Part shown: piece after piece, positions 1 to 64,000 of the stretch
How positions within the stretch are numbered: the first letter of the stretch is position 1
Layout: every line of letters starts with the position of its first letter
NCBI GenBank assembly: GCA_039973685.1
Contig: JBDWKL010000016.1
Location: 1-64,000, forward strand
From: Hyphomicrobiales bacterium
GTDB lineage: Bacteria; Pseudomonadota; Alphaproteobacteria; Rhizobiales; JACESI01
DNA length: 64,000 nucleotides
Direction: 5' to 3'
Translations under genes and position numbers: made by a program
The notes under the pieces: generated by a model
What the model saw: the letters and a program-made list of their open reading frames with translations, nothing else
Told to the model about the DNA's origin: nothing
Database searches by the model: none

Positions 1-2
1 GG

Positions 3-935
3 AAGAAGGGATTGGATACCAGCGGTTGGATCGTGCTTGATAAACCGCTTGAGATGACATCCACCCAAGCTGTCGGCAAAATGAAATGGCTGTTTAACGC
101 CAATAAAGCCGGTCACGCCGGCACGCTGGACCCGCTAGCAACTGGTTTGTTGCCCATTGCCTTGGGCGAAGCGACCAAAACAGTGCCATTCATCATGGAT
201 GGCGAGAAGGTTTACCGCTTTACGGTCCAGTTTGGTTCAGAGACCAATACCGATGACGGTGAGGGTCATGTGACTGAGACCTCAGACCACAGACCATCAG
301 ATGATGAAATAAAAGCACTTTTGCCCCAATTCATGGGCGAGATCATGCAAGTGCCGCCTGCGTTTTCAGCAATCAAAATCGATGGCGAGCGCGCCTATGA
401 CCGCGCCCGCGACGGCGAAGAAGTCGTTTTACAAGCCCGTCCGATACAGGTTCATAACCTTGAATTGGTCGAGCGGCCTGATGCGGATACAGCGATTTTA
501 GAGGCTGAATGCGGCAAAGGAACCTATGTACGCGCTTTAGCCCGTGATTTGTCACGTAAATTGGGTACCAGAGGCCATGTTTCGGCACTCAGACGCCTTT
601 GCGTTGGCCCATTTAACGAAGAGGACATGATTTCACTAGCAATGCTAGAGGAATTGCGTCATAAGACACCAGAATTCACCGAAATGGCTTATAACGGCCA
701 TTTTGATGATGTGCTCTTGTCTGTTGAGACCGCGCTGGACGACATCCCGGCGGTGGCCATAAGCAAACAAGACGCGGTACGCCTTAAACAAGGTCAATCC
801 GTATTGCTTCGCGGACGCGATGCACCTTTGATTACCGACACTGTGAGCGTCACATCAGAAGGACTTCTGATTGCTCTAGGTGAAGTTGATAAGGGCATGT
901 TGAAACCGAAGCGGATATTCAATCTCGCCCATTAA
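3..935 (+). CDS. truB: tRNA pseudouridine(55) synthase TruB (5' end outside window)
   Basis: Converts U55 of the T-loop of tRNAs to pseudouridine in the cytoplasm. The N-terminal SGWIVLDKP and STQAVGKMKWLF segments, the AGHAGTLDP motif with the catalytic Asp, and the later CGKGTYVRALARDL block are typical of bacterial TruB. The first possible initiator inside the window is a TTG at 12, but the three codons before it read Lys-Lys-Gly without a stop, and rhizobial TruB usually has a basic KKGxxxSGW-type lead-in. The true start is therefore probably upstream of base 1 and the gene is 5'-partial here. It is followed 23 bases later by rpsO, the normal truB-rpsO-pnp order. Identity is secure; only the start is open. 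Confidence 0.95.
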   Translation, partial: KKGLDTSGWIVLDKPLEMTSTQAVGKMKWLFNANKAGHAGTLDPLATGLLPIALGEATKTVPFIMDGEKVYRFTVQFGSETNTDDGEGHVTETSDHRPSDDEIKALLPQFMGEIMQVPPAFSAIKIDGERAYDRARDGEEVVLQARPIQVHNLELVERPDADTAILEAECGKGTYVRALARDLSRKLGTRGHVSALRRLCVGPFNEEDMISLAMLEELRHKTPEFTEMAYNGHFDDVLLSVETALDDIPAVAISKQDAVRLKQGQSVLLRGRDAPLITDTVSVTSEGLLIALGEVDKGMLKPKRIFNLAH

Positions 936-958
936 GGGCCAATTTATAGGAGTACCCG

Positions 959-1228
959 ATGTCGATTGAAGCAGACCGCAAAGCGGAACTTATCAAAGAA
1001 TATGCCACTAAAGACGGCGACACTGGCTCACCAGAAGTACAGGTTGCTATTCTATCTGAGCGTATCAATAATTTGACTGGCCACTTTAAAGACCACGGCA
1101 AAGACAATCACTCTCGCCGCGGCCTTTTGAAAATGGTTAGCCAGCGTCGTCGTCTCCTCGACTACGTAAAGAAAAAAGATCAAGCGCGTTACGCTGACTT
1201 GATTAAACGTCTCGGCCTACGCCGCTAA
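959..1228 (+). CDS. rpsO: 30S ribosomal protein S15
   Basis: Primary 16S rRNA-binding protein of the small-subunit platform, 89 residues, the normal length. The sequence contains the conserved [10 protein letters not shown] segment, the LTxHxKxHxKDxHSRRGL block and the basic C-terminus [10 protein letters not shown] good Shine-Dalgarno sequence (TAGGAG) lies about 7 bases before the ATG. It sits directly behind truB and ends in a rho-independent terminator, so truB and rpsO are probably co-transcribed, while pnp has its own upstream region. Confidence 0.98.
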
Positions 1229-1239
1229 CGTTTTCAATA

Positions 1240-1265
1240 GGCGGTGCCTCACGGTGCCGCCTTTT
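1240..1265 (+). terminator. Rho-independent terminator after rpsO
   Basis: A nine-base-pair stem (GGCGGTGCC paired with GGTGCCGCC, two G-U wobbles) closes a TCAC tetraloop and is followed by TTTT. It lies 11 bases after the rpsO stop. Confidence 0.8.
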
Positions 1266-1437
1266 GCCTTGATGCTGTGGCATCAATTTTAATGCGGACT
1301 GTTCATGGCAGGATTGCCAGTGGCTTTTTCAGTTACCTTTAAAAGCTTCTCGTTGTCTTGCTCATGATCGCCGCGACATTCGCAAAAGAACGCCGAAAGC
1401 GTTCAGCCGTTTGCCCATAGGGGGCGCGGTTACATAT

Positions 1438-1452
1438 GAGGACAAAATTTTG
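1438..1452 (+). promoter_or_regulatory. Ribosome binding site deciding the pnp start
   Basis: GAGGA at 1438-1442 is followed after 7 bases by TTG at 1450. This is the only well-spaced Shine-Dalgarno/start pair near the conserved beginning of PNPase. It overlaps an out-of-frame ATG at 1436. Confidence 0.7.
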
Positions 1453-3567
1453 TTTGATATTCATGAAGTAGAAATTGATTGGGGCGGACGTCCCCTAAAA
1501 CTACAAACTGGTAAAGTGGCGCGTCAGGCTGACGGTGCGGTAATCGCAAGCTACGGCGACACTTCAGTTATGGCGACAATCGTTGCTGCTAAAAAGCCAA
1601 AACCTGGCCAAGACTTCTTCCCGCTCACAGTGAACTACCAAGAAAAAGCCTATGCGGCTGGTAAAATCCCTGGTGGCTTCTTCAAACGTGAAGGTCGCCC
1701 GAGCGAGAACGAAACACTCACTTGTCGCCTGATTGACCGTCCACTTCGTCCGCTTTTTGCTGACGGCTTTAAGTGCGACACACAGGTGATCATCTCCGTT
1801 ATGTCTTATGACATGGAAAATAACCCAGACGTATTGGCAATGGTTGCAGCTTCTGCCGCCCTTACAATCTCTGGTGTTCCATTCATGGGCCCAATTGGTG
1901 GTGCACGCGTTGGTTTCGTTGACGGCGAATACGTCTTGAACCCAACAACCGATGACATGGAAGATTCATCTCTTGATCTTGTTGTTGCTGGTACGGGCGA
2001 CGCTGTGTTGATGGTTGAATCAGAAGCAAAAGAACTAAGCGAAGAAATCATGCTTGGTGCGGTTGCCTTTGGTCACAAAAACTTCCAGCCAGTAATTGAT
2101 GCGATCATCAAGCTTGCTGAAACGGCTGCAAAAGCACCACGTGAGCACATTGTTGAAGATCACTCAGAAGTTTACGGCAAAGTGCTTGGACTTGTTGGCG
2201 ATGATCTAACTGAAGCTTACAAAATCACTGCAAAGCTTGAGCGTAAAGACGCTGTTGATGCGGTGAAAGCGAAAGTTGTTGAAGCCCTTACACCTGCTGA
2301 AGGTGAAGAAGGTCCAGACGGCGTATTGCTTGGTGATTTGTTCAAGAAAGCAGAAGCATCTGTTGTTCGCGGCAACATCATCAAAACAAGCTCACGCATC
2401 GACGGTCGTTCACTCGACAAAGTTCGTGACATTGTTTCAGAAGTTGGCATTTTGCCACGCACACACGGTTCTGCGCTCTTCACACGCGGTGAAACACAGG
2501 CGTTTGTTGTTGCAACACTTGGTACTGCTGATGACGAGCAATTCATCGACAGCTTGGATGGAACACGTAAAGAGAGCTTCTTGCTTCACTACAACTTCCC
2601 TCCATTCTCTGTTGGTGAAACTGGTCGTACTGGCTCACCTGGTCGTCGTGAAATCGGTCACGGTAAACTAGCTTGGCGTGCGATCCACCCAATGTTGCCT
2701 GAGAACCACGAGTTCCCATACACATTGCGTGTTGTGTCTGAGATTACTGAATCAAATGGTTCATCTTCAATGGCAACAGTTTGTGGTACTTCGCTTGCTC
2801 TTATGGACGCTGGTGTACCGCTTAAGAAACCAGTTGCTGGTATCGCAATGGGCTTGATTAAAGAAGGCGACGATTACGCTGTTCTTTCTGACATCCTTGG
2901 CGACGAAGATCACCTCGGCGATATGGACTTTAAAGTGGCTGGTACTGCTGACGGTATCACTTCACTTCAAATGGACATTAAGATCGACGGCATCACTGAA
3001 GAGATCATGCAGGCAGCTCTAGAGCAAGCCAAGGGCGGTCGTTTGCACATTCTTGATCGTATGACAGACGCCTTGTCTGCATCACGTGACAGCGTTGGCG
3101 AATTTGCTCCACGCATCGAAATCATGCAGATCCCAACCGACAAAATCCGTGAAGTGATCGGTACTGGCGGTAAGGTTATCCGTGAGATCGTTGAGAAGAC
3201 AGGCGCTAAAGTGAACATCGAAGACGATGGCACTGTTAAAGTGGCGTCAAGCGATGGCAAAGCAATTGATGCGGCTGTCACTTGGATCAAGTCGATCACA
3301 TCAGAGCCTGAAGTTGGCGAAATCTACGAAGGTACTGTTGTGAAAACAGTCGACTTCGGCGCATTCGTGAACTTCTTCGGCGCGAAAGATGGCCTTGTGC
3401 ATATTTCACAACTGACCAATGGTCGTCCTGAAAAAACAACTGATGTTGTTAAAGAAGGCGAAAAAGTTAAAGTGAAATTGATGGGCTTTGATGAGCGCGG
3501 CAAAGTGCGCCTATCAATGAAGGTTGTCGACCAGGAGACTGGTGAAGAAATCAAAAAAGAAGACTAG
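1450..3567 (+). CDS. pnp: Polyribonucleotide nucleotidyltransferase (PNPase)
   Basis: Phosphorolytic 3'-5' exoribonuclease of mRNA turnover and a degradosome component. Two RNase PH-like halves are followed by a KH domain (around [17 protein letters not shown]) and an S1 domain ([20 protein letters not shown]). I place the start at TTG 1450 (705 residues). GAGGA at 1438-1442 sits 7 bases before it, and the protein then begins with an [16 protein letters not shown]-type sequence that matches the usual alphaproteobacterial N-terminus (MFDxHxVEIxWxGRPL). An earlier in-frame TTG at 1411 adds 13 residues unlike the family. A strong terminator follows the gene. Confidence 0.96.
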
Positions 3568-3610
3568 TAAGACGGCACTTTGCCCTTACTAAGATTTTTT
3601 TGAAGATCAA

Positions 3611-3637
3611 AGGCCGCACATTGTGCGGCCTTTTTTT
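3611..3637 (+). terminator. Rho-independent terminator after pnp
   Basis: AGGCCGCACA pairs with TGTGCGGCCT in a near-perfect ten-base-pair stem followed by seven T. It starts 44 bases after the pnp stop. Confidence 0.92.
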
Positions 3638-3740
3638 GTTTCTGGTTTGTGACGATAGGAATACCTTCACTTAATGACCACACGGACACGTGAAAATACG
3701 TGGGTTGAGCAAAAGCTTTGAGAGAAACATATTAGGCACA

Positions 3741-3803
3741 GAGGTTTACCCTGGCCTCGTTAAGGGAAGGTGCCGCTGTTATGCCCCTCAGCACATCTTC
3801 CCT
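3741..3803. other. Structured intergenic segment, possible small RNA or relict
   Basis: The space between pnp and the next convergent gene contains two adjacent foldable elements. GAGG (3741-3744) faces CCTC (3755-3758). AGGGAAG (3763-3769) faces CTTCCCT (3797-3803) and encloses GCTG (3775-3778) facing CAGC (3789-3792). There is no open reading frame of note. The nested stem may be a small RNA or chance; nothing decides between them here. Confidence 0.25.
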
Positions 3804-3856
3804 AATTATTTCATCTGGTAATTTGACTGGTTAATACACCAAGGTCACAATTAAAA

Positions 3857-4303
3857 TTACGCGGCGAGCTGATTGCTATTTGCGTTCATATCCTGCGCAA
3901 AAATAATCAATCCAGCTGGCGTCTCAATCACATATTCGGCAATACCGGCTTTCGAAACTTTGTAGCCGAGCGATTTACCACGCACACCATCGCGAATGCT
4001 TTCAATATCACTGACCACCACATAAAGACCTGTTCGGCCTTCAAGGGTATAAGCTACATCTGGACCGTGTTGCTCTTCCACATCATCGCAATCAAGATGC
4101 AGCAGGCTTTCAATGCGAACACGATAGGTTGGTTCAAACAAACAAGCCGCATCGGTTAAATCACCACGATTGACCTCACCACCCATCCAAAAGGGAATTA
4201 CTTTCAAAACAAATGGGTTTGCGAGCGGGTTGATGGGTTCACGCTTTACAAAGGGTTGAAGAGTTGCGTTTGAAAAATGTTCAAGTGGCAAATGCATCGT
4301 CAT
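3857..4303 (-). CDS. Hypothetical protein, possibly of the VOC (glyoxalase-like) fold
   Basis: About 148 residues, no signal peptide or membrane segment. The C-terminal half (a TGLYVVVSDIESIRD-like strand-helix unit, then YVIETPAGLIIFAQD) resembles one beta-alpha-beta-beta-beta module of the vicinal-oxygen-chelate superfamily, whose members bind a metal or a small ligand. That assignment is from pattern only and the metal ligands are not obvious. The start is chosen at ATG 4303 because AAGGGA lies 9 bases upstream; a TTG at 4330 would add nine residues that include that ribosome site. The gene converges with pnp and diverges from the EF-hand gene. Confidence 0.55.
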   Translation of the reverse strand: MTMHLPLEHFSNATLQPFVKREPINPLANPFVLKVIPFWMGGEVNRGDLTDAACLFEPTYRVRIESLLHLDCDDVEEQHGPDVAYTLEGRTGLYVVVSDIESIRDGVRGKSLGYKVSKAGIAEYVIETPAGLIIFAQDMNANSNQLAA

Positions 4304-4512
4304 AATTGGCCGTCCCTTCTGATATCCCAAATAGTGTTCGCTGATTCTGGTTTGATATTAACCAAAAATGAGAACAAAACAAGAACATATTTGATTTGAT
4401 CACGAACTGTTACCAGTACCGCGCAAGAACGTGAACGCAGGTGAACACTTTGTTCATTGGCTTTTGCCTATAAAACCGCCATTTAGTAGAGCAGACAACA
4501 AAGGACAGTCTT

Positions 4513-4833
4513 GTGAAACGTTTGGTCGCAATTACATTGATGTTGAGTTTAGGTGTAGCACAGGGTGCTTTCGCTAATGACAGCAAAGCTTCGTTCTTTT
4601 CAAAAGCGGACATTGACAACTCAACGTCACTTAGCAAGCCTGAGTTTAAGACATTCATTAAGTTGCTTGCGAGCTCTGGACATAAAAACGCTGGTTTTGT
4701 GAAAAATTTGCGCCTTTACAGGGTTGCTTGGGACCGTGTGAACACGGACCAAAACAATGTCATCACACCGGATGAAATCAATACGGCCAAGTTTACTCAG
4801 CACAAGCAATCCGCTGCAGTAAAACTTTACTAG
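4513..4833 (+). CDS. Secreted EF-hand calcium-binding protein
   Basis: A 106-residue exported protein. Residues 1-21 form a Sec signal peptide ending in GAFA. Two EF-hand loops follow: residues 33-44 with Asp33, Asp35, Ser37, Ser39, Ser41 and Glu44 at the coordinating positions, and residues 77-88 with Asn77, Asp79, Asn81, Thr85 and Glu88. It is likely a small periplasmic calcium-binding protein; the partner is unknown. Start is GTG 4513, with AGGA about 8 bases upstream. It converges with pheT and the two share a short hairpin region. Confidence 0.75.
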   Translation: MKRLVAITLMLSLGVAQGAFANDSKASFFSKADIDNSTSLSKPEFKTFIKLLASSGHKNAGFVKNLRLYRVAWDRVNTDQNNVITPDEINTAKFTQHKQSAAVKLY

Positions 4834-4841
4834 GCTCAACG

Positions 4842-4865
4842 TCTACTGGTCTTATCTCCAGTAGA
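4842..4865. terminator. Hairpin between convergent EF-hand gene and pheT
   Basis: TCTACTGG and CCAGTAGA form an eight-base-pair stem with an eight-base loop between the two convergent stop codons. No long T-run follows on either strand, so terminator activity is uncertain. Confidence 0.4.
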
Positions 4866-4871
4866 ACCTCT

Positions 4872-7271
4872 TTAGCCTCGCAACGTACCACCCGTTGCTT
4901 TTTCAACAGCCAGAACAATCTTAGTTGCTACCGCCTCGATATCTTCATCGGTCATCGTTTTATCTGATGGCTGAAGTGTCACGTCGATTGCCAGCGACTT
5001 CTTGTCTGCACCTAAGCTATCGCCTTCGAAAATATCGAACAAAGAAACATCGCTAATAAGCTTCTTGTCAGCGCTTTTAGCTGCGCGCAGGACTTTATCT
5101 GCTTGCACATCCTTATTGACCACAAAAGCAAAATCACGGTGCAAGGGCTGAAGGTCTGAGATACGCATCGCACCCTTCGTCTTGGTTGCTTTTGAGCGCG
5201 GGGCTGGAAGCGCTTGCAGGTTGATTTCAAACCCAACAAGTGGGCCTGCTACATCGAGCTTTTCAAGAAGTGCAGGATGAAACTCACCAAAGTGACCAAT
5301 GATGTTCTTTGGCCCTTGCTGGATCGTGCCAGAGCGGCCTGGGTGGAAATAATCGGCACCACCAGCCACGATCTGAAAATTATCGATATTGGCACCCAGA
5401 GCCGCCAAAACGCCGAGAGCGTCTTCTTTAGCGTCATAAACGCTTACCTCAGCTCCTTTGCCGGTCCAGTGGCGACCACTACCTGAAAGGCCACGGCGAA
5501 TACCGCTAGCACAGTCATGCTGATCTTCTGGCTTATCGCCTTGGAAAACTTGACCAACCTCAAACAACGCCACATCACCGAGACCACGGTCTGCGTTGCG
5601 TTGTGCGGCCAGCATCAAGCCCGGCAACAGGCTTGGGCGCATATCAGAAAGATCGCTGGAGATTGGGTTTGCTAGTTTCAGGCTCGCATCACCGCCACCA
5701 AATAGCTTGGCTTCAGTCTCTGAAATAAAGGACCACGTCATCGCTTCCAACATACCGCGCCCTGCAAGGGTGCGTTTTGCTGTGCGGTTGCGGTTTTGCG
5801 AAAGGGTTAGTTTCGCAGAACCAATCACCGACATAGGCGGCAATGGTGTCGATGGCACTTCGTTGATGCCAAAAATACGAACAACCTCTTCCACCAAATC
5901 AGCCGTGCCGAAAATATCAGGACGATAGCTTGGAACAGCAACCTTAAAATCTGGCGCTTGGCCTGAGACCCAGAAGCCGAGCAATTCTAAAATTGCTTTA
6001 ATCTCACGCGGTTCAGGGTCGATCCCGCCAAGGCGTTTTACTTCCGTTGTTGGGAATTCGATGATTTGATCAACATCTGGCACTTGCCCTGCAATGTGCA
6101 GATTGCTTGCTTCACCACCACAAATATCAAGCACATATTGGGTTGCTTCTTCGAGGCCTTCAATCATGAAGTTTGGATCAACACCGCGCTCAAAACGGTA
6201 GCGCGCATCTGTGTTAACACCAAGCTTGCGGCCTGTGCGGGCAATTTGCATTGGGTCCCAAAGGGCTGATTCAATCAGCACATTGGTCGTATCAGCTTCA
6301 GAACCTGAAACAACACCGCCAACAACACCGGCCAGCGATTCAACACCGTTATCATCCGCGATCACACCCATGGTTTCATCAAGCGTGTAAGTCTTGTCAT
6401 TGAGCGCTTCCAGCTCTTCGCCCTCTTTCGCAGAACGAATGACGAGATTGCCGTGCACTTTGTCCGCATCAAACACGTGCAGCGGACGACCGCGATCAAA
6501 CGTCATGTAGTTGGTGATGTCTACCAGTGCGTTGATTGGGCGAAGACCAATGGCACGAAGACGGCTTTGCATCCATTCAGGCGACGGGCTGTTCTTAACG
6601 CCCGTTACTTGGCGCAAACCAAATGCTGGACAGAAATCTGGATTTTGAATATCAACGCTTACAGGGCAAGCACCATTACCGCGCACGCTTGGTACGGCTT
6701 TGTTTTTGAGCTTACCAAGACCAGCTGCCGCAAGATCGCGGGCAATACCATAAACACCCAAAACATCAGGGCGGTTTGGCGTAACGCCGATCTCAATCAC
6801 CGGATCATCCATATCAGCCCACACAGCATAGGCTTCACCCACAGGCGCATCTTCTGGCAGATCGAGAATACCGTCGTGATCTTCAGATACTTCAAGCTCT
6901 TTGCCTGAACACATCATGCCACGGCTTTCAACGCCACGGATTTTGCCGACAGAAAGCGTAATATCAAGGCCTGGCACATAGTCACCCGGCAAACCCAAAA
7001 CGCCCTTCATGCCCGCGCGCGCGTTTGGCGCACCGCAGACCACTTGGAATGGCTCGCCAGAGCCGTTATCAACCTTCAAAACACGAAGGCGGTCCGCATC
7101 AGGGTGTTGTTCTGCTTCAAGCACATGAGCAATTTTGAACGCTGCCAATCTTTTTGCAGGATCGTCCACATCTTCGACTTCAAGGCCGATCAATGTCAGT
7201 GTTTCAAGAAGCTGTTCAAGCGATACATCAAAGTCGAGATAATCGCGGAGCCAGGAGACTGTGAATTTCAT
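4872..7271 (-). CDS. pheT: Phenylalanine--tRNA ligase beta subunit
   Basis: Beta chain of the alpha2-beta2 phenylalanyl-tRNA synthetase; it binds tRNA-Phe and carries the editing domain. The 799 residues show the N-terminal tRNA-binding fold (around [13 protein letters not shown]), the B3/B4 editing region ([12 protein letters not shown]), the B5 domain, the synthetase-like core, and a C-terminal FDX-ACB domain ([14 protein letters not shown]). Length is normal. It lies 24 bases downstream of pheS and is certainly co-transcribed with it. Confidence 0.97.
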
Positions 7272-7295
7272 TTCTCTATCTTTCTACGCGTTATC

Positions 7296-8378
7296 TTAAG
7301 AGCTAAGGCCGCCAACAAGGCTTGGAATATCAATTGGGCGGAAGCCGTAATGTTTGATCCAACGGGCATCTGCGTCAAAGAACGCACGCAAATCTGGTGC
7401 GCCGTATTTCAACATGGCAAGGCGGTCGATACCGACGCCGAACGCGAAGCCTGAGTATTTTTCAGGATCAACACCGCCGTGCTTCAAAACATTAGGGTGA
7501 ACCATGCCAGAGCCGAGGATTTCCATCCAGCCATCGCCCTCACCTATTTTCACTTCGCCGTCGCCAAATTTGCATTGAACATCAACTTCCATGCTTGGCT
7601 CAGTAAACGGAAAGAAGCTTGGACGCAGGCGTAGTTTCAATGTTGGTACTTCAAAGAAGGTTTTGCAAAACTCTTCCAAGGTCCACTTAAGGTGGCCCAT
7701 GTGAATGTCTTCACCAACCACAAGGCCTTCCACTTGGTGGAACATTGGCGTATGGGTTTGATCTGAATCTTGGCGATAGGTGCGGCCAGGAATGATCACG
7801 CGGATTGGTGGTTCTTTTTCTTCCATCGTGTGGATTTGAACGGGTGATGTATGCGTGCGCAGCAAAAGGCGCTCGCCATCTTCCTTCTCATTGAAGAAGA
7901 ACGTGTCGTGCATTTCACGGGCTGGGTGGCCTTCAGGAAAGTTCAACGCGGTAAAATTATAATAATCAGTCTCAATGTCAGGACCATCGGCCACACCAAA
8001 ACCCATATCGGCAAAAATAGCGGTGATCTCATCGATCACTTGGGTCACTGGGTGGATACGCCCGTCCGACAAAGGGTCAGCACGGTTAGGCAAGGTTACA
8101 TCAACAGTCTCGCTTGCAAGACGCTCACCGAGAGCTGCTTCTTTCAAGATCTCTTTGCGGGCAGCGATGCTGTCACCGATGCGAACCTTGAGCCCGTTAA
8201 GCGCTGGCCCCATCACTTGGCGCTCTTCCGGTGTCATCTTGCCGAGGGTCTTCATCTTCTCGGAAATCGACCCTTTTTTACCCAAACTCGCAACGCGGAT
8301 ATCTTCAAGTACGGCCTCATTGGCGGCACCTTCGATTTGAGCGCTAATCTCGCTCTCTAATTGATCAAGTTCGGACAT
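7296..8378 (-). CDS. pheS: Phenylalanine--tRNA ligase alpha subunit
   Basis: Catalytic alpha chain of phenylalanyl-tRNA synthetase, class II. Motif 2 ([22 protein letters not shown]) and motif 3 ([18 protein letters not shown]) are intact, and the N-terminus is the usual coiled-coil tRNA arm. The correct start is ATG 8378 (360 residues, [11 protein letters not shown]), preceded by AGGA. The reading frame stays open a further 59 codons upstream, but that stretch has no family similarity and lies in the leader between the rplT terminator and pheS. The separate leader implies pheST has its own promoter. Confidence 0.97.
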
Positions 8379-8553
8379 GGAAATTTCCTGATAAATGGGT
8401 CTCGCGCGTTTTACCAGATCAGAGCGTAAGGTCCAGACTTTAAGCCTGATTTTCTGGGTTTTCAGTGGCTCCCAGCTGAATAACACATTTGCCGAGCTGG
8501 GGTCATCGCTATAATTTGTGAGAATGCACTTTATATGCGGGAAAAAGCAGGGC
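8379..8553 (-). promoter_or_regulatory. pheST leader region
   Basis: About 175 bases lie between the rplT terminator and the pheS start. It must hold the pheST promoter and 5' leader. I looked for a Phe-rich leader peptide or a clear attenuator and found no convincing one. Confidence 0.4.
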
Positions 8554-8590
8554 AAAAATAAAGCCCGCCTGCATTAAACAGACGGGCTTT
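8554..8590 (-). terminator. Rho-independent terminator after rplT
   Basis: On the minus strand AAAGCCCG and CGGGCTTT form an eight-base-pair stem, followed by a T-rich run (TATTTTT). It lies 24 bases after the rplT stop and separates rpmI-rplT from pheST. Confidence 0.85.
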
Positions 8591-8614
8591 ATCGAAATTC
8601 GTTTTGTCGCTCGA

Positions 8615-8983
8615 TTAAGCAGCAAGTGCCTTTTGAGCTTCTTCAACCAAGCCCTTGAAAGCTTCTGGCTGAGTGATCGCGAGATCAGATAGAACTTTGC
8701 GGTCAACATCGATGTTGGCTTTGCTCAAGCCATTCATGAAGCTGCCATATGTCATTTCGCTGTCTGTATGTAGACGAACAGCAGCATTGATGCGCTGGAT
8801 CCACAATGAGCGGAATTGACGTTTTCTGACTTTCCGGTCGCGGTAAGCGTATTGTGCTGCTTTTTCGACAGCTTGCTTTGCAACTTTAATTGTCCGTGAG
8901 CGTGCGCCGTAATAGCCTTTAGCGGCTTTTAGGACTTTTTTGTGTTTGGCGTGAGAAGTCACACCGCGTTTTACACGTGCCAT
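8615..8983 (-). CDS. rplT: 50S ribosomal protein L20
   Basis: Early-assembly 23S rRNA-binding protein, 122 residues. The basic N-terminus ([18 protein letters not shown]), the [12 protein letters not shown] segment and the [12 protein letters not shown] core are diagnostic. It is 23 bases downstream of rpmI with a good ribosome site (AGGAG), and ends in a terminator. Confidence 0.98.
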
Positions 8984-9006
8984 TTTCTTATTCTCCTAAT
9001 CCGTTA

Positions 9007-9204
9007 CTAGCCGTTTGGCATAAATTTTTTCACAATGCGTGCATCTGGTTCTGAAAGAACCGTCGTGCCGCGTGCATTGCGGAGGAACGTATTAGAGCGT
9101 TTGATCATGCCGTGACGTTTGCCAGCTTGGCCCGCTTTGATCTTGCCATTCGCGGTGATCTTAAAGCGCTTTTTAGCGCCTGATTTAGTCTTCATCTTGG
9201 GCAT
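9007..9204 (-). CDS. rpmI: 50S ribosomal protein L35
   Basis: Small basic large-subunit protein of 65 residues beginning [15 protein letters not shown], the standard L35 start. The frame is open for another 69 codons upstream, but that sequence is unrelated to the family, so ATG 9204 is used (AGGA-type ribosome site upstream). It forms an operon with rplT. infC, which usually precedes rpmI directly, lies about 1.3 kb away on the same strand with an opposing gene between. Confidence 0.96.
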
Positions 9205-9504
9205 TTTGCTTGTCCTTCTATGCATATTCCAAATGCCGGAAACCGACCAAGGAACTGCTGTTTTTCGTGTTAAGCGTTTAGAGTAGCCACGGCATGCCCG
9301 TCTTAATCCAGATAGATCAAAAACCGCCGGGTCACTCAACGATGCGCGCTTATACGGTCTACGGCGATAAATTGCAAGCGTTTGAAGAAGATTAGCCTCA
9401 CGCAATCTCACGGTATATTTAGCAGTGTAACACTTGCCATACTATACAAGGTAAGATCATAAAGTTGCTGCACGCACTTTGTTGCGGTCGAGGGGGAATT
9501 ACGT
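9205..9504. promoter_or_regulatory. Divergent promoter region of rpmI-rplT and the SGNH-like gene
   Basis: Three hundred bases without a credible gene. It must contain the minus-strand promoter and leader of rpmI-rplT and the plus-strand promoter of the gene at 9505. I see no strong hairpin that would mark an L20-type autoregulatory leader, but I cannot fold it reliably. Confidence 0.4.
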
Positions 9505-10422
9505 TTGCTAAAAACTGCCAAAACTTTGCTTGTTTCAAGCCTTTTCACGCTCACGGCTGGCCTTTCATCTGCGCCTGCTCAGTCCTTAGCCGACCCTGAT
9601 CTTTTGATTATTGGCGATTCACAAATTTTGTTTCGTGGAGGTCCTGCTTATGTCGACCATTTCAGCAAGCTTGCTGAAACATGCAGCGCGCTGATACCAG
9701 AACGCGCGGCAGATTTTAAATCGCATTTTTCAGGTGATGTTGGCGTTGCTGGCGTTAGGGCCGCAGCGATAAATTCATGGTTGGCACGAGAAGGGGAACA
9801 CAAAGACGCACTTTGCGTACCGCAAAAAAGCTGGCCGAAGAATACCCGTGGTTTTGGGACGCTGCATACGCCAGACCAAAAGTTTCACCAAACCGCAAGG
9901 GATGGCAACTACCCACTTTGCCAACCAAATCAATCACCAGTAGAAACCCTGTTTAAAGATATTGCGATCAAACCCAAGTTGCTCGTTTTCTCAATGTTGG
10001 GTGGCTACTCTAAAAAGTGGGCAAAAGATAAAGCACTCGCCGATAAAGATGCGAGCAATCTTGCGGCTCAAATACCTAAGAACACACCTTGCCTCTATCT
10101 CACAACGGCGCCAAGTTTTGCAGAAAAACCAAATGCCGAGCGACTTGAAGGGCAAAACCATTTCTTTACCGGCATTCATAAAACGCGCGGTGCGTGTCTT
10201 CCTGTGAAAGGGCTAACTGACGAGACCATTTCCGCGTTTCAAGGCAATAACAAATTTTATAAAACCCGAGACGACGGCACGGTGCGCGATGTTTTTCATC
10301 CTAATGATTTGGGTGTCAGAACATTTTTGAACAAAGTTTCTCCCGCCATGTGTCGCGCGCTTGTCACTATCATCGACCGCAACCAAACCGCTGCGTTAAA
10401 AACCAATCAGGCAAAAAAATAA
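9505..10422 (+). CDS. Secreted SGNH/GDSL-hydrolase-like protein
   Basis: A 305-residue exported protein. Residues 1-26 form a signal peptide ending SAPAQS. Block I of the SGNH family is visible at about residues 34-39 (LLIIGDSQ, with the candidate nucleophile Ser in GDS), and the C-terminal DVFHPNDLG supplies the DxxH Asp-His pair of block V. These suggest an esterase or deacetylase acting in the periplasm or cell envelope; the substrate is not evident. The start is TTG 9505 with a GAGGGGG ribosome site about 8 bases upstream. Its stop codon overlaps the hairpin that terminates infC from the other strand. Four cysteines could form disulfides. Confidence 0.7.
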   Translation: MLKTAKTLLVSSLFTLTAGLSSAPAQSLADPDLLIIGDSQILFRGGPAYVDHFSKLAETCSALIPERAADFKSHFSGDVGVAGVRAAAINSWLAREGEHKDALCVPQKSWPKNTRGFGTLHTPDQKFHQTARDGNYPLCQPNQSPVETLFKDIAIKPKLLVFSMLGGYSKKWAKDKALADKDASNLAAQIPKNTPCLYLTTAPSFAEKPNAERLEGQNHFFTGIHKTRGACLPVKGLTDETISAFQGNNKFYKTRDDGTVRDVFHPNDLGVRTFLNKVSPAMCRALVTIIDRNQTAALKTNQAKK

Positions 10423-10452
10423 CTGGCTCTCTATTTAACAAGAGAACCAGTT
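10412..10452 (-). terminator. Rho-independent terminator after infC
   Basis: On the minus strand AACTGG/CCAGTT and TCTCT/AGAGA pair around one mismatch, followed by a run of seven T (10412-10418 on the complement). The stem also covers the stop codon of the convergent SGNH-like gene and may serve it too, though with fewer T. Confidence 0.75.
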
Positions 10453-10476
10453 ATCTAATTTCATAATGCCGATTGA

Positions 10477-11022
10477 TTATTTATTGGCAGTTGGTGCCAA
10501 CACCATAATCATTTGACGGCCTTCAAGCTTCGGCTCAAATTCGACCTTAGCGATCTCAGCAGTCTCTGCTTTGACCTTTTGAAGCAACTCCATGCCGAGT
10601 TCTTGGTGAGCCATTTCACGACCACGGAACCGCAGCGTTACTTTCACTTTGTCACCTTGACCAAAGAATTTCAAAATAGCACGCATTTTGACTTCATAGT
10701 CATGCGTGTCGATATTCGGGCGCATCTTAATTTCTTTGACGTCAACCGTCTTTTGCTTCTTGCGCGCTTCGGCAGCTTTTTTCTGCTTTTGAAATTTCAG
10801 CTTGCCGTAGTCCAGGATTTTACAGACTGGCATTCCTTGACCCGCATTGATCTCTACAAGATCAAGGCCCGCTTCCGCGGCCATATCTAGCGCGTCTTCA
10901 ATTGATGTTTCACCGACGTTTTCACCTTCGGCGTCTATCAGTTGTACGGCTGGGACACGAATGTCCCCATTGATGCGTGGTCCGTCTTTCTTAGGCTCTT
11001 GCCCTCTATGTGGTCTGCGAAT
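10477..11022 (-). CDS. infC: Translation initiation factor IF-3 (AUU start)
   Basis: IF-3 binds the 30S subunit, proofreads the start codon and prevents premature 50S joining. The C-domain ([30 protein letters not shown]) and the N-domain ([15 protein letters not shown], then [11 protein letters not shown]) are complete only if translation begins at ATT, bases 11022-11020 on the complement. That gives 181 residues, the normal length. Between there and the first in-frame ATG (10884) there is no ATG, GTG or TTG, so a conventional start would remove about 46 conserved residues. TAGGAG lies 9 bases upstream of the ATT. AUU is the start codon of infC in E. coli, where it mediates autoregulation. 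Confidence 0.93.
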
Positions 11023-11128
11023 TGTCCTGAACTCCTATAATATTATCGATAACGCTCATATATGTGCGATGCGCCAAGTTTACACCTTTTAGCGTAAAGT
11101 CAATAGAAATCCTTGAAAACGGGCCTTT

Positions 11129-12298
11129 TCAACCCATCAAACTGCGATAAACGGTAAGCGTTTTATCAATCATATGCTCTTTGGTAAAATTTCGCTGAAT
11201 ATGAGCGCGCCCACGTGCGCCCATCGCATCGCGATTTGATGGTGAAAGAGAGGTAATTGCTCCTATTGCAGCAGCGAGCGCCTCAACATCGCCAACCGGT
11301 ACTTTTAGGCCCGTTTTCTCGTCTTCATCGCATCGGGGCGGCGCTAAAATCGTCTCTGTTGCCCCGCCATGATCAAAGGCAATAACGGGCAATCCAGCAG
11401 CTGAGGCTTCGGCAACGGATCTACCAAACGCTTCAGGCTTCGTAGACGGCACAATGGCAAGATCGCACACACTCAAGGCCAACGGCACATTATCAACATG
11501 ACCCACAAGCGAGAAATTATCCATCATCGCGGCTTCAACGATCGCTGAACGAACTCGCGCTAAATACGTTTCGCTTTGCGCACTGCCTGCAAAAACAAAA
11601 TGCGGCAATTCACCGCCCTTTTCGCGAATTTTGCGCGCGGCACGAATGGCAAGCAGATGCCCTTTCCAATCTGTCAAACGGGCAAGCAGCATGACAATCG
11701 GCTTATCTACGGGCAAATGCCACTTCTGACGCAATTCTGCTTGGGCTTGCTTGGAAATATTTGATGCATCAAACAGGTCCATATCAGTACCACGATGGAC
11801 AATATGGATATCTTCATCCGCTAACTGGTAGCGCTCTTTGATCAGGGACGCCGTATAGGTAGAATTTGCAATGACCGCATCACCAGCCACCATCACAGAA
11901 TTATACCAGCGCTTAAGCGCGCTCTTTTCCGAATAGATACCGTGATATGTCGTGAGGAAGGGAAGGCTAAGTTTGCGTGCTGCACCAAGGGCTGGGAAGG
12001 CTGGTGCACGGGAGCGGGCATGAATTAAATCCACCCCCTCTTGCTTACACAAAGAAACAAGTGCCCATTTGTTGGTGAGATGCCGATCCAACCGAAACTT
12101 TGCATCAAGCGGTAGGGTAAAATGAGTGCCGCCATTGTCTTCGACTTTTTGAACAAGCCCACCACCAGCACTTGCCACCAGCGCACGCCCGCCCGCATCC
12201 ACGATGCCGCGCGTCATATCCACAACAGTACGCTCCGCGCCGCCAGTTTTTAGCGTCGGTAGAATTTGCAAAATGGTCTTGCCATCAAGTTCAGGCAT
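11129..12298 (-). CDS. Glycosyltransferase family 4 protein
   Basis: A 389-residue GT-B fold retaining glycosyltransferase, probably acting on the cytoplasmic face in lipopolysaccharide, exopolysaccharide or glycolipid assembly. The N-terminal half opens with LPTLKTGGAERTVVDM, the donor-site half contains LLARLTDWKGH and the EX7E motif in PSTKPEAFGRSVAEASAAG, followed by PVIAFDHGGATE. No membrane segment is evident. Acceptor and sugar cannot be read from sequence. It is divergent from the alpha/beta hydrolase gene; no polysaccharide cluster surrounds it. Confidence 0.85.
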   Translation of the reverse strand: MPELDGKTILQILPTLKTGGAERTVVDMTRGIVDAGGRALVASAGGGLVQKVEDNGGTHFTLPLDAKFRLDRHLTNKWALVSLCKQEGVDLIHARSRAPAFPALGAARKLSLPFLTTYHGIYSEKSALKRWYNSVMVAGDAVIANSTYTASLIKERYQLADEDIHIVHRGTDMDLFDASNISKQAQAELRQKWHLPVDKPIVMLLARLTDWKGHLLAIRAARKIREKGGELPHFVFAGSAQSETYLARVRSAIVEAAMMDNFSLVGHVDNVPLALSVCDLAIVPSTKPEAFGRSVAEASAAGLPVIAFDHGGATETILAPPRCDEDEKTGLKVPVGDVEALAAAIGAITSLSPSNRDAMGARGRAHIQRNFTKEHMIDKTLTVYRSLMG

Positions 12299-12353
12299 GT
12301 CACTGTGTTCTGGTTATTTAACTTCGGGTTTAACCCATAAACGAGCGTTCTCA

Positions 12354-13124
12354 GTGAGCCAAGACAAATTACAAATTGAGAAGGTCGATGTTCAAGGTCG
12401 ATCCATTGCAGTGCAGAGTGAAGACGGTGAAAATCCGGGGCTATTCTGGCTAAGCGGCTTTAAATCTTCCATGCAAGGTCAAAAGGCTCAAGCCATCGCA
12501 AAATGGGCGAAGGCACGGGGGCAGTCCTGCACATTGATGGATTATTCAGGCCACGGTCTTTCAAGTGGTGCTTTTGAAGACGGCACGATTTCTGATTGGC
12601 TGGAAGAAGCCTGTTTCATCTTTGAAACCAAGACAAATGGTCCGCAAATTATTGTCGGCTCCTCAATGGGCGGATGGCTGGCGCTTCTTCTGGCGGCACG
12701 CATGAAGAACCGCGTCGGCGGCATAGTACTTATCGCGCCTGCATGGGATATGAGCGAAAAGCTGATGTGGGAGAGGTTCCCGCCAGAACTCCAAAAGGAA
12801 GTAATTGAGAAGGGGTTTTATATGCGTCCTTCTTCTTATGAGGATGGCGATTATAAGATCACGTTGAAACTCATTGAAGATGGCCGCAAACACCTGATCG
12901 GCGATGCGCCGCTCCACCTTGGTTGTCCCGTTCACATTCTGCATGGTCGACAAGATACGGATGTTGCGTGGGAACATGGCCACGCACTCATCAATCTCTT
13001 GCCGCATGATGATGTCAATTTCACGCTTGTTCCAGATGGCGATCACCGCCTTTCGCGTGAACAAGATCTCGCATTATTGGAGCGGACAATCGAAAAACTA
13101 TCGGCCACCATCAACGGTGACTAG
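12354..13124 (+). CDS. Alpha/beta hydrolase (ABHD10-like)
   Basis: A 256-residue serine hydrolase. The nucleophile elbow is VGSSMGGW, the candidate acid is in LHGRQDTDV and the His is in PDGDHRLS. The LMDYSGHGLSSG and FEDGTISDWLEEA blocks resemble mitochondrial ABHD10 and its alphaproteobacterial relatives, which act as thioesterases or esterases. I start it at GTG 12354. The frame continues upstream through the promoter region and antisense to the glycosyltransferase gene, where it has no family similarity. It ends overlapping the convergent DMT exporter stop by 4 bases. Confidence 0.78.
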   Translation: MSQDKLQIEKVDVQGRSIAVQSEDGENPGLFWLSGFKSSMQGQKAQAIAKWAKARGQSCTLMDYSGHGLSSGAFEDGTISDWLEEACFIFETKTNGPQIIVGSSMGGWLALLLAARMKNRVGGIVLIAPAWDMSEKLMWERFPPELQKEVIEKGFYMRPSSYEDGDYKITLKLIEDGRKHLIGDAPLHLGCPVHILHGRQDTDVAWEHGHALINLLPHDDVNFTLVPDGDHRLSREQDLALLERTIEKLSATINGD

Positions 13125-13996
13125 CTGAGTTTCTTTTCTTTCGCCAAAATCGACAAGGCGACACCGCCCAAAATACAAATTGTTGCGATCATAAAGCGTT
13201 GCGTGAGCGGCTCGCCGAGAATGGCGATGCCGAAGAATGTCGCAATCACAGGCACGGTCAGTTGCAAGATCGCGGCTTTATTGGCGGTCAGCCCCTTAAG
13301 CGTCACATACCAAAGCGCATAGCCGAGAGCAGATGTAATAGCCCCTGACGCGATGGCCAAAACGACGCCGTGATATTCCAGTTTTTGCTGGCTTAAAAAG
13401 ATCAATACCAAGACAACACCAAGCGGCACGCTCCAAATGAAATTGCGAGCGGTTGCCCGCAACGGGTCAGATAAGCCTTTGCCCTTGAGAGAATAGACAC
13501 CCCATGCAATGCCCGCGATGGCCATTAAGACAGCGCCCAACGGATCCGGTGCTTTTAATCCAGGAGACACTAGATAAACAAAACCGCTAATGGCCAAAAC
13601 AATGCCGATCCAAGCTTGAATGCTTGGTCTTTCGCCAGAAAAAAGCCCCCAACCAATCATGGTCGCTTGCACGCAGGCAAAAAGGATCAGTGCACCAACA
13701 CCCGTATCAAGAGTGATATAAGCAAATGAGAAGAAAGCGGCATACACAAAGAGAGCTGCAGCCATCACACCTGTGCCCGACATTAAAGGCGGCGGGGTCA
13801 AGTCTTTCTTAAAACCACCGCGTAACGCCACCAGCACGAAAAGCATGATCGCACCCGATGTCAGCCGGATTGCCGTATAACTTGCAGGATCAATCGCATC
13901 TGCTGACAAAGCCAAACGGCCAAAAACCGAGTTCAAGGCGAAGGCCGTCATGGTGACAATCGAGAAAATAACGGTTTTGGTCAAAGAAGGTGCCAT
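13121..13996 (-). CDS. DMT-superfamily (EamA) transporter
   Basis: A 291-residue inner-membrane protein with about ten predicted helices arranged as two five-helix EamA repeats, typical of RhaT/YdcZ/PecM-type small-metabolite exporters. The substrate cannot be inferred. Its ATG overlaps the stop of the upstream SDR gene (TAATG), so queG, the SDR gene and this gene form a translationally coupled minus-strand operon. Confidence 0.85.
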   Translation of the reverse strand: MAPSLTKTVIFSIVTMTAFALNSVFGRLALSADAIDPASYTAIRLTSGAIMLFVLVALRGGFKKDLTPPPLMSGTGVMAAALFVYAAFFSFAYITLDTGVGALILFACVQATMIGWGLFSGERPSIQAWIGIVLAISGFVYLVSPGLKAPDPLGAVLMAIAGIAWGVYSLKGKGLSDPLRATARNFIWSVPLGVVLVLIFLSQQKLEYHGVVLAIASGAITSALGYALWYVTLKGLTANKAAILQLTVPVIATFFGIAILGEPLTQRFMIATICILGGVALSILAKEKKLS

Positions 13997-14904
13997 TACA
14001 TCATCGCTTTCAAAGGGGTTTGTTTATCCCAAGTCTTATCATCCCAAAGCGCTGTCAGCGCCTTTCGATAATTTGGAAATTCTAACTCTATACCCAAACC
14101 TTCAGCAAGCCGCCCGTTCGATACGCGCTTGGTTTCGCCATAAAAAGATCGGCCCATCGGCGATAAATCCGCCTCATCAAATGGAACATCTGGCGGCACA
14201 TCCACGCCCATCATGTTGGCTGCAAATTCAACGACATCTTGCGGCGGGGCTGGCTCATTGTCAGCACCGTTGAAGATGCCACCAGCTTTTTGATGCGCCA
14301 TTGCTTCCGTCATCGCTCCAATATCTGACACATGAATGCGGTTGAACACTTGACCAGGCTTAATGATCCGCCGTGCAATGCCCTTTTTAAAATTCATGAA
14401 AGTGTTACGACCGGGCCCGTAAATGCCAGCCAAGCGAACAAGGGCAACGGGAACATCAAGCTGCTCACCGAGTGCTGCCCATTGGCCTTCTGCTTTCACC
14501 CGTTCTTTTGAACGTTTGCTAACAGGCCGCAGTTCTCCTGCCTCATCCACCCAAGCCCCTTGATGATCACCATAAACGCCAACGGTTGAATAATAGCCGA
14601 TCCATTGCAGCGCCTTGCTTGCTGCTATGTCATTTTGGTGATGGGCAAGCACGGGGTCATCATCACCGGGACTGATGGACATGAGAATATGGGTTGCCTC
14701 TTGCAAGTCTGCCCGCATTTGCTCATTGCCAGCTTCTTCACCAGAAAATATGTGCGCGCGAATGCCTGCAGAGCGAATGGTTTCTGCCTTTTCTTCGCTC
14801 CGGCACGTGGCCGCTACCCAGCCGCCATTATTGAAGCACGAAGGGCCTAGCCGATTAACCGCTGCCGTCGCAGAAAAGCCAAGACCAAAGACAAACAGCT
14901 TCAT
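13996..14904 (-). CDS. SDR-family NAD(P)-dependent oxidoreductase (YeeZ-like)
   Basis: A 302-residue extended/atypical short-chain dehydrogenase fold protein. The N-terminus [14 protein letters not shown] is a dinucleotide-binding loop, and [13 protein letters not shown] with ERVKAEGQW is like the atypical YeeZ group. The start at ATG 14904 overlaps the queG stop by 4 bases (ATGA); an upstream ATG at 14916 is in frame but would lie inside queG. Substrate unknown. Confidence 0.78.
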
Positions 14905-16019
14905 GCATTTTCCCATTCTTCAAGAACCATCACATCGTGCTCGGCCAACATATGTTGTTTTGCCAGCGCATCAAATGCGTCATTTATCAAAAGTTTGCGA
15001 AGCGCCCAAACTGCCATCGCCCGCACAAGAGGCGCTTCATCATTGAGAAGCGTTTCTGCGTCTTTTGCAAGTTCTGAATCGCCTGAATTACCTATTGCAA
15101 TCAACACATTAGAGATAAACTTATTGCGTCCAATCCTTTTGACTGGAGAACCTGAGAAAAAAGCACGAAACGCCGCATCATCAAGCTTTGAAAGCTCAGA
15201 CAGTTTCGGGGCCTTCAAATCATCACGTCCTTGCAGTTTTATTTCTTCCGTTTGCTGCGCAAATTTGTTCCACGGACAGACGGCCAAACAATCATCACAG
15301 CCATAAATACGATTGCCTATTAAAGGTCTAATCGTCCGGTCTACTAGACCTTTATGCTCAATTGTCAGGTATGAAATACAGCGTCTTGCATCAAGCTGGT
15401 AAGGGGCTGGAAAAGCATTGGTTGGGCAAATATCAAGACAGGCACGACAACCACCACAGTGATCACCTTCCGCCTCATCTGGCGCTAAATCTGCCGTCGT
15501 AAAAATAGACCCTAAAAAGAACCACGACCCAAGATCACGGCTGACCAAATTGGTGTGCTTGCCCTGCCAACCAAGGCCAGCTGCTTGTGCTAAAGGCTTT
15601 TCCATCACGGGCGCTGTATCAACAAAAACTTTGACATCTTCGCCAGATTTTGCAGCCAACCTACCTGCTATCTGCTTGAGACGGCCTTTGATCAGATCAT
15701 GATAATCACGGTTTCCTGCATAGACCGACAGCGCTGCTCTATCTTTTTGCTCAAGCAAGGTCAGCGGATCGTAGTCCGGTCCATAATTCATCGACAGCAT
15801 GATGACAGACTTTGCTTCAGGCCAAAGTGCTTGCGGGTTTGAGCGCCAATGAGCGCGCTCTTCCATCCAAGTCATTGTACCGTGGCGCTCTTTATCTAAG
15901 AAGGTATCAAGTCGCGCGGGTGCTTTAGCGATGGCGTCGGGCCGCGTAATTTTAACAGACGAAAACCCTAGGTCCAGCGCATCAGAAATAAGCGCGGATT
16001 TGAGCTTATCCCCCTTCAT
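14901..16019 (-). CDS. queG: Epoxyqueuosine reductase QueG
   Basis: Cobalamin-dependent iron-sulfur enzyme that reduces epoxyqueuosine to queuosine at the tRNA wobble base. The 372-residue protein has the N-terminal [10 protein letters not shown]-type domain, two 4Fe-4S clusters ([16 protein letters not shown] and [13 protein letters not shown]), and a HEAT-like C-terminal helix repeat that contacts tRNA. Length is normal. It lies 5 bases downstream of the GST gene and overlaps the SDR gene by ATGA, so these minus-strand genes form one operon. Confidence 0.95.
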
Positions 16020-16024
16020 GGCGA

Positions 16025-16711
16025 TTAGAAGTCTAGGTCAGCGTAGTGGGAAGACGGTGGCAGACCGCGCAAGCGCTCGGCTAATATTGGCCGGAAAGAC
16101 GGGCGCGATTTAACGCGACTATACCACGCTCTCGCAACCTCTTCTTCTTCCCATGCAATGTCGCCCGTATAATCCATAACCGATATGGCGGCAGCTGCTG
16201 CAAGATCTGCGTAAGAAAGACGAAGGCCGCCTAAATAATTGCGCGTGCTTGCCAGATAAGAAATATAGCGCATATGCGATTTCATATTGGAGCGGGCAGC
16301 GCGAATAACCTGACTATCAGGCGCACCGCCTTCATTGCGACGTTCGAGCTTATGCACTTTTTCTTCGCACAAATAACCCGTTGCTTCGCCTTCCATTTTC
16401 ACCAAGAACCAATACATCAAGCGGCGCACTTCTGCGCGATCTTGCGGATTTTCTGGCATCAAACGATGATCGCGCTGCAAAGGCCCACGGGTCTCATCAA
16501 GATATTCAGCAATAACATCATGGCCACAAATTGCAGGGCCATCATCTTCAATCAAAATCGGGATATTGCCAGCCGGATTAATCTGTAACAACGCATCACG
16601 GCGTTCCCACGGCTTTGCTTCCGTCATTTCTGCACTTTCACCATATTCAGCTAAGCAAAGACGGATGAAGCGGCTTTGGGCAGAAAAGGGGTAATGAACC
16701 AGTCTCAGCAT
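16025..16711 (-). CDS. Glutathione S-transferase family protein
   Basis: A 228-residue cytosolic GST-fold protein. The thioredoxin-like N-domain has [13 protein letters not shown], the cis-Pro segment NPAGNIPIL and the glutathione-contacting [11 protein letters not shown]; the all-helical C-domain has the [17 protein letters not shown] motif. Start at ATG 16711 ([10 protein letters not shown]) gives the family N-terminus; the frame is open 22 codons further. It heads the queG operon. No specific substrate can be given. Confidence 0.85.
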
Positions 16712-16836
16712 GTTTGTTTTCTGTCTCTTTGAGTAATTCTTCGCGCTGTTACCTTTATCGCAACTCTTTTGTGGCAAAAGGATGCCTAACTAGGGAGTAA
16801 CGGGCTTTGCGGTCCGTGTCGAGTGGGTAAAAGAAG

Positions 16837-17871
16837 ATGCAGTCCGAGACAATAATTTCCGCACTGATTTTAGGCATTGTGGAAGGTTTAACCGAATTTA
16901 TCCCCGTTTCCTCTACGGGACATATCCTGTTGTTGGGCCATTTTCTGGGCTTTGAAAACACCGGTAAAATCTTCGAAGTCTTGATCCAGCTTGGTGCGAT
17001 CCTCGCCATTTTGACGATTTATTTTTATCGTCTCCTCAATATTGCAAAAGCATTGCCAACCAGCAGTGCTGCCCGTCGATTTGTTGCAGGTGTCACAATC
17101 GCCTTTTTACCGGCTGCTTTTGCCGGTGTCTTTTTGCACAAGTTCATCAAAGAAGTCCTGTTTGAATCGCCCATGCTGATTTGCATTATGCTAATTATTG
17201 GCGGCTTCATTCTTCTTTGGGTGGACCGCAAAGCATCCAAGATGACACCGAAATATACGAATGTAGAAGACTACCCAATCTGGCTCATGTTCGTCATTGG
17301 TTGTTTTCAATGCATCGCCATGATCCCTGGTGTTTCACGCTCAGGCGCCACAATCGCAGGCTCACTGCTTTTGGGCACAAACAAGCGATCGGCTGCAGAA
17401 TTTACATTCTTCCTCGCCATGCCAACGATGGGCGGTGCCTTCGTCTATGACCTTTATAAGAACATTGACCTTGTCACGACAGATGACCTTCTGCTTGTCG
17501 CCGTGGGTTTTGCCGCAGCCTTCGTTGTTGGCGCGGTCGTCGTTAAATATTTGCTCGACTTCGTGACCAAATATGGATTTGCGCCTTTTGCTTACTGGCG
17601 CATCCTTATTGGTACTGTTGGATTGATTGGCTTGTTTGTTTATACACCGCCATCATCAAGTTCGGCCGCGAGAGAAAAGCCAACGCTGAATGCTGAACAA
17701 ATGCTCGCAGATGCGCTGGGCAAACCCATGGAAGCAGAAATCAACTTTCAAGCTGCCGCCCCATTGAAAAATCAACAAAGCGGACAGTCCAATGCTCAGA
17801 CCGTGATCTCAAAGCAAGGACGGCACCCAGATTGGCAAATTGGCATTAAAGCCGATCCACTCCCGCGATAA
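16837..17871 (+). CDS. uppP: Undecaprenyl-diphosphatase UppP (BacA)
   Basis: Integral membrane enzyme that dephosphorylates undecaprenyl pyrophosphate to recycle the carrier for peptidoglycan and polysaccharide synthesis; overproduction gives bacitracin resistance. The catalytic signatures [14 protein letters not shown] and [12 protein letters not shown] are intact and about eight helices are visible. At 344 residues it is longer than the usual 265-280. The extra ~75 residues form a polar, probably disordered C-terminal tail (beginning after VGLIGLFVY) with no recognisable domain. Confidence 0.93.
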
Positions 17872-17885
17872 GTAACGCTCGTAAG

Positions 17886-18860
17886 TTAAGCAGGCTTAGC
17901 AGGCTTCGTCGCAAACTGGCCATATGGTCTAAAGCGAACAAGATAAGTTGGCAGGATTGTTTCCATGCTTTGCGGATTAATGCCAAGGCCTTCTAAAGTG
18001 CGACCGCTCGCCTTGGCGTCTTCTGACACCACATTATCATGCTCCAATAAGCACACTTGATCTTTGGTCAAAAGCGGCTTTGGCAGCAGACCCAAGATTG
18101 CCCCTTGAATTTTTGCAATACCGAACGGAATAGGCAGCAGTGCCTTTTTTCTGTGAATGGTATCAAGCATCAAGTTTAAGCATTCTTTGAAAGAAGCAAC
18201 CCGTGGGCCGCCAAGCTCATAGGCTGCACCTTGCTCTAGCGCACCATCAACACCGCGCGCGATTACTTCAGCGACATCGCCCACATAGACCGGCTGGAAT
18301 TGTGTATGCCCGCCACCGATAAGGGGCAAAGCTGGCGCGATTGTCGACATATCAGCGAAACGATTGAAGAAATCGTCTTCAGGACCAAACACAATGGATG
18401 GGCGAACAATGACAGCTTCTGGCACAGCTTCAAGGACGGCTGCTTCACCTTCTGCCTTTGTACGGGCGTAATCAATATCGCTGGAAGCATCCGCGCCAAT
18501 GGCTGACATTTGAACCAGCGAGCTGATACCAGCAGCTTTTGTTGCTTCTGCGATCGTTCTGGCTCCACGCGCTTGCACAGCATCGAAGTTTTGTTTGCCA
18601 GATTTATATAAAATACCGACCAGATTAACGACAGCATCCGCACCTTCAACAGCCTTTGCGACCGAAGCTGGATAGCGAAGATTGGCTTGAATTGGTTGAA
18701 CTTGGCCAACGGTTCCTAAGGGGCGCAAGAAGCCTGCAAGATCAGGCCTACGACATGCAACCCGCACCCGATAGCCGCGCTCGGCCAAGGCTTTTACAAC
18801 ATAGCGCCCAACAAATCCGGAGCCGCCAAAAACCGTTACCAGTTTCGTGTCATTTCTCAT
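17886..18860 (-). CDS. Complex I NDUFA9-like NAD(P)H-binding protein
   Basis: A 324-residue atypical SDR. The N-terminal VTVFGGSGFVGRYVV loop is a GxxGxxG dinucleotide site; VNLVGILY, MSAIGAD, YARTKAEGE and VRPSIVFGPEDDFFNRF are typical of the NDUFA9/complex-I-associated subgroup common in alphaproteobacteria. It may stabilise or assist respiratory complex I, or act as a quinone-related reductase; the bacterial role is not settled. It converges with uppP. Confidence 0.83.
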   Translation of the reverse strand: MRNDTKLVTVFGGSGFVGRYVVKALAERGYRVRVACRRPDLAGFLRPLGTVGQVQPIQANLRYPASVAKAVEGADAVVNLVGILYKSGKQNFDAVQARGARTIAEATKAAGISSLVQMSAIGADASSDIDYARTKAEGEAAVLEAVPEAVIVRPSIVFGPEDDFFNRFADMSTIAPALPLIGGGHTQFQPVYVGDVAEVIARGVDGALEQGAAYELGGPRVASFKECLNLMLDTIHRKKALLPIPFGIAKIQGAILGLLPKPLLTKDQVCLLEHDNVVSEDAKASGRTLEGLGINPQSMETILPTYLVRFRPYGQFATKPAKPA

Positions 18861-19149
18861 CGCTTTGACCTTATCTATTTTCCATCGTGGAACAAATCAG
18901 TTCTGCTTTGTCTCTCATAGCTTTTTGAGACCCCCTAAGACAAGACTTAGGATACGCAAATTTGTAGAAGTTTCTGTGAACAAGCAGCCAGAAATGTCCT
19001 TTTGGCCCACTCTCACCTTAATTCGGCAAAATCAGCTTTCTTTTTGTCCTTCATTGACAAAGACTAGGCAACCTTCGGCGTTACAAGCAACGGTTCTTTT
19101 TCCTGGTCAGCAATTGAACGTCACTATCTAAGCATTAGGAGCTTATCAA

Positions 19150-20034
19150 ATGTCTAAACCTGCAATCGGATTTATTGGCCTTGGCCTTATGGGCAGCGCT
19201 ATGTGCGATCATATGCTTGATGAGGGCTATCAGCTTACTGTCATTGCCAATCGATCGCGCGAAGCTGTTGATGCTGCTGTTGCTCGTGGTGCAACTGAAG
19301 TCAAAACATCCAAAGAAATTGCAGAAGCAAGCGACATCATCATGCTTTGCATTGATACCTCAAAATCGGTTGAAGGACGCATGTATGGTGATGACGGCGT
19401 CATTGCTGGACTTTCGGCTGGTAAAGTCGTGATTGACTTTGGGACATCGCTGCCGGCTTCGACCATAAAAATCGGCGCTGATGTAGCGAAAACAGGCGCG
19501 ACTTATTTGGATTCACCAATCGGCAGAACACCCGCGCACGCAAAAGACGGCCTGCTTAACTTAATGTGTTCAGGTGATAAAGCTGGTTTTGACAAAGCTG
19601 AATCTGTTCTCAATGATTTGGGTGAGAATGTCTTTTACCTTGGTGCTCTTGGTTCAGGCCACACCATCAAACTCATCAATAATTTCTACGGCATGACCGT
19701 TGCAAACGCGATGGCGGAAGCTTTCGCGATGGCTGATAAAATGGGCGTTGATGGCAAACAGCTCCATGATGTTATGGCAGCCGGCCCTTTGCATTCAGGC
19801 ATGATGGATTTCGTTAAAGCTTATGCGGTCGACAATGACCCAAGCATGCTCGCCTTCGCCATTAAAAATGCAGCGAAAGATGTTGGGTACTACGCTCAAA
19901 TGTCAAAAGATGCGGGTGCCGAATCTCTCATGTCTCAATCGACTTTGAAAGCGCTTAACACAGCAAAAGAAGACGGCATGGGGGATGATATGGTTTCCCA
20001 AATGTATGATTTCTATAAAAAGAACATGGGCTAG
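19150..20034 (+). CDS. NAD(P)-dependent oxidoreductase of the 3-hydroxyisobutyrate dehydrogenase family
   Basis: A 294-residue beta-hydroxyacid dehydrogenase. Its Rossmann start IGFIGLGLMGSAM, the substrate-site DSPIGRTPAHAKDG and the catalytic Lys segment GSGHTIKLINNF place it with 3-hydroxyisobutyrate, tartronate-semialdehyde and related reductases. The segment TPAHAKDG differs from the usual SGGxxGA, so the natural acid is uncertain. A TAGGAG ribosome site lies about 8 bases before the ATG. It appears monocistronic. Confidence 0.8.
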   Translation: MSKPAIGFIGLGLMGSAMCDHMLDEGYQLTVIANRSREAVDAAVARGATEVKTSKEIAEASDIIMLCIDTSKSVEGRMYGDDGVIAGLSAGKVVIDFGTSLPASTIKIGADVAKTGATYLDSPIGRTPAHAKDGLLNLMCSGDKAGFDKAESVLNDLGENVFYLGALGSGHTIKLINNFYGMTVANAMAEAFAMADKMGVDGKQLHDVMAAGPLHSGMMDFVKAYAVDNDPSMLAFAIKNAAKDVGYYAQMSKDAGAESLMSQSTLKALNTAKEDGMGDDMVSQMYDFYKKNMG

Positions 20035-20135
20035 ATTAGGCTTAGACACTGAATAGGCGGCCCTGTTCGCCTAACAGCCAAAGCAAAGCTTTGGGAAGGA
20101 GCGCGTCGTTACTCACAAATGCCGAGAGGCAGGCC

Positions 20136-20230
20136 TTAGAGCTTTCGCTCAATCTCAGATAACATCAACGCAGCATACTTCTTGCGCCAATTATAATAAG
20201 TGCCTTCGAAAATTTGGATGCTTTCATAGC
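20136..20230 (-). pseudogene. Remnant of an IS3-type transposase OrfA
   Basis: The 450-base stretch between 20035 and 20485 holds no intact gene. On the minus strand about 30 codons ending at 20136 read EGTYYNWRKKYAALMLSEIE, which resembles the DNA-binding C-terminal part of IS3-family OrfA proteins (YYNWRKKYGGL..SEIRRL). There is no intact OrfA/OrfB and no clear terminal inverted repeats. The neighbouring 20280-20460 segment also looks like decayed coding sequence but I cannot name it. Confidence 0.5.
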
Positions 20231-20485
20231 ATCTGCTTCTTCCTACTCAGGAAAATCATCGCACCAAACTCTAAATTAAACTGCAGGAGTTTGCAGGGAG
20301 CTGGATGGCAGCTTTGTGTTTGGCTTGCCAATATTGCGGCTCGTTTCAATGTCCGCTTTTTTCGTCTTCAAGAATTTTGAACCATTTATGCAAACCTTGG
20401 CACTCACAAGTAGCGAGTAATTCAAAGGCAGGCATTCCGGTCGCGCCCGTTACATGCTCAGTCATCTAATAAGAAAGATTCTAGA

Positions 20486-21250
20486 ATGAACTCATTTAAC
20501 AACACCCTATCACGCGGCATATGCATTGCCGTTCTAACTATTTCGGGCTCCGCAGCTACATTTGCCGCTGATCTAGATCCTGAAATTCAAGCTTCGCCAA
20601 TTACTGAGTCACAAAAGCCCAGCTTTTACGGCTCCATTTTTGGTGGCGCTAATTTTGATGTTGGCTCCACTGACTTTACGAATGGTACAACTATCGTCGA
20701 CACAGAATTTGACACAGGCTTCACGGTTGGTGGTGCAGTTGGTTATAAGTGGAATCACTTCAATTTTGGCGGCTTCACGCCACGAACAGAAATTGAAGTG
20801 AATTATTTCGACAATGATGTCGATACAATCGATTTCTCAGGGAACGGCGTTGGTCAAGAAGTCGTCAATGGTGACAGCGGCGTTTCAGGCGTTGGCGTGT
20901 TTGCTAATCTCTTTTTTGATCTGGATACCGGCACAAAGTTCACGCCTTATGTTGGCGGTGGTGTTGGTGTTGGGTTCCTCGATCTTGATGTCTTTTACAA
21001 TGGTCCAAACCTGAACCTTGACGATACCGACACGGCATTTGGTTGGCATATTGGCGGCGGTGCAAATCTTGAGCTGACCGAAAGCACTTCATTCTTTGTC
21101 GATGCCCGTTATCAGCAATTCGTCAATGTTGATAGCCTACGCCGTATTGGTGAAGCACCTGTTGGTGGCGGCACTGGTCCTGGCGGTGGAGACTTTGAAG
21201 ACGATCTAGCCTCTGTTTTGGTTAGAGCTGGTCTAACTTACCGCTTCTAA
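20486..21250 (+). CDS. Outer-membrane beta-barrel protein
   Basis: A 254-residue exported protein with a Sec signal peptide ending TFAADL and an eight-strand-like pattern of alternating aromatic/glycine residues (FYGSIFGGANFD, VGGAVGYKW, PYVGGGVGVGFL, SFFVDARYQQF), ending in the terminal Phe typical of BAM substrates (AGLTYRF). This matches the OmpA-type/Omp25-31 porin-like barrels of alphaproteobacteria. A glycine-rich loop lies near residues 228-237. A terminator follows. Exact role (structural or immune antigen-type) is not deducible. Confidence 0.78.
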   Translation: MNSFNNTLSRGICIAVLTISGSAATFAADLDPEIQASPITESQKPSFYGSIFGGANFDVGSTDFTNGTTIVDTEFDTGFTVGGAVGYKWNHFNFGGFTPRTEIEVNYFDNDVDTIDFSGNGVGQEVVNGDSGVSGVGVFANLFFDLDTGTKFTPYVGGGVGVGFLDLDVFYNGPNLNLDDTDTAFGWHIGGGANLELTESTSFFVDARYQQFVNVDSLRRIGEAPVGGGTGPGGGDFEDDLASVLVRAGLTYRF

Positions 21251-21271
21251 AACAAGCGGATTTTCAATACA

Positions 21272-21305
21272 CAAAAAGCGCGCCCAGAAATGAGTGCGCT
21301 TTTTG
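21272..21305 (+). terminator. Rho-independent terminator after the beta-barrel gene
   Basis: CAAAAAGCGC pairs with GCGCTTTTTG; the T-run is part of the 3' arm. It lies about 22 bases after the stop. Confidence 0.75.
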
Positions 21306-21476
21306 TTGAAAAGTGGAAGGCGCGCAATCAAGTATTTGTTTTCAAAAAGTGTTGGGGCTTCATCTGCATTTTGATGATACCTTATTGTCAGCAATAATTG
21401 TGACCCTAATTAAATACTTAAATTAATTTTGAACCCTTTTTCAAAAGTCGGGCACTTACCTTTTACATAGTAATGA

Positions 21477-22076
21477 GTGAGCTTCATGTTCTTGGCGACA
21501 TCTAACACAACTGTTCCGTCAGATGATAAGAGTCCAAATGAGATCGACAAGCAGCTGTTAACAGCGATTGCGTCCGGGGATAAAGATGCGTTTGAGCGGT
21601 TCTACCGTCGCTATTTTAAGAAAGTTGTTGGGTTCGCCATTCGAACAACCGTCAACAATGAAACTGCTGAAGATGTAGCCGTTGATACGATGATGGTGGT
21701 CTGGCGTACGGCCAACAATTTTGGCGACAGATCTAAAGTATCCACGTGGGTTTTCGGCATTGCTTACCGAGTGGCGCTTAAAGCCTGCGCCAAAAATAAA
21801 ACTGATGTTGACGATAATGTAGAGCCCGATGAGTTGCCGCATGAGTCAACCGGAATGGATGAATTGGAACGTGTTTTCTTGCGTGATCAATTAGGCCGCG
21901 CTCTGCAAAGCTTATCAATAGAGCAACGTAGTGTGATGGAACTGACTTACTATTACGGGTGCACCTATCCTGAGATTGGTGAAATCATGGGTTGCCCCGT
22001 TGGAACAGTGAAGACGCGGATGTTGCATGCGCGTTCAAATATGAAACATATTTTGTCGACACAACCACGTCGATAA
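21477..22076 (+). CDS. ECF-family RNA polymerase sigma factor
   Basis: A 199-residue group 4 sigma factor. Region 2 (AFERFYRRYFKKVVGFAIR, then AEDVAVDTMMVVWR and STWVFGIAYRVAL) and region 4 (LSIEQRSVMELTYYYGCTYPEIGEIMGCPVGTVKTRM) are intact, and sigma-3 is absent. It likely directs polymerase to an envelope-stress type regulon. It is followed 19 bases later by a membrane anti-sigma gene and then a secreted subtilase, so signal input is probably extracytoplasmic. Start is GTG 21477; a downstream ATG at 21486 is equally possible. No convincing autoregulatory -35/-10 pair was found. Confidence 0.88.
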   Translation: MSFMFLATSNTTVPSDDKSPNEIDKQLLTAIASGDKDAFERFYRRYFKKVVGFAIRTTVNNETAEDVAVDTMMVVWRTANNFGDRSKVSTWVFGIAYRVALKACAKNKTDVDDNVEPDELPHESTGMDELERVFLRDQLGRALQSLSIEQRSVMELTYYYGCTYPEIGEIMGCPVGTVKTRMLHARSNMKHILSTQPRR

Positions 22077-22095
22077 CAAAGAAACGGGCATCTTA

Positions 22096-22743
22096 ATGGA
22101 AGTAGATGAAAGAGAAACCGGCGATAAGCATCAAGAAGTATGGGCGTTATTGCCGTGGTATGTTTCGGGTAAATTAGACGCGGATGAGCATGAGATGGTC
22201 GAGCGCTATATCAGCACCTGTCCACTGTGTCAGAAAGAGGTGGCTGAGCAAAAGCGCCTCGCGTCTGCAATTAATGATCGTAATTATCTTGATGGCGCTG
22301 AAGATCAAAGTTGGCAAAATATTTCTGCCTTGGTCGATGCTGAAAGCCAACAATCGAGATCAAATATTACAACCCTTATACCTAAGCAGACTAAACCCAG
22401 AGCACTAACCCAATGGGCAACATACGGTTTGATTGCAGCTTCAGCATTGGTGGCAATTGTTATTGTGCCCAATGTCATAAATCAGGAGGGAAAATATGAA
22501 ACCCTTACTGATAACGCTGTCGTTGCTGGGGAATTTCTCAGAATAAAAGCTGCAGATGGCATCGGAAAAACTTCCATGCTTGCTTTGTTTGAAGCCCATA
22601 ACCTTAAATTGCTTAGCGGCCCTTCGCCAACGGGTGTCTATACCGTCCAGTCTAAAAACAAACAAAGTCTCTCACCTGTTTTCGCGAAAATATCAGACGC
22701 CCCCGAGGTCGCCTTTGTCTCTCACTTACAGGGCGACAATTGA
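22096..22743 (+). CDS. Membrane anti-sigma factor with variant zinc-finger motif
   Basis: A 215-residue single-pass protein. The N-terminal cytoplasmic domain has the ZAS-like layout (LLPWYVSGKLDADE ... STCPLCQKEV) that holds ECF sigma factors; the CxxC pair is present, but the His normally four residues before the first Cys is Tyr. A transmembrane helix lies around residues 101-120 (YGLIAASALVAIVIVPNVI), followed by a periplasmic domain of about 95 residues. Its stop overlaps the start of the subtilase gene by one base (TGATG), so the three genes are coupled. Confidence 0.8.
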   Translation: MEVDERETGDKHQEVWALLPWYVSGKLDADEHEMVERYISTCPLCQKEVAEQKRLASAINDRNYLDGAEDQSWQNISALVDAESQQSRSNITTLIPKQTKPRALTQWATYGLIAASALVAIVIVPNVINQEGKYETLTDNAVVAGEFLRIKAADGIGKTSMLALFEAHNLKLLSGPSPTGVYTVQSKNKQSLSPVFAKISDAPEVAFVSHLQGDN

Positions 22744-23921
22744 TGCGTATTCTAACTCTGATATTTATTTTTTTGATCGCTTCAATACAAATTGGGCATG
22801 CGCAAGAACAAAAGGAAAATTGGCTCTTGGCATCTGCTGATGATCTCGTTGGTCGGCGGTATATTGTCGTAACCATTCCGATTGCTTCGCAAGATCGTTT
22901 GAAGGCGCAGATCGATAAAATATCTAGTGAGTATGGAATAGACCTTGTTGCCGAATGGCCAATATCCAGCATCACGGTTCACTGTATTGTCTTTAAGGTG
23001 GGGTTTAGTAAATCAATTTCTGAGCTCATGTCCGTTATGGAAAAAGACAGTAATATCGGGACCGTTCAACGAATGAACGCGTTTGAAACGTTAAATACGC
23101 CGACATATGATGATGAATTATTCAAGCTTCAAACCAACCTATCCAACATTGACATCTTGTCGGTTCATCAAAAAACAACCGGCCGCGATGTTAATATAGC
23201 GGTTATAGATACCGGCATTGATTTTTCGCATCCAGATTTGTCAAATCGTGGCTTCAAAAGCAAAGATTTTGTGAGCGTTGAAAAAAGAAAAGAAAACCCA
23301 GCGGAAAGACATGGGACTGCAATTGCTGGTGTTATTGCAGCCAGCAATGCTAACCGAAAAGGAATAGTTGGCGTTGCCCCAGACGCAAGGGTTATTGGCA
23401 TGCGTGGTTGCTGGCAGAGCACTATCTTAAAGAAAGGAAGGTGCAGTACATTCTCGCTCGCTCGCGCACTGAATGTCGCCATTGCTCAAAAAGTTGATAT
23501 AATAAATCTCAGTCTTGGGGGCCCATTTGACCCGTTACTTGCTAAAATAATCAAAGCAGCAATTGAAGACCACGCCATCGTGGTTGTTGCTGCTTATGGC
23601 CCCAATAAAAAAGCACGGTTCCCAGCTAATCAGCCTGGCGTTATTGGTGTCTCTGGCCAAAAGATTGCGAAAGGTATCATCGCTGGCCCTAGCATTGATG
23701 TATTAAGCACTTCGCCTGGTGGAAACTACGATTTCTTCTCAGGCGCCTCTATTGCGACTGCTCATGTATCCGCCATCGCAGCTTTAATGCTTGAGATAGA
23801 AAAGAACCTCAGTCCCAAAATGATATCTAATCTTATGATAAGCTCGAACCAAAAACCTTTGAATGGTGGAAATTTGAACGCTTGTGCAATTCTTTCAAAG
23901 ATTGATGATATTGTTTGTTAA
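22743..23921 (+). CDS. Secreted S8-family serine peptidase (subtilase)
   Basis: A 392-residue exported protease. Residues 1-20 are a signal peptide ending GHAQ; residues about 38-112 look like an I9-type propeptide; the catalytic domain has Asp156 (AVIDTGID), His190 (ERHGTAIAG) and Ser336 (SGASIATAH). Placement behind the ECF sigma and anti-sigma genes suggests it acts in the same envelope response, either as an output or by processing the anti-sigma periplasmic domain; that is inference. ATG 22743 is used because it overlaps the anti-sigma stop. The C-terminus is short, with two late cysteines. Confidence 0.85.
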   Translation: MRILTLIFIFLIASIQIGHAQEQKENWLLASADDLVGRRYIVVTIPIASQDRLKAQIDKISSEYGIDLVAEWPISSITVHCIVFKVGFSKSISELMSVMEKDSNIGTVQRMNAFETLNTPTYDDELFKLQTNLSNIDILSVHQKTTGRDVNIAVIDTGIDFSHPDLSNRGFKSKDFVSVEKRKENPAERHGTAIAGVIAASNANRKGIVGVAPDARVIGMRGCWQSTILKKGRCSTFSLARALNVAIAQKVDIINLSLGGPFDPLLAKIIKAAIEDHAIVVVAAYGPNKKARFPANQPGVIGVSGQKIAKGIIAGPSIDVLSTSPGGNYDFFSGASIATAHVSAIAALMLEIEKNLSPKMISNLMISSNQKPLNGGNLNACAILSKIDDIVC

Positions 23922-23992
23922 TTGTAGGCCATCGATTTTTGGCCTTATATTTCATCACAGACACGCGAATACGTATTGTTTCTCATCGCGTA

Positions 23993-24211
23993 ATGGTAGC
24001 AGATGGCGATGATCCCGCTCTCGAGAACTTCCTTCAAAAAGAGAAGGCGAATAAGCCTGTCAGGCAAGAGACTGTAAAGTTGGTCGACAAAGCAATAGCC
24101 CTAAGACCAAAAGGAAGCGTCGCCGAGACAAGCGTTATGATCGAAATGAATATCTCCCCGACAAACGAAGGGCTCTTAACAGGTGGGCTGTTAAGTTATT
24201 GGCGATGGTGA
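23993..24211 (+). CDS. Hypothetical small protein, doubtful
   Basis: A 72-codon open frame with a plausible amino-acid mix (MVADGDDPALENFLQ...) but no clear ribosome site and no family I recognise. The frame extends 26 codons upstream with no better start. It could be the decayed end of a longer gene or a small toxin-antitoxin-type protein. It follows the subtilase gene on the same strand. Confidence 0.25.
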   Translation: MVADGDDPALENFLQKEKANKPVRQETVKLVDKAIALRPKGSVAETSVMIEMNISPTNEGLLTGGLLSYWRW

Positions 24212-24268
24212 GTGGCACTGAGGATAGAGTTTGTTCGTCATCAGTGCGCACGGGACATTTAATTTGAA

Positions 24269-25426
24269 TTAGTAGGCAGCTTCATAAATTGCCAATGCGT
24301 CAGCTAGTTTAACTTCACGTGGATTGTTTACGAGAAGACGCGTTTGGTTCATCGCGTCGCTTGCCAGTTTGGGAAGCGTTTCCCTCGGGATGTTCATTTC
24401 TTTGAGACTTTGCTGAAGGCCACATTTTTGTGAAAGATCAGCCAAAGAGTCGCAAAAGGCGCTTGCGCGTTCTTGGCCCTCTAATTTTGCCAGTTCAGGA
24501 AAAGCAAATGGCGCCAATTCCGCATAAGGTTGCGGAGCGACTTCGCAATTGAAACGCAAAACGTGGGGCAGTACGAGAGCATTTGAAAGCCCATGTGGAA
24601 TATGGAAATGGCCGCCAAGTGGATAGGCTAATGCATGAACAGCTGCGACGGGTGAGTTGGCGAACGCTTGGCCTGCCATCATTGATCCCAACAACATAGC
24701 GGAACGGCCTTCAATAGCCGACCCATCATTGACAACCGCCAAAAGCGAAGGCCCCATCAACTGAAGTGCTTTTTCTGCCAGCATGCGAGAGATTGGGTTA
24801 TTATTGGCGCTAGCAGATGCGTAGGCCTCAATCGCATGTACCATGGCATCAATGCCTGTTGCCGCTGTGATGTGTGATGGCAGCCCCAAAGTTAGTTCTG
24901 GATCAAGCAGGGCTATATCTGGAATGATGACAGGTGAGACGACACCCATTTTTTCATTGGTGCCTGTGGTAACAATCGAAATAGGTGTCACTTCCGAGCC
25001 TGTTCCAGAAGTTGTTGGCACAAGAATTAACGGCAAGCGTGGTCCCTTTGCATTGCCGACACCATAAGCATCCGCAAGCTTTTCATTACCGGTTGCAAGC
25101 AAGGCCGCCAGTTTCGCAACATCCAAGGATGAGCCGCCACCAAGACCAACAACGCCCTGTGATTCATGGTCGATGGCCGCTTGAGCGCATGCGAGCACAA
25201 CTTTCTCTGAGGGATCAGATTCAACATCTTGGAACAACGCCACATCAACACCCGCGGCTTTTAATATGTTTATCGCGTTGTCAACAATGCCAGTTGTCAT
25301 CATGCCAGGGTCTGTCACCAGCAAAATACGTGTCCCAATGCTGGCCTTTACCATTTCGCCAAGCTGCGACACCAAACCTGCGCCAAATCTAACGCTGGCT
25401 GTTGTATTGAAAATAAAGGGGGGCAT
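24269..25426 (-). CDS. Iron-containing alcohol dehydrogenase
   Basis: A 385-residue group III (Fe-ADH) NAD(P)-dependent dehydrogenase. The nucleotide site GLGGGSSLDVAK, the TTSGTGSEVTP segment and the metal ligands in TGIDAMVHAIEAY and HALAYPLGGHFHIPHG are intact. It is the last gene of the long minus-strand array and lies 17 bases after the symporter. Together with an IclR regulator and a lactonase-like gene upstream it resembles BlcB/AttL (4-hydroxybutyrate dehydrogenase), but maleylacetate reductase or another hydroxyacid/diol dehydrogenase is also possible. Start is ATG 25426; the open 26 codons upstream lie inside the symporter gene. Confidence 0.85.
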   Translation of the reverse strand: MPPFIFNTTASVRFGAGLVSQLGEMVKASIGTRILLVTDPGMMTTGIVDNAINILKAAGVDVALFQDVESDPSEKVVLACAQAAIDHESQGVVGLGGGSSLDVAKLAALLATGNEKLADAYGVGNAKGPRLPLILVPTTSGTGSEVTPISIVTTGTNEKMGVVSPVIIPDIALLDPELTLGLPSHITAATGIDAMVHAIEAYASASANNNPISRMLAEKALQLMGPSLLAVVNDGSAIEGRSAMLLGSMMAGQAFANSPVAAVHALAYPLGGHFHIPHGLSNALVLPHVLRFNCEVAPQPYAELAPFAFPELAKLEGQERASAFCDSLADLSQKCGLQQSLKEMNIPRETLPKLASDAMNQTRLLVNNPREVKLADALAIYEAAY

Positions 25427-25443
25427 AGGGTCTCTTTCTTGGC

Positions 25444-27399
25444 TCACGAGCCAAATGTCCAGGTTGTTAATGTTATGATTGTTGCGATCGCAGAAATCGT
25501 CCAAGCCAAACGCAACACTTCTACTTTTTGTATTTTAGTGTCCCGAATAGCGGCCGTGGGAATGGCTTCGACCGGGGTAAATTGAACGTCAGATTCTGAT
25601 GCAAGTTCCATTTTGTATGAAAGGAACCAAACCAAAAACACACCCAAAACCCAAAATAGAATTGTCCACGCCCAGATAGATGGAACACCAATCATCCAAA
25701 CTTCAAAGCCTGCAGAAGGTTTTCCGAATGCGGTGTTACCAAGAACAGCACCAGGACCAATAGCCAAGAAAAACCAAGCAAGAACTGCAGACCAAGCAGC
25801 AGGCTTTAGTGCACGGCTTTGAACTTTAGGCTTCATGTAACTTCGCAAAAAGCTGCGTATATCCAAGGCAATATTGGCATGCCCTCGCCCTTGTGTAATG
25901 GCGGAGATTACAAGCACCGCCAACACATTGAAGAAGATGCCCCATCCGGCAGAATGGATAGTCCAAGGCCAACGGCCCCAAGGCAGATCAAGGCCGACGA
26001 ATTCTAACATGCGAATGCCAACTGTATCCGTAACAAAAACAGCAAACAGTCCGAGCACCCCGCCAGCTAAGACAGCTTGTCTTGTTATAAATTTAACCCA
26101 ACATAAACCGAGTAAGGCTGGCCATAATTGAAAGGCTGCCGGCAGGGCTACAGAACTTAGCGCCGAAAGGACAAATGGCCCTAGGAGAGCCAGCAAGGCT
26201 GCGGCGAGAATAAGAAGTCCCATTAGCACTCTGGCAAATAACAACTCGTCCTTGCTTGAAAGGCCTTTATGGAAAAACGGTTTGTAGACATCCTTGATCA
26301 CAGCATTTGCAGCGGTGAGAACACTCAAACCCATCACGAGTTGCAATGCGGCGAGAAACCCCAGTGCGCCAATGGCCATAAACCAAGGAGAACTTGCTGA
26401 GAGGATTGCCAGCAGGTCCCCAATTGGATTTCCACCTTTTCCAATTCCTGTTACACCAATTAAAATAACGGCTCCGACCAAAAGAGCGCCAAAAAAGCCT
26501 GCAAATACCCATGTCTGTCCAGCTGCAATTCCTTTTGAATTGCGTGTAGCAATGACCAATTGGGTGATCATTGGACTTGCTTGGATGCCCATCAATGCAA
26601 GCGCGGTGCTGAATATCATCATCGCGGTCCACTGACTTGTTATTGAATCTTCAATCCCATGTCCGGCAGTAAACTGGATGACCCCAGCAATCTCAAACAA
26701 TCCCTTAGAAATTGAATCTGGATTTTGAGCAAGAACACCTAACGCTTGGCTGATTGGCTCTAACCCGCCCTGGGTGATGAGAACAAAAAGCCCTAAACCA
26801 GCTAGAGTGAGGCCAATTAAAACGGTCTGTAATACGCCGAGGTACCCAACAACTCTCATCCCCCCGATGATCAGGTAAGCCGCAACCAGAAACGCTATTC
26901 CCAAGACATATTGAGGAAATAGATCTGCACTGCCAGAGAGATTAGCCAGCAATTGAGAGACAGCGCGAAGTTGGATCCCTGAGAACCCGATAGCGATCAA
27001 CAACGCAATCCCTGCGGAAAGAATACCGATAGCTTTGCCGCCGAAATAGGCGTTCAACATCTCACCCTGACTAGAATACCCATGACGTTTGGCGATGGCC
27101 CATTGCGGCTTTAAGAAGAGTACACCTGTAAGCGGGATAACGACTCCGGCAAGGGCAAGAACGGCAAAACCTAGGCCTTGGTTGGCGATCGTCTTTGGAA
27201 AGCCCAGCATGATCCATGCAGAAATACTCGCCCCTGTAAGTCCAAGGGCAGTCATCCAAGGTGCAAGAGATCCACCTGCTGTGAAAAAACCAGTTTCGGA
27301 TTGATTGTATAGGGACGCTGATCGGGCCCAATAAAGAGAAACCAATCCATAAAACAACAAGAGAAGAAATAGCCATATTACAGGATCAAACAGGCTCAT
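25444..27399 (-). CDS. Sodium:solute symporter family protein
   Basis: A 651-residue integral membrane protein with about 13-14 helices of the SSS (LeuT-fold) type. Helix 1 region (TAGGSLAPWMTALGLTGASISAWIMLG) and the YSSQGEML segment follow the PutP/acetate-permease pattern. It probably imports an organic acid, amino acid or similar solute with sodium. A long cytoplasmic-type insertion (residues about 515-555) and a C-terminal tail are present. Its ATG overlaps the stop of the small membrane-protein gene by 4 bases, so the two are coupled. Confidence 0.85.
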   Translation of the reverse strand: MSLFDPVIWLFLLLLFYGLVSLYWARSASLYNQSETGFFTAGGSLAPWMTALGLTGASISAWIMLGFPKTIANQGLGFAVLALAGVVIPLTGVLFLKPQWAIAKRHGYSSQGEMLNAYFGGKAIGILSAGIALLIAIGFSGIQLRAVSQLLANLSGSADLFPQYVLGIAFLVAAYLIIGGMRVVGYLGVLQTVLIGLTLAGLGLFVLITQGGLEPISQALGVLAQNPDSISKGLFEIAGVIQFTAGHGIEDSITSQWTAMMIFSTALALMGIQASPMITQLVIATRNSKGIAAGQTWVFAGFFGALLVGAVILIGVTGIGKGGNPIGDLLAILSASSPWFMAIGALGFLAALQLVMGLSVLTAANAVIKDVYKPFFHKGLSSKDELLFARVLMGLLILAAALLALLGPFVLSALSSVALPAAFQLWPALLGLCWVKFITRQAVLAGGVLGLFAVFVTDTVGIRMLEFVGLDLPWGRWPWTIHSAGWGIFFNVLAVLVISAITQGRGHANIALDIRSFLRSYMKPKVQSRALKPAAWSAVLAWFFLAIGPGAVLGNTAFGKPSAGFEVWMIGVPSIWAWTILFWVLGVFLVWFLSYKMELASESDVQFTPVEAIPTAAIRDTKIQKVEVLRLAWTISAIATIITLTTWTFGS

Positions 27400-27821
27400 T
27401 TTCGATGCCTCGAATGAGATTTTGCAGAGACGTCGAATTTATGAAACGCGCCACTAACCCCATACCGGGTTGTCAGATTAACAATGAACCCAGCAACGAT
27501 AATTGAGAGTGCGGTCAGACCAATGAAAAAGCTTGTTTCAGAGAGCGAACCAGAAAGCCAACCAACAATGAATACGATTGTAGAAGTAACAAACACGCCT
27601 AACCCGAGCGCTACTTCCCCCTTGGAAAAGCTCTGCTTAAAAACATAATTCGCGACAAGGTGGCACAAGAAACCCACCACAAAGGCACCTATTCCAAAAA
27701 CACCGACCAAGAAGTTATCACGGACACCGCCTTCAAGAAGGAAGCCAAGTCCTAAAATTCCGAACACAGTCCAGCAGCTCATCACTGCAACTTCTCGTTC
27801 AATCTTTGTTGTAAGGCTCAA
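27396..27821 (-). CDS. Small four-helix membrane protein, partner of the symporter
   Basis: A 141-residue protein with four hydrophobic segments (about residues 13-33, 38-60, 71-90 and 98-118) and a basic C-terminus (KSHSRHRK). I do not recognise a family. It starts at TTG 27821 with a strong AGGAGG five bases upstream. Its stop overlaps the symporter start (ATGA), so it is made with that protein and is likely an accessory subunit or folding partner. Confidence 0.6.
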   Translation of the reverse strand: MSLTTKIEREVAVMSCWTVFGILGLGFLLEGGVRDNFLVGVFGIGAFVVGFLCHLVANYVFKQSFSKGEVALGLGVFVTSTIVFIVGWLSGSLSETSFFIGLTALSIIVAGFIVNLTTRYGVSGAFHKFDVSAKSHSRHRK

Positions 27822-27886
27822 GAAAGCCTCCTTTAAATTCTATCAAGACTGGTGTGATCGCGCGAAAGCGACCACAGACTGCGTTC

Positions 27887-29584
27887 TTAATTTTTGGACT
27901 TTGGTGCCGATTTTTTGGGCGAAGCAGCTTTGGGCTTACTGGATGTTTCAGCAGCACCAGGCTCGGTGTAAACGATCTTAGATAAGTCTTGCAGACTTTC
28001 CATGCGGTGCACGTTTTCTCCGCTCATTCCGATCTCTCCTAACAATGTATCGACAAAGGGAGCCTGCGAGCGATATCGCAATGCGGAATTCACGACTTGA
28101 TCTGCAAGGTTTCCGTCACCTGATTTGCCTTGCCCATCAGCAGTTGAAGAGCCATCTGAATTACCTCCTGCTAAACCTGGGAGACCTTCAACATGAAGAA
28201 TTTTGATTTCGTCGATATTCTCCATTGGTTTGACGCTCTCGCGGATGATTTCAGGAAGGTTCTCGACCAACTTTTGATGGAGAGCGGATTTGCGGCTAGC
28301 GTCTGTGCGCAGGTTTTCAGCTTCATTGAGCGCCCGTTTTCCATCTGCTTCAATTGCAAGGCGTTCTTTGAGAGCTTTAACGGCAATTCCATCCGCTTCA
28401 GCCAAATCTTTGGCTGCGGATTTTTCAGCCTCAGCATTCACCTTGGTAACAATTGCACCCCGTTCGGCTTCTTTTGCTGCTTCAATCAGCTCAACCTGTT
28501 TGCGTCGATTTGCAATTTCGGTATCACGAACTGTCTGCGCCTTCTCGCTCTCTTCCAGCATTTTACCACGGGCTTTTTCCGCTTCTGATTGTGCAAGGGA
28601 ACGTTTCTTAGATTTTTCTGAAATTGCAATTTCGCGCGCTTGTTCTTCTAGCGCCAGATTTTCCTGTCGCTTGATTTCGATTGTTTCAAGCGATTGCTCC
28701 ATTTGGATGCGGCTGGTTTCTACCTCTTCGCGTTCCTTCAAACGGGCAATTTCAATTTCTCGTTCCTTCGCCGCATTCATGAGCTCTACTTCAGCTTTTT
28801 GCTCAGCTCTACGAATAGCCACTTCGCTATCTTCGGCCAATTTCGCGTATTCACTTTCCCGCTCAATATCCAAAGCCATCTTCTCAGCTTCAAGGTTCTT
28901 CTTGCGAACCGCGATCATCGTATCTTGCTCAATGTCATTACGCTTTTTCTTACGCTTCTCGATCTCTTCGGTCAGACGTGTAAGACCTTCCGCGTCAAAC
29001 GCATTTGAAGGATTGAAAAGCGAAATATCAGCTTGATCCAATGTTGTTAGAGAGATGGTTTCTAGTTCAAGCCCATTGAGCGTGAGGTTGTCGGCCACTT
29101 CCTCTTTAATTTTCTTGATAAAGGCAGACCGGTTCTCGTGTATTTCCTCCATAGCCATCGACGCAGCAACGGCACCCATAGCATCCACAAAACGGCCTTG
29201 AATGAGGTCGCGCAAGCTTTCTGGATTTGTTGTTCTATTGCCAAGGGTACGCGCGGCCGTTGAGACAGCTTCAATTGTCGGTATCACACGCACGTAGAAT
29301 TCAACTTCCAACTCGATACGCATCCGATCCTTAGTAATCAGTGATTTCTGCCGCGATCTTGTTACTTCAAGACGCAGTGTATTCATATTCACTTCGGTAA
29401 GGTCGTGGACGATTGGTAGGACTAACGCGCCACCACCCATGACGATTTTTTCACCAAGAAAACCGGTTCGCACAAAGGATACATCCTTGGTTGAATGGCG
29501 GTACAGCCAGTGAAGAAGGTAGGCAAGAACCGCAATAACGATCGCCGCCAGAATGATAATTGCAATGATATTGGCACCGTTCAT
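27887..29584 (-). CDS. Flotillin-family protein (YqiK-like)
   Basis: A 565-residue membrane-scaffold protein. Residues 6-28 are a single N-terminal transmembrane helix, followed by an SPFH/PHB domain (about 30-190), a long charged coiled coil rich in Glu/Lys/Ala (about 200-440), and a C-terminal flotillin tail (DEIKILHVEGLPGL) with a disordered Ser/Lys-rich end. Flotillins organise functional membrane microdomains and oligomerise. Here it lies between an opsin-like gene and a membrane transporter pair in the same orientation, so it may organise those proteins; that is inference. Spacing to the opsin gene is 60 bases. Confidence 0.88.
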   Translation of the reverse strand: MNGANIIAIIILAAIVIAVLAYLLHWLYRHSTKDVSFVRTGFLGEKIVMGGGALVLPIVHDLTEVNMNTLRLEVTRSRQKSLITKDRMRIELEVEFYVRVIPTIEAVSTAARTLGNRTTNPESLRDLIQGRFVDAMGAVAASMAMEEIHENRSAFIKKIKEEVADNLTLNGLELETISLTTLDQADISLFNPSNAFDAEGLTRLTEEIEKRKKKRNDIEQDTMIAVRKKNLEAEKMALDIERESEYAKLAEDSEVAIRRAEQKAEVELMNAAKEREIEIARLKEREEVETSRIQMEQSLETIEIKRQENLALEEQAREIAISEKSKKRSLAQSEAEKARGKMLEESEKAQTVRDTEIANRRKQVELIEAAKEAERGAIVTKVNAEAEKSAAKDLAEADGIAVKALKERLAIEADGKRALNEAENLRTDASRKSALHQKLVENLPEIIRESVKPMENIDEIKILHVEGLPGLAGGNSDGSSTADGQGKSGDGNLADQVVNSALRYRSQAPFVDTLLGEIGMSGENVHRMESLQDLSKIVYTEPGAAETSSKPKAASPKKSAPKSKN

Positions 29585-29644
29585 TTTGGTAACTCCATAT
29601 TAGAGGGCAGTGTATTGATTTGCTCGAGATTGAGAAGAATTAGA

Positions 29645-30352
29645 TTATTCATCGGATGATCCTTTCGAGGCCAAAACAGCCGTTGAGAGAATGATGATCC
29701 CGAACGTTATTCTGTTTAAAAATTCTGTCAGGTTGTAAGCGACGCTCATGCCGCCAGTATCAACATGACCACTAAAACTGATGATGAAATTGGCCAACGG
29801 ATAAACTGCCCAACCAACAGTCACAATCAACCGCAGCCAGAAGTACCCACGCTGTACTGGCGCGTTGAGGCTCTTTGTTACGGCCTCTTCCATTTGTCCG
29901 AAAAATATCTCGCCGAGAATGTATAGCCAGAAAACAATGCCGATAAGAAATGCCAAAGTTGCGTGAACGAACCCTGCTTCTCCCAGATAGCGAAACAGCA
30001 CCATCAAAACAGTGACAACCAATAAGCGCCAAAACAACGCGGAAGATACTGGCCCCATCTGACGGGCAAAGAAGAAGAGTGCGATAACCTGTAGGGGCAT
30101 GGATATGATCCAGCCTACATAGTGATAAACGAGTGGAACCTGTGAACTTGAAAGCCAAACAGCTTTTGATTCATAGAGCGCCAACACCCCAACAAGAGTT
30201 GCCAGACCGCAAAGAGTGACCGGTAATTTCCAACCACCACGCACCCAAGCGGAGCCGATGAGAAGCAATACAGTTGTTGCTACCATTCCCAACAGGGCTG
30301 CAGAATAACTCGCACCTGTTAGATCTATTGTTTGCATAACTGGATGGGTCAT
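29645..30352 (-). CDS. Type-1 (microbial) opsin lacking the retinal-binding lysine
   Basis: A 235-residue seven-helix protein of the proteorhodopsin branch. Compared by eye with green proteorhodopsin, helix C (HYVGWIISMPLQ) aligns with RYIDWLLTVPLL, helix D/E with FRYLGEAG and AFLIG, helix F has GWAVYP, and helix G has YNLTEFLNRITFG against YNLADFVNKILFG. Pocket residues Trp81, Trp181, Tyr184 and Pro185 are kept. The Schiff-base Lys231 position is Arg214 (codon AGA, 29711-29713), the counterion Asp97 is Gly80, Arg94 is His77, the donor Glu108 is Ala91, and Asp227 is Glu210. It cannot bind retinal covalently in the usual way. ATG 30352 follows AGGGGAC; the longer open frame is non-homologous. 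No carotenoid cleavage gene is in the window. Confidence 0.85.
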   Translation of the reverse strand: MTHPVMQTIDLTGASYSAALLGMVATTVLLLIGSAWVRGGWKLPVTLCGLATLVGVLALYESKAVWLSSSQVPLVYHYVGWIISMPLQVIALFFFARQMGPVSSALFWRLLVVTVLMVLFRYLGEAGFVHATLAFLIGIVFWLYILGEIFFGQMEEAVTKSLNAPVQRGYFWLRLIVTVGWAVYPLANFIISFSGHVDTGGMSVAYNLTEFLNRITFGIIILSTAVLASKGSSDE

Positions 30353-30404
30353 TTTGTCCCCTGTCTTGATTTGGCTTGTTCTTGTGTCAATTGCTTGTCG
30401 CTTT

Positions 30405-31784
30405 CTAAATTTGGGTTCTGATGTGCGGGGAGCGCGCATAAAGTGCGACCATTGGGAGGATTAGCAGTCCGAAGATAAATTGCTGCCATTCATGGTTAAG
30501 TCCGATGCCGACCAAAAATGATGTCAGGACTTGAAGAACCAAAACGCCAATCACAGTGAAGCCGTATCCACCTATCCCGCCCAATAAGGAAGTCCCACCA
30601 ACAACAACGGCAGCAAGGGTCATGAACAAATAACTATCCCCAACGCCAATGAAACCGCCACCGCTCCAACCAAGGAGAAAGATGCCCGTTAGCGCTGAGA
30701 AAAACCCGCTGAGCGTGTAGACAGAAACCCAATAGACGCGCTCTGAAATCGATACGCGTTTTGCTGACGTACGATTTACACCTAGAGCATATAGATAGCG
30801 GCCATAAACGGTATGCCGCATACCAACGATCAGCACTACCGCGATGATGATCCAAATGGCGATTACTGGTGGAATGGGAATTCCAAAAAATGATCCATTT
30901 AAGGCTGCTAAGTTGCTAAGCCAACTTGGAACTGTTGCAAAAACATTGCCACCATAGGCTGTTCCAATCGAAGTGATTATTTGGATGCCCCCAGAAACCG
31001 CGAATCCAGTTCCCAGCGTCATAATGAGCGCTTGGCCCTGAAGGCGATAGCTAAGCAACCCATTTATCAAACCAATAAGTAATCCAAAGAACAATGTGAT
31101 TACGAGTGCTAACCAAGGTGGGACACCGAGGCTGATGAGATACAACATCCCCACATTGGCTGAACCAATAACGAATGGGATCGAGAGATCGAGGCCACCG
31201 ACAAGCGCTACAAGTGTTTGACCGATACATGCCAAGCCAAGAAATGACGCAAAGAGCAGCATCGATTTGATATTGTTTGTTGATGAAAACCCTTCGATGT
31301 TCATCGCACCAATTGAGAACAGGCCGATCAACACCATCAAGCCGATAAATGCGCTTTTGTTTTCAGAAACAAATTTCCCAACCGTCATTGTCAAAACAAT
31401 GATCAACAACAAGATGAGCGCTGAAATCACGTTCCAAATATTGAAGAAACCTTCAACGGTCAGAGAAAGCGTTACAAATAACAATGCTAAGATCAAAAAC
31501 CCAAAAAACCCTAAGCGATACTTCAACCATGCTTGGTAAAGTTCACCTGGCCCCTCAGTCTCCTGATTTTCTTCGCCTTGATTATCAAACTGTTTGACAA
31601 AAAATTGCCAAGCCCAAGCTGAACCAGCAAGGGTGGCTACAGCAAACAAAATGACTTGCTGAATAGGTTGCCCCTGAACCAAGCCAACAACCACACCGAT
31701 CGCCGTTATGCCTAATGCCAAAACCAAACCAATAAGGCGTGTTAGCAAAGTGCCAGTTTTATGTGTTGATGCAGAATTACTCAA
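30405..31784 (-). CDS. Ribose-type ABC transporter permease (second)
   Basis: A 459-residue inner-membrane permease of the RbsC/CUT2 family. The conserved core (LVALVGGLDLSIPFVIGSANV; GTGFAVSGGIQ; SAKRVSISERVYW; GGTSLLGGIGGYGFTV) is present. It is about 130 residues longer than ordinary RbsC because of extra N-terminal helices. It starts four bases inside the preceding permease gene (ATGA overlap), so the two are made together and probably form a heterodimer. Confidence 0.88.
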   Translation of the reverse strand: MSNSASTHKTGTLLTRLIGLVLALGITAIGVVVGLVQGQPIQQVILFAVATLAGSAWAWQFFVKQFDNQGEENQETEGPGELYQAWLKYRLGFFGFLILALLFVTLSLTVEGFFNIWNVISALILLLIIVLTMTVGKFVSENKSAFIGLMVLIGLFSIGAMNIEGFSSTNNIKSMLLFASFLGLACIGQTLVALVGGLDLSIPFVIGSANVGMLYLISLGVPPWLALVITLFFGLLIGLINGLLSYRLQGQALIMTLGTGFAVSGGIQIITSIGTAYGGNVFATVPSWLSNLAALNGSFFGIPIPPVIAIWIIIAVVLIVGMRHTVYGRYLYALGVNRTSAKRVSISERVYWVSVYTLSGFFSALTGIFLLGWSGGGFIGVGDSYLFMTLAAVVVGGTSLLGGIGGYGFTVIGVLVLQVLTSFLVGIGLNHEWQQFIFGLLILPMVALYARSPHIRTQI

Positions 31785-33181
31785 TTGGCTTGCTCCCGAA
31801 TTGGAGCTTGGGAGGAATCAGAATTTTGGGTCAAAAAATAACCTGACATCAACAGCATGGATGTGACGAAGATTGCGACCAAAAGTCCAATGTTGCGAAA
31901 ATCTGAGTTCGAAAAAATCACCCGCAACAAAATTGGCAGTGCAATAATTAGAATTGCTGCATAGATTAGCGGCTGCGCGAATGCGCCGTATTCAATGTCA
32001 CTTTCACTCAGTTGCACCACTTCAAGGGGCGCTGCAAAATTCATTGCAGGGAGCGCTTGTTTCGCCGTATCTGTCGCGGCCTCTAATGCCGTATAATCAA
32101 ATGTCGTGTGTAAAATAACACCGAAGACAACAACTGACAGCACAACAAAATAGAGTAACGGTGAGAAGTTTCGGATGTGCCGTTGGATGAACGGCAGAGC
32201 GATTGTTAGCAGCAAAGAGACAACCAAGATTGTGCCGTAAGCAAGGTCAGTTACAAAGCTTTGAACAGCGCCAAAATTGAATGTCGCAAGCACATAGGTA
32301 ATCAAATATAGATTAAGCGCACCAAATAAAGACCCCATCACTGTGCCGCGCCCGCCTGCGAGCGAAGTGCCACCTAATACGAGTGCTGTTACGGCGATGA
32401 GTGTGTAGGTCGTTCCTTGGCTTGGATCTCCTGAGCTAATCAAAGCCGTATACGTAATGGCTGACAATCCGGCGAATACGCCTGCAATCGCATGGGCACC
32501 AAAACGGACGGTCGTGATCGGAACGCCACTGGTGTAGGCAGCTCTCTCATCTGATCCCATCAGTCTCAAATGAGTGTAGAAAGCTGTTTGTGTGAAAAGC
32601 AACCATGCAAGTGTTGCCACCACAAGGATCACCAAAACAGGCGAAATAATATCAATGCCTGCACCCCAGCTTTGCATCCATTCAGGTGCAAGGCCTCCAG
32701 GTCGAGGCAGAATGACAAGGTTTATGCCTGATAGCGCTAGAAAGCCACTTAGCGATACGATTATTGGTTGGACCCGCACATAAATGACAATCGCAGCCAT
32801 CAAGACTTGATAAGCAATGCCGAGGCCAATCGCAAAAATGAAGACAGAGATTGGAGAACCTATCACCTCGGCTGCGGTAAGCTGGATAACAGAAACATTG
32901 ATGAAGCCGATCAGCGGGCCAATGGCTAAATCCACAGTGCCCCGGCCTGCCGTTACGCTTGTCATGAGAGCATAGGTTGCAAGAATGAGAGGGGCTGAAA
33001 CAATAATTGCGGCGCCAATTCCTGAGCTTGTCATCAGAGATGGAGATCTGACGACTGCAATGATCAAAAGGACAAACAGAACGGTAATTGGCATCAACAA
33101 ATAAGGCGTTGTTCCGCTGCCAGAGCTAACTTCATCGTTTTCAGCTTGAGCTGGAATTGTGCTTGTTGTCACATCGGTCAT
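31781..33181 (-). CDS. Ribose-type ABC transporter permease (first)
   Basis: A 466-residue CUT2-type permease. The core includes VTAGRGTVDLAIGPLIGFINV, LSGINLVILPRPGG, RAAYTSGVPITTVRFGAHA and LGGTSLAGGRGTVMGSLFGA. It carries an extra C-terminal extension of about 110 residues with a periplasmic loop and two or three helices, unusual for this family. It overlaps the ATPase gene and the second permease gene by 4 bases each, which makes the transporter strictly co-translated. Confidence 0.87.
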   Translation of the reverse strand: MTDVTTSTIPAQAENDEVSSGSGTTPYLLMPITVLFVLLIIAVVRSPSLMTSSGIGAAIIVSAPLILATYALMTSVTAGRGTVDLAIGPLIGFINVSVIQLTAAEVIGSPISVFIFAIGLGIAYQVLMAAIVIYVRVQPIIVSLSGFLALSGINLVILPRPGGLAPEWMQSWGAGIDIISPVLVILVVATLAWLLFTQTAFYTHLRLMGSDERAAYTSGVPITTVRFGAHAIAGVFAGLSAITYTALISSGDPSQGTTYTLIAVTALVLGGTSLAGGRGTVMGSLFGALNLYLITYVLATFNFGAVQSFVTDLAYGTILVVSLLLTIALPFIQRHIRNFSPLLYFVVLSVVVFGVILHTTFDYTALEAATDTAKQALPAMNFAAPLEVVQLSESDIEYGAFAQPLIYAAILIIALPILLRVIFSNSDFRNIGLLVAIFVTSMLLMSGYFLTQNSDSSQAPIREQAN

Positions 33182-34944
33182 AACGCAGACCGTTTTTTGT
33201 TTTTGTGAGCATCGAATTCAACAATCTTGATATTTAGTCGCTTTGTGGTTGCTGTATTATCTGCAGCAAGTGAAACAACGTTGTCTTGATCTGGGTTTGA
33301 TACGTCTGTGCTCTCAATATCTTGAGGCTGCAAAGGAGGGTTGTCACTCGAGTTCGGCTGTAGGGCTTCAGAAGTAAGCCCCTTTAGTCCAAGACGATCT
33401 GTTTGACCGAACATGGCTTCAAGAATACGTTTTTGTTCAACCTGTTCCCCAGCAAAGGCATCAAAGGGACTACCGTTTCGAAAAACGATAACGCGGGTGG
33501 CAAAGCCGATAAATTCTTCCAATTCGGAAGATAAATAAATCACAGATTTTCCAGATTCAGCAAACGTCCTTAGATGTTTGTAGAGTTCAGTCTTCGCCCC
33601 CACATCAATGCCCCGCGCAGGATCATTCAAGACGATAATATCAGGTCGCATGGCGAAGCCGCGACCAATAAGGACTTTTTGCTGATTACCACCCGAAAGA
33701 GACGTGATCTTATCGTCAGCAAGGCCAAATTTAATAAGTAAGTTTTCAGTCTCTCGAGTGAAGATTGCTTTCAGACTTACCCAATCAATGAACCCGAAAA
33801 AACCACCACGTGTTTTCTCGCGATAAAGTGGCATAGACATGTTTTCAAAGATGCTTAGCGAAGCGAAAATACCTTCACGTTTTCGATCTCCAGAAACATA
33901 GGCAATTTTAGCTTTTACGGCTTCGCGAAGAGACTGGATAGGATGAAACACCCCTGCCCTGTCGGATGAATAAACGAGCCCTTTTTCCGCCAGTTGCACA
34001 CCAGCCAACACCCGCACAAATTCATCTTGTCCTTGGCCATCAAGACCAGCGATCCCTACGATCTCACCTTTTAGAAGTTCGAAGTCTACGCTTTCAGCAT
34101 CGGGCCAAATTTGAAGGCCGTGAGCCTGCATGACGACGCTGTCATCAACTGGAATTGGCGCCTTGAATTCGGCGTGATTATCGTCTTGGTCTTCGCCTGT
34201 CATCAAAGCGAGCAAATTCTTTTCAGTAATCTCTTCCTTTTCCAGAACACCAACGTCTTTGCCATCTCTCAGGACGGTCGCTCGGTCTGATATGCGAATG
34301 AGTTCTGCAATTCTGTGCGTCACAATGAGAACAGTAGTGCCACCGTCTCTTAGTTCTCGCATCTTATCAAAAAGCCGTTCAGTACTATCAAAATCCAAAG
34401 CGGCTGACGATTCATCAAGAATGAGAATTCGGGGGACTTGAAGGAGCCCTCGCCCGATAGTAATCCATTGTTTAATGCCAAGTGGCAATGTGCCTACGAG
34501 TGCATGGGGGTCGACTTCTTCCCCTGCCAATTCGCGCATCATTTTAGCGGCGCGCTGGACTTTTTCATTAAATGGTAAGGTCGAAGAAAACAGATCGTCT
34601 GTTCCCATGAAGAGGTTATCGACAACTGTACTTTCGTCGGCAACAAGAACTTCTTGGTAAACTGTTGAGATACCAATCGCTCGGGATTCCCCCGGTGTCG
34701 ATGGTGTTTCTCCTAATATGGAGACTTGCCCTTTATCAATAGGTAAGACGCCAGAGACGATCTTAGCCATTGTGCTTTTACCACAACCATTACCACCGAC
34801 GATGGCATGTATCTCGCCCATCCTTGCAGAGAAGCTGCAGCCATTGAGCGCACGCGTTGGCCCAAAGAACTTGTATACATCGACCACAGAAATTGTGTTC
34901 TGCGCGACGGATGCAGCTGGCTGAGATGGTTGCGCTCGTGACAA
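33178..34944 (-). CDS. Ribose-type ABC transporter ATP-binding protein (two ABC domains)
   Basis: A fused two-domain ATPase like RbsA/XylG that energises sugar-type importers. The first domain has Walker A GGNGCGKST, a TLPLGIKQWITIGRGLL signature-like segment and Walker B ILILDESSAALD; the second has a degenerate Walker A (GIAGLDGQGQDE), the LSGGNQQKVLIGR signature and a VLNDPARGID Walker B. A C-terminal tail of about 70 residues is extra. Start is not fixed: TTG 34944 has AAGGG seven bases upstream; TTG 34962 would add six residues. It follows the binding-protein gene after a strong hairpin. Confidence 0.9.
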   Translation of the reverse strand: MSRAQPSQPAASVAQNTISVVDVYKFFGPTRALNGCSFSARMGEIHAIVGGNGCGKSTMAKIVSGVLPIDKGQVSILGETPSTPGESRAIGISTVYQEVLVADESTVVDNLFMGTDDLFSSTLPFNEKVQRAAKMMRELAGEEVDPHALVGTLPLGIKQWITIGRGLLQVPRILILDESSAALDFDSTERLFDKMRELRDGGTTVLIVTHRIAELIRISDRATVLRDGKDVGVLEKEEITEKNLLALMTGEDQDDNHAEFKAPIPVDDSVVMQAHGLQIWPDAESVDFELLKGEIVGIAGLDGQGQDEFVRVLAGVQLAEKGLVYSSDRAGVFHPIQSLREAVKAKIAYVSGDRKREGIFASLSIFENMSMPLYREKTRGGFFGFIDWVSLKAIFTRETENLLIKFGLADDKITSLSGGNQQKVLIGRGFAMRPDIIVLNDPARGIDVGAKTELYKHLRTFAESGKSVIYLSSELEEFIGFATRVIVFRNGSPFDAFAGEQVEQKRILEAMFGQTDRLGLKGLTSEALQPNSSDNPPLQPQDIESTDVSNPDQDNVVSLAADNTATTKRLNIKIVEFDAHKNKKRSAL

Positions 34945-34963
34945 AAACTTACCCTTATACAAT

Positions 34964-34990
34964 CCGGACTGCCCATCACAGGCAGTCCAG
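34964..34990 (-). promoter_or_regulatory. Intercistronic hairpin between binding-protein and ATPase genes
   Basis: On the minus-strand transcript CTGGACTGCC pairs with GGCAGTCCGG around a seven-base loop. One pair is a G-U wobble in this RNA but a C-A mismatch on the other strand, which supports the minus-strand reading. It starts 11 bases after the binding-protein stop and lacks a T-run, so it is more likely an mRNA-stability or processing element that raises binding-protein output over the membrane subunits. Confidence 0.6.
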
Positions 34991-35001
34991 TTTTCGTTTA
35001 C

Positions 35002-36171
35002 TTAGCGCTTGTATTTTGCTGGATCAGCAGGCTTGTAGAAGAAGCCATCTAGGAAAGCAGAGCTACCCCAACGATCTTTACCAACTGGAAGCCAGTTAGG
35101 TGTGTTTGGATCGCAGCTTTCATCCATAACGTTTTTAAGATCTTCAAAAGTAACGGTCACAGGATCAACCATGATAGATTGAACTTTAGGACCTTGCCCC
35201 TGCAAAGTACGCATCATGATGTCCCAGATTAGTTCCATCTCATCTTGTGGCGGCCATGTTTGGATCGCACTAGAAATGTAATCTGGGTTTTTGCGCCAAT
35301 GGCACAACGCACCTAGTTCACCGCCGATTGCGACTGGAACGTCAGCACGACCAGATTGAGCAAGCGCGCGCAATACACCCATTTCAGCGGCAGATTGAAC
35401 CACTACGCCGTCTAATTTTCCTGGATGTGTTGAGAGCCATTTTTGCACTTCACCCTGAGCGACCTGATCGGTCCACATGCCAGCGATTGAACCAACGACA
35501 TTAATGCCTTCTGCTGTTGCCAGACCAGCCTTAACGCCACGGTCTTGACTATCGGAAGCAGATGTTCCCGGAATGCCCTCTACAACAAGCACATTACCTT
35601 TGCCGCCAATTTCCTTTGCCATCCATTTGCCGATTTCAAATCCTGCAAGCTGATAGTTTACGGATGAATTGACCGCATATTCTGATGTCAAATAGCCGGT
35701 GAGTGAGAATGTTGGAACACCCTTGTCGTAAGCATATTTAACAGTCTGGTTGAGCGCAGTCGGGTTTGAGCAACATACGATGACAGCATCGACACCTTGA
35801 TCAACAAGCTGACGCATTTGTTGGATTTGTGTTGCATCTTTAAGGTTTGACTGGGTCACAACGACTTCAGAAATCAAGCCCAATTTTTTCCATTTAGGAA
35901 TGATCACGTCTTGCAATTGCGACATCGCACCAGCACGCCAAGTATTGCCGGCATACGAGCTTGCATATCCAATTTTCCAAGGTGGCGGATTCTTAGCCAC
36001 AAAATCTTTGTAAATGCTCGCTTCTATCGGCTGAGCTGGGTCAAGCATTTCTGGATTATAAAGGCGCTCACGCACCTGTGGATCAATATCGTCCAATCCT
36101 CCTGCAATCGCGCCAGTCGCACACAGAGCGACCCCGCTCAACGCCATCGTTATTTTTTTCAAAATTCTCAT
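35002..36171 (-). CDS. Ribose-type ABC transporter substrate-binding protein
   Basis: A 389-residue periplasmic binding protein (Peripla_BP_4/RbsB group). Residues 1-23 are a signal peptide (basic start, then MALSGVALCATGAIAG). The two lobes show WKIGYASSYAGNTWRAG, QGVDAVIVCCSNPTAL, GKGNVLVVEGIPGTSAS and LDGVVVQSAAEMGVLRAL. Ligand is not predictable; the context (lactonase, Fe-ADH) suggests a polyol, sugar or lactone. ATG 36171 is used because GAGGAGGAA lies just upstream; an earlier in-frame initiator at 36195 would include that ribosome site. Confidence 0.88.
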   Translation of the reverse strand: MRILKKITMALSGVALCATGAIAGGLDDIDPQVRERLYNPEMLDPAQPIEASIYKDFVAKNPPPWKIGYASSYAGNTWRAGAMSQLQDVIIPKWKKLGLISEVVVTQSNLKDATQIQQMRQLVDQGVDAVIVCCSNPTALNQTVKYAYDKGVPTFSLTGYLTSEYAVNSSVNYQLAGFEIGKWMAKEIGGKGNVLVVEGIPGTSASDSQDRGVKAGLATAEGINVVGSIAGMWTDQVAQGEVQKWLSTHPGKLDGVVVQSAAEMGVLRALAQSGRADVPVAIGGELGALCHWRKNPDYISSAIQTWPPQDEMELIWDIMMRTLQGQGPKVQSIMVDPVTVTFEDLKNVMDESCDPNTPNWLPVGKDRWGSSAFLDGFFYKPADPAKYKR

Positions 36172-36269
36172 TACTTCCTCCTCAGTTTTAGTCAATTTTT
36201 GTTGGTATTTCCCGCGCCGTTAACGGCACAGGTTTTATAAGCCAGGCTCCTCCAGCTCACTTTAGGGTC

Positions 36270-37202
36270 TTAATCGTAGAAACTGTGCGGAGCTTTTCTA
36301 AATGTGTTCCAATGCACTGGGTCATGGCCAGTTACGACTAAAGCTCCAGTATCTTGGGCAATTTTGTGTAATTTTGCGACAGAACGAGCCGCATCTACCG
36401 ACGAACAAACAAGGCCAGGAAGAGCTTTGTCTTCCCAGTGATCAAGTGTGTAGGCAGCATCAATCGTGAGCAGCACTGGGCCGGTATTTGGGAGGGTGAC
36501 CAAAAAGGATTGATGGCCAGGCGAATGACCCGGTGTGAAAATCATCCGTATGGTGCCATCACCATAGAGATCATAATTATCTGTATATTCACCACCCAAG
36601 AACTTCCATTCAAGACCCGGACGATCAAAGTCAGCCCTGATATACGCAGCCTCAGAAAACCAGTCTGGGTTAAACGCATAATCATATTCAATTCTTTGCA
36701 CGATATGCTGTGCCTTTGGAAAACGGCCAATTGCACCTGAATGATCAAGATGCAAATGCGATTGCAACACATAGCTCACATCTTCAGGCTCAACACCAAC
36801 TGAACGACATTGATCAACGCAATTGTCTTTGACATTCATCACCGGATCATAAGCATCAACAACAGCACCCCAATGGCCGCGTTTATCCATCGCAGTCTCA
36901 ATGGCGTTTCCGCCGTCAATAACAACGTTACCCTTTGGATGCTTAATCAAGAACCACGGCACTGGAATCTCGAAATCTTCCTCTCCTTGGTTCATTTTGA
37001 TATATTTGGTTTTGGTGCGAAGCGTTCCTGTTTGGAACATGAATAACTGAATATCAGAGGGAGAGTTTGATGTCGGTTGGGTGCGCGCACGGATTGTTGG
37101 CGCGGGCGCTAGGTGGCTACTTGAACCCATATGCCGTACCGCGTTTGAATCACGCTCTACTTGTAGGCCTTGGTCATTAAATTCAAGAATCTTCATCATC
37201 AA
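36270..37202 (-). CDS. N-acyl-homoserine-lactonase-like metallo-beta-lactamase-fold hydrolase
   Basis: A 310-residue dizinc hydrolase. The metal motif SHLHLDHSG (HxHxDH), the later FTPGHSPGHQSFLV His, the LLTIDAAY Asp and the VVTGHDPVHW His form the complete metal site of the AiiA/AttM/AhlD lactonase group. Members open acyl-homoserine lactones or gamma-butyrolactone. An N-terminal extension of about 40 residues precedes the domain. Three consecutive ATG codons begin the gene, so the exact start can vary by six bases. Co-orientation with an alpha/beta hydrolase, ABC importer and Fe-ADH favours lactone catabolism over pure quorum quenching. Confidence 0.83.
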   Translation of the reverse strand: MMMKILEFNDQGLQVERDSNAVRHMGSSSHLAPAPTIRARTQPTSNSPSDIQLFMFQTGTLRTKTKYIKMNQGEEDFEIPVPWFLIKHPKGNVVIDGGNAIETAMDKRGHWGAVVDAYDPVMNVKDNCVDQCRSVGVEPEDVSYVLQSHLHLDHSGAIGRFPKAQHIVQRIEYDYAFNPDWFSEAAYIRADFDRPGLEWKFLGGEYTDNYDLYGDGTIRMIFTPGHSPGHQSFLVTLPNTGPVLLTIDAAYTLDHWEDKALPGLVCSSVDAARSVAKLHKIAQDTGALVVTGHDPVHWNTFRKAPHSFYD

Positions 37203-37232
37203 GCTTTCTTATTTTATTCAGTTACCAAGTAA

Positions 37233-38087
37233 TCAGGCGTCAGTGCGGTCTGCGATGATTCTTAAGGCTTCGCGCAGATACTCTCTGAACAACGGATGGT
37301 TTTCGCTCATCGGGAAGTGCCCGATATCTTCCATTTCAATGTAAATGCCACCAGGAATATTCCGAGCCGTTTCTTCAGTCGCTTCAGGCGGCGTCAAATA
37401 ATCGTAAGTGCCTGTCATCATGATAACGGGGCACCTTTTGGTATCGATCTGGGAAAGTTGATCCGTGATGTTGTGGTCAACGGAGTAAAAATACAGGTCC
37501 CCCTTAAACGCCTCTGACCCTTGGGTATAATAATGCCAAGTGAGCCAACGATCCTTTTCAGGACTCTGAGGGGCCATGAGATCCCAAACACCACTGGCAC
37601 AAACTTGTGCGGCGTTTGCATGGGGATGTCTCCATAGATCAAGGAAGAAACCAGGAGCATGCGCGGCAGCTTCAACTGGAATGACGGCTCTAAAACGATC
37701 TGGATGTCTTAGCGCAAGTTGAAGCGCTACATTGCCCCCAAAGGAAGAACCCATGAAAATTGGATTGTCGAGTTCCAATGCGTCACAAAGTTTCACGATG
37801 AAATTGACAAAATGATCGGCCGTTAAACGATATTCCTCTTCCCACCATTTTTGGTTATGAGGCGGATCGGATTTGCCGTGTCGAGGTAGGTCATAAGCTA
37901 TGACGTTGTAGCGCGATGTAAATTCTTCATCTTCGAGCAGGTCTCTCCATTGATGGTTATGACAACCTGCAGTGTGCTGACACACTAAAGGTGTTCCGCT
38001 ACCATTTTGAAGATAGAAAACTTTGTATTCACACCCGTCGACATCGAATGTTACATATCGTCCGGTTACTGGTGAGTGTTTTACCAT
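37233..38087 (-). CDS. Alpha/beta hydrolase
   Basis: A 284-residue serine hydrolase. An oxyanion region CQHTAGCHNHQW, a YDLPRHGKSD strand, the nucleophile elbow MGSSFGGN, an acid in TGTYDYLTPP and the His in EDIGHFPMSENH give a full catalytic triad. The family spans esterases, lactonases and C-C hydrolases, so the substrate is open. It lies 30 bases upstream of the lactonase-like gene on the same strand and is presumably part of the same degradative pathway. Confidence 0.82.
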   Translation of the reverse strand: MVKHSPVTGRYVTFDVDGCEYKVFYLQNGSGTPLVCQHTAGCHNHQWRDLLEDEEFTSRYNVIAYDLPRHGKSDPPHNQKWWEEEYRLTADHFVNFIVKLCDALELDNPIFMGSSFGGNVALQLALRHPDRFRAVIPVEAAAHAPGFFLDLWRHPHANAAQVCASGVWDLMAPQSPEKDRWLTWHYYTQGSEAFKGDLYFYSVDHNITDQLSQIDTKRCPVIMMTGTYDYLTPPEATEETARNIPGGIYIEMEDIGHFPMSENHPLFREYLREALRIIADRTDA

Positions 38088-38127
38088 ATTGCTAAGACTG
38101 CCTTACTGATCAGAGTATTGGTTGACG

Positions 38128-38511
38128 TCATACCGGCACTCCCACCTTGCGAAGCAGTTCAAACTGCACTGTAAAATTGCGCAGGTTCTGCATGAGAACG
38201 AGCGTATTCCCCTCAATCGTCAAATCTTTACGAAAACTCGCAGACCAAATCCCATGGAACATTGGCTTGGGAACGGCTCTGGCGAATTCGCGCCATGTTT
38301 GAGCACTGGCGCGTAGAGCAAAATCGTAAGCATCCATGCCACCGGGTGTAATGTTCATGCGATAGACTTTACCATCGATCATTTCGACAATGATCTTTTC
38401 GTGCTCCATATCGAGCATGTAGGTGCAGGTAAAATAGCGCGCCATGGCGGCGATCGTTTTATTTTGATCAGAGGCTTCACTGAATTTTACAGCCCAGTCA
38501 CTAACAGTCAT
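38128..38511 (-). CDS. Hypothetical protein, possibly SCP2-like lipid-binding domain
   Basis: A 127-residue soluble protein, the first gene of the minus-strand array. The pattern (IIVEMIDGKVYRMNI, DFALRASAQTWREF, then GNTLVLMQNLRNFTVQFELLRK) resembles the single-domain sterol-carrier-protein-2 fold, which binds hydrophobic ligands or forms hydrolase/transferase accessory domains. That is structural guesswork from pattern. It stands 40 bases before the alpha/beta hydrolase and 260 bases from the divergent IclR gene. Confidence 0.6.
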   Translation of the reverse strand: MTVSDWAVKFSEASDQNKTIAAMARYFTCTYMLDMEHEKIIVEMIDGKVYRMNITPGGMDAYDFALRASAQTWREFARAVPKPMFHGIWSASFRKDLTIEGNTLVLMQNLRNFTVQFELLRKVGVPV

Positions 38512-38653
38512 CGTCTATCCCAATTCCTGCTGCGCTTGGAAGAGTGAAGTTGGATGGTTCAGCGGCCGCTAAGGATAGGCTACCGCCCACCAAAACAGGA
38601 TTCAAATCATTGTTTTTTTGCAACGCCTGCTCTCCCCCAAACGATGCGTTCGG

Positions 38654-38686
38654 TATATTGAACGCTTTACAATATATCGAATATTG
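38654..38686. promoter_or_regulatory. Candidate IclR-type operator
   Basis: In the divergent space between the minus-strand array and the iclR-type gene, TATATTG (38654-38660) and CAATATA (38670-38676) form an inverted repeat with a 9-base spacer. A third half-site ATATTG (38681-38686) makes a second, overlapping inverted pair with CAATAT. Such paired palindromes fit dimer-of-dimers IclR binding. Confidence 0.5.
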
Positions 38687-38773
38687 ATCATTATGGAAGT
38701 TAGAGTCAAGCTCAGTTTGTAAAATATAAAGAGAAAACTAGCTTCAACTACCTGACTTAAAAAGAGAAAACTT

Positions 38774-39577
38774 GTGGACCGGATAAAGAGCAAAATGGGC
38801 GTGCAAGAATCAGATAAAAGGCCAAAATTGGTACCAGCACTTGTCAAAGGTGCGAACGTTTTAGACATTGTTGCAAAGTCTCAAAAAACGCTCAATATCA
38901 CTGAAATTGCAGAGGAAATTGGGATTGCGAAGAGCAGCGTTCACGGAATTTGCGTGACGTTAACTGAACTAAACCTGTTGCTAAAGAAGCCAGACCAGAC
39001 CTATCAATTAGGTCCTCACATTATGCGATGGGCAAATCGATTTACCTATGAATCCGACGTCGCAACAGAGTTCGCCACAATCTGGGATGAAGGTAGTAGC
39101 TTACCAGGAGCTACAATTACGCTGTCCGTATTAGAGGGCAGCGAAGTCGTTTATATTGCGGCACGGAACTCAGAATTGTCAGTGGGTTATGATTTTCGGA
39201 TAGGAATGAGATTGCCTGCCGTGTTCACTGCAACCGGCAAATCTTTTTTGAGTTATTTGCCCGAAAGCGAGGTGCGTCGTCTCATAGGGAAGACTTTCCC
39301 CGAACCTCTTACAGACAACAGCGTTCAGGATCTCGATACATTGATTGATGAATTAGCCGTCATTCGCGCTCAAGGTCATTCAGTTGATTGTGAACAGGTC
39401 AAACTGGGTATGGTCTGTTATGGGGTCACGGTACTGAACTCTAATAACAAGCCAATTGCCGGTGTCGCCGTTAGCCTATCAACGGATGCTATTGAAGAGA
39501 TTGGCGAAACAATGGTTATTAAAAACATCAAGGACATATCGAAAAAGATTTCGTTCCGGCTTGGCGCTGAATTATAA
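38774..39577 (+). CDS. IclR-family transcriptional regulator
   Basis: A 267-residue regulator. The N-terminal winged HTH (LNITEIAEEIGIAKSSVHGICVTL) is followed by the IclR effector domain (LSVLEGSEVVYIAARNS, LPAVFTATGKSFLSYL, VDCEQVKLGMVCYGVTV). It is divergent from the ABC/lactonase/opsin array and probably controls it. The arrangement is like BlcR (AttJ), an IclR repressor of a lactone operon in Agrobacterium. Start is GTG 38774; ATG 38795 is an alternative. Confidence 0.88.
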   Translation: MDRIKSKMGVQESDKRPKLVPALVKGANVLDIVAKSQKTLNITEIAEEIGIAKSSVHGICVTLTELNLLLKKPDQTYQLGPHIMRWANRFTYESDVATEFATIWDEGSSLPGATITLSVLEGSEVVYIAARNSELSVGYDFRIGMRLPAVFTATGKSFLSYLPESEVRRLIGKTFPEPLTDNSVQDLDTLIDELAVIRAQGHSVDCEQVKLGMVCYGVTVLNSNNKPIAGVAVSLSTDAIEEIGETMVIKNIKDISKKISFRLGAEL

Positions 39578-39771
39578 CGCCTTTACTTTTCCGCCAGCAG
39601 CGACTTATGGACAGATGGGTGCCTAGATAAGACCAGATTGGAAAAATCGCTGAGAGACTCTTGATAGCAAGGGCCTAGCAATGAGAAGGGCATCACAGAG
39701 GATGTTAAGGGATAAATAAACGGCAATATGCCCGGATGCTGATATGGTGAAATGTTCTCAGTAGAAATGCT

Positions 39772-39784
39772 GGGGGGGGGGGGG
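39772..39784. repeat. Poly-G tract of 13
   Basis: Thirteen consecutive G. Such tracts are prone to slipped-strand mispairing and to sequencing error. It sits 80 bases from a pentamer array in a non-coding stretch. Confidence 0.9.
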
Positions 39785-39865
39785 ACGCCCCCAATGCCGC
39801 ATCAAGAGACCGAGTTCTGACTTTACTGCAAGCCGAACCAACCTCTTGACACTCAGCCTTCCCCC

Positions 39866-39904
39866 GCCAAGCCAAGCCAAGCCAAGCCAAGCCAAGCCAA
39901 GCCA
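39866..39904. repeat. GCCAA pentanucleotide tandem array
   Basis: Seven complete copies of GCCAA plus a final GCCA, all perfect. Pentamer arrays of this kind are typical contingency repeats that change copy number, but no clear gene or promoter is placed to be switched by it. Confidence 0.92.
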
Positions 39905-40064
39905 CAGTGAGGGGATCTGAATGCGGGATTTAAGCGTTAGATTGGATAATCAACAAATATTCTATCCCAAACCAATCGCCTCAAAATCTAAAATCGACCA
40001 TCGCGTCATAAATATCGCATAAACGAAAATGCAAGCAATTTACAAATTAGCCCTACGAAAACCA

Positions 40065-40108
40065 TCTAAGCTATTGAAATATATGAATAGTTGATAGCGG
40101 GAGAGGGA
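40065..40108. repeat. Left attachment-site repeat of a tRNA-targeted island
   Basis: TCTAAGCTATTGAAAT (40065-40080) and TAGCGGGAGAGGGA (40095-40108) repeat the sequence at 44601-44636, which is the 3' end of the tRNA gene and its flank. The 14-base core is identical; the flank differs at one base and by an 8-base spacer change. The copy marks the distal boundary of an integrated element of about 4.5 kb. Confidence 0.75.
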
Positions 40109-40259
40109 AATGTTTTTCATGAGTATAAGTAACTGTTATTGTTGAGTTTTACGAACACAAAAGTGCACCAATGTGTACCACCTAAAGTCGTATATGAAGG
40201 GCGTTTGCAACAATCACTAGGTTTATCGGTCTAAGGCCACTATTGTTCTCTGACCATTT

Positions 40260-41675
40260 TTGAACAACACAGCTGCGAAGATCGGGCGCTATCCATTTTT
40301 GACTGAACGTTTTCTTGAGCAATTCAGGACCTTATCCGGACCCGGCATAGCTGGGCATTTCAATGGGTTTGAAGTCATTGAGGTCATAGGCGTCGAGAAG
40401 ACTGCTCAGCCGTTCAACGTGGTGAGCATAGCGGTTGCCACGGAGAGCATTGAAGAGAAGCCGCCTGTATTTCTGAGTAAGCGCTTACGTGTCGGCGGAC
40501 TGAAAGGCTTTTCTTTCGGTGTACGAAAGTCATTTGTCACTATCGATAGCTTTGAGAATGCTATTCGATCGTGGGCTGTTTCGGGCAAGTGGAAGCCGGT
40601 AGACCATGAGAACCAAATTGGTGACCTGCATCCTTAGATCGCCGGTTCGTCCCGGCGAACTCTCTCGAGCAGATCGCGCTCAATCGGCTTACCAAGAACA
40701 ACTTTTTCAACGGTTGCTACCTACTCGAACTCTTCGACACGACGAAGACGCACGTACAGCGGCTCAGTGCGTCGCCAGAGGCGCTTGCGTCGCTGTCCGA
40801 ACAGGTTCCAGTGTCATCCCTATCGAGCTTGGGAGTATGTATGATAGGCTCGGAAACGTGGTCATTCAGTTCCCTGTCGATGTGCTACGAGCCGAGTTTG
40901 GGACGGATGGCGTTCAGCACAACGTCGAAGTTGCTTGGCATCCAAAAGCGAAGCCAAGAAAGCTATTGGCGGTTGGGTCGGTATATCATGACAAAACACC
41001 CCTATCGTTTGGGTGCGCTGAACTGAGTGATGGCCAAACAGAGGTATGCCCGGACCCCGATGTCGGTATTTTGCAGGGTTACGTTTGGGACAAAGAGAAT
41101 GGACTGCTTCTCGCCGCGACGGATGAACTTGCCTTCATCAAACGTATATCTATTGATATGCAGATGCAGACGCCCGAACCATGGGTTTTTCCAGTCTCGT
41201 TTGAGACGAATGCTGAGACAGCGCGCGTGAAGTTGAGTGGCGGTTCAGTGCCCTCGCAGATCGACAACTTCGATACGGAGTGCACCGGCGGTCTCATTCA
41301 GAACAGGATAAATGACGAAGAGCGTCGCAAGTTAGCCCGCCAGCGAACGTTTATGCAATATCGTCCGAACAGCAAGCCCGACAAAGCAGAGCGCCAACGC
41401 GCGCTGAACAATGTCAGGGCTTTAATCTTTCAAAACGGAGCAGGAGGCGTTTGGCTTTGGGAGCCATACCTGTCTGCCCAAGACATTCTTGATACACTAT
41501 TTTGGAATAATAGACAGACAGCCCTATGCGGGCACTTACGCTGCTCAAGAACAGTGAGCAGGGTGGCACGAGGGAAGATAGGCGAACCGAGTTTGCGCGC
41601 GACTTATCCGGCTTGGACAAGAATAGTTTGCGTATGCACATTGAGTTTCGTTCAGCCCATGGGCAAGATGGCTGA
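40260..41675 (+). pseudogene. Decayed VPA1262-family gene (multiple frameshifts, truncated)
   Basis: One ancestral coding sequence is spread over three frames. Segment 1 (40260 to about 40620) reads ...ENAIRSWAVSGKWKPV. Segment 2 (about 40629-40815, second frame) reads NNFFNGCYLLELFDTTKTHV. Segment 3 (about 40815-41510, third frame) reads IELGSMYDRLGNVVIQFPVD and later GGVWLWEPYLSAQDILDTLF. Segment 4 (41517-41672, first frame again) reads SPMRALTLLKN and MHIEFRSAHGQDG, then TGA at 41673 where Trp is expected. The order matches the VPA1262 family as I recall it, large proteins carried on mobile and defence islands. The C-terminus is lost near 41680-41740. It is not functional. Confidence 0.7.
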
Positions 41676-41741
41676 GATTTCCTGTCTGACGTAAGACACA
41701 TAACCGAAACCATCATCATCAAGGATGTGTCCCACTTCGGT

Positions 41742-43847
41742 CTACACAGCAACCCAATTAAGCCATTTTCTGCGCTCTGCGAGCTGATCACGGTAGAGCT
41801 GTTCATCATCACCAACGGGAACACCGCAAAATGCCCACAACAACGCGAAGGTGGCAAGCTTTAATGGTTCAAAATCATCACAACGCTGGTCGCCATCCTC
41901 ATTAAAGAATATCGTGCCATTCCACGGCTCGAATCCAGCATCAAGCAATGCCTGCCGCGTCAAATATCCACCTTGACTTCGCTCCGTCGCAATCCTCAGC
42001 TTATCTTGGTAAGTAAGTAACTCAGCGGCTTTATCTGATTTCCATACTTCGGATGTCTCATCATTTTCAGGAGGCCTTGCAGGCGTCAGGATGTCACCCG
42101 CACAAAGCACCTTTGAATCAGATGATTGGGGTGAGACAACAAGGTTCGAGGTAAAATCTTCATCAATAACAACAGCAAAAATATCATCTGTTAGCAATTC
42201 ATGATCTTCATTCAACAAATGAAAATGCGGTAACACAATTACATGAGCGCCCAGTGCCTGCTTACGGTATGAGCATGTTTCAAAAAACGGACAGTGAGGG
42301 GCTTCTTCCCCATCCCCACACAACATCCGTGTCACAGATACATTTGACTGCCCTGCTACCTCTGCCATACGCCATCGTGGGCACATCCGATCATCTTCGC
42401 TATTCCCTGAAGGGTCAACCGCAGATCGGCCACGCAAGACCGCCACAGGTATCCCTGCCTCTTCATAACGACTCGCTAAGTCATCACATAAACCAAGCGA
42501 TGGTACGAAGTGTAGTAAAGGACCATGAGTGCCATCATAGTCCTTCATAACGTTAATGATGGCTTGTGACTTTCCTGTCCCAGCACCGGCTACGATGAGT
42601 CGCGATGGGCCGTATTGATCATCCACGAACCATCCAAGCGAGCCAACCTTACGGTTCCACTTAATCGCGTCATGCATAAACTTATTGACGCCATCCGCGA
42701 ACATTGCTCTTGCCTCTTCAACAGGCAAAAACTTCACGTCATTAGCGATGGGTATGCCATCACCTGCCTCCTCAACATGAATGTCTAGAATCTTGTCAAG
42801 CTTCGCCTCAATCCATCGGATTTGTTGCCCTGATCGTACAGAAATTTCACCATTGTTCAGGCCTGAGTTGATAGTGCTCGACCGTCTGTTTTCATCATGC
42901 CTTGCACCCCATCCATCAGTGGCATCCATTAGCGCGGAAAAAACATGTTCTCGTGTCAATGCGCCCTCAGATACGGCATGCCCAATCAGATGCCCCACCC
43001 TCGCAGCTTCACCATTGAGGTGAGTGTTTCTGTCACCTGTAGGTGTATTTAAGGCTCTCAAACCTTCACATATGGATTCGAGTTCATACTGAGCAAATCC
43101 ATTTATATTCTCACGCTCATCCCTGTGGATACCACTTATCTGATCTTGTCCTCGCCTAAAGCGCTCAGCAGTCTTCTTTGCTCTCTTATCCTCTTGTATT
43201 TGAGCCACCAGAGCATCTACATGCTCACGCCATTCATTCGGATCAAGATGGCTTAAATCGCGATGAGAATGGATGCCAACAGAAGCAAGCGAAGCCCCTT
43301 CACCATACTTGGTGAACATAGCCTTGTAGATCAACCAGTGAGGAGCCTCAGCAATCTCTTGGTCAAATGGAGAACTGAGCCATTCGTAATGGCCTTGGCC
43401 GTGATTAGATGGGGGCGCAACCACAAAACCTCCTCTAGCACATATATCAAGGCCAAGCGCCACTTTGCTGGCGCTGCTTGCAATACCTTTGACACCCTTG
43501 AAATAAAGATGAACACCGCCAGATGGTGACCGAGATGTTACCGTGTCGGCTAGCCTGCCGTAAACAATCTCAAGCTCTGCAATCGGCCCAAAACCATCAT
43601 TAACATGAGCAGTTTTAGTGTCGACATCGAGCACCAAAAGGCCGCTCTCGCCTGTGGCAATGCCAACACCATTACAATTATTGACTCGATTGAAACGACG
43701 ATTGATCTCATCAAGGTTATTCGAGCACCCCCATCGCGAACCATATTTTTCTCGACCCAACGGTGGCTTTCGATTCACAAGAAGAAAAACAGACCAACCA
43801 AATGCATCTACTAGCTCCTGCGCGGCTATCGTCATAGACGCGCTCAC
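41742..43847 (-). CDS. Bifunctional primase-polymerase (Prim-Pol) protein with ATPase domain, possibly 3'-truncated
   Basis: A 701-residue replication protein of a mobile element. The N-terminal Prim-Pol/AEP domain (about residues 10-190) has GLLVLDVDTK with the catalytic DxD, SPSGGVHLYFKG and LDICARGGFVVAPPSNHG. A central region is followed by a P-loop near residue 410 (IVAGAGTGKSQA) and a Walker-B-like VVIDEDF near 565. Such proteins initiate replication of satellites and integrative plasmids. It ends abruptly at 41742, next to the truncated VPA1262 gene coming from the other side, and no further helicase motifs are seen, so its C-terminus may be lost. It directly follows the AlpA-like gene. 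Confidence 0.78.
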   Translation of the reverse strand: MSASMTIAAQELVDAFGWSVFLLVNRKPPLGREKYGSRWGCSNNLDEINRRFNRVNNCNGVGIATGESGLLVLDVDTKTAHVNDGFGPIAELEIVYGRLADTVTSRSPSGGVHLYFKGVKGIASSASKVALGLDICARGGFVVAPPSNHGQGHYEWLSSPFDQEIAEAPHWLIYKAMFTKYGEGASLASVGIHSHRDLSHLDPNEWREHVDALVAQIQEDKRAKKTAERFRRGQDQISGIHRDERENINGFAQYELESICEGLRALNTPTGDRNTHLNGEAARVGHLIGHAVSEGALTREHVFSALMDATDGWGARHDENRRSSTINSGLNNGEISVRSGQQIRWIEAKLDKILDIHVEEAGDGIPIANDVKFLPVEEARAMFADGVNKFMHDAIKWNRKVGSLGWFVDDQYGPSRLIVAGAGTGKSQAIINVMKDYDGTHGPLLHFVPSLGLCDDLASRYEEAGIPVAVLRGRSAVDPSGNSEDDRMCPRWRMAEVAGQSNVSVTRMLCGDGEEAPHCPFFETCSYRKQALGAHVIVLPHFHLLNEDHELLTDDIFAVVIDEDFTSNLVVSPQSSDSKVLCAGDILTPARPPENDETSEVWKSDKAAELLTYQDKLRIATERSQGGYLTRQALLDAGFEPWNGTIFFNEDGDQRCDDFEPLKLATFALLWAFCGVPVGDDEQLYRDQLAERRKWLNWVAV

Positions 43848-44048
43848 TCATGCCGCACTCTTCGCTAGGTGGTTATTGATTAATTTGTCTTGCCAAGCGG
43901 CTATGTCGGTTTCCAGCCAAACTATCCGCCCTGAACTGATCGTCTTAGGTGCAGGAAAAGCACCCTCGCGTACATGTCGCCAAATGGTAGTTCGCGACAG
44001 GCTGGTAAGTTTTAAAACTTGGGGCGTAGAAAGGAATGTATTGATCAT
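43848..44048 (-). CDS. AlpA-family DNA-binding protein / excisionase-like
   Basis: A 66-residue MerR-like winged-helix protein. STPQVLKLTSLSRTTIWRHVREGAFPAP is the AlpA/HTH_17 motif and SSGRIVWLETDIAAWQDKLI is its wing. In P4-like satellites such proteins activate integrase transcription or act as excision factors. It is immediately upstream of the Prim-Pol gene. Confidence 0.85.
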   Translation of the reverse strand: MINTFLSTPQVLKLTSLSRTTIWRHVREGAFPAPKTISSGRIVWLETDIAAWQDKLINNHLAKSAA

Positions 44049-44130
44049 TTAAGCCTCTATTTTGAGTTATGAGGCTTCCTAATATTCACATTTTTTCGTC
44101 TATTACAAAAGAAACACGGTCCAGAAACTA

Positions 44131-44487
44131 TCAACCATTTCTGGACTCTTCCGAATTTGATCGCTGATATTCACGGGCAGCAGCCAACGCAGCCAATGCT
44201 GTAGCCCGAGACACATTGAAGCGTTCTCTTGCATCTGCCGCCACATTGATCTTATGATCATCAACATTCGAAAGCATAAAATCCATCAACTCGCCAGTTA
44301 TCTCGCTTGGCCTACCCAATTTTGATTTTTTGAATACAATCCATTTGTGCTCAATCGCATTAATCAGCGCATCGGCAAGTGCTTCATTGATATTGCGTTC
44401 TGCTAAACGCTTGATGATTAATTCCCGAGCTTTATCCGGATCGATTCTCAATTGCTCATTGAAATGAACATCATCAAACGCACCCAT
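44131..44487 (-). CDS. Hypothetical protein of the integrated element
   Basis: About 118 residues, soluble, charged, with a C-terminal region (INVAADARERFNVSRATALAALAAAREYQ) that could be a helix-turn-helix. No family recognised. Upstream in-frame initiators at 44502 and 44562 exist; none has a strong ribosome site, so the start is uncertain. It lies between the tRNA gene and the AlpA-like gene, where an integrase would usually be. Confidence 0.5.
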   Translation of the reverse strand: MGAFDDVHFNEQLRIDPDKARELIIKRLAERNINEALADALINAIEHKWIVFKKSKLGRPSEITGELMDFMLSNVDDHKINVAADARERFNVSRATALAALAAAREYQRSNSEESRNG

Positions 44488-44600
44488 AGCTTCACATCCC
44501 ATCAGATTTTGATGCCTAGGTTTAATCAAAAACTTGGTCGAAAGATAGATCGTTGTGACCACAGTGTGTCCACGCGATCAGATCGTCAGACTAAAATTCT

Positions 44601-44636
44601 TCTAACCTATTGAAATTATTGGTAGCGGGAGAGGGA
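44601..44636. repeat. Right attachment-site repeat at the tRNA 3' end
   Basis: TCTAACCTATTGAAAT (44601-44616) and TAGCGGGAGAGGGA (44623-44636) match the copy at 40065-40108. The core is the T-arm/acceptor 3' end of the tRNA gene, a standard integrase target, and reconstructs the intact tRNA. Confidence 0.75.
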
Positions 44637-44696
44637 CTTGAACCCCCGACACGCGGATTATGATTCCGCTGCTCTAACCACCTGAGCTACCCCGCC
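44620..44696 (-). tRNA. tRNA with CAT anticodon (elongator Met or Ile2)
   Basis: The 77-base minus-strand sequence folds into a complete cloverleaf: acceptor GGCGGGG with TCCCGCT, D-arm GCTC/GAGC, anticodon stem GCGGA/TCCGC with loop ATCATAA (anticodon CAT), T-arm GGGGG/CCCTC with loop TTCAAGT, and encoded CCA. There is no initiator-type 1-72 mismatch. Elongator tRNA-Met is likeliest; a lysidine-modified tRNA-Ile2 cannot be excluded by sequence alone. Its 3' end is the island attachment site. Confidence 0.93.
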
Positions 44697-44781
44697 TACC
44701 GAACAGTGCTTAGAAACTAAGCCCTGCGAGGCGCATATAAGTAAGGAGGTCGCCTGCTGTCAACAGATGATTGAAGTAAAA

Positions 44782-45672
44782 TCAACGCCAAAGCCATGCA
44801 GCGCCGCGAACACCAGAGGAATCACCGTGATGGGCGCGTAAAATTGGGGTCGTGAAACCATCGCTGAAAACATAAGCACCAATGATTTTTGGTAGGTCCG
44901 TATAAAGCGCTTCGATATTGTTCATGCCACCACCCAATACGATGACATCGGGATCAATGAGATTGACGATGGTTGAGAGGCCACGCGCTAGCCTGTCGCA
45001 ATATGCCGCATAACAAGCGATGCTTTCAGCCGAGTTCATCGCCAATATTTCAGAAACTGGCTGCGTATTTGTAGCGCCCGTTCGCAGCTGGAAGTCGCGA
45101 GAAAATCCAGTGCCAGAAATATAGGTCTCAAGACACCCACGCTTACCGCACCAACATTCATTGCCCGGCTGCTCTTCGCTTGTCATGTAGGGAAGTGGCG
45201 TGTGGCCAAATTCTCCGGCGATGCCCTGTGCGCCAAGCAGAGGGGCTCCATTGATTGCAATGCCAGAACCACAGCCCGTACCTAAGATAATGCCAGAAAC
45301 TACGCTCTTGCCCGCTCCTGCCCCATCCACGGCTTCTGAAACCGTGAAGCAATTGGCGTCATTTTGAATGCGCACGTCTCGTTGAAGCTTAGTTTCGAGA
45401 TCGGCTTTCAAGTTTTGGCCATTAAGCCAAGTGGAGTTGGCGTTCTTAACCAGCCCTGTCGCAGGTGAAATAGTGCCTGGAATACCGACCCCGACACTAC
45501 CGCTTTCACCCAAATGAGTTTCGCAGCTTCGAACAAGACCGACCGCTGCATCAACGCATGCTTCATAATCGTTTTGCGGTGTGGCAATTCTCTCGCGCAA
45601 CAAGACGGCCCCATCATCAGCTAAGGCGATGATTTCGATTTTTGTCCCACCCCAATCTATTCCAATCAGCAT
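44782..45672 (-). CDS. ROK-family sugar kinase
   Basis: A 296-residue cytosolic kinase, fructokinase/N-acetylhexosamine-kinase type. It has the N-terminal phosphate site IDWGGTKIE, the catalytic NDANCF with Asp, ILGTGCGSGIA, and the zinc-binding GHTPLP...CWCGKRGCLETYISG signature of ROK proteins. The adenosine motif DVIVLGGGMNN is near the C-terminus. Sugar specificity is not certain (fructose, mannose or GlcNAc). It lies 10 bases downstream of mnmA. Confidence 0.88.
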   Translation of the reverse strand: MLIGIDWGGTKIEIIALADDGAVLLRERIATPQNDYEACVDAAVGLVRSCETHLGESGSVGVGIPGTISPATGLVKNANSTWLNGQNLKADLETKLQRDVRIQNDANCFTVSEAVDGAGAGKSVVSGIILGTGCGSGIAINGAPLLGAQGIAGEFGHTPLPYMTSEEQPGNECWCGKRGCLETYISGTGFSRDFQLRTGATNTQPVSEILAMNSAESIACYAAYCDRLARGLSTIVNLIDPDVIVLGGGMNNIEALYTDLPKIIGAYVFSDGFTTPILRAHHGDSSGVRGAAWLWR

Positions 45673-45682
45673 GGGCCCACCT

Positions 45683-46879
45683 TTATGCGGATATGGAAAG
45701 AAGTGTGGTCATTTGCGCTTCAATTTCTGCTGATTTTTCTGCCCGCTCAATCCAGCCACCGCCAAGCACCCGCGTGTCTGTGGCTTCGTCTTCATAAAAG
45801 ACACAGGCCTGACCGGGAGAAACACCTGCCTCACCGTCATGCAACACAACTTTTACGCCCTCATCGTCTTGATAGATGGAGGCTTCCATTGGTGGACGGG
45901 TGGAGCGAACCTTCACAAAGAACGGCAACGGCTTTTCAGCTGTATAAGTGGTAAGCGGCACATCGCCCAACCAGTTAACATCGCGCAAGCCTACCGTGTG
46001 GGTGACCAGCGCATCGGCTGGACCAACGATGACCGCGTTTTTATCGCGGTCGAGTTTCACAACATAAAGCGGATCACCAACGGATACACGCAAGCCACGG
46101 CGTTGACCGATTGTGTAATGGATGATGCCTTCATGCTGCCCCAACACGCGACCATCAAGATGGATAATGTCACCGGGTTTTGCTGCATCAGGACGCAGCT
46201 TCAAAATGAGGTCGGCATATTTGCCATCTGGTACGAAGCAAATATCTTGGCTGTCCGGTTTCGCGGCAACGGCAAGGCCGTAGCGCTCGGCCAGCTCGCG
46301 GGTTTCTTCTTTGGTAAGATCACCTAAAGGAAAGCGCAAATAATCAAGCTGCTCTTGTGTGGTAGCAAAGAGGAAATAACTTTGATCGCGACCATGATCT
46401 GCTGGACGATAAAACCCGTAATGGCCGCTGTTTGAGCCCTTAATCAATTCGCGCGAACGAATATAATGCCCAGTTGCCAACACATCAGCACCCAGCTCTT
46501 TCGCCGTTGCAAGCAAGTCCTTGAATTTAACGGTTTGATTGCAAGAGATGCACGGCACAGGCGTTTCACCGCGCAGATAACTATCGGCAAACTCATCAAT
46601 CACGCTATCGCGAAAACGGCTTTCATAATCAAGCACATAATGAGGGATGTTGAGGGCTTCAGCAACACGACGTGCGTCATGGATGTCTTGGCCCGCACAA
46701 CACGCGCCCTTTTTCTGAATGGCAGCTCCATGATCATAAAGCTGCAAGGTAATACCGATTACCTCATAACCCTCGTCATGCAGCATACCCGCGACGACAG
46801 ACGAATCGACGCCACCCGACATAGCAACAACCACGCGGGTATCTTCCGGACGCTTCGCAATGCCGAGGCTATTCATCAT
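45683..46879 (-). CDS. mnmA: tRNA-specific 2-thiouridylase MnmA
   Basis: Transfers sulfur to C2 of wobble uridine 34 in tRNA-Lys, Glu and Gln. The 398-residue protein has the PP-loop [11 protein letters not shown], the catalytic Cys pair in [10 protein letters not shown] and [14 protein letters not shown], and the C-terminal beta-barrel with SVGDPLYVV and [10 protein letters not shown] ribosome site AGGAAA precedes the ATG pair. Co-transcribed with the ROK kinase gene. Confidence 0.96.
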
Positions 46880-47082
46880 TGGTGTTTTCCTGAATTTTGG
46901 TCGTTTTACGCCGCAACTGGGTTGCGGTCAATATAAGTCGTCAATCGCCTGCTCAAACTAAGGCAGCAAAACGATGGGTCAAACTTGCCCGCACGGCAAT
47001 TTTTGCCTGTTAGAATGATCAAACCCTGCGTTTAAAAATATTTATTCCGTTGTAATCATTGAGTTTTTTATAAAACCCAAGC

Positions 47083-47098
47083 TGGCATGACCCTTGCA
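47083..47098 (+). promoter_or_regulatory. Sigma-54 promoter of fliK
   Basis: TGGCATGACCCTTGCA matches the -24/-12 consensus (TGGCAc-N5-TTGCw) with the exact GG-N10-GC spacing. It lies 46 bases before the fliK start and downstream of a 260-base gene-free space. The window also carries FlbD, a sigma-54 activator, so fliK-flgD is likely a late-class operon. Confidence 0.82.
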
Positions 47099-47143
47099 AT
47101 TAATTGTGCAAATGAACGGTATAACCATGGATCAGCTTAACTC

Positions 47144-48967
47144 GTGACGCAGTTTCCCACCACCAGTACATCCCTTCCCTTCGATCCGCGCAGCAATGTT
47201 GTGGAGGCAAGTCCGTCGCGACGTGACAACCAATCCGCCGCTGGATCATCAGAAGACAATAGGTTTTCGCAGGCTCTAGACAATAGCAACGCCCGCTCCG
47301 ATACCCGTTCTGAAGAAAGCCGTGACGATACACAAGCACCAACACGCGAAGCGGCACCTCGGGAAACTCCATCTGCAAATACCTCATTAAATGAAGATGC
47401 TGAGCAAAGTGCCGATGTTGAATTAACAAATGAAGAGACAGGGGCTGAAACTCAAGCAGCGGCTGGCGCCGACGAACAAGATACAACAGAAGTCACCGAA
47501 ACAGCTCTACCAACTGTTCCAGTGCCATTGGATCCATTCTCGTTCCTTCAGCAATCAACAACTGAGACACTGCAAACAAGTACGCCTCTCCTTGCTTCAA
47601 CAGCCATTGCTGGTTTTTTACCAATCGGTGAAATCGCAGGCGACGTTACAACCCCACAGCAAAATATTACAGGGTCGCTCTTAGAGGCTGCTACTGCACC
47701 TCAACAAGTAGGCCAGCTCGCTCAGGATGGGCAAAACCTCGCAACTCAAATCAATGACGCGTTGCCACAAGCTAATAATATTGCTGGTGGTGTTACCGGC
47801 GACACATTTGAAACTGTGCTCACAACACAATCAAGCAATGCCGGCACCCAAGCTACTGCGCAAAGCCTTACAAACCTTCAGCAGAATGCTATAAACCTTC
47901 AGCAAGATACAGCGCAAATCCCTGCAAGCCTTCAGCAAGATACGGCGCAAAGTCCTGCAAACCTTCAGCAGAATACGGCGCCAAGCCCTGCAAGCCTTCA
48001 GCAGAATACGGCGCCAAGTCCTGCAAGCCTTCAGCAGGGTGCTGCACAAAACCCTATAAACCTTCAGCAAGATACAACGCTAAGTCCTGCAAGCCTTCAG
48101 CAGAATTCGGCTGCGCCCAGCCTCCAAACGACCCAGCTAGGTGATGTGACGCAGCAAATTGCTAATCCAAACGCCGGATCCAACATTGGACCTAACGGCG
48201 TGCCCAACACTGGCCCAAATACTGGTCCAAATACTGGCTTAAACCCTACGAGTGTCGAAGGTGAGCAATTTGGCTCTCTGGCAAGTTCTAATCAATCCAC
48301 CACAACGCCATCCCAGCAATTAGCATCGTTGCTTTCAGGCGGCACTACAGCTGATGCTGCCCTGCCAAATCAAGGGCAATTAGCGAATACCCAGCTTCAG
48401 CAACCTTTACAGCAACAGCCTATTCAACAGGCAGCGCAGCCAGTCGCACAATTTACCAATACTGCCTTTGCAAATGACACCCTGCCTGCCTTCACCGCTC
48501 AGATTTCGCGTAACTTTGCCGCCGGACAAGATTCGTTCAACGTCAGATTGAACCCATCCGAATTAGGCCGCGTTGATGTGCGCGTCATTAATAACGACGA
48601 TGGCACGGTGAGCACACAAATTCGGGTTGAGCGATCTGAAACATTGGATCTGTTCCAACGCGACATTCGCGCCCTTGAACGCACCCTCCAACAATCTGGT
48701 GTGAAGCTAAGTTCAGATGGCATTGATTTGTCGCTGAAAGATAATGGCGCCGATCAAGGTGGTAACAATCAAGCCTTTAATAATGATTTTAACGGCCAAG
48801 GCGAGAACGCGCAAAACGGCGACCCAGCTTTGGACGCTGATGACAACAACCAACACTTAGACAATGACGGTCTTCTCGTTGACGACCTAACCGCCGATAT
48901 CCCCATAGATCAGGTGCAAACCATCTATGCCAGATATCAACCCGGCCAACTGAACATAAGAGTATAA
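47144..48967 (+). CDS. fliK: Flagellar hook-length control protein FliK
   Basis: A 607-residue secreted ruler/switch protein that sets hook length and switches export specificity. The C-terminal Flg_hook domain is clear (FNVRLNPSELGRVDVRV, then LQQSGVKLSSDGIDLS). The N-terminal 430 residues are low-complexity, Gln/Asn/Thr/Ser-rich and disordered, with an 11-residue tandem repeat (LQQxTAxxPAS) and a PNTG-type run. Start is GTG 47144. It is followed 3 bases later by flgD and preceded by a sigma-54 promoter. Symbol is by domain and context. Confidence 0.85.
   Translation: MTQFPTTSTSLPFDPRSNVVEASPSRRDNQSAAGSSEDNRFSQALDNSNARSDTRSEESRDDTQAPTREAAPRETPSANTSLNEDAEQSADVELTNEETGAETQAAAGADEQDTTEVTETALPTVPVPLDPFSFLQQSTTETLQTSTPLLASTAIAGFLPIGEIAGDVTTPQQNITGSLLEAATAPQQVGQLAQDGQNLATQINDALPQANNIAGGVTGDTFETVLTTQSSNAGTQATAQSLTNLQQNAINLQQDTAQIPASLQQDTAQSPANLQQNTAPSPASLQQNTAPSPASLQQGAAQNPINLQQDTTLSPASLQQNSAAPSLQTTQLGDVTQQIANPNAGSNIGPNGVPNTGPNTGPNTGLNPTSVEGEQFGSLASSNQSTTTPSQQLASLLSGGTTADAALPNQGQLANTQLQQPLQQQPIQQAAQPVAQFTNTAFANDTLPAFTAQISRNFAAGQDSFNVRLNPSELGRVDVRVINNDDGTVSTQIRVERSETLDLFQRDIRALERTLQQSGVKLSSDGIDLSLKDNGADQGGNNQAFNNDFNGQGENAQNGDPALDADDNNQHLDNDGLLVDDLTADIPIDQVQTIYARYQPGQLNIRV
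47876..48121 (+). repeat. 33-base in-frame tandem repeat in fliK
   Basis: Six full 33-base units between 47897 and 48094, plus partial units at both ends, encode LQQ[DNG][TA]A[QP]xP[AI][SN]. Two adjacent units (47963-47995 and 47996-48028) differ by about one base, so the array has expanded recently. Unit number would lengthen the FliK ruler in steps of 11 residues. Confidence 0.9.
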
Positions 48968-48970
48968 AAA

Positions 48971-49678
48971 ATGACTGATGTAACTTCGAATTCCATCTTT
49001 CCCTCGACATCGACAGTAGCGTTGCCAACAACAGGCACGGTCAACACCGATACCAATGCGTCTGAAAGTGAAAGCCAGCTGGTTGAAAACTTTGACACGT
49101 TTCTACAATTGCTGGTCGCTCAAATTCAAAATCAGGATCCAACATCTCCAACAGATACGGATGCCTTTACTCAACAATTGGTGCAGTTCTCAGAACTCGA
49201 GCAATCAATCCAATCAAATGACAACCTAGAAACAATCTTGTCATCCATTGAAAGCCAGAATGCAGCAAGCATTGTAAGCTATATCGGCCAAACCGTTTCT
49301 GCTGAGGGCGCTGCAACGACTTTGAACAATGGCGAAGCGACGTTTAACCTAACAACCAACGAATTTGTGCCTGAGGCGAACATTACTGTGCGCTCTTCTA
49401 CAGGGGAAATCGTTTTCGAGGGCACTCAGGCCTTGGAAGCGGGAAGTAACCAATTTGTCTGGGACGGCGTGACAAGCAGTGGCGATCAGCTGCCTGACGG
49501 CGGCACCTTTAGCATTACTGTCACAGGTGAGAACTCGGCTGGTAATTTTTCAAGCATCTCCACAAACATCAATGGCGTGGTCGATGGTGTTGATTTTAGC
49601 GGGGGAACGCCAAGCCTTCGGATCGGTGAAGCAACCATCCCACTAACCGCTGTGACCGCTGTTTCCGCCACACTTTGA
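48971..49678 (+). CDS. flgD: Flagellar hook assembly protein FlgD
   Basis: A 235-residue hook-cap scaffold exported through the flagellar system. The N-terminal FlgD segment (FLQLLVAQIQNQDPTSPTD, QFSELEQSIQSN) and the C-terminal FlgD Ig/TUDOR domain (ASIVSYIGQTVSA; VWDGVTSSGDQLPDGGTFSITVTG) are complete. It lies 3 bases downstream of fliK in the same operon. Confidence 0.93.
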   Translation: MTDVTSNSIFPSTSTVALPTTGTVNTDTNASESESQLVENFDTFLQLLVAQIQNQDPTSPTDTDAFTQQLVQFSELEQSIQSNDNLETILSSIESQNAASIVSYIGQTVSAEGAATTLNNGEATFNLTTNEFVPEANITVRSSTGEIVFEGTQALEAGSNQFVWDGVTSSGDQLPDGGTFSITVTGENSAGNFSSISTNINGVVDGVDFSGGTPSLRIGEATIPLTAVTAVSATL

Positions 49679-49683
49679 TATTT

Positions 49684-49708
49684 TTTTGAAGTTTTTTTTG
49701 CTTCAAAA
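49684..49708 (+). terminator. A/T-rich hairpin after flgD, weak terminator candidate
   Basis: TTTTGAAG and CTTCAAAA form an eight-base-pair stem with a T-rich loop 6 bases after the flgD stop. The stem is weak and no T-run follows, so function is doubtful. Confidence 0.3.
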
Positions 49709-49840
49709 CCGCAGATTTCTGCCATTTATGAAAAAATTCTGCATTTCTTACCAATTTGTTGCGCCACATTTAGGTAATTCTTAAACCCCCTGCGCTACAT
49801 TGCTTTCATCAGGTCAATTAAGTTTTGTGTGAGAGTAAGT

Positions 49841-50113
49841 ATGACCGAGTATGTGCGTCCGCGCGTTAAATATGTGATTGGTCCAGATGGAAGCCCGTTA
49901 ACGGTTGCCGATCTGCCACCAACATCAACCCGCCGCTGGGTTATCCGCCGAAAGGCTGAAGTCGTTGCAGCGGTAAGGGGTGGGCTTTTAAGCCTTGAAG
50001 AAGCTTGTCAGCGTTATACGTTGACAGTTGAAGAGTTTCTTTCCTGGCAACAGTCAATCGATCAACATGGCCTAGCAGGTCTTCGAGCGACAAGAGTTCA
50101 GGAATACAGATAG
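49841..50113 (+). CDS. sciP: CtrA inhibitor SciP (DUF1153)
   Basis: A 90-residue DNA-binding protein. RPRVKYVIGPDGSPLTVADLPP, TRRWVIRRKAEVVAAVRGGL and LSLEEACQRYTLTVEEFLSWQ match the DUF1153/SciP family almost throughout. In Caulobacter SciP binds CtrA or CtrA promoters and blocks CtrA-activated genes in early cell-cycle stages. Start is ATG 49841 (MTEYVRP), the family start; an in-frame GTG at 49829 is less likely. It has its own terminator and stands just before fliF, whose promoter carries a CtrA-type box. Confidence 0.93.
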   Translation: MTEYVRPRVKYVIGPDGSPLTVADLPPTSTRRWVIRRKAEVVAAVRGGLLSLEEACQRYTLTVEEFLSWQQSIDQHGLAGLRATRVQEYR

Positions 50114-50145
50114 ACTGAAATTTATTTATTAGTTTATTGAATTAG

Positions 50146-50176
50146 AAAAGCGGTTGGTTTTCCAGCCGCTTTTTTG
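50146..50176 (+). terminator. Rho-independent terminator after sciP
   Basis: AAAAGCGG with TGG pairs with CCA and CCGCTTTT across a small bulge and a TTTT loop, followed by more T. It isolates sciP from fliF. Confidence 0.85.
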
Positions 50177-50269
50177 TTTATTTTCCTATGTTTTCCCTAG
50201 GTTTTGGAGGCTTTCCACCCCTGCATTTTCAAAATGGCTGAAACAAATTTTCGCAAATTCGTCAAAGTG

Positions 50270-50310
50270 TTAACGCCTTGTTTACCATGAACTGGGAAAT
50301 TATTGCCTAG
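50270..50310 (+). promoter_or_regulatory. CtrA-type promoter of the fliF operon
   Basis: TTAA (50270-50273), seven bases, then TTTACC (50281-50286) is close to the CtrA box TTAA-N7-TTAACC. TTGCCTAG follows at 50303-50310, exactly 33 bases from the box start. The same box and the same spacing to an identical TTGCCTAG occur before flhA. Confidence 0.65.
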
Positions 50311-50381
50311 TTGTTGAGGCGACTTGAACAAGGGCAGTTCGTAACTAACCTCAACTATGTATTGTTTGAAGGTGGCACCTA

Positions 50382-52019
50382 GTGGATAGCGTTTTATCAA
50401 CTGTTCAAAAAATCGGACCGGCACGCATTGCAGCAATGGCTGTAGTGGCAGCTTTACTAATCGGGTTTTTTGGGTTCATTACAATTCGCGTTTCTAAGCC
50501 TCCAATGGCGCCGCTTTACACAGATCTCTCCTTTGATGATTCAACTGGCATTGTCGAATTCTTAGAATCCCAAGGCGTTGCCTACGAATTGAGCAACAAT
50601 GGCGGCTCAATTTCCATCGATCAGGATAAAATTCTAAGAACACGCATGGCGCTTGCCTCAGAGGGTCTGCCACTTGGCGGCAATGTGGGTTACGAAATTT
50701 TCGACAGGACCGACACGCTTGGCACCACGTCATTTGTTCAAAACATCAATCACGTCCGCGCACTTGAGGGCGAATTGGCCCGCACAATCACCTCAATCAA
50801 TCGTATTCGTGGTGCGCGTGTTCATTTGGTCATCCCAGAACGCCAACTTTTTCAGCGCGAGCAAAAGCCACCAACTGCCTCGATCGCTTTAAAAGTTCGC
50901 GGTGTGTTGGATCAAAGCCAAATCCGCGCAATCCAACATCTTGTTGCGTCTGCCATTGATGGGCTTTCACCGACCAAAGTTTCCATCGTCGATGAAACAG
51001 GCACATTGCTCGCCTCTGGCAACGGACCGGCGGGCGCAGGGCTTGCTATGCAAAATGCTCAAGGTCGAGCAACTCAAGTTCAAGACCAACTCCGCAATCA
51101 AATTACAGATCTTCTAAGCGGTGTGGTTGGTCCAGGCCGCGCTCGTGTTCAAGTTTCAGCCGAACTTGAAATGAACCGCGTCACACAAACATCTGATGTT
51201 TATGACCCTGAAAGCCAAGTGGTGCGCTCAACGCAAAGCCGCAGCCAAGAAAGCGAAAGCCAAGAACGCAGACCCAATGCTGGTGTAAGCGTTGGGAACG
51301 AACTTCCAACCGCAACCGCTGATGCCAATACACCTGATGAGACTGAAGCCACGGCTAATACCGAAGAAGTTGTAAATTACGAAATCTCACGCACCACCAC
51401 CACACAAGTGAAAGAAGCAGGCGCGGTTAAACGCCTGTCTGTCGCCGTGCTTGTTGATGGTACCTACACCAAGAATGAAGACGGCACCTACACCTATGCC
51501 CCCCGTAGTGATGAAGAGCTTGCTCGTCTTGCAACTTTGGTTCGTTCAGCTGTTGGTTTCAACGAGGGACGAGGCGACCTTGTCGAGGTGGTCAATCTTG
51601 AATTTGCTGAAAAGCCAGTTGAAAACCCTGATTTGGTTGAAGAGGCAGAGGCATTCGAATTCACTAAATACGATTATTTTCGCATAGCAGAATTGGCAGT
51701 AATGGCCATTCTTACCCTCTTTGTGCTGCTTCTTGTTGTCCGCCCACTCTTGCGCCGGGTGCTTGATAATACAGTGCCAGAGTCGCTTGTGTCAGAACAA
51801 ATTGTTAATGGTACTGCGGCAACTCAAGGTGCAATCTCCGGCAATAATACAGCTTCCATGGGGCTAGACCCAAACAATCCAGCTTCTCAACAAATCGCTG
51901 AAGCAATGAAACAAGGTGCTGTGCGATCTGAAGTCGTCAGCCAGATCGGTGAGATGGTCAACACAAATCCTGATGCCGCTGCAGGCGTTGTGCGCAACTT
52001 GATTAGAGAAGCGGCATAA
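50382..52019 (+). CDS. fliF: Flagellar MS-ring protein FliF
   Basis: A 545-residue inner-membrane protein that forms the MS ring and the base of the export gate. A transmembrane helix lies at about residues 16-34 and another at 440-462; between them are the ring-building motifs (DRTDTLGTTSFVQNINHVRALEGELARTI; RVHLVIPERQLF). The C-terminal cytoplasmic tail binds FliG. It overlaps fliG by one base (TAATG). First gene of the fliF-G-H-N-flbD operon. Confidence 0.96.
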   Translation: MDSVLSTVQKIGPARIAAMAVVAALLIGFFGFITIRVSKPPMAPLYTDLSFDDSTGIVEFLESQGVAYELSNNGGSISIDQDKILRTRMALASEGLPLGGNVGYEIFDRTDTLGTTSFVQNINHVRALEGELARTITSINRIRGARVHLVIPERQLFQREQKPPTASIALKVRGVLDQSQIRAIQHLVASAIDGLSPTKVSIVDETGTLLASGNGPAGAGLAMQNAQGRATQVQDQLRNQITDLLSGVVGPGRARVQVSAELEMNRVTQTSDVYDPESQVVRSTQSRSQESESQERRPNAGVSVGNELPTATADANTPDETEATANTEEVVNYEISRTTTTQVKEAGAVKRLSVAVLVDGTYTKNEDGTYTYAPRSDEELARLATLVRSAVGFNEGRGDLVEVVNLEFAEKPVENPDLVEEAEAFEFTKYDYFRIAELAVMAILTLFVLLLVVRPLLRRVLDNTVPESLVSEQIVNGTAATQGAISGNNTASMGLDPNNPASQQIAEAMKQGAVRSEVVSQIGEMVNTNPDAAAGVVRNLIREAA

Positions 52020-53062
52020 TGACTAGTGAAAATTCCATCACTATTAAAAACCGAAATGTCCTTACTGGTGACCTCAATGGCGCGCAAAAAGCGGCAGCCC
52101 TTATGCTTGCTTTGGGTGAAGAAAACGGCAAAGAAATTTGGACTCGTCTGGATGATGATGAGATTAAAACCATATCCACAGCAATGGCCCAACTTGGAGG
52201 CATTCCGCCCCTAGCCTTTGAAGATGTGTTGGTTGATTTCGTTTCAAGATTGGCAAGTGATGGCGCGATGTCCGGCACTATTTCCAGCACGGAACAATTG
52301 CTAAAATCATTTCTCCCAGCAGACCGTGTTGCCAATATTATGCAAGAAATCCGCGGGCCTGCCGGCAGCAACATGTGGGAGAAGCTCTCTAATGTGCAAG
52401 CAAATGTGCTCGCCAGCTACCTGAAGAACGAATACCCGCAAACCGTCGCTGTGATTCTCTCGCACATTGCAAACGAGCATGCTGCCGAAGTATTGGGCGT
52501 TTTGCCTGAAGAATTCGCTCTCGAAGTTGTCGGACGAATGCTCACGATGGAATCGGTTCAAACAGAAATTCTTGAGCAAATTGAAAACACACTTCGCCAA
52601 GAATTCATGACAAACCTCTCTCGCAGCAGCAAGCGCGATCCGCACGAGATGATGGCTGGTATATTCAATAATTTTGACCGCCAAACGGAAGCCCGCTTCC
52701 TTACTGCCCTTGAAGAAGAAAAACGCGAATCTGCTGATCGCATTAAACAGCTGATGTTTACCTTTGATGATCTTGGCAAACTTGATGCTGGGTCTGTTCA
52801 AACATTGCTGCGGGACGTGGAAAAAGCGGATCTTGCAATCTCTTTGAAAGGGGCGAGCGAAACATTGCGCGAGTTCTTCTTCTCCAACATGTCACAACGG
52901 GCTGCAAAAATGCTGAAAGATGACATGGAGTCACTTGGACCCATGCGCCTCAGCGAAGTGGATGAAGCTCAAAACAGACTTGTTATGACCGCAAAAGCCT
53001 TGGCAGATGCTGGTGAAATTGTTGTCCAGAAGGGCGAAAGTGAAGAAGAGATGATCTATTGA
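52019..53062 (+). CDS. fliG: Flagellar motor switch protein FliG
   Basis: A 347-residue rotor protein; the C-terminal domain takes torque from the stator, the middle domain binds FliM and the N-domain binds FliF. QKAAALMLALGEENGKEIW, EYPQTVAVILSHIANEHAAEVL, LMFTFDDLGKLDAGSVQTLLRDV and MSQRAAKMLKDDMESLGPMRLSEVDEAQ are conserved segments with the torque-helix charges in place. It is coupled to fliF and fliH by one-base overlaps. Confidence 0.97.
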   Translation: MTSENSITIKNRNVLTGDLNGAQKAAALMLALGEENGKEIWTRLDDDEIKTISTAMAQLGGIPPLAFEDVLVDFVSRLASDGAMSGTISSTEQLLKSFLPADRVANIMQEIRGPAGSNMWEKLSNVQANVLASYLKNEYPQTVAVILSHIANEHAAEVLGVLPEEFALEVVGRMLTMESVQTEILEQIENTLRQEFMTNLSRSSKRDPHEMMAGIFNNFDRQTEARFLTALEEEKRESADRIKQLMFTFDDLGKLDAGSVQTLLRDVEKADLAISLKGASETLREFFFSNMSQRAAKMLKDDMESLGPMRLSEVDEAQNRLVMTAKALADAGEIVVQKGESEEEMIY

Positions 53063-53745
53063 TGAGTGCAGATATTCAAAAGCTTGGAGATGCTGCCCCG
53101 TTCTCTTTTGACGTCAATTTTGCAGCGCCCAAATCGGAAAAACCAATCCCAACGGTTTTGCTGCCAGATCATGAGCTTGCCTTAAAAGAGGCGGAAGAAC
53201 GTGGTCGTCTTATTGGTATTGAAGAGGGCAAAGCTGGCGAAGAAGCACGCCTTGCCAATGAAGCAAAACGGGTCGCAGATGCTGCTGCTGGCATTCTTGC
53301 CGCCATTGACGGTGACCGCTCAAAGCTGGAACGCGATAGTGCTACTTTAGCTCTTTCGATCGGCAAAAAGCTGGCTGGTGAAGCCCTCACGCGGTTCCCA
53401 TTGGACAATATCGAGGCCTTGATTAGCGAATGTCTGGGCCCCCTTAGAAGCACGCCACATCTTGTTGTGCGTCTTCACGAAAAAGATGCGGCAGCAATTA
53501 CTGAGACGGTTGGCAAATTTGCCCGCGAATCTGGTTTTGATGGCCGCTTCGTCGTGCTTGGGGAACCTGACTTTGCCCCCGGCGATTGTCGTATCGAGTG
53601 GGCTGATGGTGGCATCATCCGAAATCTCGACACCGTCGAAACTGAAATTGAAACATCCTTTCAACGCTACTTTGCTGCCTTGGATGAGGCAAACGCCTCA
53701 AACACAAAAGTAGCAAGTCAATCGGAGCAATTGAGCCATGAGTGA
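53062..53745 (+). CDS. fliH: Flagellar assembly protein FliH
   Basis: A 227-residue cytoplasmic protein predicted to regulate the FliI ATPase and bring it to the export gate. A Glu/Ala-rich coiled coil (residues about 40-95) precedes a C-terminal domain (LALSIGKKLAGEAL; HLVVRLHEKDAA; DCRIEWADGGIIRN) of the FliH/HrpE type. The ATG at 53062 overlaps the fliG stop; an in-frame TTG one codon earlier is not needed. Alphaproteobacterial FliH is divergent, so identity rests on C-domain motifs and position. Confidence 0.83.
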   Translation: MSADIQKLGDAAPFSFDVNFAAPKSEKPIPTVLLPDHELALKEAEERGRLIGIEEGKAGEEARLANEAKRVADAAAGILAAIDGDRSKLERDSATLALSIGKKLAGEALTRFPLDNIEALISECLGPLRSTPHLVVRLHEKDAAAITETVGKFARESGFDGRFVVLGEPDFAPGDCRIEWADGGIIRNLDTVETEIETSFQRYFAALDEANASNTKVASQSEQLSHE

Positions 53746-54112
53746 TGAGACTGAAACACCACCAATGACGGATTCACCTGCTATGGATGACGGGAACGGA
53801 GCGCCACTCGCGCTGGATGAACATGCTCAGCCAGCAAAAGAAACAGATGACGGGATCATTGAAGAAAAAAATCCAGCCGATCTGGAATCCGTCTTTGATG
53901 TGCCGGTCAAAGTATCGGCCGTTCTTGGTCGCTCCCGCATGAAAGTATCAGATCTAATGAAACTCGACCGTGGCTCCATCTTGGAGCTCGATCGTAAAGT
54001 CGGCGAGAGCATCGATATTTTCGTGAATAATCGGCTAATTGCGCGTGGTGAAGTTGTGCTTGTTGATAATCAGCTCGGCGTCACCATGACTGAAATAATC
54101 GCACAAGAATAG
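53738..54112 (+). CDS. fliN: Flagellar motor switch protein FliN
   Basis: A 124-residue C-ring protein. The C-terminal SpoA domain (VPVKVSAVLGRSRMKVSDLMKL, GSILELDRKVGES, FVNNRLIARGEVVLVDNQLGV) is complete; the acidic first 45 residues are variable. It overlaps fliH by 8 bases and is followed 12 bases later by flbD. Confidence 0.94.
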   Translation: MSDETETPPMTDSPAMDDGNGAPLALDEHAQPAKETDDGIIEEKNPADLESVFDVPVKVSAVLGRSRMKVSDLMKLDRGSILELDRKVGESIDIFVNNRLIARGEVVLVDNQLGVTMTEIIAQE

Positions 54113-54124
54113 AAAGATAGAAAA

Positions 54125-55507
54125 ATGCGTCTTCTAATTATTGGGCCCTTAAACGGTCAACTTTCTACAGCCACAAAAATCGCTATGGATGGCGGTGCGA
54201 AAGTCATGCATGTGGATGATGTTGCAGGCGCTATGGCGACGCTGCGCTCAGGCAAAGGGGCTGATTTGCTCTTTGTCGATGTGGCAATCAATATTGGTCA
54301 GCTTGTCAGCCAACTCGACTTTGAACGCATTCATGTACCCATCGTTGCCTGCGGTGTGGAAACAAATGCGACCGCTGCTGTTGATGCTATCCGCGCTGGC
54401 GCAAAAGAATACATCCCGCTGCCACCAGACGCTGAATTAATTGCTGCCGTTATCCAAGCGGTTGCGAAAGAATCATTAGAATTCGTTTTCCGTGATCCCG
54501 CCATGGGCCATGTTGTAAAACTTGCTGAACAAATCGCCCCTTCTGATGCTTCAGTGCTCATCACAGGTGAAAGCGGTACAGGCAAGGAAGTGGTCGCGAA
54601 ATTCGTCCATTCCAAATCTAATCGTGCGGGCAAACCATTCATCTCCGTCAATTGTGCGGCAATCCCTGAACACCTCTTGGAATCCGAATTATTCGGCCAT
54701 GAAAAAGGCGCGTTTACGGGGGCGGTGCAACGTCGTATCGGTAAGTTTGAAGAAGCTGACGGCGGCACGCTGCTGCTTGATGAAATCAGCGAAATGGATG
54801 TGCGCCTACAAGCAAAACTTCTGCGTGCTATCCAAGAACGTGTGATTGACCGTGTTGGCGGTACAAAACCTGTTTCAGTGAACATTCGCATTCTTGCAAC
54901 TTCAAACCGCAATTTGAAGGACGCCGTCAAGGAAGGTACCTTCCGCGAAGACTTGCTCTATCGCTTGAATGTGGTGAACCTATCCCTACCAGCGCTAAGA
55001 CAGCGCCCAGATGACATCATCGCATTGTCAAAGCACTTTGCCATTAAATACGCAAAAGCCAATGGCATGCCTGAACGCGCTTTGAGCCCTGAGGCCGAAC
55101 GGCTTGTTCAAGGCAATTCATGGCCTGGCAATGTGCGCGAACTGGAAAACGCAATCCACCGCGCGGTCCTCATTGCAACCGGTGAGGCAATCGGTCCTGA
55201 AGCGATCATCATGCCAGATGGGTCGGAATTCTCAGACGGTATGATCGGTATACCTAGCGATCCAGTTGCCCGCCAAGCAGCAATGACCGCAGAAGCCGTG
55301 ACCCGCACGCTTGTGGGTACTCCGCTTGCTGATGTGGAACGTGATTTGATTTTGGATACTTTGGACCATTGTCTAGGGAACCGAACCCATGCAGCCAATA
55401 TTCTTGGCATCTCCATTCGAACCCTACGCAACAAATTGCGGCTCTATATGGATAACGGGATTGATATTCCACAGCCTGGTGAAATTAGAAGCGCGATGGC
55501 AGGGTAA
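54125..55507 (+). CDS. flbD: Sigma-54-dependent flagellar regulator FlbD
   Basis: A 460-residue activator of sigma-54 polymerase. The N-terminal response-receiver-like domain (about residues 1-115) lacks the usual acidic triad, as in other FlbD proteins. The AAA+ domain has Walker A GESGTGKE, the sigma-54 loop GAFTGA, Walker B GGTLLLDEI and the arginine region; the Fis-type HTH ends the protein (NRTHAANILGISIRTLRNKL). In Caulobacter FlbD activates late flagellar genes and represses fliF. It likely drives the sigma-54 promoter before fliK here. Confidence 0.92.
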   Translation: MRLLIIGPLNGQLSTATKIAMDGGAKVMHVDDVAGAMATLRSGKGADLLFVDVAINIGQLVSQLDFERIHVPIVACGVETNATAAVDAIRAGAKEYIPLPPDAELIAAVIQAVAKESLEFVFRDPAMGHVVKLAEQIAPSDASVLITGESGTGKEVVAKFVHSKSNRAGKPFISVNCAAIPEHLLESELFGHEKGAFTGAVQRRIGKFEEADGGTLLLDEISEMDVRLQAKLLRAIQERVIDRVGGTKPVSVNIRILATSNRNLKDAVKEGTFREDLLYRLNVVNLSLPALRQRPDDIIALSKHFAIKYAKANGMPERALSPEAERLVQGNSWPGNVRELENAIHRAVLIATGEAIGPEAIIMPDGSEFSDGMIGIPSDPVARQAAMTAEAVTRTLVGTPLADVERDLILDTLDHCLGNRTHAANILGISIRTLRNKLRLYMDNGIDIPQPGEIRSAMAG

Positions 55508-55533
55508 CCACCTTAGCGTTCAAGCCCCAATGC

Positions 55534-55686
55534 TCAATAGATGAAGCAATTGGCAAAATCTGCAATCCGCAGTTCTATCCAGATGGCGGTGCCTTCATGC
55601 GCCCACGCCATTGTGGCTGCACCTAGGCCGGTGAATATTCCACCGATCACAAGGGCGACAAATGTGTTTTGGGCTGCATAGGACAT
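55534..55686 (-). CDS. Small single-helix membrane protein (50 aa)
   Basis: A short open frame not long enough for most gene finders: MSYAAQNTFVALVIGG, a transmembrane helix to about residue 28, then a polar tail WIELRIADFANCFIY. It starts 18 bases after the SCO1-like gene stop and is on the same strand. Composition is coding-like and its place behind a cytochrome-oxidase assembly factor is suggestive, but the ribosome site is weak. Confidence 0.42.
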   Translation of the reverse strand: MSYAAQNTFVALVIGGIFTGLGAATMAWAHEGTAIWIELRIADFANCFIY

Positions 55687-55704
55687 GCGTAAAATATAGC
55701 AGAA

Positions 55705-56328
55705 TTAGCCGCGTTTTACCAGCAGGCGGAGCTTCTTAACGGCAGTTTCAGTTAACTCGCCATAAGAGACGGTTGAAACGAAATCACCTTTGCTATCAAG
55801 CAGAATGACGGATGCTGTGTGGTCCATCGTATAATCACCATCGCCAAGACGCACTTTGTTTGAATAGATGCGATAGCTTTTCAAAACCTGCGACACCTTA
55901 TCTGGCGCGCCAGTAAGTCCGACAATACGCTCAGAAAACGATGTGACATAGTCTTTCATCACTTCAGGATTATCGCGCTCAGGGTCTACAGTGACAAAAT
56001 AGCTTTTGATCGATTTGCCCTCGTCCCCCAATTCCTCAAGCCAGCCATTAATGTCTGACAAGGTAGTTGGGCAGATTTCAGGACAATGAGTGAAACCAAA
56101 GAATACGATGCTTGGAGAGCCTTTTAAGGCAGCCTCTGTTATCTTTTTGCCTTCATGGCTTACCAACTCAAACGGGCCGCCAACAGTTGCGGTCCCCGTT
56201 ACTTTCGATACTGTTTTATTCAGTGATCCGCTCCCACTGAAACCATTGACGTAGTAATATCCGCCAAAGGCACCACCCGCGACTGCAACCATTCCCCACA
56301 AAGCATATTGAACAAGTCTGATAGACAT
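55705..56328 (-). CDS. SCO1/SenC-family copper chaperone
   Basis: A 207-residue membrane-anchored thioredoxin-fold protein for CuA-site assembly of cytochrome oxidase. One N-terminal helix (residues 6-24) precedes the domain with the copper ligands in HCPEICPTTLSD (CxxxC) and the distal His in YTMDHTASVILL. The start at ATG 56328 (MSIRLVQYALWG) gives the normal length. The frame is open 43 codons more, but that part runs through the flhA promoter region and has no family similarity. Confidence 0.9.
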   Translation of the reverse strand: MSIRLVQYALWGMVAVAGGAFGGYYYVNGFSGSGSLNKTVSKVTGTATVGGPFELVSHEGKKITEAALKGSPSIVFFGFTHCPEICPTTLSDINGWLEELGDEGKSIKSYFVTVDPERDNPEVMKDYVTSFSERIVGLTGAPDKVSQVLKSYRIYSNKVRLGDGDYTMDHTASVILLDSKGDFVSTVSYGELTETAVKKLRLLVKRG

Positions 56329-56438
56329 TCGATCACTCTTCTTTTTTGAACTTAGAATTACATAAGCCAGTTCCGTATCCAGCGCAAATTCAAGAAGATC
56401 ATCATTTGATGACTTTTTTGCGAGTGAAATACCAAAAA

Positions 56439-56479
56439 TTAACTGCCTATTAACCATGGAGGCGGCAAAAATTGCCTAG
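56439..56479 (+). promoter_or_regulatory. CtrA-type promoter of flhA
   Basis: TTAA (56439-56442), seven bases, TTAACC (56450-56455) is a perfect CtrA box. TTGCCTAG (56472-56479) begins 33 bases from the box start, the same geometry as before fliF. The transcript start would be about 50 bases before the flhA ATG. Confidence 0.72.
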
Positions 56480-56537
56480 TGGTTTAACGGGCGAAGTGTG
56501 TCCTGTTGAATGTGTGGTGGTACTGACTGGGTAAATA

Positions 56538-58658
56538 ATGGCAAACACAAGTGTAGGCGATAGCAATTCGACTGGCGGCGGCTCACTTGCCAAGTTCGCT
56601 GACGTCCTGCGCCAAGTTGATATTGGCCTCGCGCTTTGCGTGATTATCATCATCGTGATGCTGATCATGCCGATGCCAGCCTTTATGCTGGATTTCTTTT
56701 TGGCAATCTCAATCACCTTTTCTGTGCTTGTTTTGATGACTGCGCTGTTCATTCAAGCACCGCTCGAGTTTTCCAGCTTTCCAACCGTTCTATTGATTGC
56801 GACCATGTTGCGCCTCGCGCTCAACCTCGCCTCAACACGTCTTATTCTTGCTAATGGTCATACGGGCACGGGTGCGGCAGGTAATGTGATTGAATCCTTC
56901 GGCGAATTCGTCTCGCGCGGTAATTTCATTATCGGTCTGATTGTGTTTGCAATCCTCGTCATTGTGAACTTCATCGTGATTACCAAAGGTTCTGGCCGGA
57001 TCGCAGAAGTTGCAGCCCGCTTTACCTTGGATGCCATGCCCGGCAAACAAATGGCGATTGATGCGGATTTATCAGCGGGCATTATTTCAGAAGACGATGC
57101 CCGCCAACGTCGTAAAGACCTAGAAGATGAAAGCTCATTCTTCGGTGCTATGGATGGTGCATCAAAATTCGTCCGTGGTGACGCTATTGCGGGCTTGATG
57201 ATTACGTTCATCAACGTGGTTGGCGGTATCGTCATTGGTATGATGCAGCAGGATATGTCTTTTGCAGACGCTGGTCGCACCTACACCTTGCTTACCATTG
57301 GTGATGGTCTAGTCAGCCAAATTCCAGCCCTCATCGTTTCAACTGCTGCCGGTATTCTGGTTTCTAAAGCAGGCGTTCGTGGTGCAGCTGATAAGGCGCT
57401 TGTTAAACAACTTACCCATTATCCAAAAGCCTTCGGTATGTCGTCTTTCGTGATGACCTTTATGGCCTTCTTGCCAGGCATGCCAACACTCATTTTCCTC
57501 ACCTTGTCAGGCGGTGCGGGATATCTGGCCTATGCTGGATATAAAAGGAAGCAATCAGCTTCCAATGAAAAGGCCATGGAAGAGGTCATGGCTGAACAAG
57601 AAGAAGTTAAAGCGCAAAAAGAGCCAAATATTCGCGATAGCTTAAAGATGGATGATCTACGTATTGAGGTGGGTTATGGGCTGTTGACTTTGATCAATGA
57701 CAGCGAAGGCTCAGATCGATTGACCGAACAGATTAAAGCGCTGCGCCGTCAGCTCGCCAATGACCTCGGTTTCGTTATGCCATCTGTGCGCCTACTCGAT
57801 AATTTGCAGCAACAACCAAATAATTATGAGATCAAGGTCAAGGAAGTTTCCGCCGGTAGTGGCGAAGTTTATCCTGATAAATTGATGGTGATGGACCCAA
57901 CAGGCAATAAAGTTACATTGCAGGGCCACACAACAATCGAACCAACCTTTGGGTTGCCTGCAACATGGATCGGTAAAGAACAGCGCCCAGATGCTGACGC
58001 GCGCGGCTATACAGTGGTTGATCCTGCAACAGTGGTGTCGACCCATCTATCAGAGGTGATGAAAGCCAACGTCTCTGAACTTTTATCTTACTCACTCGTG
58101 CAAGACCTTTTGACAGATTTGACCGAACAACAAACCAAGTTGGTTGATGACATGGTGCCGAGCCAAATCACCGTGAGTGGCATCCAGCGCATTCTTCAAG
58201 GTTTGTTGTCAGAACGGGTCTCTATTCGCGATCTACCAAGCATTTTGGAAGCCATTGCAGAAGCAGCAGGAGCCATCAACACAACGGCTGGTTTGGTCGA
58301 ACATGTACGCTCTCGCTTGGCGCGCCAAATCACCGCACAAAACACCTCGCCTGCTGGTTATTTACCAATGATTACGCTCTCCCCTGAATGGGAAACGGCT
58401 TTCGCAGAAGCACTCGTTGGTGATGGTGAAGATAAGCAATTGGCGATCGCGCCGTCGAAAATACAGGAATTTGTGGTGGCAGTCCGTGATGGCTTTGAAG
58501 AGGCGGCAAGAACGGGTGAAATCCCTGTTCTTCTGGCAAGCCCTGGCATACGCAGCCATGTGCGTTCCATCGTGGATCGGTTCCGGCCTCAAACAGCAAT
58601 CCTGTCGCAAGCAGAAGTGCACCCACGCGCCAAACTTAAAACAATTGGGACGATTTAA
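56538..58658 (+). CDS. flhA: Flagellar export gate protein FlhA
   Basis: A 706-residue core component of the flagellar type III export gate. About eight N-terminal transmembrane helices are followed by the FHIPEP region (LRLALNLASTRLIL; GDAIAGLMITFINVVGG; DGLVSQIPALIVSTAAGI) and the nonameric cytoplasmic domain (RIEVGYGLLTLI; PSVRLLDNLQQQPNNYEI; LPSILEAIAEAA). Length is normal. Its end overlaps the convergent HAD gene by 4 bases. It is transcribed from its own CtrA-type promoter, apart from the fliF operon. Confidence 0.97.
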   Translation: MANTSVGDSNSTGGGSLAKFADVLRQVDIGLALCVIIIIVMLIMPMPAFMLDFFLAISITFSVLVLMTALFIQAPLEFSSFPTVLLIATMLRLALNLASTRLILANGHTGTGAAGNVIESFGEFVSRGNFIIGLIVFAILVIVNFIVITKGSGRIAEVAARFTLDAMPGKQMAIDADLSAGIISEDDARQRRKDLEDESSFFGAMDGASKFVRGDAIAGLMITFINVVGGIVIGMMQQDMSFADAGRTYTLLTIGDGLVSQIPALIVSTAAGILVSKAGVRGAADKALVKQLTHYPKAFGMSSFVMTFMAFLPGMPTLIFLTLSGGAGYLAYAGYKRKQSASNEKAMEEVMAEQEEVKAQKEPNIRDSLKMDDLRIEVGYGLLTLINDSEGSDRLTEQIKALRRQLANDLGFVMPSVRLLDNLQQQPNNYEIKVKEVSAGSGEVYPDKLMVMDPTGNKVTLQGHTTIEPTFGLPATWIGKEQRPDADARGYTVVDPATVVSTHLSEVMKANVSELLSYSLVQDLLTDLTEQQTKLVDDMVPSQITVSGIQRILQGLLSERVSIRDLPSILEAIAEAAGAINTTAGLVEHVRSRLARQITAQNTSPAGYLPMITLSPEWETAFAEALVGDGEDKQLAIAPSKIQEFVVAVRDGFEEAARTGEIPVLLASPGIRSHVRSIVDRFRPQTAILSQAEVHPRAKLKTIGTI

Positions 58659-59350
58659 AGGGCTTCCAAAACCTGCTTCAAGAATGCGGCCAGATCATCT
58701 GTCGTATGATGAACATGGTCTTCGTTGGAAATGGTTGTTTCCCATTCCATACGCGGCACCGAGCCTGTCGGTGGATCAGTTATCAGCACTGTACGCATAC
58801 CCATCTCATGAGGCACGGCCAGATTACGCGGTAAATCTTCAAAGAATGCAGCACGCGTTGGATCAATGCCTGTCACATCTAAAAACTGCTCATAGGGCGC
58901 ACGGTGTGGTTTTGGCATAAGATCAGATGCGACAATATCGAAAACATGATCAAAAAGATCCGTAATGCCCAAGCGGTCCGTTGTTCGTTTGGCATGAGGA
59001 ACATCGCCATTGGTGAAGATCACACGGCGGCCTGGAAGCTTTTCCAATACGGCTCGCAGATCTGGCGCATCTTTAACCGGCGCATAGTCGATGTCATGGA
59101 CAAAATCGAGATAGTCCTTCGGATTGATTTTCTTCTCAATCATCAACCCGCGCAGCGTGGTGCCATAATCGCGGTAATAATCTTTTTGAATTTTACGCGC
59201 TTCATCAAACGGCAAGTTCAGCAGATTCTCAATGAAGGCCGTCATCCGCACATCCATCTGCGCGAAAAGATCGCATGAGCGAGGATAAAGCGTGTTGTCG
59301 AGGTCGAAAATCCAAGCATCGACATCTTTAAAGCGTGTCAGGTTCGTCAT
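58655..59350 (-). CDS. HAD-family pyrimidine 5'-nucleotidase
   Basis: A 231-residue haloacid-dehalogenase phosphatase. Motif [12 protein letters not shown], motif II FTNGD, motif III Lys in [12 protein letters not shown] and motif [12 protein letters not shown] are in place with an alpha cap near [13 protein letters not shown]. This is the SDT1/pyrimidine 5'-nucleotidase subgroup that commonly neighbours argB in alphaproteobacteria. It overlaps argB by 4 bases (ATGA). Confidence 0.88.
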
Positions 59351-60237
59351 GGAGTGATCAATGTCCCAGCGCCATGTTCAGTAAATATCTCGAGAAGAAC
59401 GGCGTGTGGCTTTCTACCGTCCACAATCACCACACCATTCACCCCTTGCTCAATCGCTGCGATGCAGGTTTCAACTTTCGGGATCATGCCGCCAGATATC
59501 GTGCCGTCCTTGATCAAGTCTTGCGCCTGATCAACGCTTAGCTCTCTTATCAACTCGCCCGTTTTATCAAGCACACCGGCAACATCCGTTAAAAACAAGA
59601 GGCGCTCTGCCTGCAAGCCGCCAGCAACCGCACCTGCGAAAGTATCAGCGTTGATGTTATAGGTGTTGCCATCTTCATCAGATGCGACAGGCGCAATCAC
59701 CGGAATAATGCCCGTATTAAACAAAAGCTGGAATACCGTTGCCTCAAAACCAATTGGCTCGCCGACAAAACCCAGATCAACGACTTTTTCAATGTTGCTT
59801 TCTGGGTCAACTTCCGTGCGCACCATTTTGCGCGCTTTCATCATGTTACTGTCTTTGCCACATAGACCGACCGCATAACCGCCTTCAGTACAGATCGACT
59901 GAACAATGTCTTTATTGATTGAGCCTGCAAGAACCATTTCAACCACTTGAACAGTTTCTTTTGTTGTCACTCGTAGACCGTTTTTAAATTCGCTCTTAAT
60001 GCCAAGTTGATCCAACATGGCGCCAATTTGCGGGCCACCGCCGTGCACGACTACAGCATCAGCACCTGCTTGGCGAAGCAATGTCATGTCCTGCGCAAAT
60101 GCCTTATGCAGCGCATCATCGCCCATCGCATTGCCGCCAAACTTCACCACAATACGCGCGCCTTCATAACGCTGCATATAAGGCAGGGCCTTGGAGATAA
60201 TCTTTGCTTGTTCTAAAAATTCAGTCTCGTCACTCAC
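59347..60237 (-). CDS. argB: Acetylglutamate kinase
   Basis: Second step of arginine biosynthesis: ATP-dependent phosphorylation of N-acetylglutamate. The 296 residues include [30 protein letters not shown], the [18 protein letters not shown] segment and [11 protein letters not shown], covering the ATP and substrate sites. The longer N-terminal helix suggests the hexameric, arginine-inhibited type. Start overlaps no other gene; it heads a two-gene unit with the HAD phosphatase. Confidence 0.96.
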
Positions 60238-60321
60238 AATAAGTCACTCACGATATAAATTGGATGAAGCGGTTTAACAGTCTTCACAAATGAAGACAAC
60301 TAACAGGGCTTATTGTCATAT

Positions 60322-60738
60322 TTACGAGCGGAGGAACGGCAGGTTATCGATCAAAGCGATATAAGCTGCCTTATAGCGCAAAATCATTAGCCCAAGCAGG
60401 CACCCGCCACCATTTGCATAAATATCCGCAATAGAAACGACGCGCCCGGGCACCATGCCTTGGATAATCTCACTGCCTACCGCCAAAACAATAACGCCAA
60501 GCACCGGAAATAATGCGATGTCTCTGATTGCCGTTCCTGAAAAAAACAAGAAAGCCAAGAAAAACGTGCCATGGACTAGCTTGTCATAAGGATCTACTGC
60601 CCCGTGGGGTATTAAAAACCCGAGCGTGAACCCAACCAACAAAACAAGCGTCAAGCCGACCATAGACGGGGTGAAAAACACAACGTCTTGTCTAGTGGAT
60701 GAAAAGGGCTGAAGAGTGATTGCTAGCATTTGTTTCAT
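60322..60738 (-). CDS. VanZ-like membrane protein
   Basis: A 138-residue protein with four hydrophobic helices and the VanZ-type core DKLVHGTFFLAF ... VGSEIIQGMVPGRVVSIADIYAN. VanZ gives low-level teicoplanin resistance in enterococci, but most homologues are of unknown function. ATG 60738 is preferred; an in-frame GTG at 60849 would add 37 residues without family character. Confidence 0.72.
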   Translation of the reverse strand: MKQMLAITLQPFSSTRQDVVFFTPSMVGLTLVLLVGFTLGFLIPHGAVDPYDKLVHGTFFLAFLFFSGTAIRDIALFPVLGVIVLAVGSEIIQGMVPGRVVSIADIYANGGGCLLGLMILRYKAAYIALIDNLPFLRS

Positions 60739-60921
60739 GACCGCAATCTGCGCCACCGGGCTTAAATAAAACTTAAGCTGCGCGGTTAAATCACACAGCA
60801 CGCCGATTTTTGTGATGCAAGGGTGATTTGATAAAGGCCAGATCACCACCCAATTCTAATACAACAGGGAAAGCACCCAAAAAGTGCACCCAGAACACCT
60901 AACGAGATTGGGAAATGAAAA

Positions 60922-61176
60922 ATGAAAAAATTAGCTCTTACAATCGGATCACTTGGCTTGTCACTTGGCATTCTTGCTGCACCAGCCGCAGCTGAAAATA
61001 TTGGCCTTAACGCCGATATCCACGTATACAAAAACATTGCAGAACTAGCGCAAGAAAAAAATGGTGGCCGTAACGTGACCCTTTTTACAACGGAGCAAGC
61101 AGCCTCTAGTTTTGGCCGTTTCAATCCAAGAAGCTCACTGCCAAGCACACTACAGCCAGCTTTCAACTCTAAATAG
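60922..61176 (+). CDS. Small secreted protein of unknown function
   Basis: An 84-residue protein with a clear signal peptide (MKKLALTIGSLGLSLGILAAPAAAE). The mature part of about 60 residues is soluble, without cysteine. No family recognised. A strong terminator palindrome lies just downstream. Confidence 0.6.
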   Translation: MKKLALTIGSLGLSLGILAAPAAAENIGLNADIHVYKNIAELAQEKNGGRNVTLFTTEQAASSFGRFNPRSSLPSTLQPAFNSK

Positions 61177-61193
61177 ACTGATTGAAGACAATA

Positions 61194-61221
61194 AAAAGGG
61201 CCGCAAATTTGCGGCCCTTTT
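61194..61221. terminator. Bidirectional terminator between the small secreted protein and pckA
   Basis: A perfect 28-base palindrome (AAAAGGGCCGCAAA with its complement) has A-run and T-run flanks, so it serves both convergent genes. Confidence 0.9.
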
Positions 61222-61240
61222 ATTTTGTATTTTAGACTGA

Positions 61241-62863
61241 TTATTCAGCGGCAATAGCAGAATGAGGGGCAGCAGCGCGAACATCAGCGTTTACGTGCTC
61301 TTCAAATTTGCCAAAGTTCTCAATGAACATTGTAACCAACTTCTCAGCTTGAACGTCATAAGCTGAAGCGTCAGACCATGTGCTGCGCGGTGTTAAAATT
61401 GATGTATCCACACCACTTACTTCAACAGGAACATCAAAACCAAAGTTTGCATCTGTGCGGAAGTCTGCATTGTTCAAAGAACCATCAAGAGCCGCCGTCA
61501 ACAATGAACGCGTTGCTTTGATTGGCATACGTGATCCTTCACCGTAAGCACCACCGGTCCAACCCGTGTTCACAAGCCAGCAAGTCACGTCATGCTTTGC
61601 AATCAAATCTTTCAAAAGCTCACCGTAAACAGACGGGTGAAGCGGCATGAAAGGTGCGCCGAAGCATGTTGAGAATGTCGCTGTTGGTTCTGTAAGGCCT
61701 TTTTCTGTGCCCGCAACTTTCGCTGTGTAGCCAGAAAGGAAGTGATACATGGCTTGCGCCGGTGTCAAACGCGCGATTGGAGGCATAACACCAAAGGCGT
61801 CGGCTGTTAGCATCACGATATTTTTTGGATGCGGTGCACGACCCGTTTCACTTGCATTCGAAATGAAATCAATTGGGTAACAGCAACGACCATTTTCTGT
61901 TTTCGAACTATCGAAGAAATCAGGCTTGCGTGTATCCGCATCAATCATCACATTTTCAAGCACTGTGCCAAAGCGGCTTGTTGTGTCGAAGATTTCAGGT
62001 TCAGCTTCGCGGGTCAAATTGATGGTTTTTGCGTAGCAGCCACCTTCAAAGTTGAAAATACCCTCGTCACTCCAACCATGCTCATCATCACCGATAAGGG
62101 TGCGGTTTGGATCAGCCGATAGAGTGGTTTTGCCTGTACCAGATAGGCCAAAGAACACGGCTGTTTCGCCATCGTCGTTTGTATTTGCTGAACAGTGCAT
62201 CGGCATGATGCCTTTTTTTGGCAAGAGATAGTTCAGCGCACCAAATACAGATTTCTTCATTTCGCCGCCGTAAGACGTGCCAGCAATCAAAACAACTTTG
62301 CGTGTCAAATCGACAGCAATCACTGTTTCACTTTCGCAACCATGACGCTCAGGGTCAGCGGTAAAACTTGGAAGGTCGATGATTGTCATTTCTGGCACGA
62401 AATCTTCAAGCTCAGAACGCTCTGGACGTACCAACATGTTACGAATGAAGAGTGAGTGCCATGCAAATTCTGTGAAAACGCGAACAGACAAACGGTTTTC
62501 TGGGTCGTTCCCGCCGTTCAAATCTTGTGCGTAAAGCTCCATGCCTTTGGCGTAGGCGAGCATATCTTGCCACAAAACAGAGAACTTGCTCGGTTCCATC
62601 GCTTTATTATTATCCCACCAAACTTGGCCTTCGGTGTTTGCATCACGAACAATGAATTTATCTTGTGCCGAGCGGCCTGTATGTTGGCCAGTATCAACAG
62701 CCAGCGCACCGCCAGCGGCCAATTCGCCTTCACGCTTTCTAAGCGACTGCTCATAAAGTTCAGCTGTCGCATAATTCCAATGAATTGTGCCGACACACTC
62801 CAACCCAAATTTATCCGCTGCAAAATCTTTGTTCCAAATGCCGTGCTGAACACCAATATTCAT
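61241..62863 (-). CDS. pckA: Phosphoenolpyruvate carboxykinase (ATP)
   Basis: Converts oxaloacetate to phosphoenolpyruvate with ATP, the entry step of gluconeogenesis from organic acids. The 540 residues contain [29 protein letters not shown], the P-loop [13 protein letters not shown] and [21 protein letters not shown] with metal and kinase-site residues. Length is normal. It diverges from chvI, an arrangement seen widely in Hyphomicrobiales. Confidence 0.97.
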
Positions 62864-63598
62864 GTTTCTGCTCCATGATCTAATCTAATTGCGCATCGTT
62901 GCTAAGCGTCCGACGCCTCGCTTTAATGAAGGTTAGAATGTTTGATGCAGCTTTAAGCAAGCAGGCCAATTGCCGTATCAGCCAATAAAGCCCACTGTTA
63001 AGATTAATAAATTCAAAATTTGAGGGTGAAATAATACGGCTGAATATAATTTTTGACTAAAAATAATATCATTAAACCAACCCAATACTTAATTTGGCTT
63101 TCGATAAAATAAACCTGATTTATAATGGCAAAAGTGAATGCTCATAATGGATTATGGCTAGTTGTATGAAGAACTTAGACAAGAAAAGCGCCCAGAAATT
63201 TCTCACAGGACATTCAAATCATATTCTTGCACGAAGAGCTTCAGGCCTTAGAAATTGAAGGTCAAACCAGCACAAGCAAGAACTTTGCTCAAAGTGTCTT
63301 CAAAGCCACCCGATGGTGGCTGAATTTGAAATTAAAATAGCAACGCTCTATTTAATTGGCGGTCTATTTTTTGCCAAACTTAATTTACTTTCAATCACTT
63401 AGCTCCAATAGAAACATAATTTTTGACACCACTAATATCCAGTTTCCAGCCGCCCATAAAATGATCTGCCATACTTTTCCCATAATTCGACTGACATACC
63501 CTATATAGAAGTAGAACTTGCATTCTAGGTTTTGCTAACCTCGGCCAAAAGCGGATTAAACATTTTGAATTCGCTCTCATAAATACAGGGAACTATCT
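62864..63598. promoter_or_regulatory. Divergent pckA-chvI control region
   Basis: About 735 A/T-rich bases without a credible gene. A 34-codon plus-strand frame at 63153 (MASCMKNLDKK...) and an overlapping open stretch without an initiator near 63180-63340 look like decayed coding sequence but match nothing I know. The promoters of pckA and chvI must lie here. Confidence 0.4.
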
Positions 63599-64000
63599 AT
63601 GCCCACGATTGCCTTAGTTGACGATGATCGGAACATATTAACTTCCGTTTCCATGGCGCTAGAAGCTGAAGGATATACTGTTCAAACATATACAGACGGC
63701 AATGCAGCGCTTTCTGGGTTCGAGCAAGCATCACCTGATCTCGCTGTCTTTGATATAAAAATGCCCCGCATGGACGGCATGGAATTGTTGCGCCGCGTTC
63801 GCCAACACAGCGAAATGCCTGTCATCTTCCTCACATCCAAAGATGATGAGATCGACGAACTATTCGGTTTGAAAATGGGTGCTGATGATTTCATCACCAA
63901 GCCATTCTCCCAACGCCTACTTGTGGAACGGGTAAAAACTATTTTGCGTCGCTCCCAACCAAGAGACCCCTCAGCGCCTCAAAAAGCAGAAGAAGCCGAC
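63599..64000 (+). CDS. chvI: Response regulator ChvI (3' end outside window)
   Basis: The first 134 codons are present. The receiver domain [24 protein letters not shown], phosphoacceptor [41 protein letters not shown] and the linker beginning RRSQPRD match rhizobial ChvI nearly residue for residue. With its sensor ChvG (downstream, outside the window) it controls envelope, acid and symbiosis genes. Start is ATG 63599. The winged-helix output domain is missing only because the window ends. Confidence 0.95.

Follow-up and report, generated by a model that had tools for sequence, protein, structure and literature searches.

Background

Initiation of infC, the gene for IF-3, at near-cognate codons is a well-known and ordinary arrangement, and published examples of it are cited here from excerpts of the respective papers. 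An AUU start of infC is described for both E. coli and B. subtilis (PMC1805508), and an ATT in E. coli is listed along with an ATC in Streptomyces in a paper that also considers IF3 autoregulation (PMC5472188). In Xanthomonas, infC peptides map upstream of the annotated start, with ATT as the sole possible start (PMC5559785), and in S. aureus retapamulin-enriched ribosome density is found at an AUA of infC (PMC13009471). A preference of IF3 for stronger pairing at the third base of the codon is described as well (PMC10158994). For the autocontrol of E. coli infC through AUU, Butler (1987) is cited in the excerpts of both PMC5559785 and PMC5472188, and Sacerdot (1996) appears in the references of the latter; the statement of the first-pass annotation of this DNA, that AUU is the means by which IF-3 represses its own synthesis in E. 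coli, is thus a published one.

The infC gene considered here is located on the minus strand of a stretch of 64,000 nucleotides from a Hyphomicrobiales bacterium (the window), and it is almost certainly an ordinary infC, translated from a near-cognate AUU preceded by a GGAG Shine-Dalgarno element, an arrangement already known in kind. The gene of E. coli likewise possesses an AUU at the homologous N-terminus, with a Shine-Dalgarno element close upstream, and the two proteins are 53% identical (the identity to the protein of the same-genus locus L003 is 86%). The differences are in the second codon, AUU being followed by CGC here versus AAA in E. coli, and in the neighborhood: the E. coli gene starts 3 bases after thrS and adjoins rpmI and rplT, whereas infC in the window follows a frame of the glycosyltransferase family.

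The infC Frame and its Start

A complete IF-3 of 181 residues is encoded by positions 11022-10477 of the minus strand, as ATT, 180 sense codons, and a TAA stop. The initiating ATT occupies positions 11020-11022, and an in-frame TAG stop (11035-11037) is found five codons upstream, the intervening stretch reading TAG GAG TTC AGG ACA ATT, with no ATG, GTG, or TTG. The Shine-Dalgarno-like GGAG, contained within TAGGAG (11032-11035), is at the usual spacing, 9 nt before the ATT, and GGAG also precedes the ATT in the three same-genus loci (L003, L004, and L005). A typed pattern for the 16S tail carrying the anti-Shine-Dalgarno sequence of this organism had no matches in the 55-contig assembly; the 16S 3′ end may be absent from this assembly, or it may differ from the pattern typed.

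The first ordinary in-frame start codon is the ATG of residue 47 (10882-10884), followed by others at codons 64, 100, 113, and 117, and a protein started at M47 would lack 46 of the 181 residues (25%). Thus, an AUH codon is present at the homologous N-terminus and no ordinary in-frame start preserves that N-terminus. Most of this had been proposed by the first-pass annotation, which had placed the start of a full-length, 181-residue IF-3 at the ATT at 11020-11022, downstream of TAGGAG, had noted a conserved N-terminal region devoid of ATG, GTG, and TTG from 11022 to 10884, and had estimated the cost of a conventional start at a quarter of the protein; its coordinates, the length, and the estimate of a quarter all proved right.

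The run of 46 codons free of NTG is by itself only mildly unusual, its chance being about 0.01 at the NTG frequency in the rest of the gene, and so the case for the ATT start draws its weight from homology, not from the absence of NTG alone. The 181-residue protein belongs to the TIGR00168 (infC) family, scoring 231.1 bits against a curated cut-off of 60 and covering nearly the whole profile (positions 3-169 of 170). It also matches eleven distinct sequences of solved IF-3 structures, among them 1tif, a structure of the N-terminal domain, which corresponds to its residues 17-88 in the alignment.

Start Codons in Related Genomes

An alignment of infC starts in related genomes, which had been suggested as a check along with the original proposal, supports the start at the ATT. 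We searched 101 genomes of the order (the organism's own and 100 relatives), of which 98 had a match to infC, all of them read, and three (G012, G029, and G040) had none; in one of the 98 (G019) the gene is split over two contigs, and it was read at the fragment carrying the N-terminus. A start was assigned to an AUH codon (ATT, ATC, or ATA) if this was located at the aligned place or no more than two codons away. By this rule, the 98 loci, own genome included, start with ATT (55), ATC (22), ATA (19), or another codon (2), placing AUH at or near the same position in 96 of the 98. The two exceptions are L067, with an ATG two codons upstream of the homologous place, and L095, with a GTG at it, demonstrating that ordinary infC starts do occur. 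All three same-genus loci start with ATT, as does the infC of E. coli K-12, read as a control.

A second set was composed of named loci of other Hyphomicrobiales (Brucella, Rhizobium, Phyllobacterium, and Pseudovibrio, for example), representing the best 80 of the 584 relatives found. Here, the starts are ATT in 73, ATA in four, ATC in two, and other in one, amounting to AUH in 79 of the 80, and in all 73 ATT-start loci an Arg codon is next; the start region in the window shows no difference of substance from these. The single odd locus (L148, Marinicella sp. W31) has ATT CGC AGA one base off the aligned IF-3 register, a sign that this record may carry an indel close to the start. The two sets partly overlap, with L031, L080, and L146 sharing an identical start region, as do L020 and L119. 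Of the 175 loci with an AUH start, 71 have an ordinary start codon in frame farther upstream, within the open frame, and 104 lack one; there is none in the window.

Overall, initiation of this infC at AUU is well supported by these comparisons, and the apparently missing start codon is a sign of neither a truncation nor a pseudogene. A gene caller restricted to ATG, GTG, and TTG would place the start of IF-3 at M47. The near-cognate start is common to most of the relatives examined, and in E. coli it provides a handle for IF-3 homeostasis (PMC5472188, from the excerpt). By the published work on E. coli, IF-3 would destabilize 30S initiation complexes formed on near-cognate codons, and translation of its own mRNA would consequently fall when IF-3 is high and rise when it is low. 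Such autocontrol is published for the E. coli gene, and by analogy we infer it for the organism in question.

Alternative Starts

Could translation start instead at the ATG of codon 47 (10884), producing a 135-residue IF-3 devoid of part of the N-terminal domain? This codon is the first ordinary start in the frame, the shorter protein still matches TIGR00168 above the cut-off (192.6 bits, positions 37-169), and a methionine at residue 47 is shared with L003. However, such a start would forgo profile positions 3-36, which are encoded upstream, along with 30 residues of the stretch aligned to 1tif, and E. coli IF-3 has a Lys at the place of M47. While the first downstream ordinary start falls at residue 47 in 15 of the 175 AUH-start loci, across all of them it varies from residue 5 to residue 100, so that no internal start is conserved at a fixed place. 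We therefore rejected M47 on the basis of the conserved upstream residues, in spite of the methionine common to L003, and consider it highly improbable as the start of IF-3, even though a minor product from M47 might conceivably be made alongside the AUU-started protein.

Even more improbable is translation from an upstream ATG (11059), which opens a 17-codon frame overlapping the infC start in another frame and ending with TAG, and from which the infC frame would be reached by a frameshift: an in-frame stop precedes the ATT, infC itself requires no frameshift, and this ATG is missing from all three same-genus loci (an overlapping frame is opened by a TTG at -37 in L003, but not from that place in L004 or L005, the latter carrying a GTG at -8 that belongs to another frame), for which reason we rejected this reading, and with it a frameshift supplying an ordinary start, which the first-pass annotation had named as evidence that would count against the AUU.

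Start Codons across the Class and the Phylum

To the AUU-initiated infC of the window we compared a wider set of 295 loci, made up of the 98 order-level loci, the 80 named loci, E. coli, 30 and 60 class-level loci (the 60 being stretches hand-picked among the matches listed), and 26 phylum-level loci. A second, automated rule of assignment, requiring an element resembling Shine-Dalgarno, was applied to these, and 290 of the 295 starts could be assigned: ATT 145, ATA 89, ATC 52, GTG 2, and ATG 2, with some of the assignments doubtful: L067 was given an ATC located five codons into the frame, and in L227, counted as ATG, there is also an ATA preceded by GGAG. The loci left unassigned by this rule are L148, L248, L249, L266, and L270. 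The two rules agree for 96 of the 98 order-level loci and for 79 named loci, L148 being omitted by both. The start position is unlike an ordinary Ile codon, as ATA makes up 89 of the 286 AUH starts versus 176 of the 2671 Ile codons in the interior of these genes.

In the class, 192 genomes were searched, 189 had a match, and 90 loci from outside the order were read (L181-L270), with ATA in 63, ATC in 19, ATT in two, ATG in two, and four unassigned. Thus, AUU is a habit of the sample of this order, and not of the class. At the level of the phylum, a match was present in all 120 genomes; of the 30 loci taken, four were already in the set, and the 26 added start with ATT (14), ATC (8), ATA (3), or GTG (1).

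The Base Following the Start Codon

Among the 290 assigned starts, the base following the start codon is G in none of the 145 AUU starts versus 106 of the 141 AUC or AUA starts. With one genome per family, G is next in 0 of 34 AUU versus 72 of 99 AUA or AUC starts (Fisher p 3e-15, phylogeny being ignored), and by the first rule of assignment, for the order-level and the named sets, AUU is followed by G in 0 of 128. Within these genes, by comparison, G comes next after 276 of the 688 internal ATT codons.

Both the AUU start and the non-G base at +4 are clustered on the tree, which speaks against easy inference. In a tree built with FastTree from 230 AUH-start proteins of at least 150 residues, and based on one short protein only, parsimony indicates 10 changes between U and A/C in the start codon and 16 between G and non-G at +4, far below the shuffle means of 70 and 60. 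A model in which the two sites are dependent outperforms the independent one (LR 40.1, 4 df, p 4e-8), with several rates at bounds and on the same one-protein tree. Tests of dependent versus independent evolution of this type are known to overstate support when changes are few. A simulation of independent evolution was too sparse: of 20000 runs, just 32 were retained, none of these being without an AUUG tip, and the likelihood-ratio test was used in its place.

One potential explanation, which we offer tentatively and which falls a little short of the probable, is that the next base constrains the choice among AUU, AUC, and AUA. The last three bases of AUUG form UUG, an ordinary start codon shifted by one base from the frame. 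As IF-3 would favor this UUG over AUU, the latter would be excluded before G, and lineages with a G-initial second codon would use AUA or AUC. The pattern of AUU never preceding G may be new, and should be taken as a lead and not as proof. A literature search for AUUG with IF3 and the initiation codon returned one paper (PMC2176067), in the available excerpt of which AUUG refers to Shine-Dalgarno variants in a table, AUUG as a start being outside what that excerpt deals with.

Flanking Sequences and Neighborhood

A promoter-like block, TTGACTTT...AAAAGGTGTAAAC, is found on the minus strand at 11078-11103, 81 nt before the infC start. Altered copies of it are present in the same-genus loci, at 80, 122, and 72 nt from the start in L003, L004, and L005, respectively. 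The block is perhaps the infC promoter; a sigma-70 scan left it unflagged. At gathering thresholds, an Rfam scan covering the window recognized no regulatory RNA at the infC start, its sole match being a tRNA (44623-44696). Downstream of infC, a hairpin of 16 pairs followed by a T run (10417-10456, minus strand) resembles an intrinsic terminator by match to the consensus. Further downstream, an open frame on the opposite strand (9463-10422, plus strand), with no Pfam match, separates infC from the minus-strand frames for L35, L20, and PheS.
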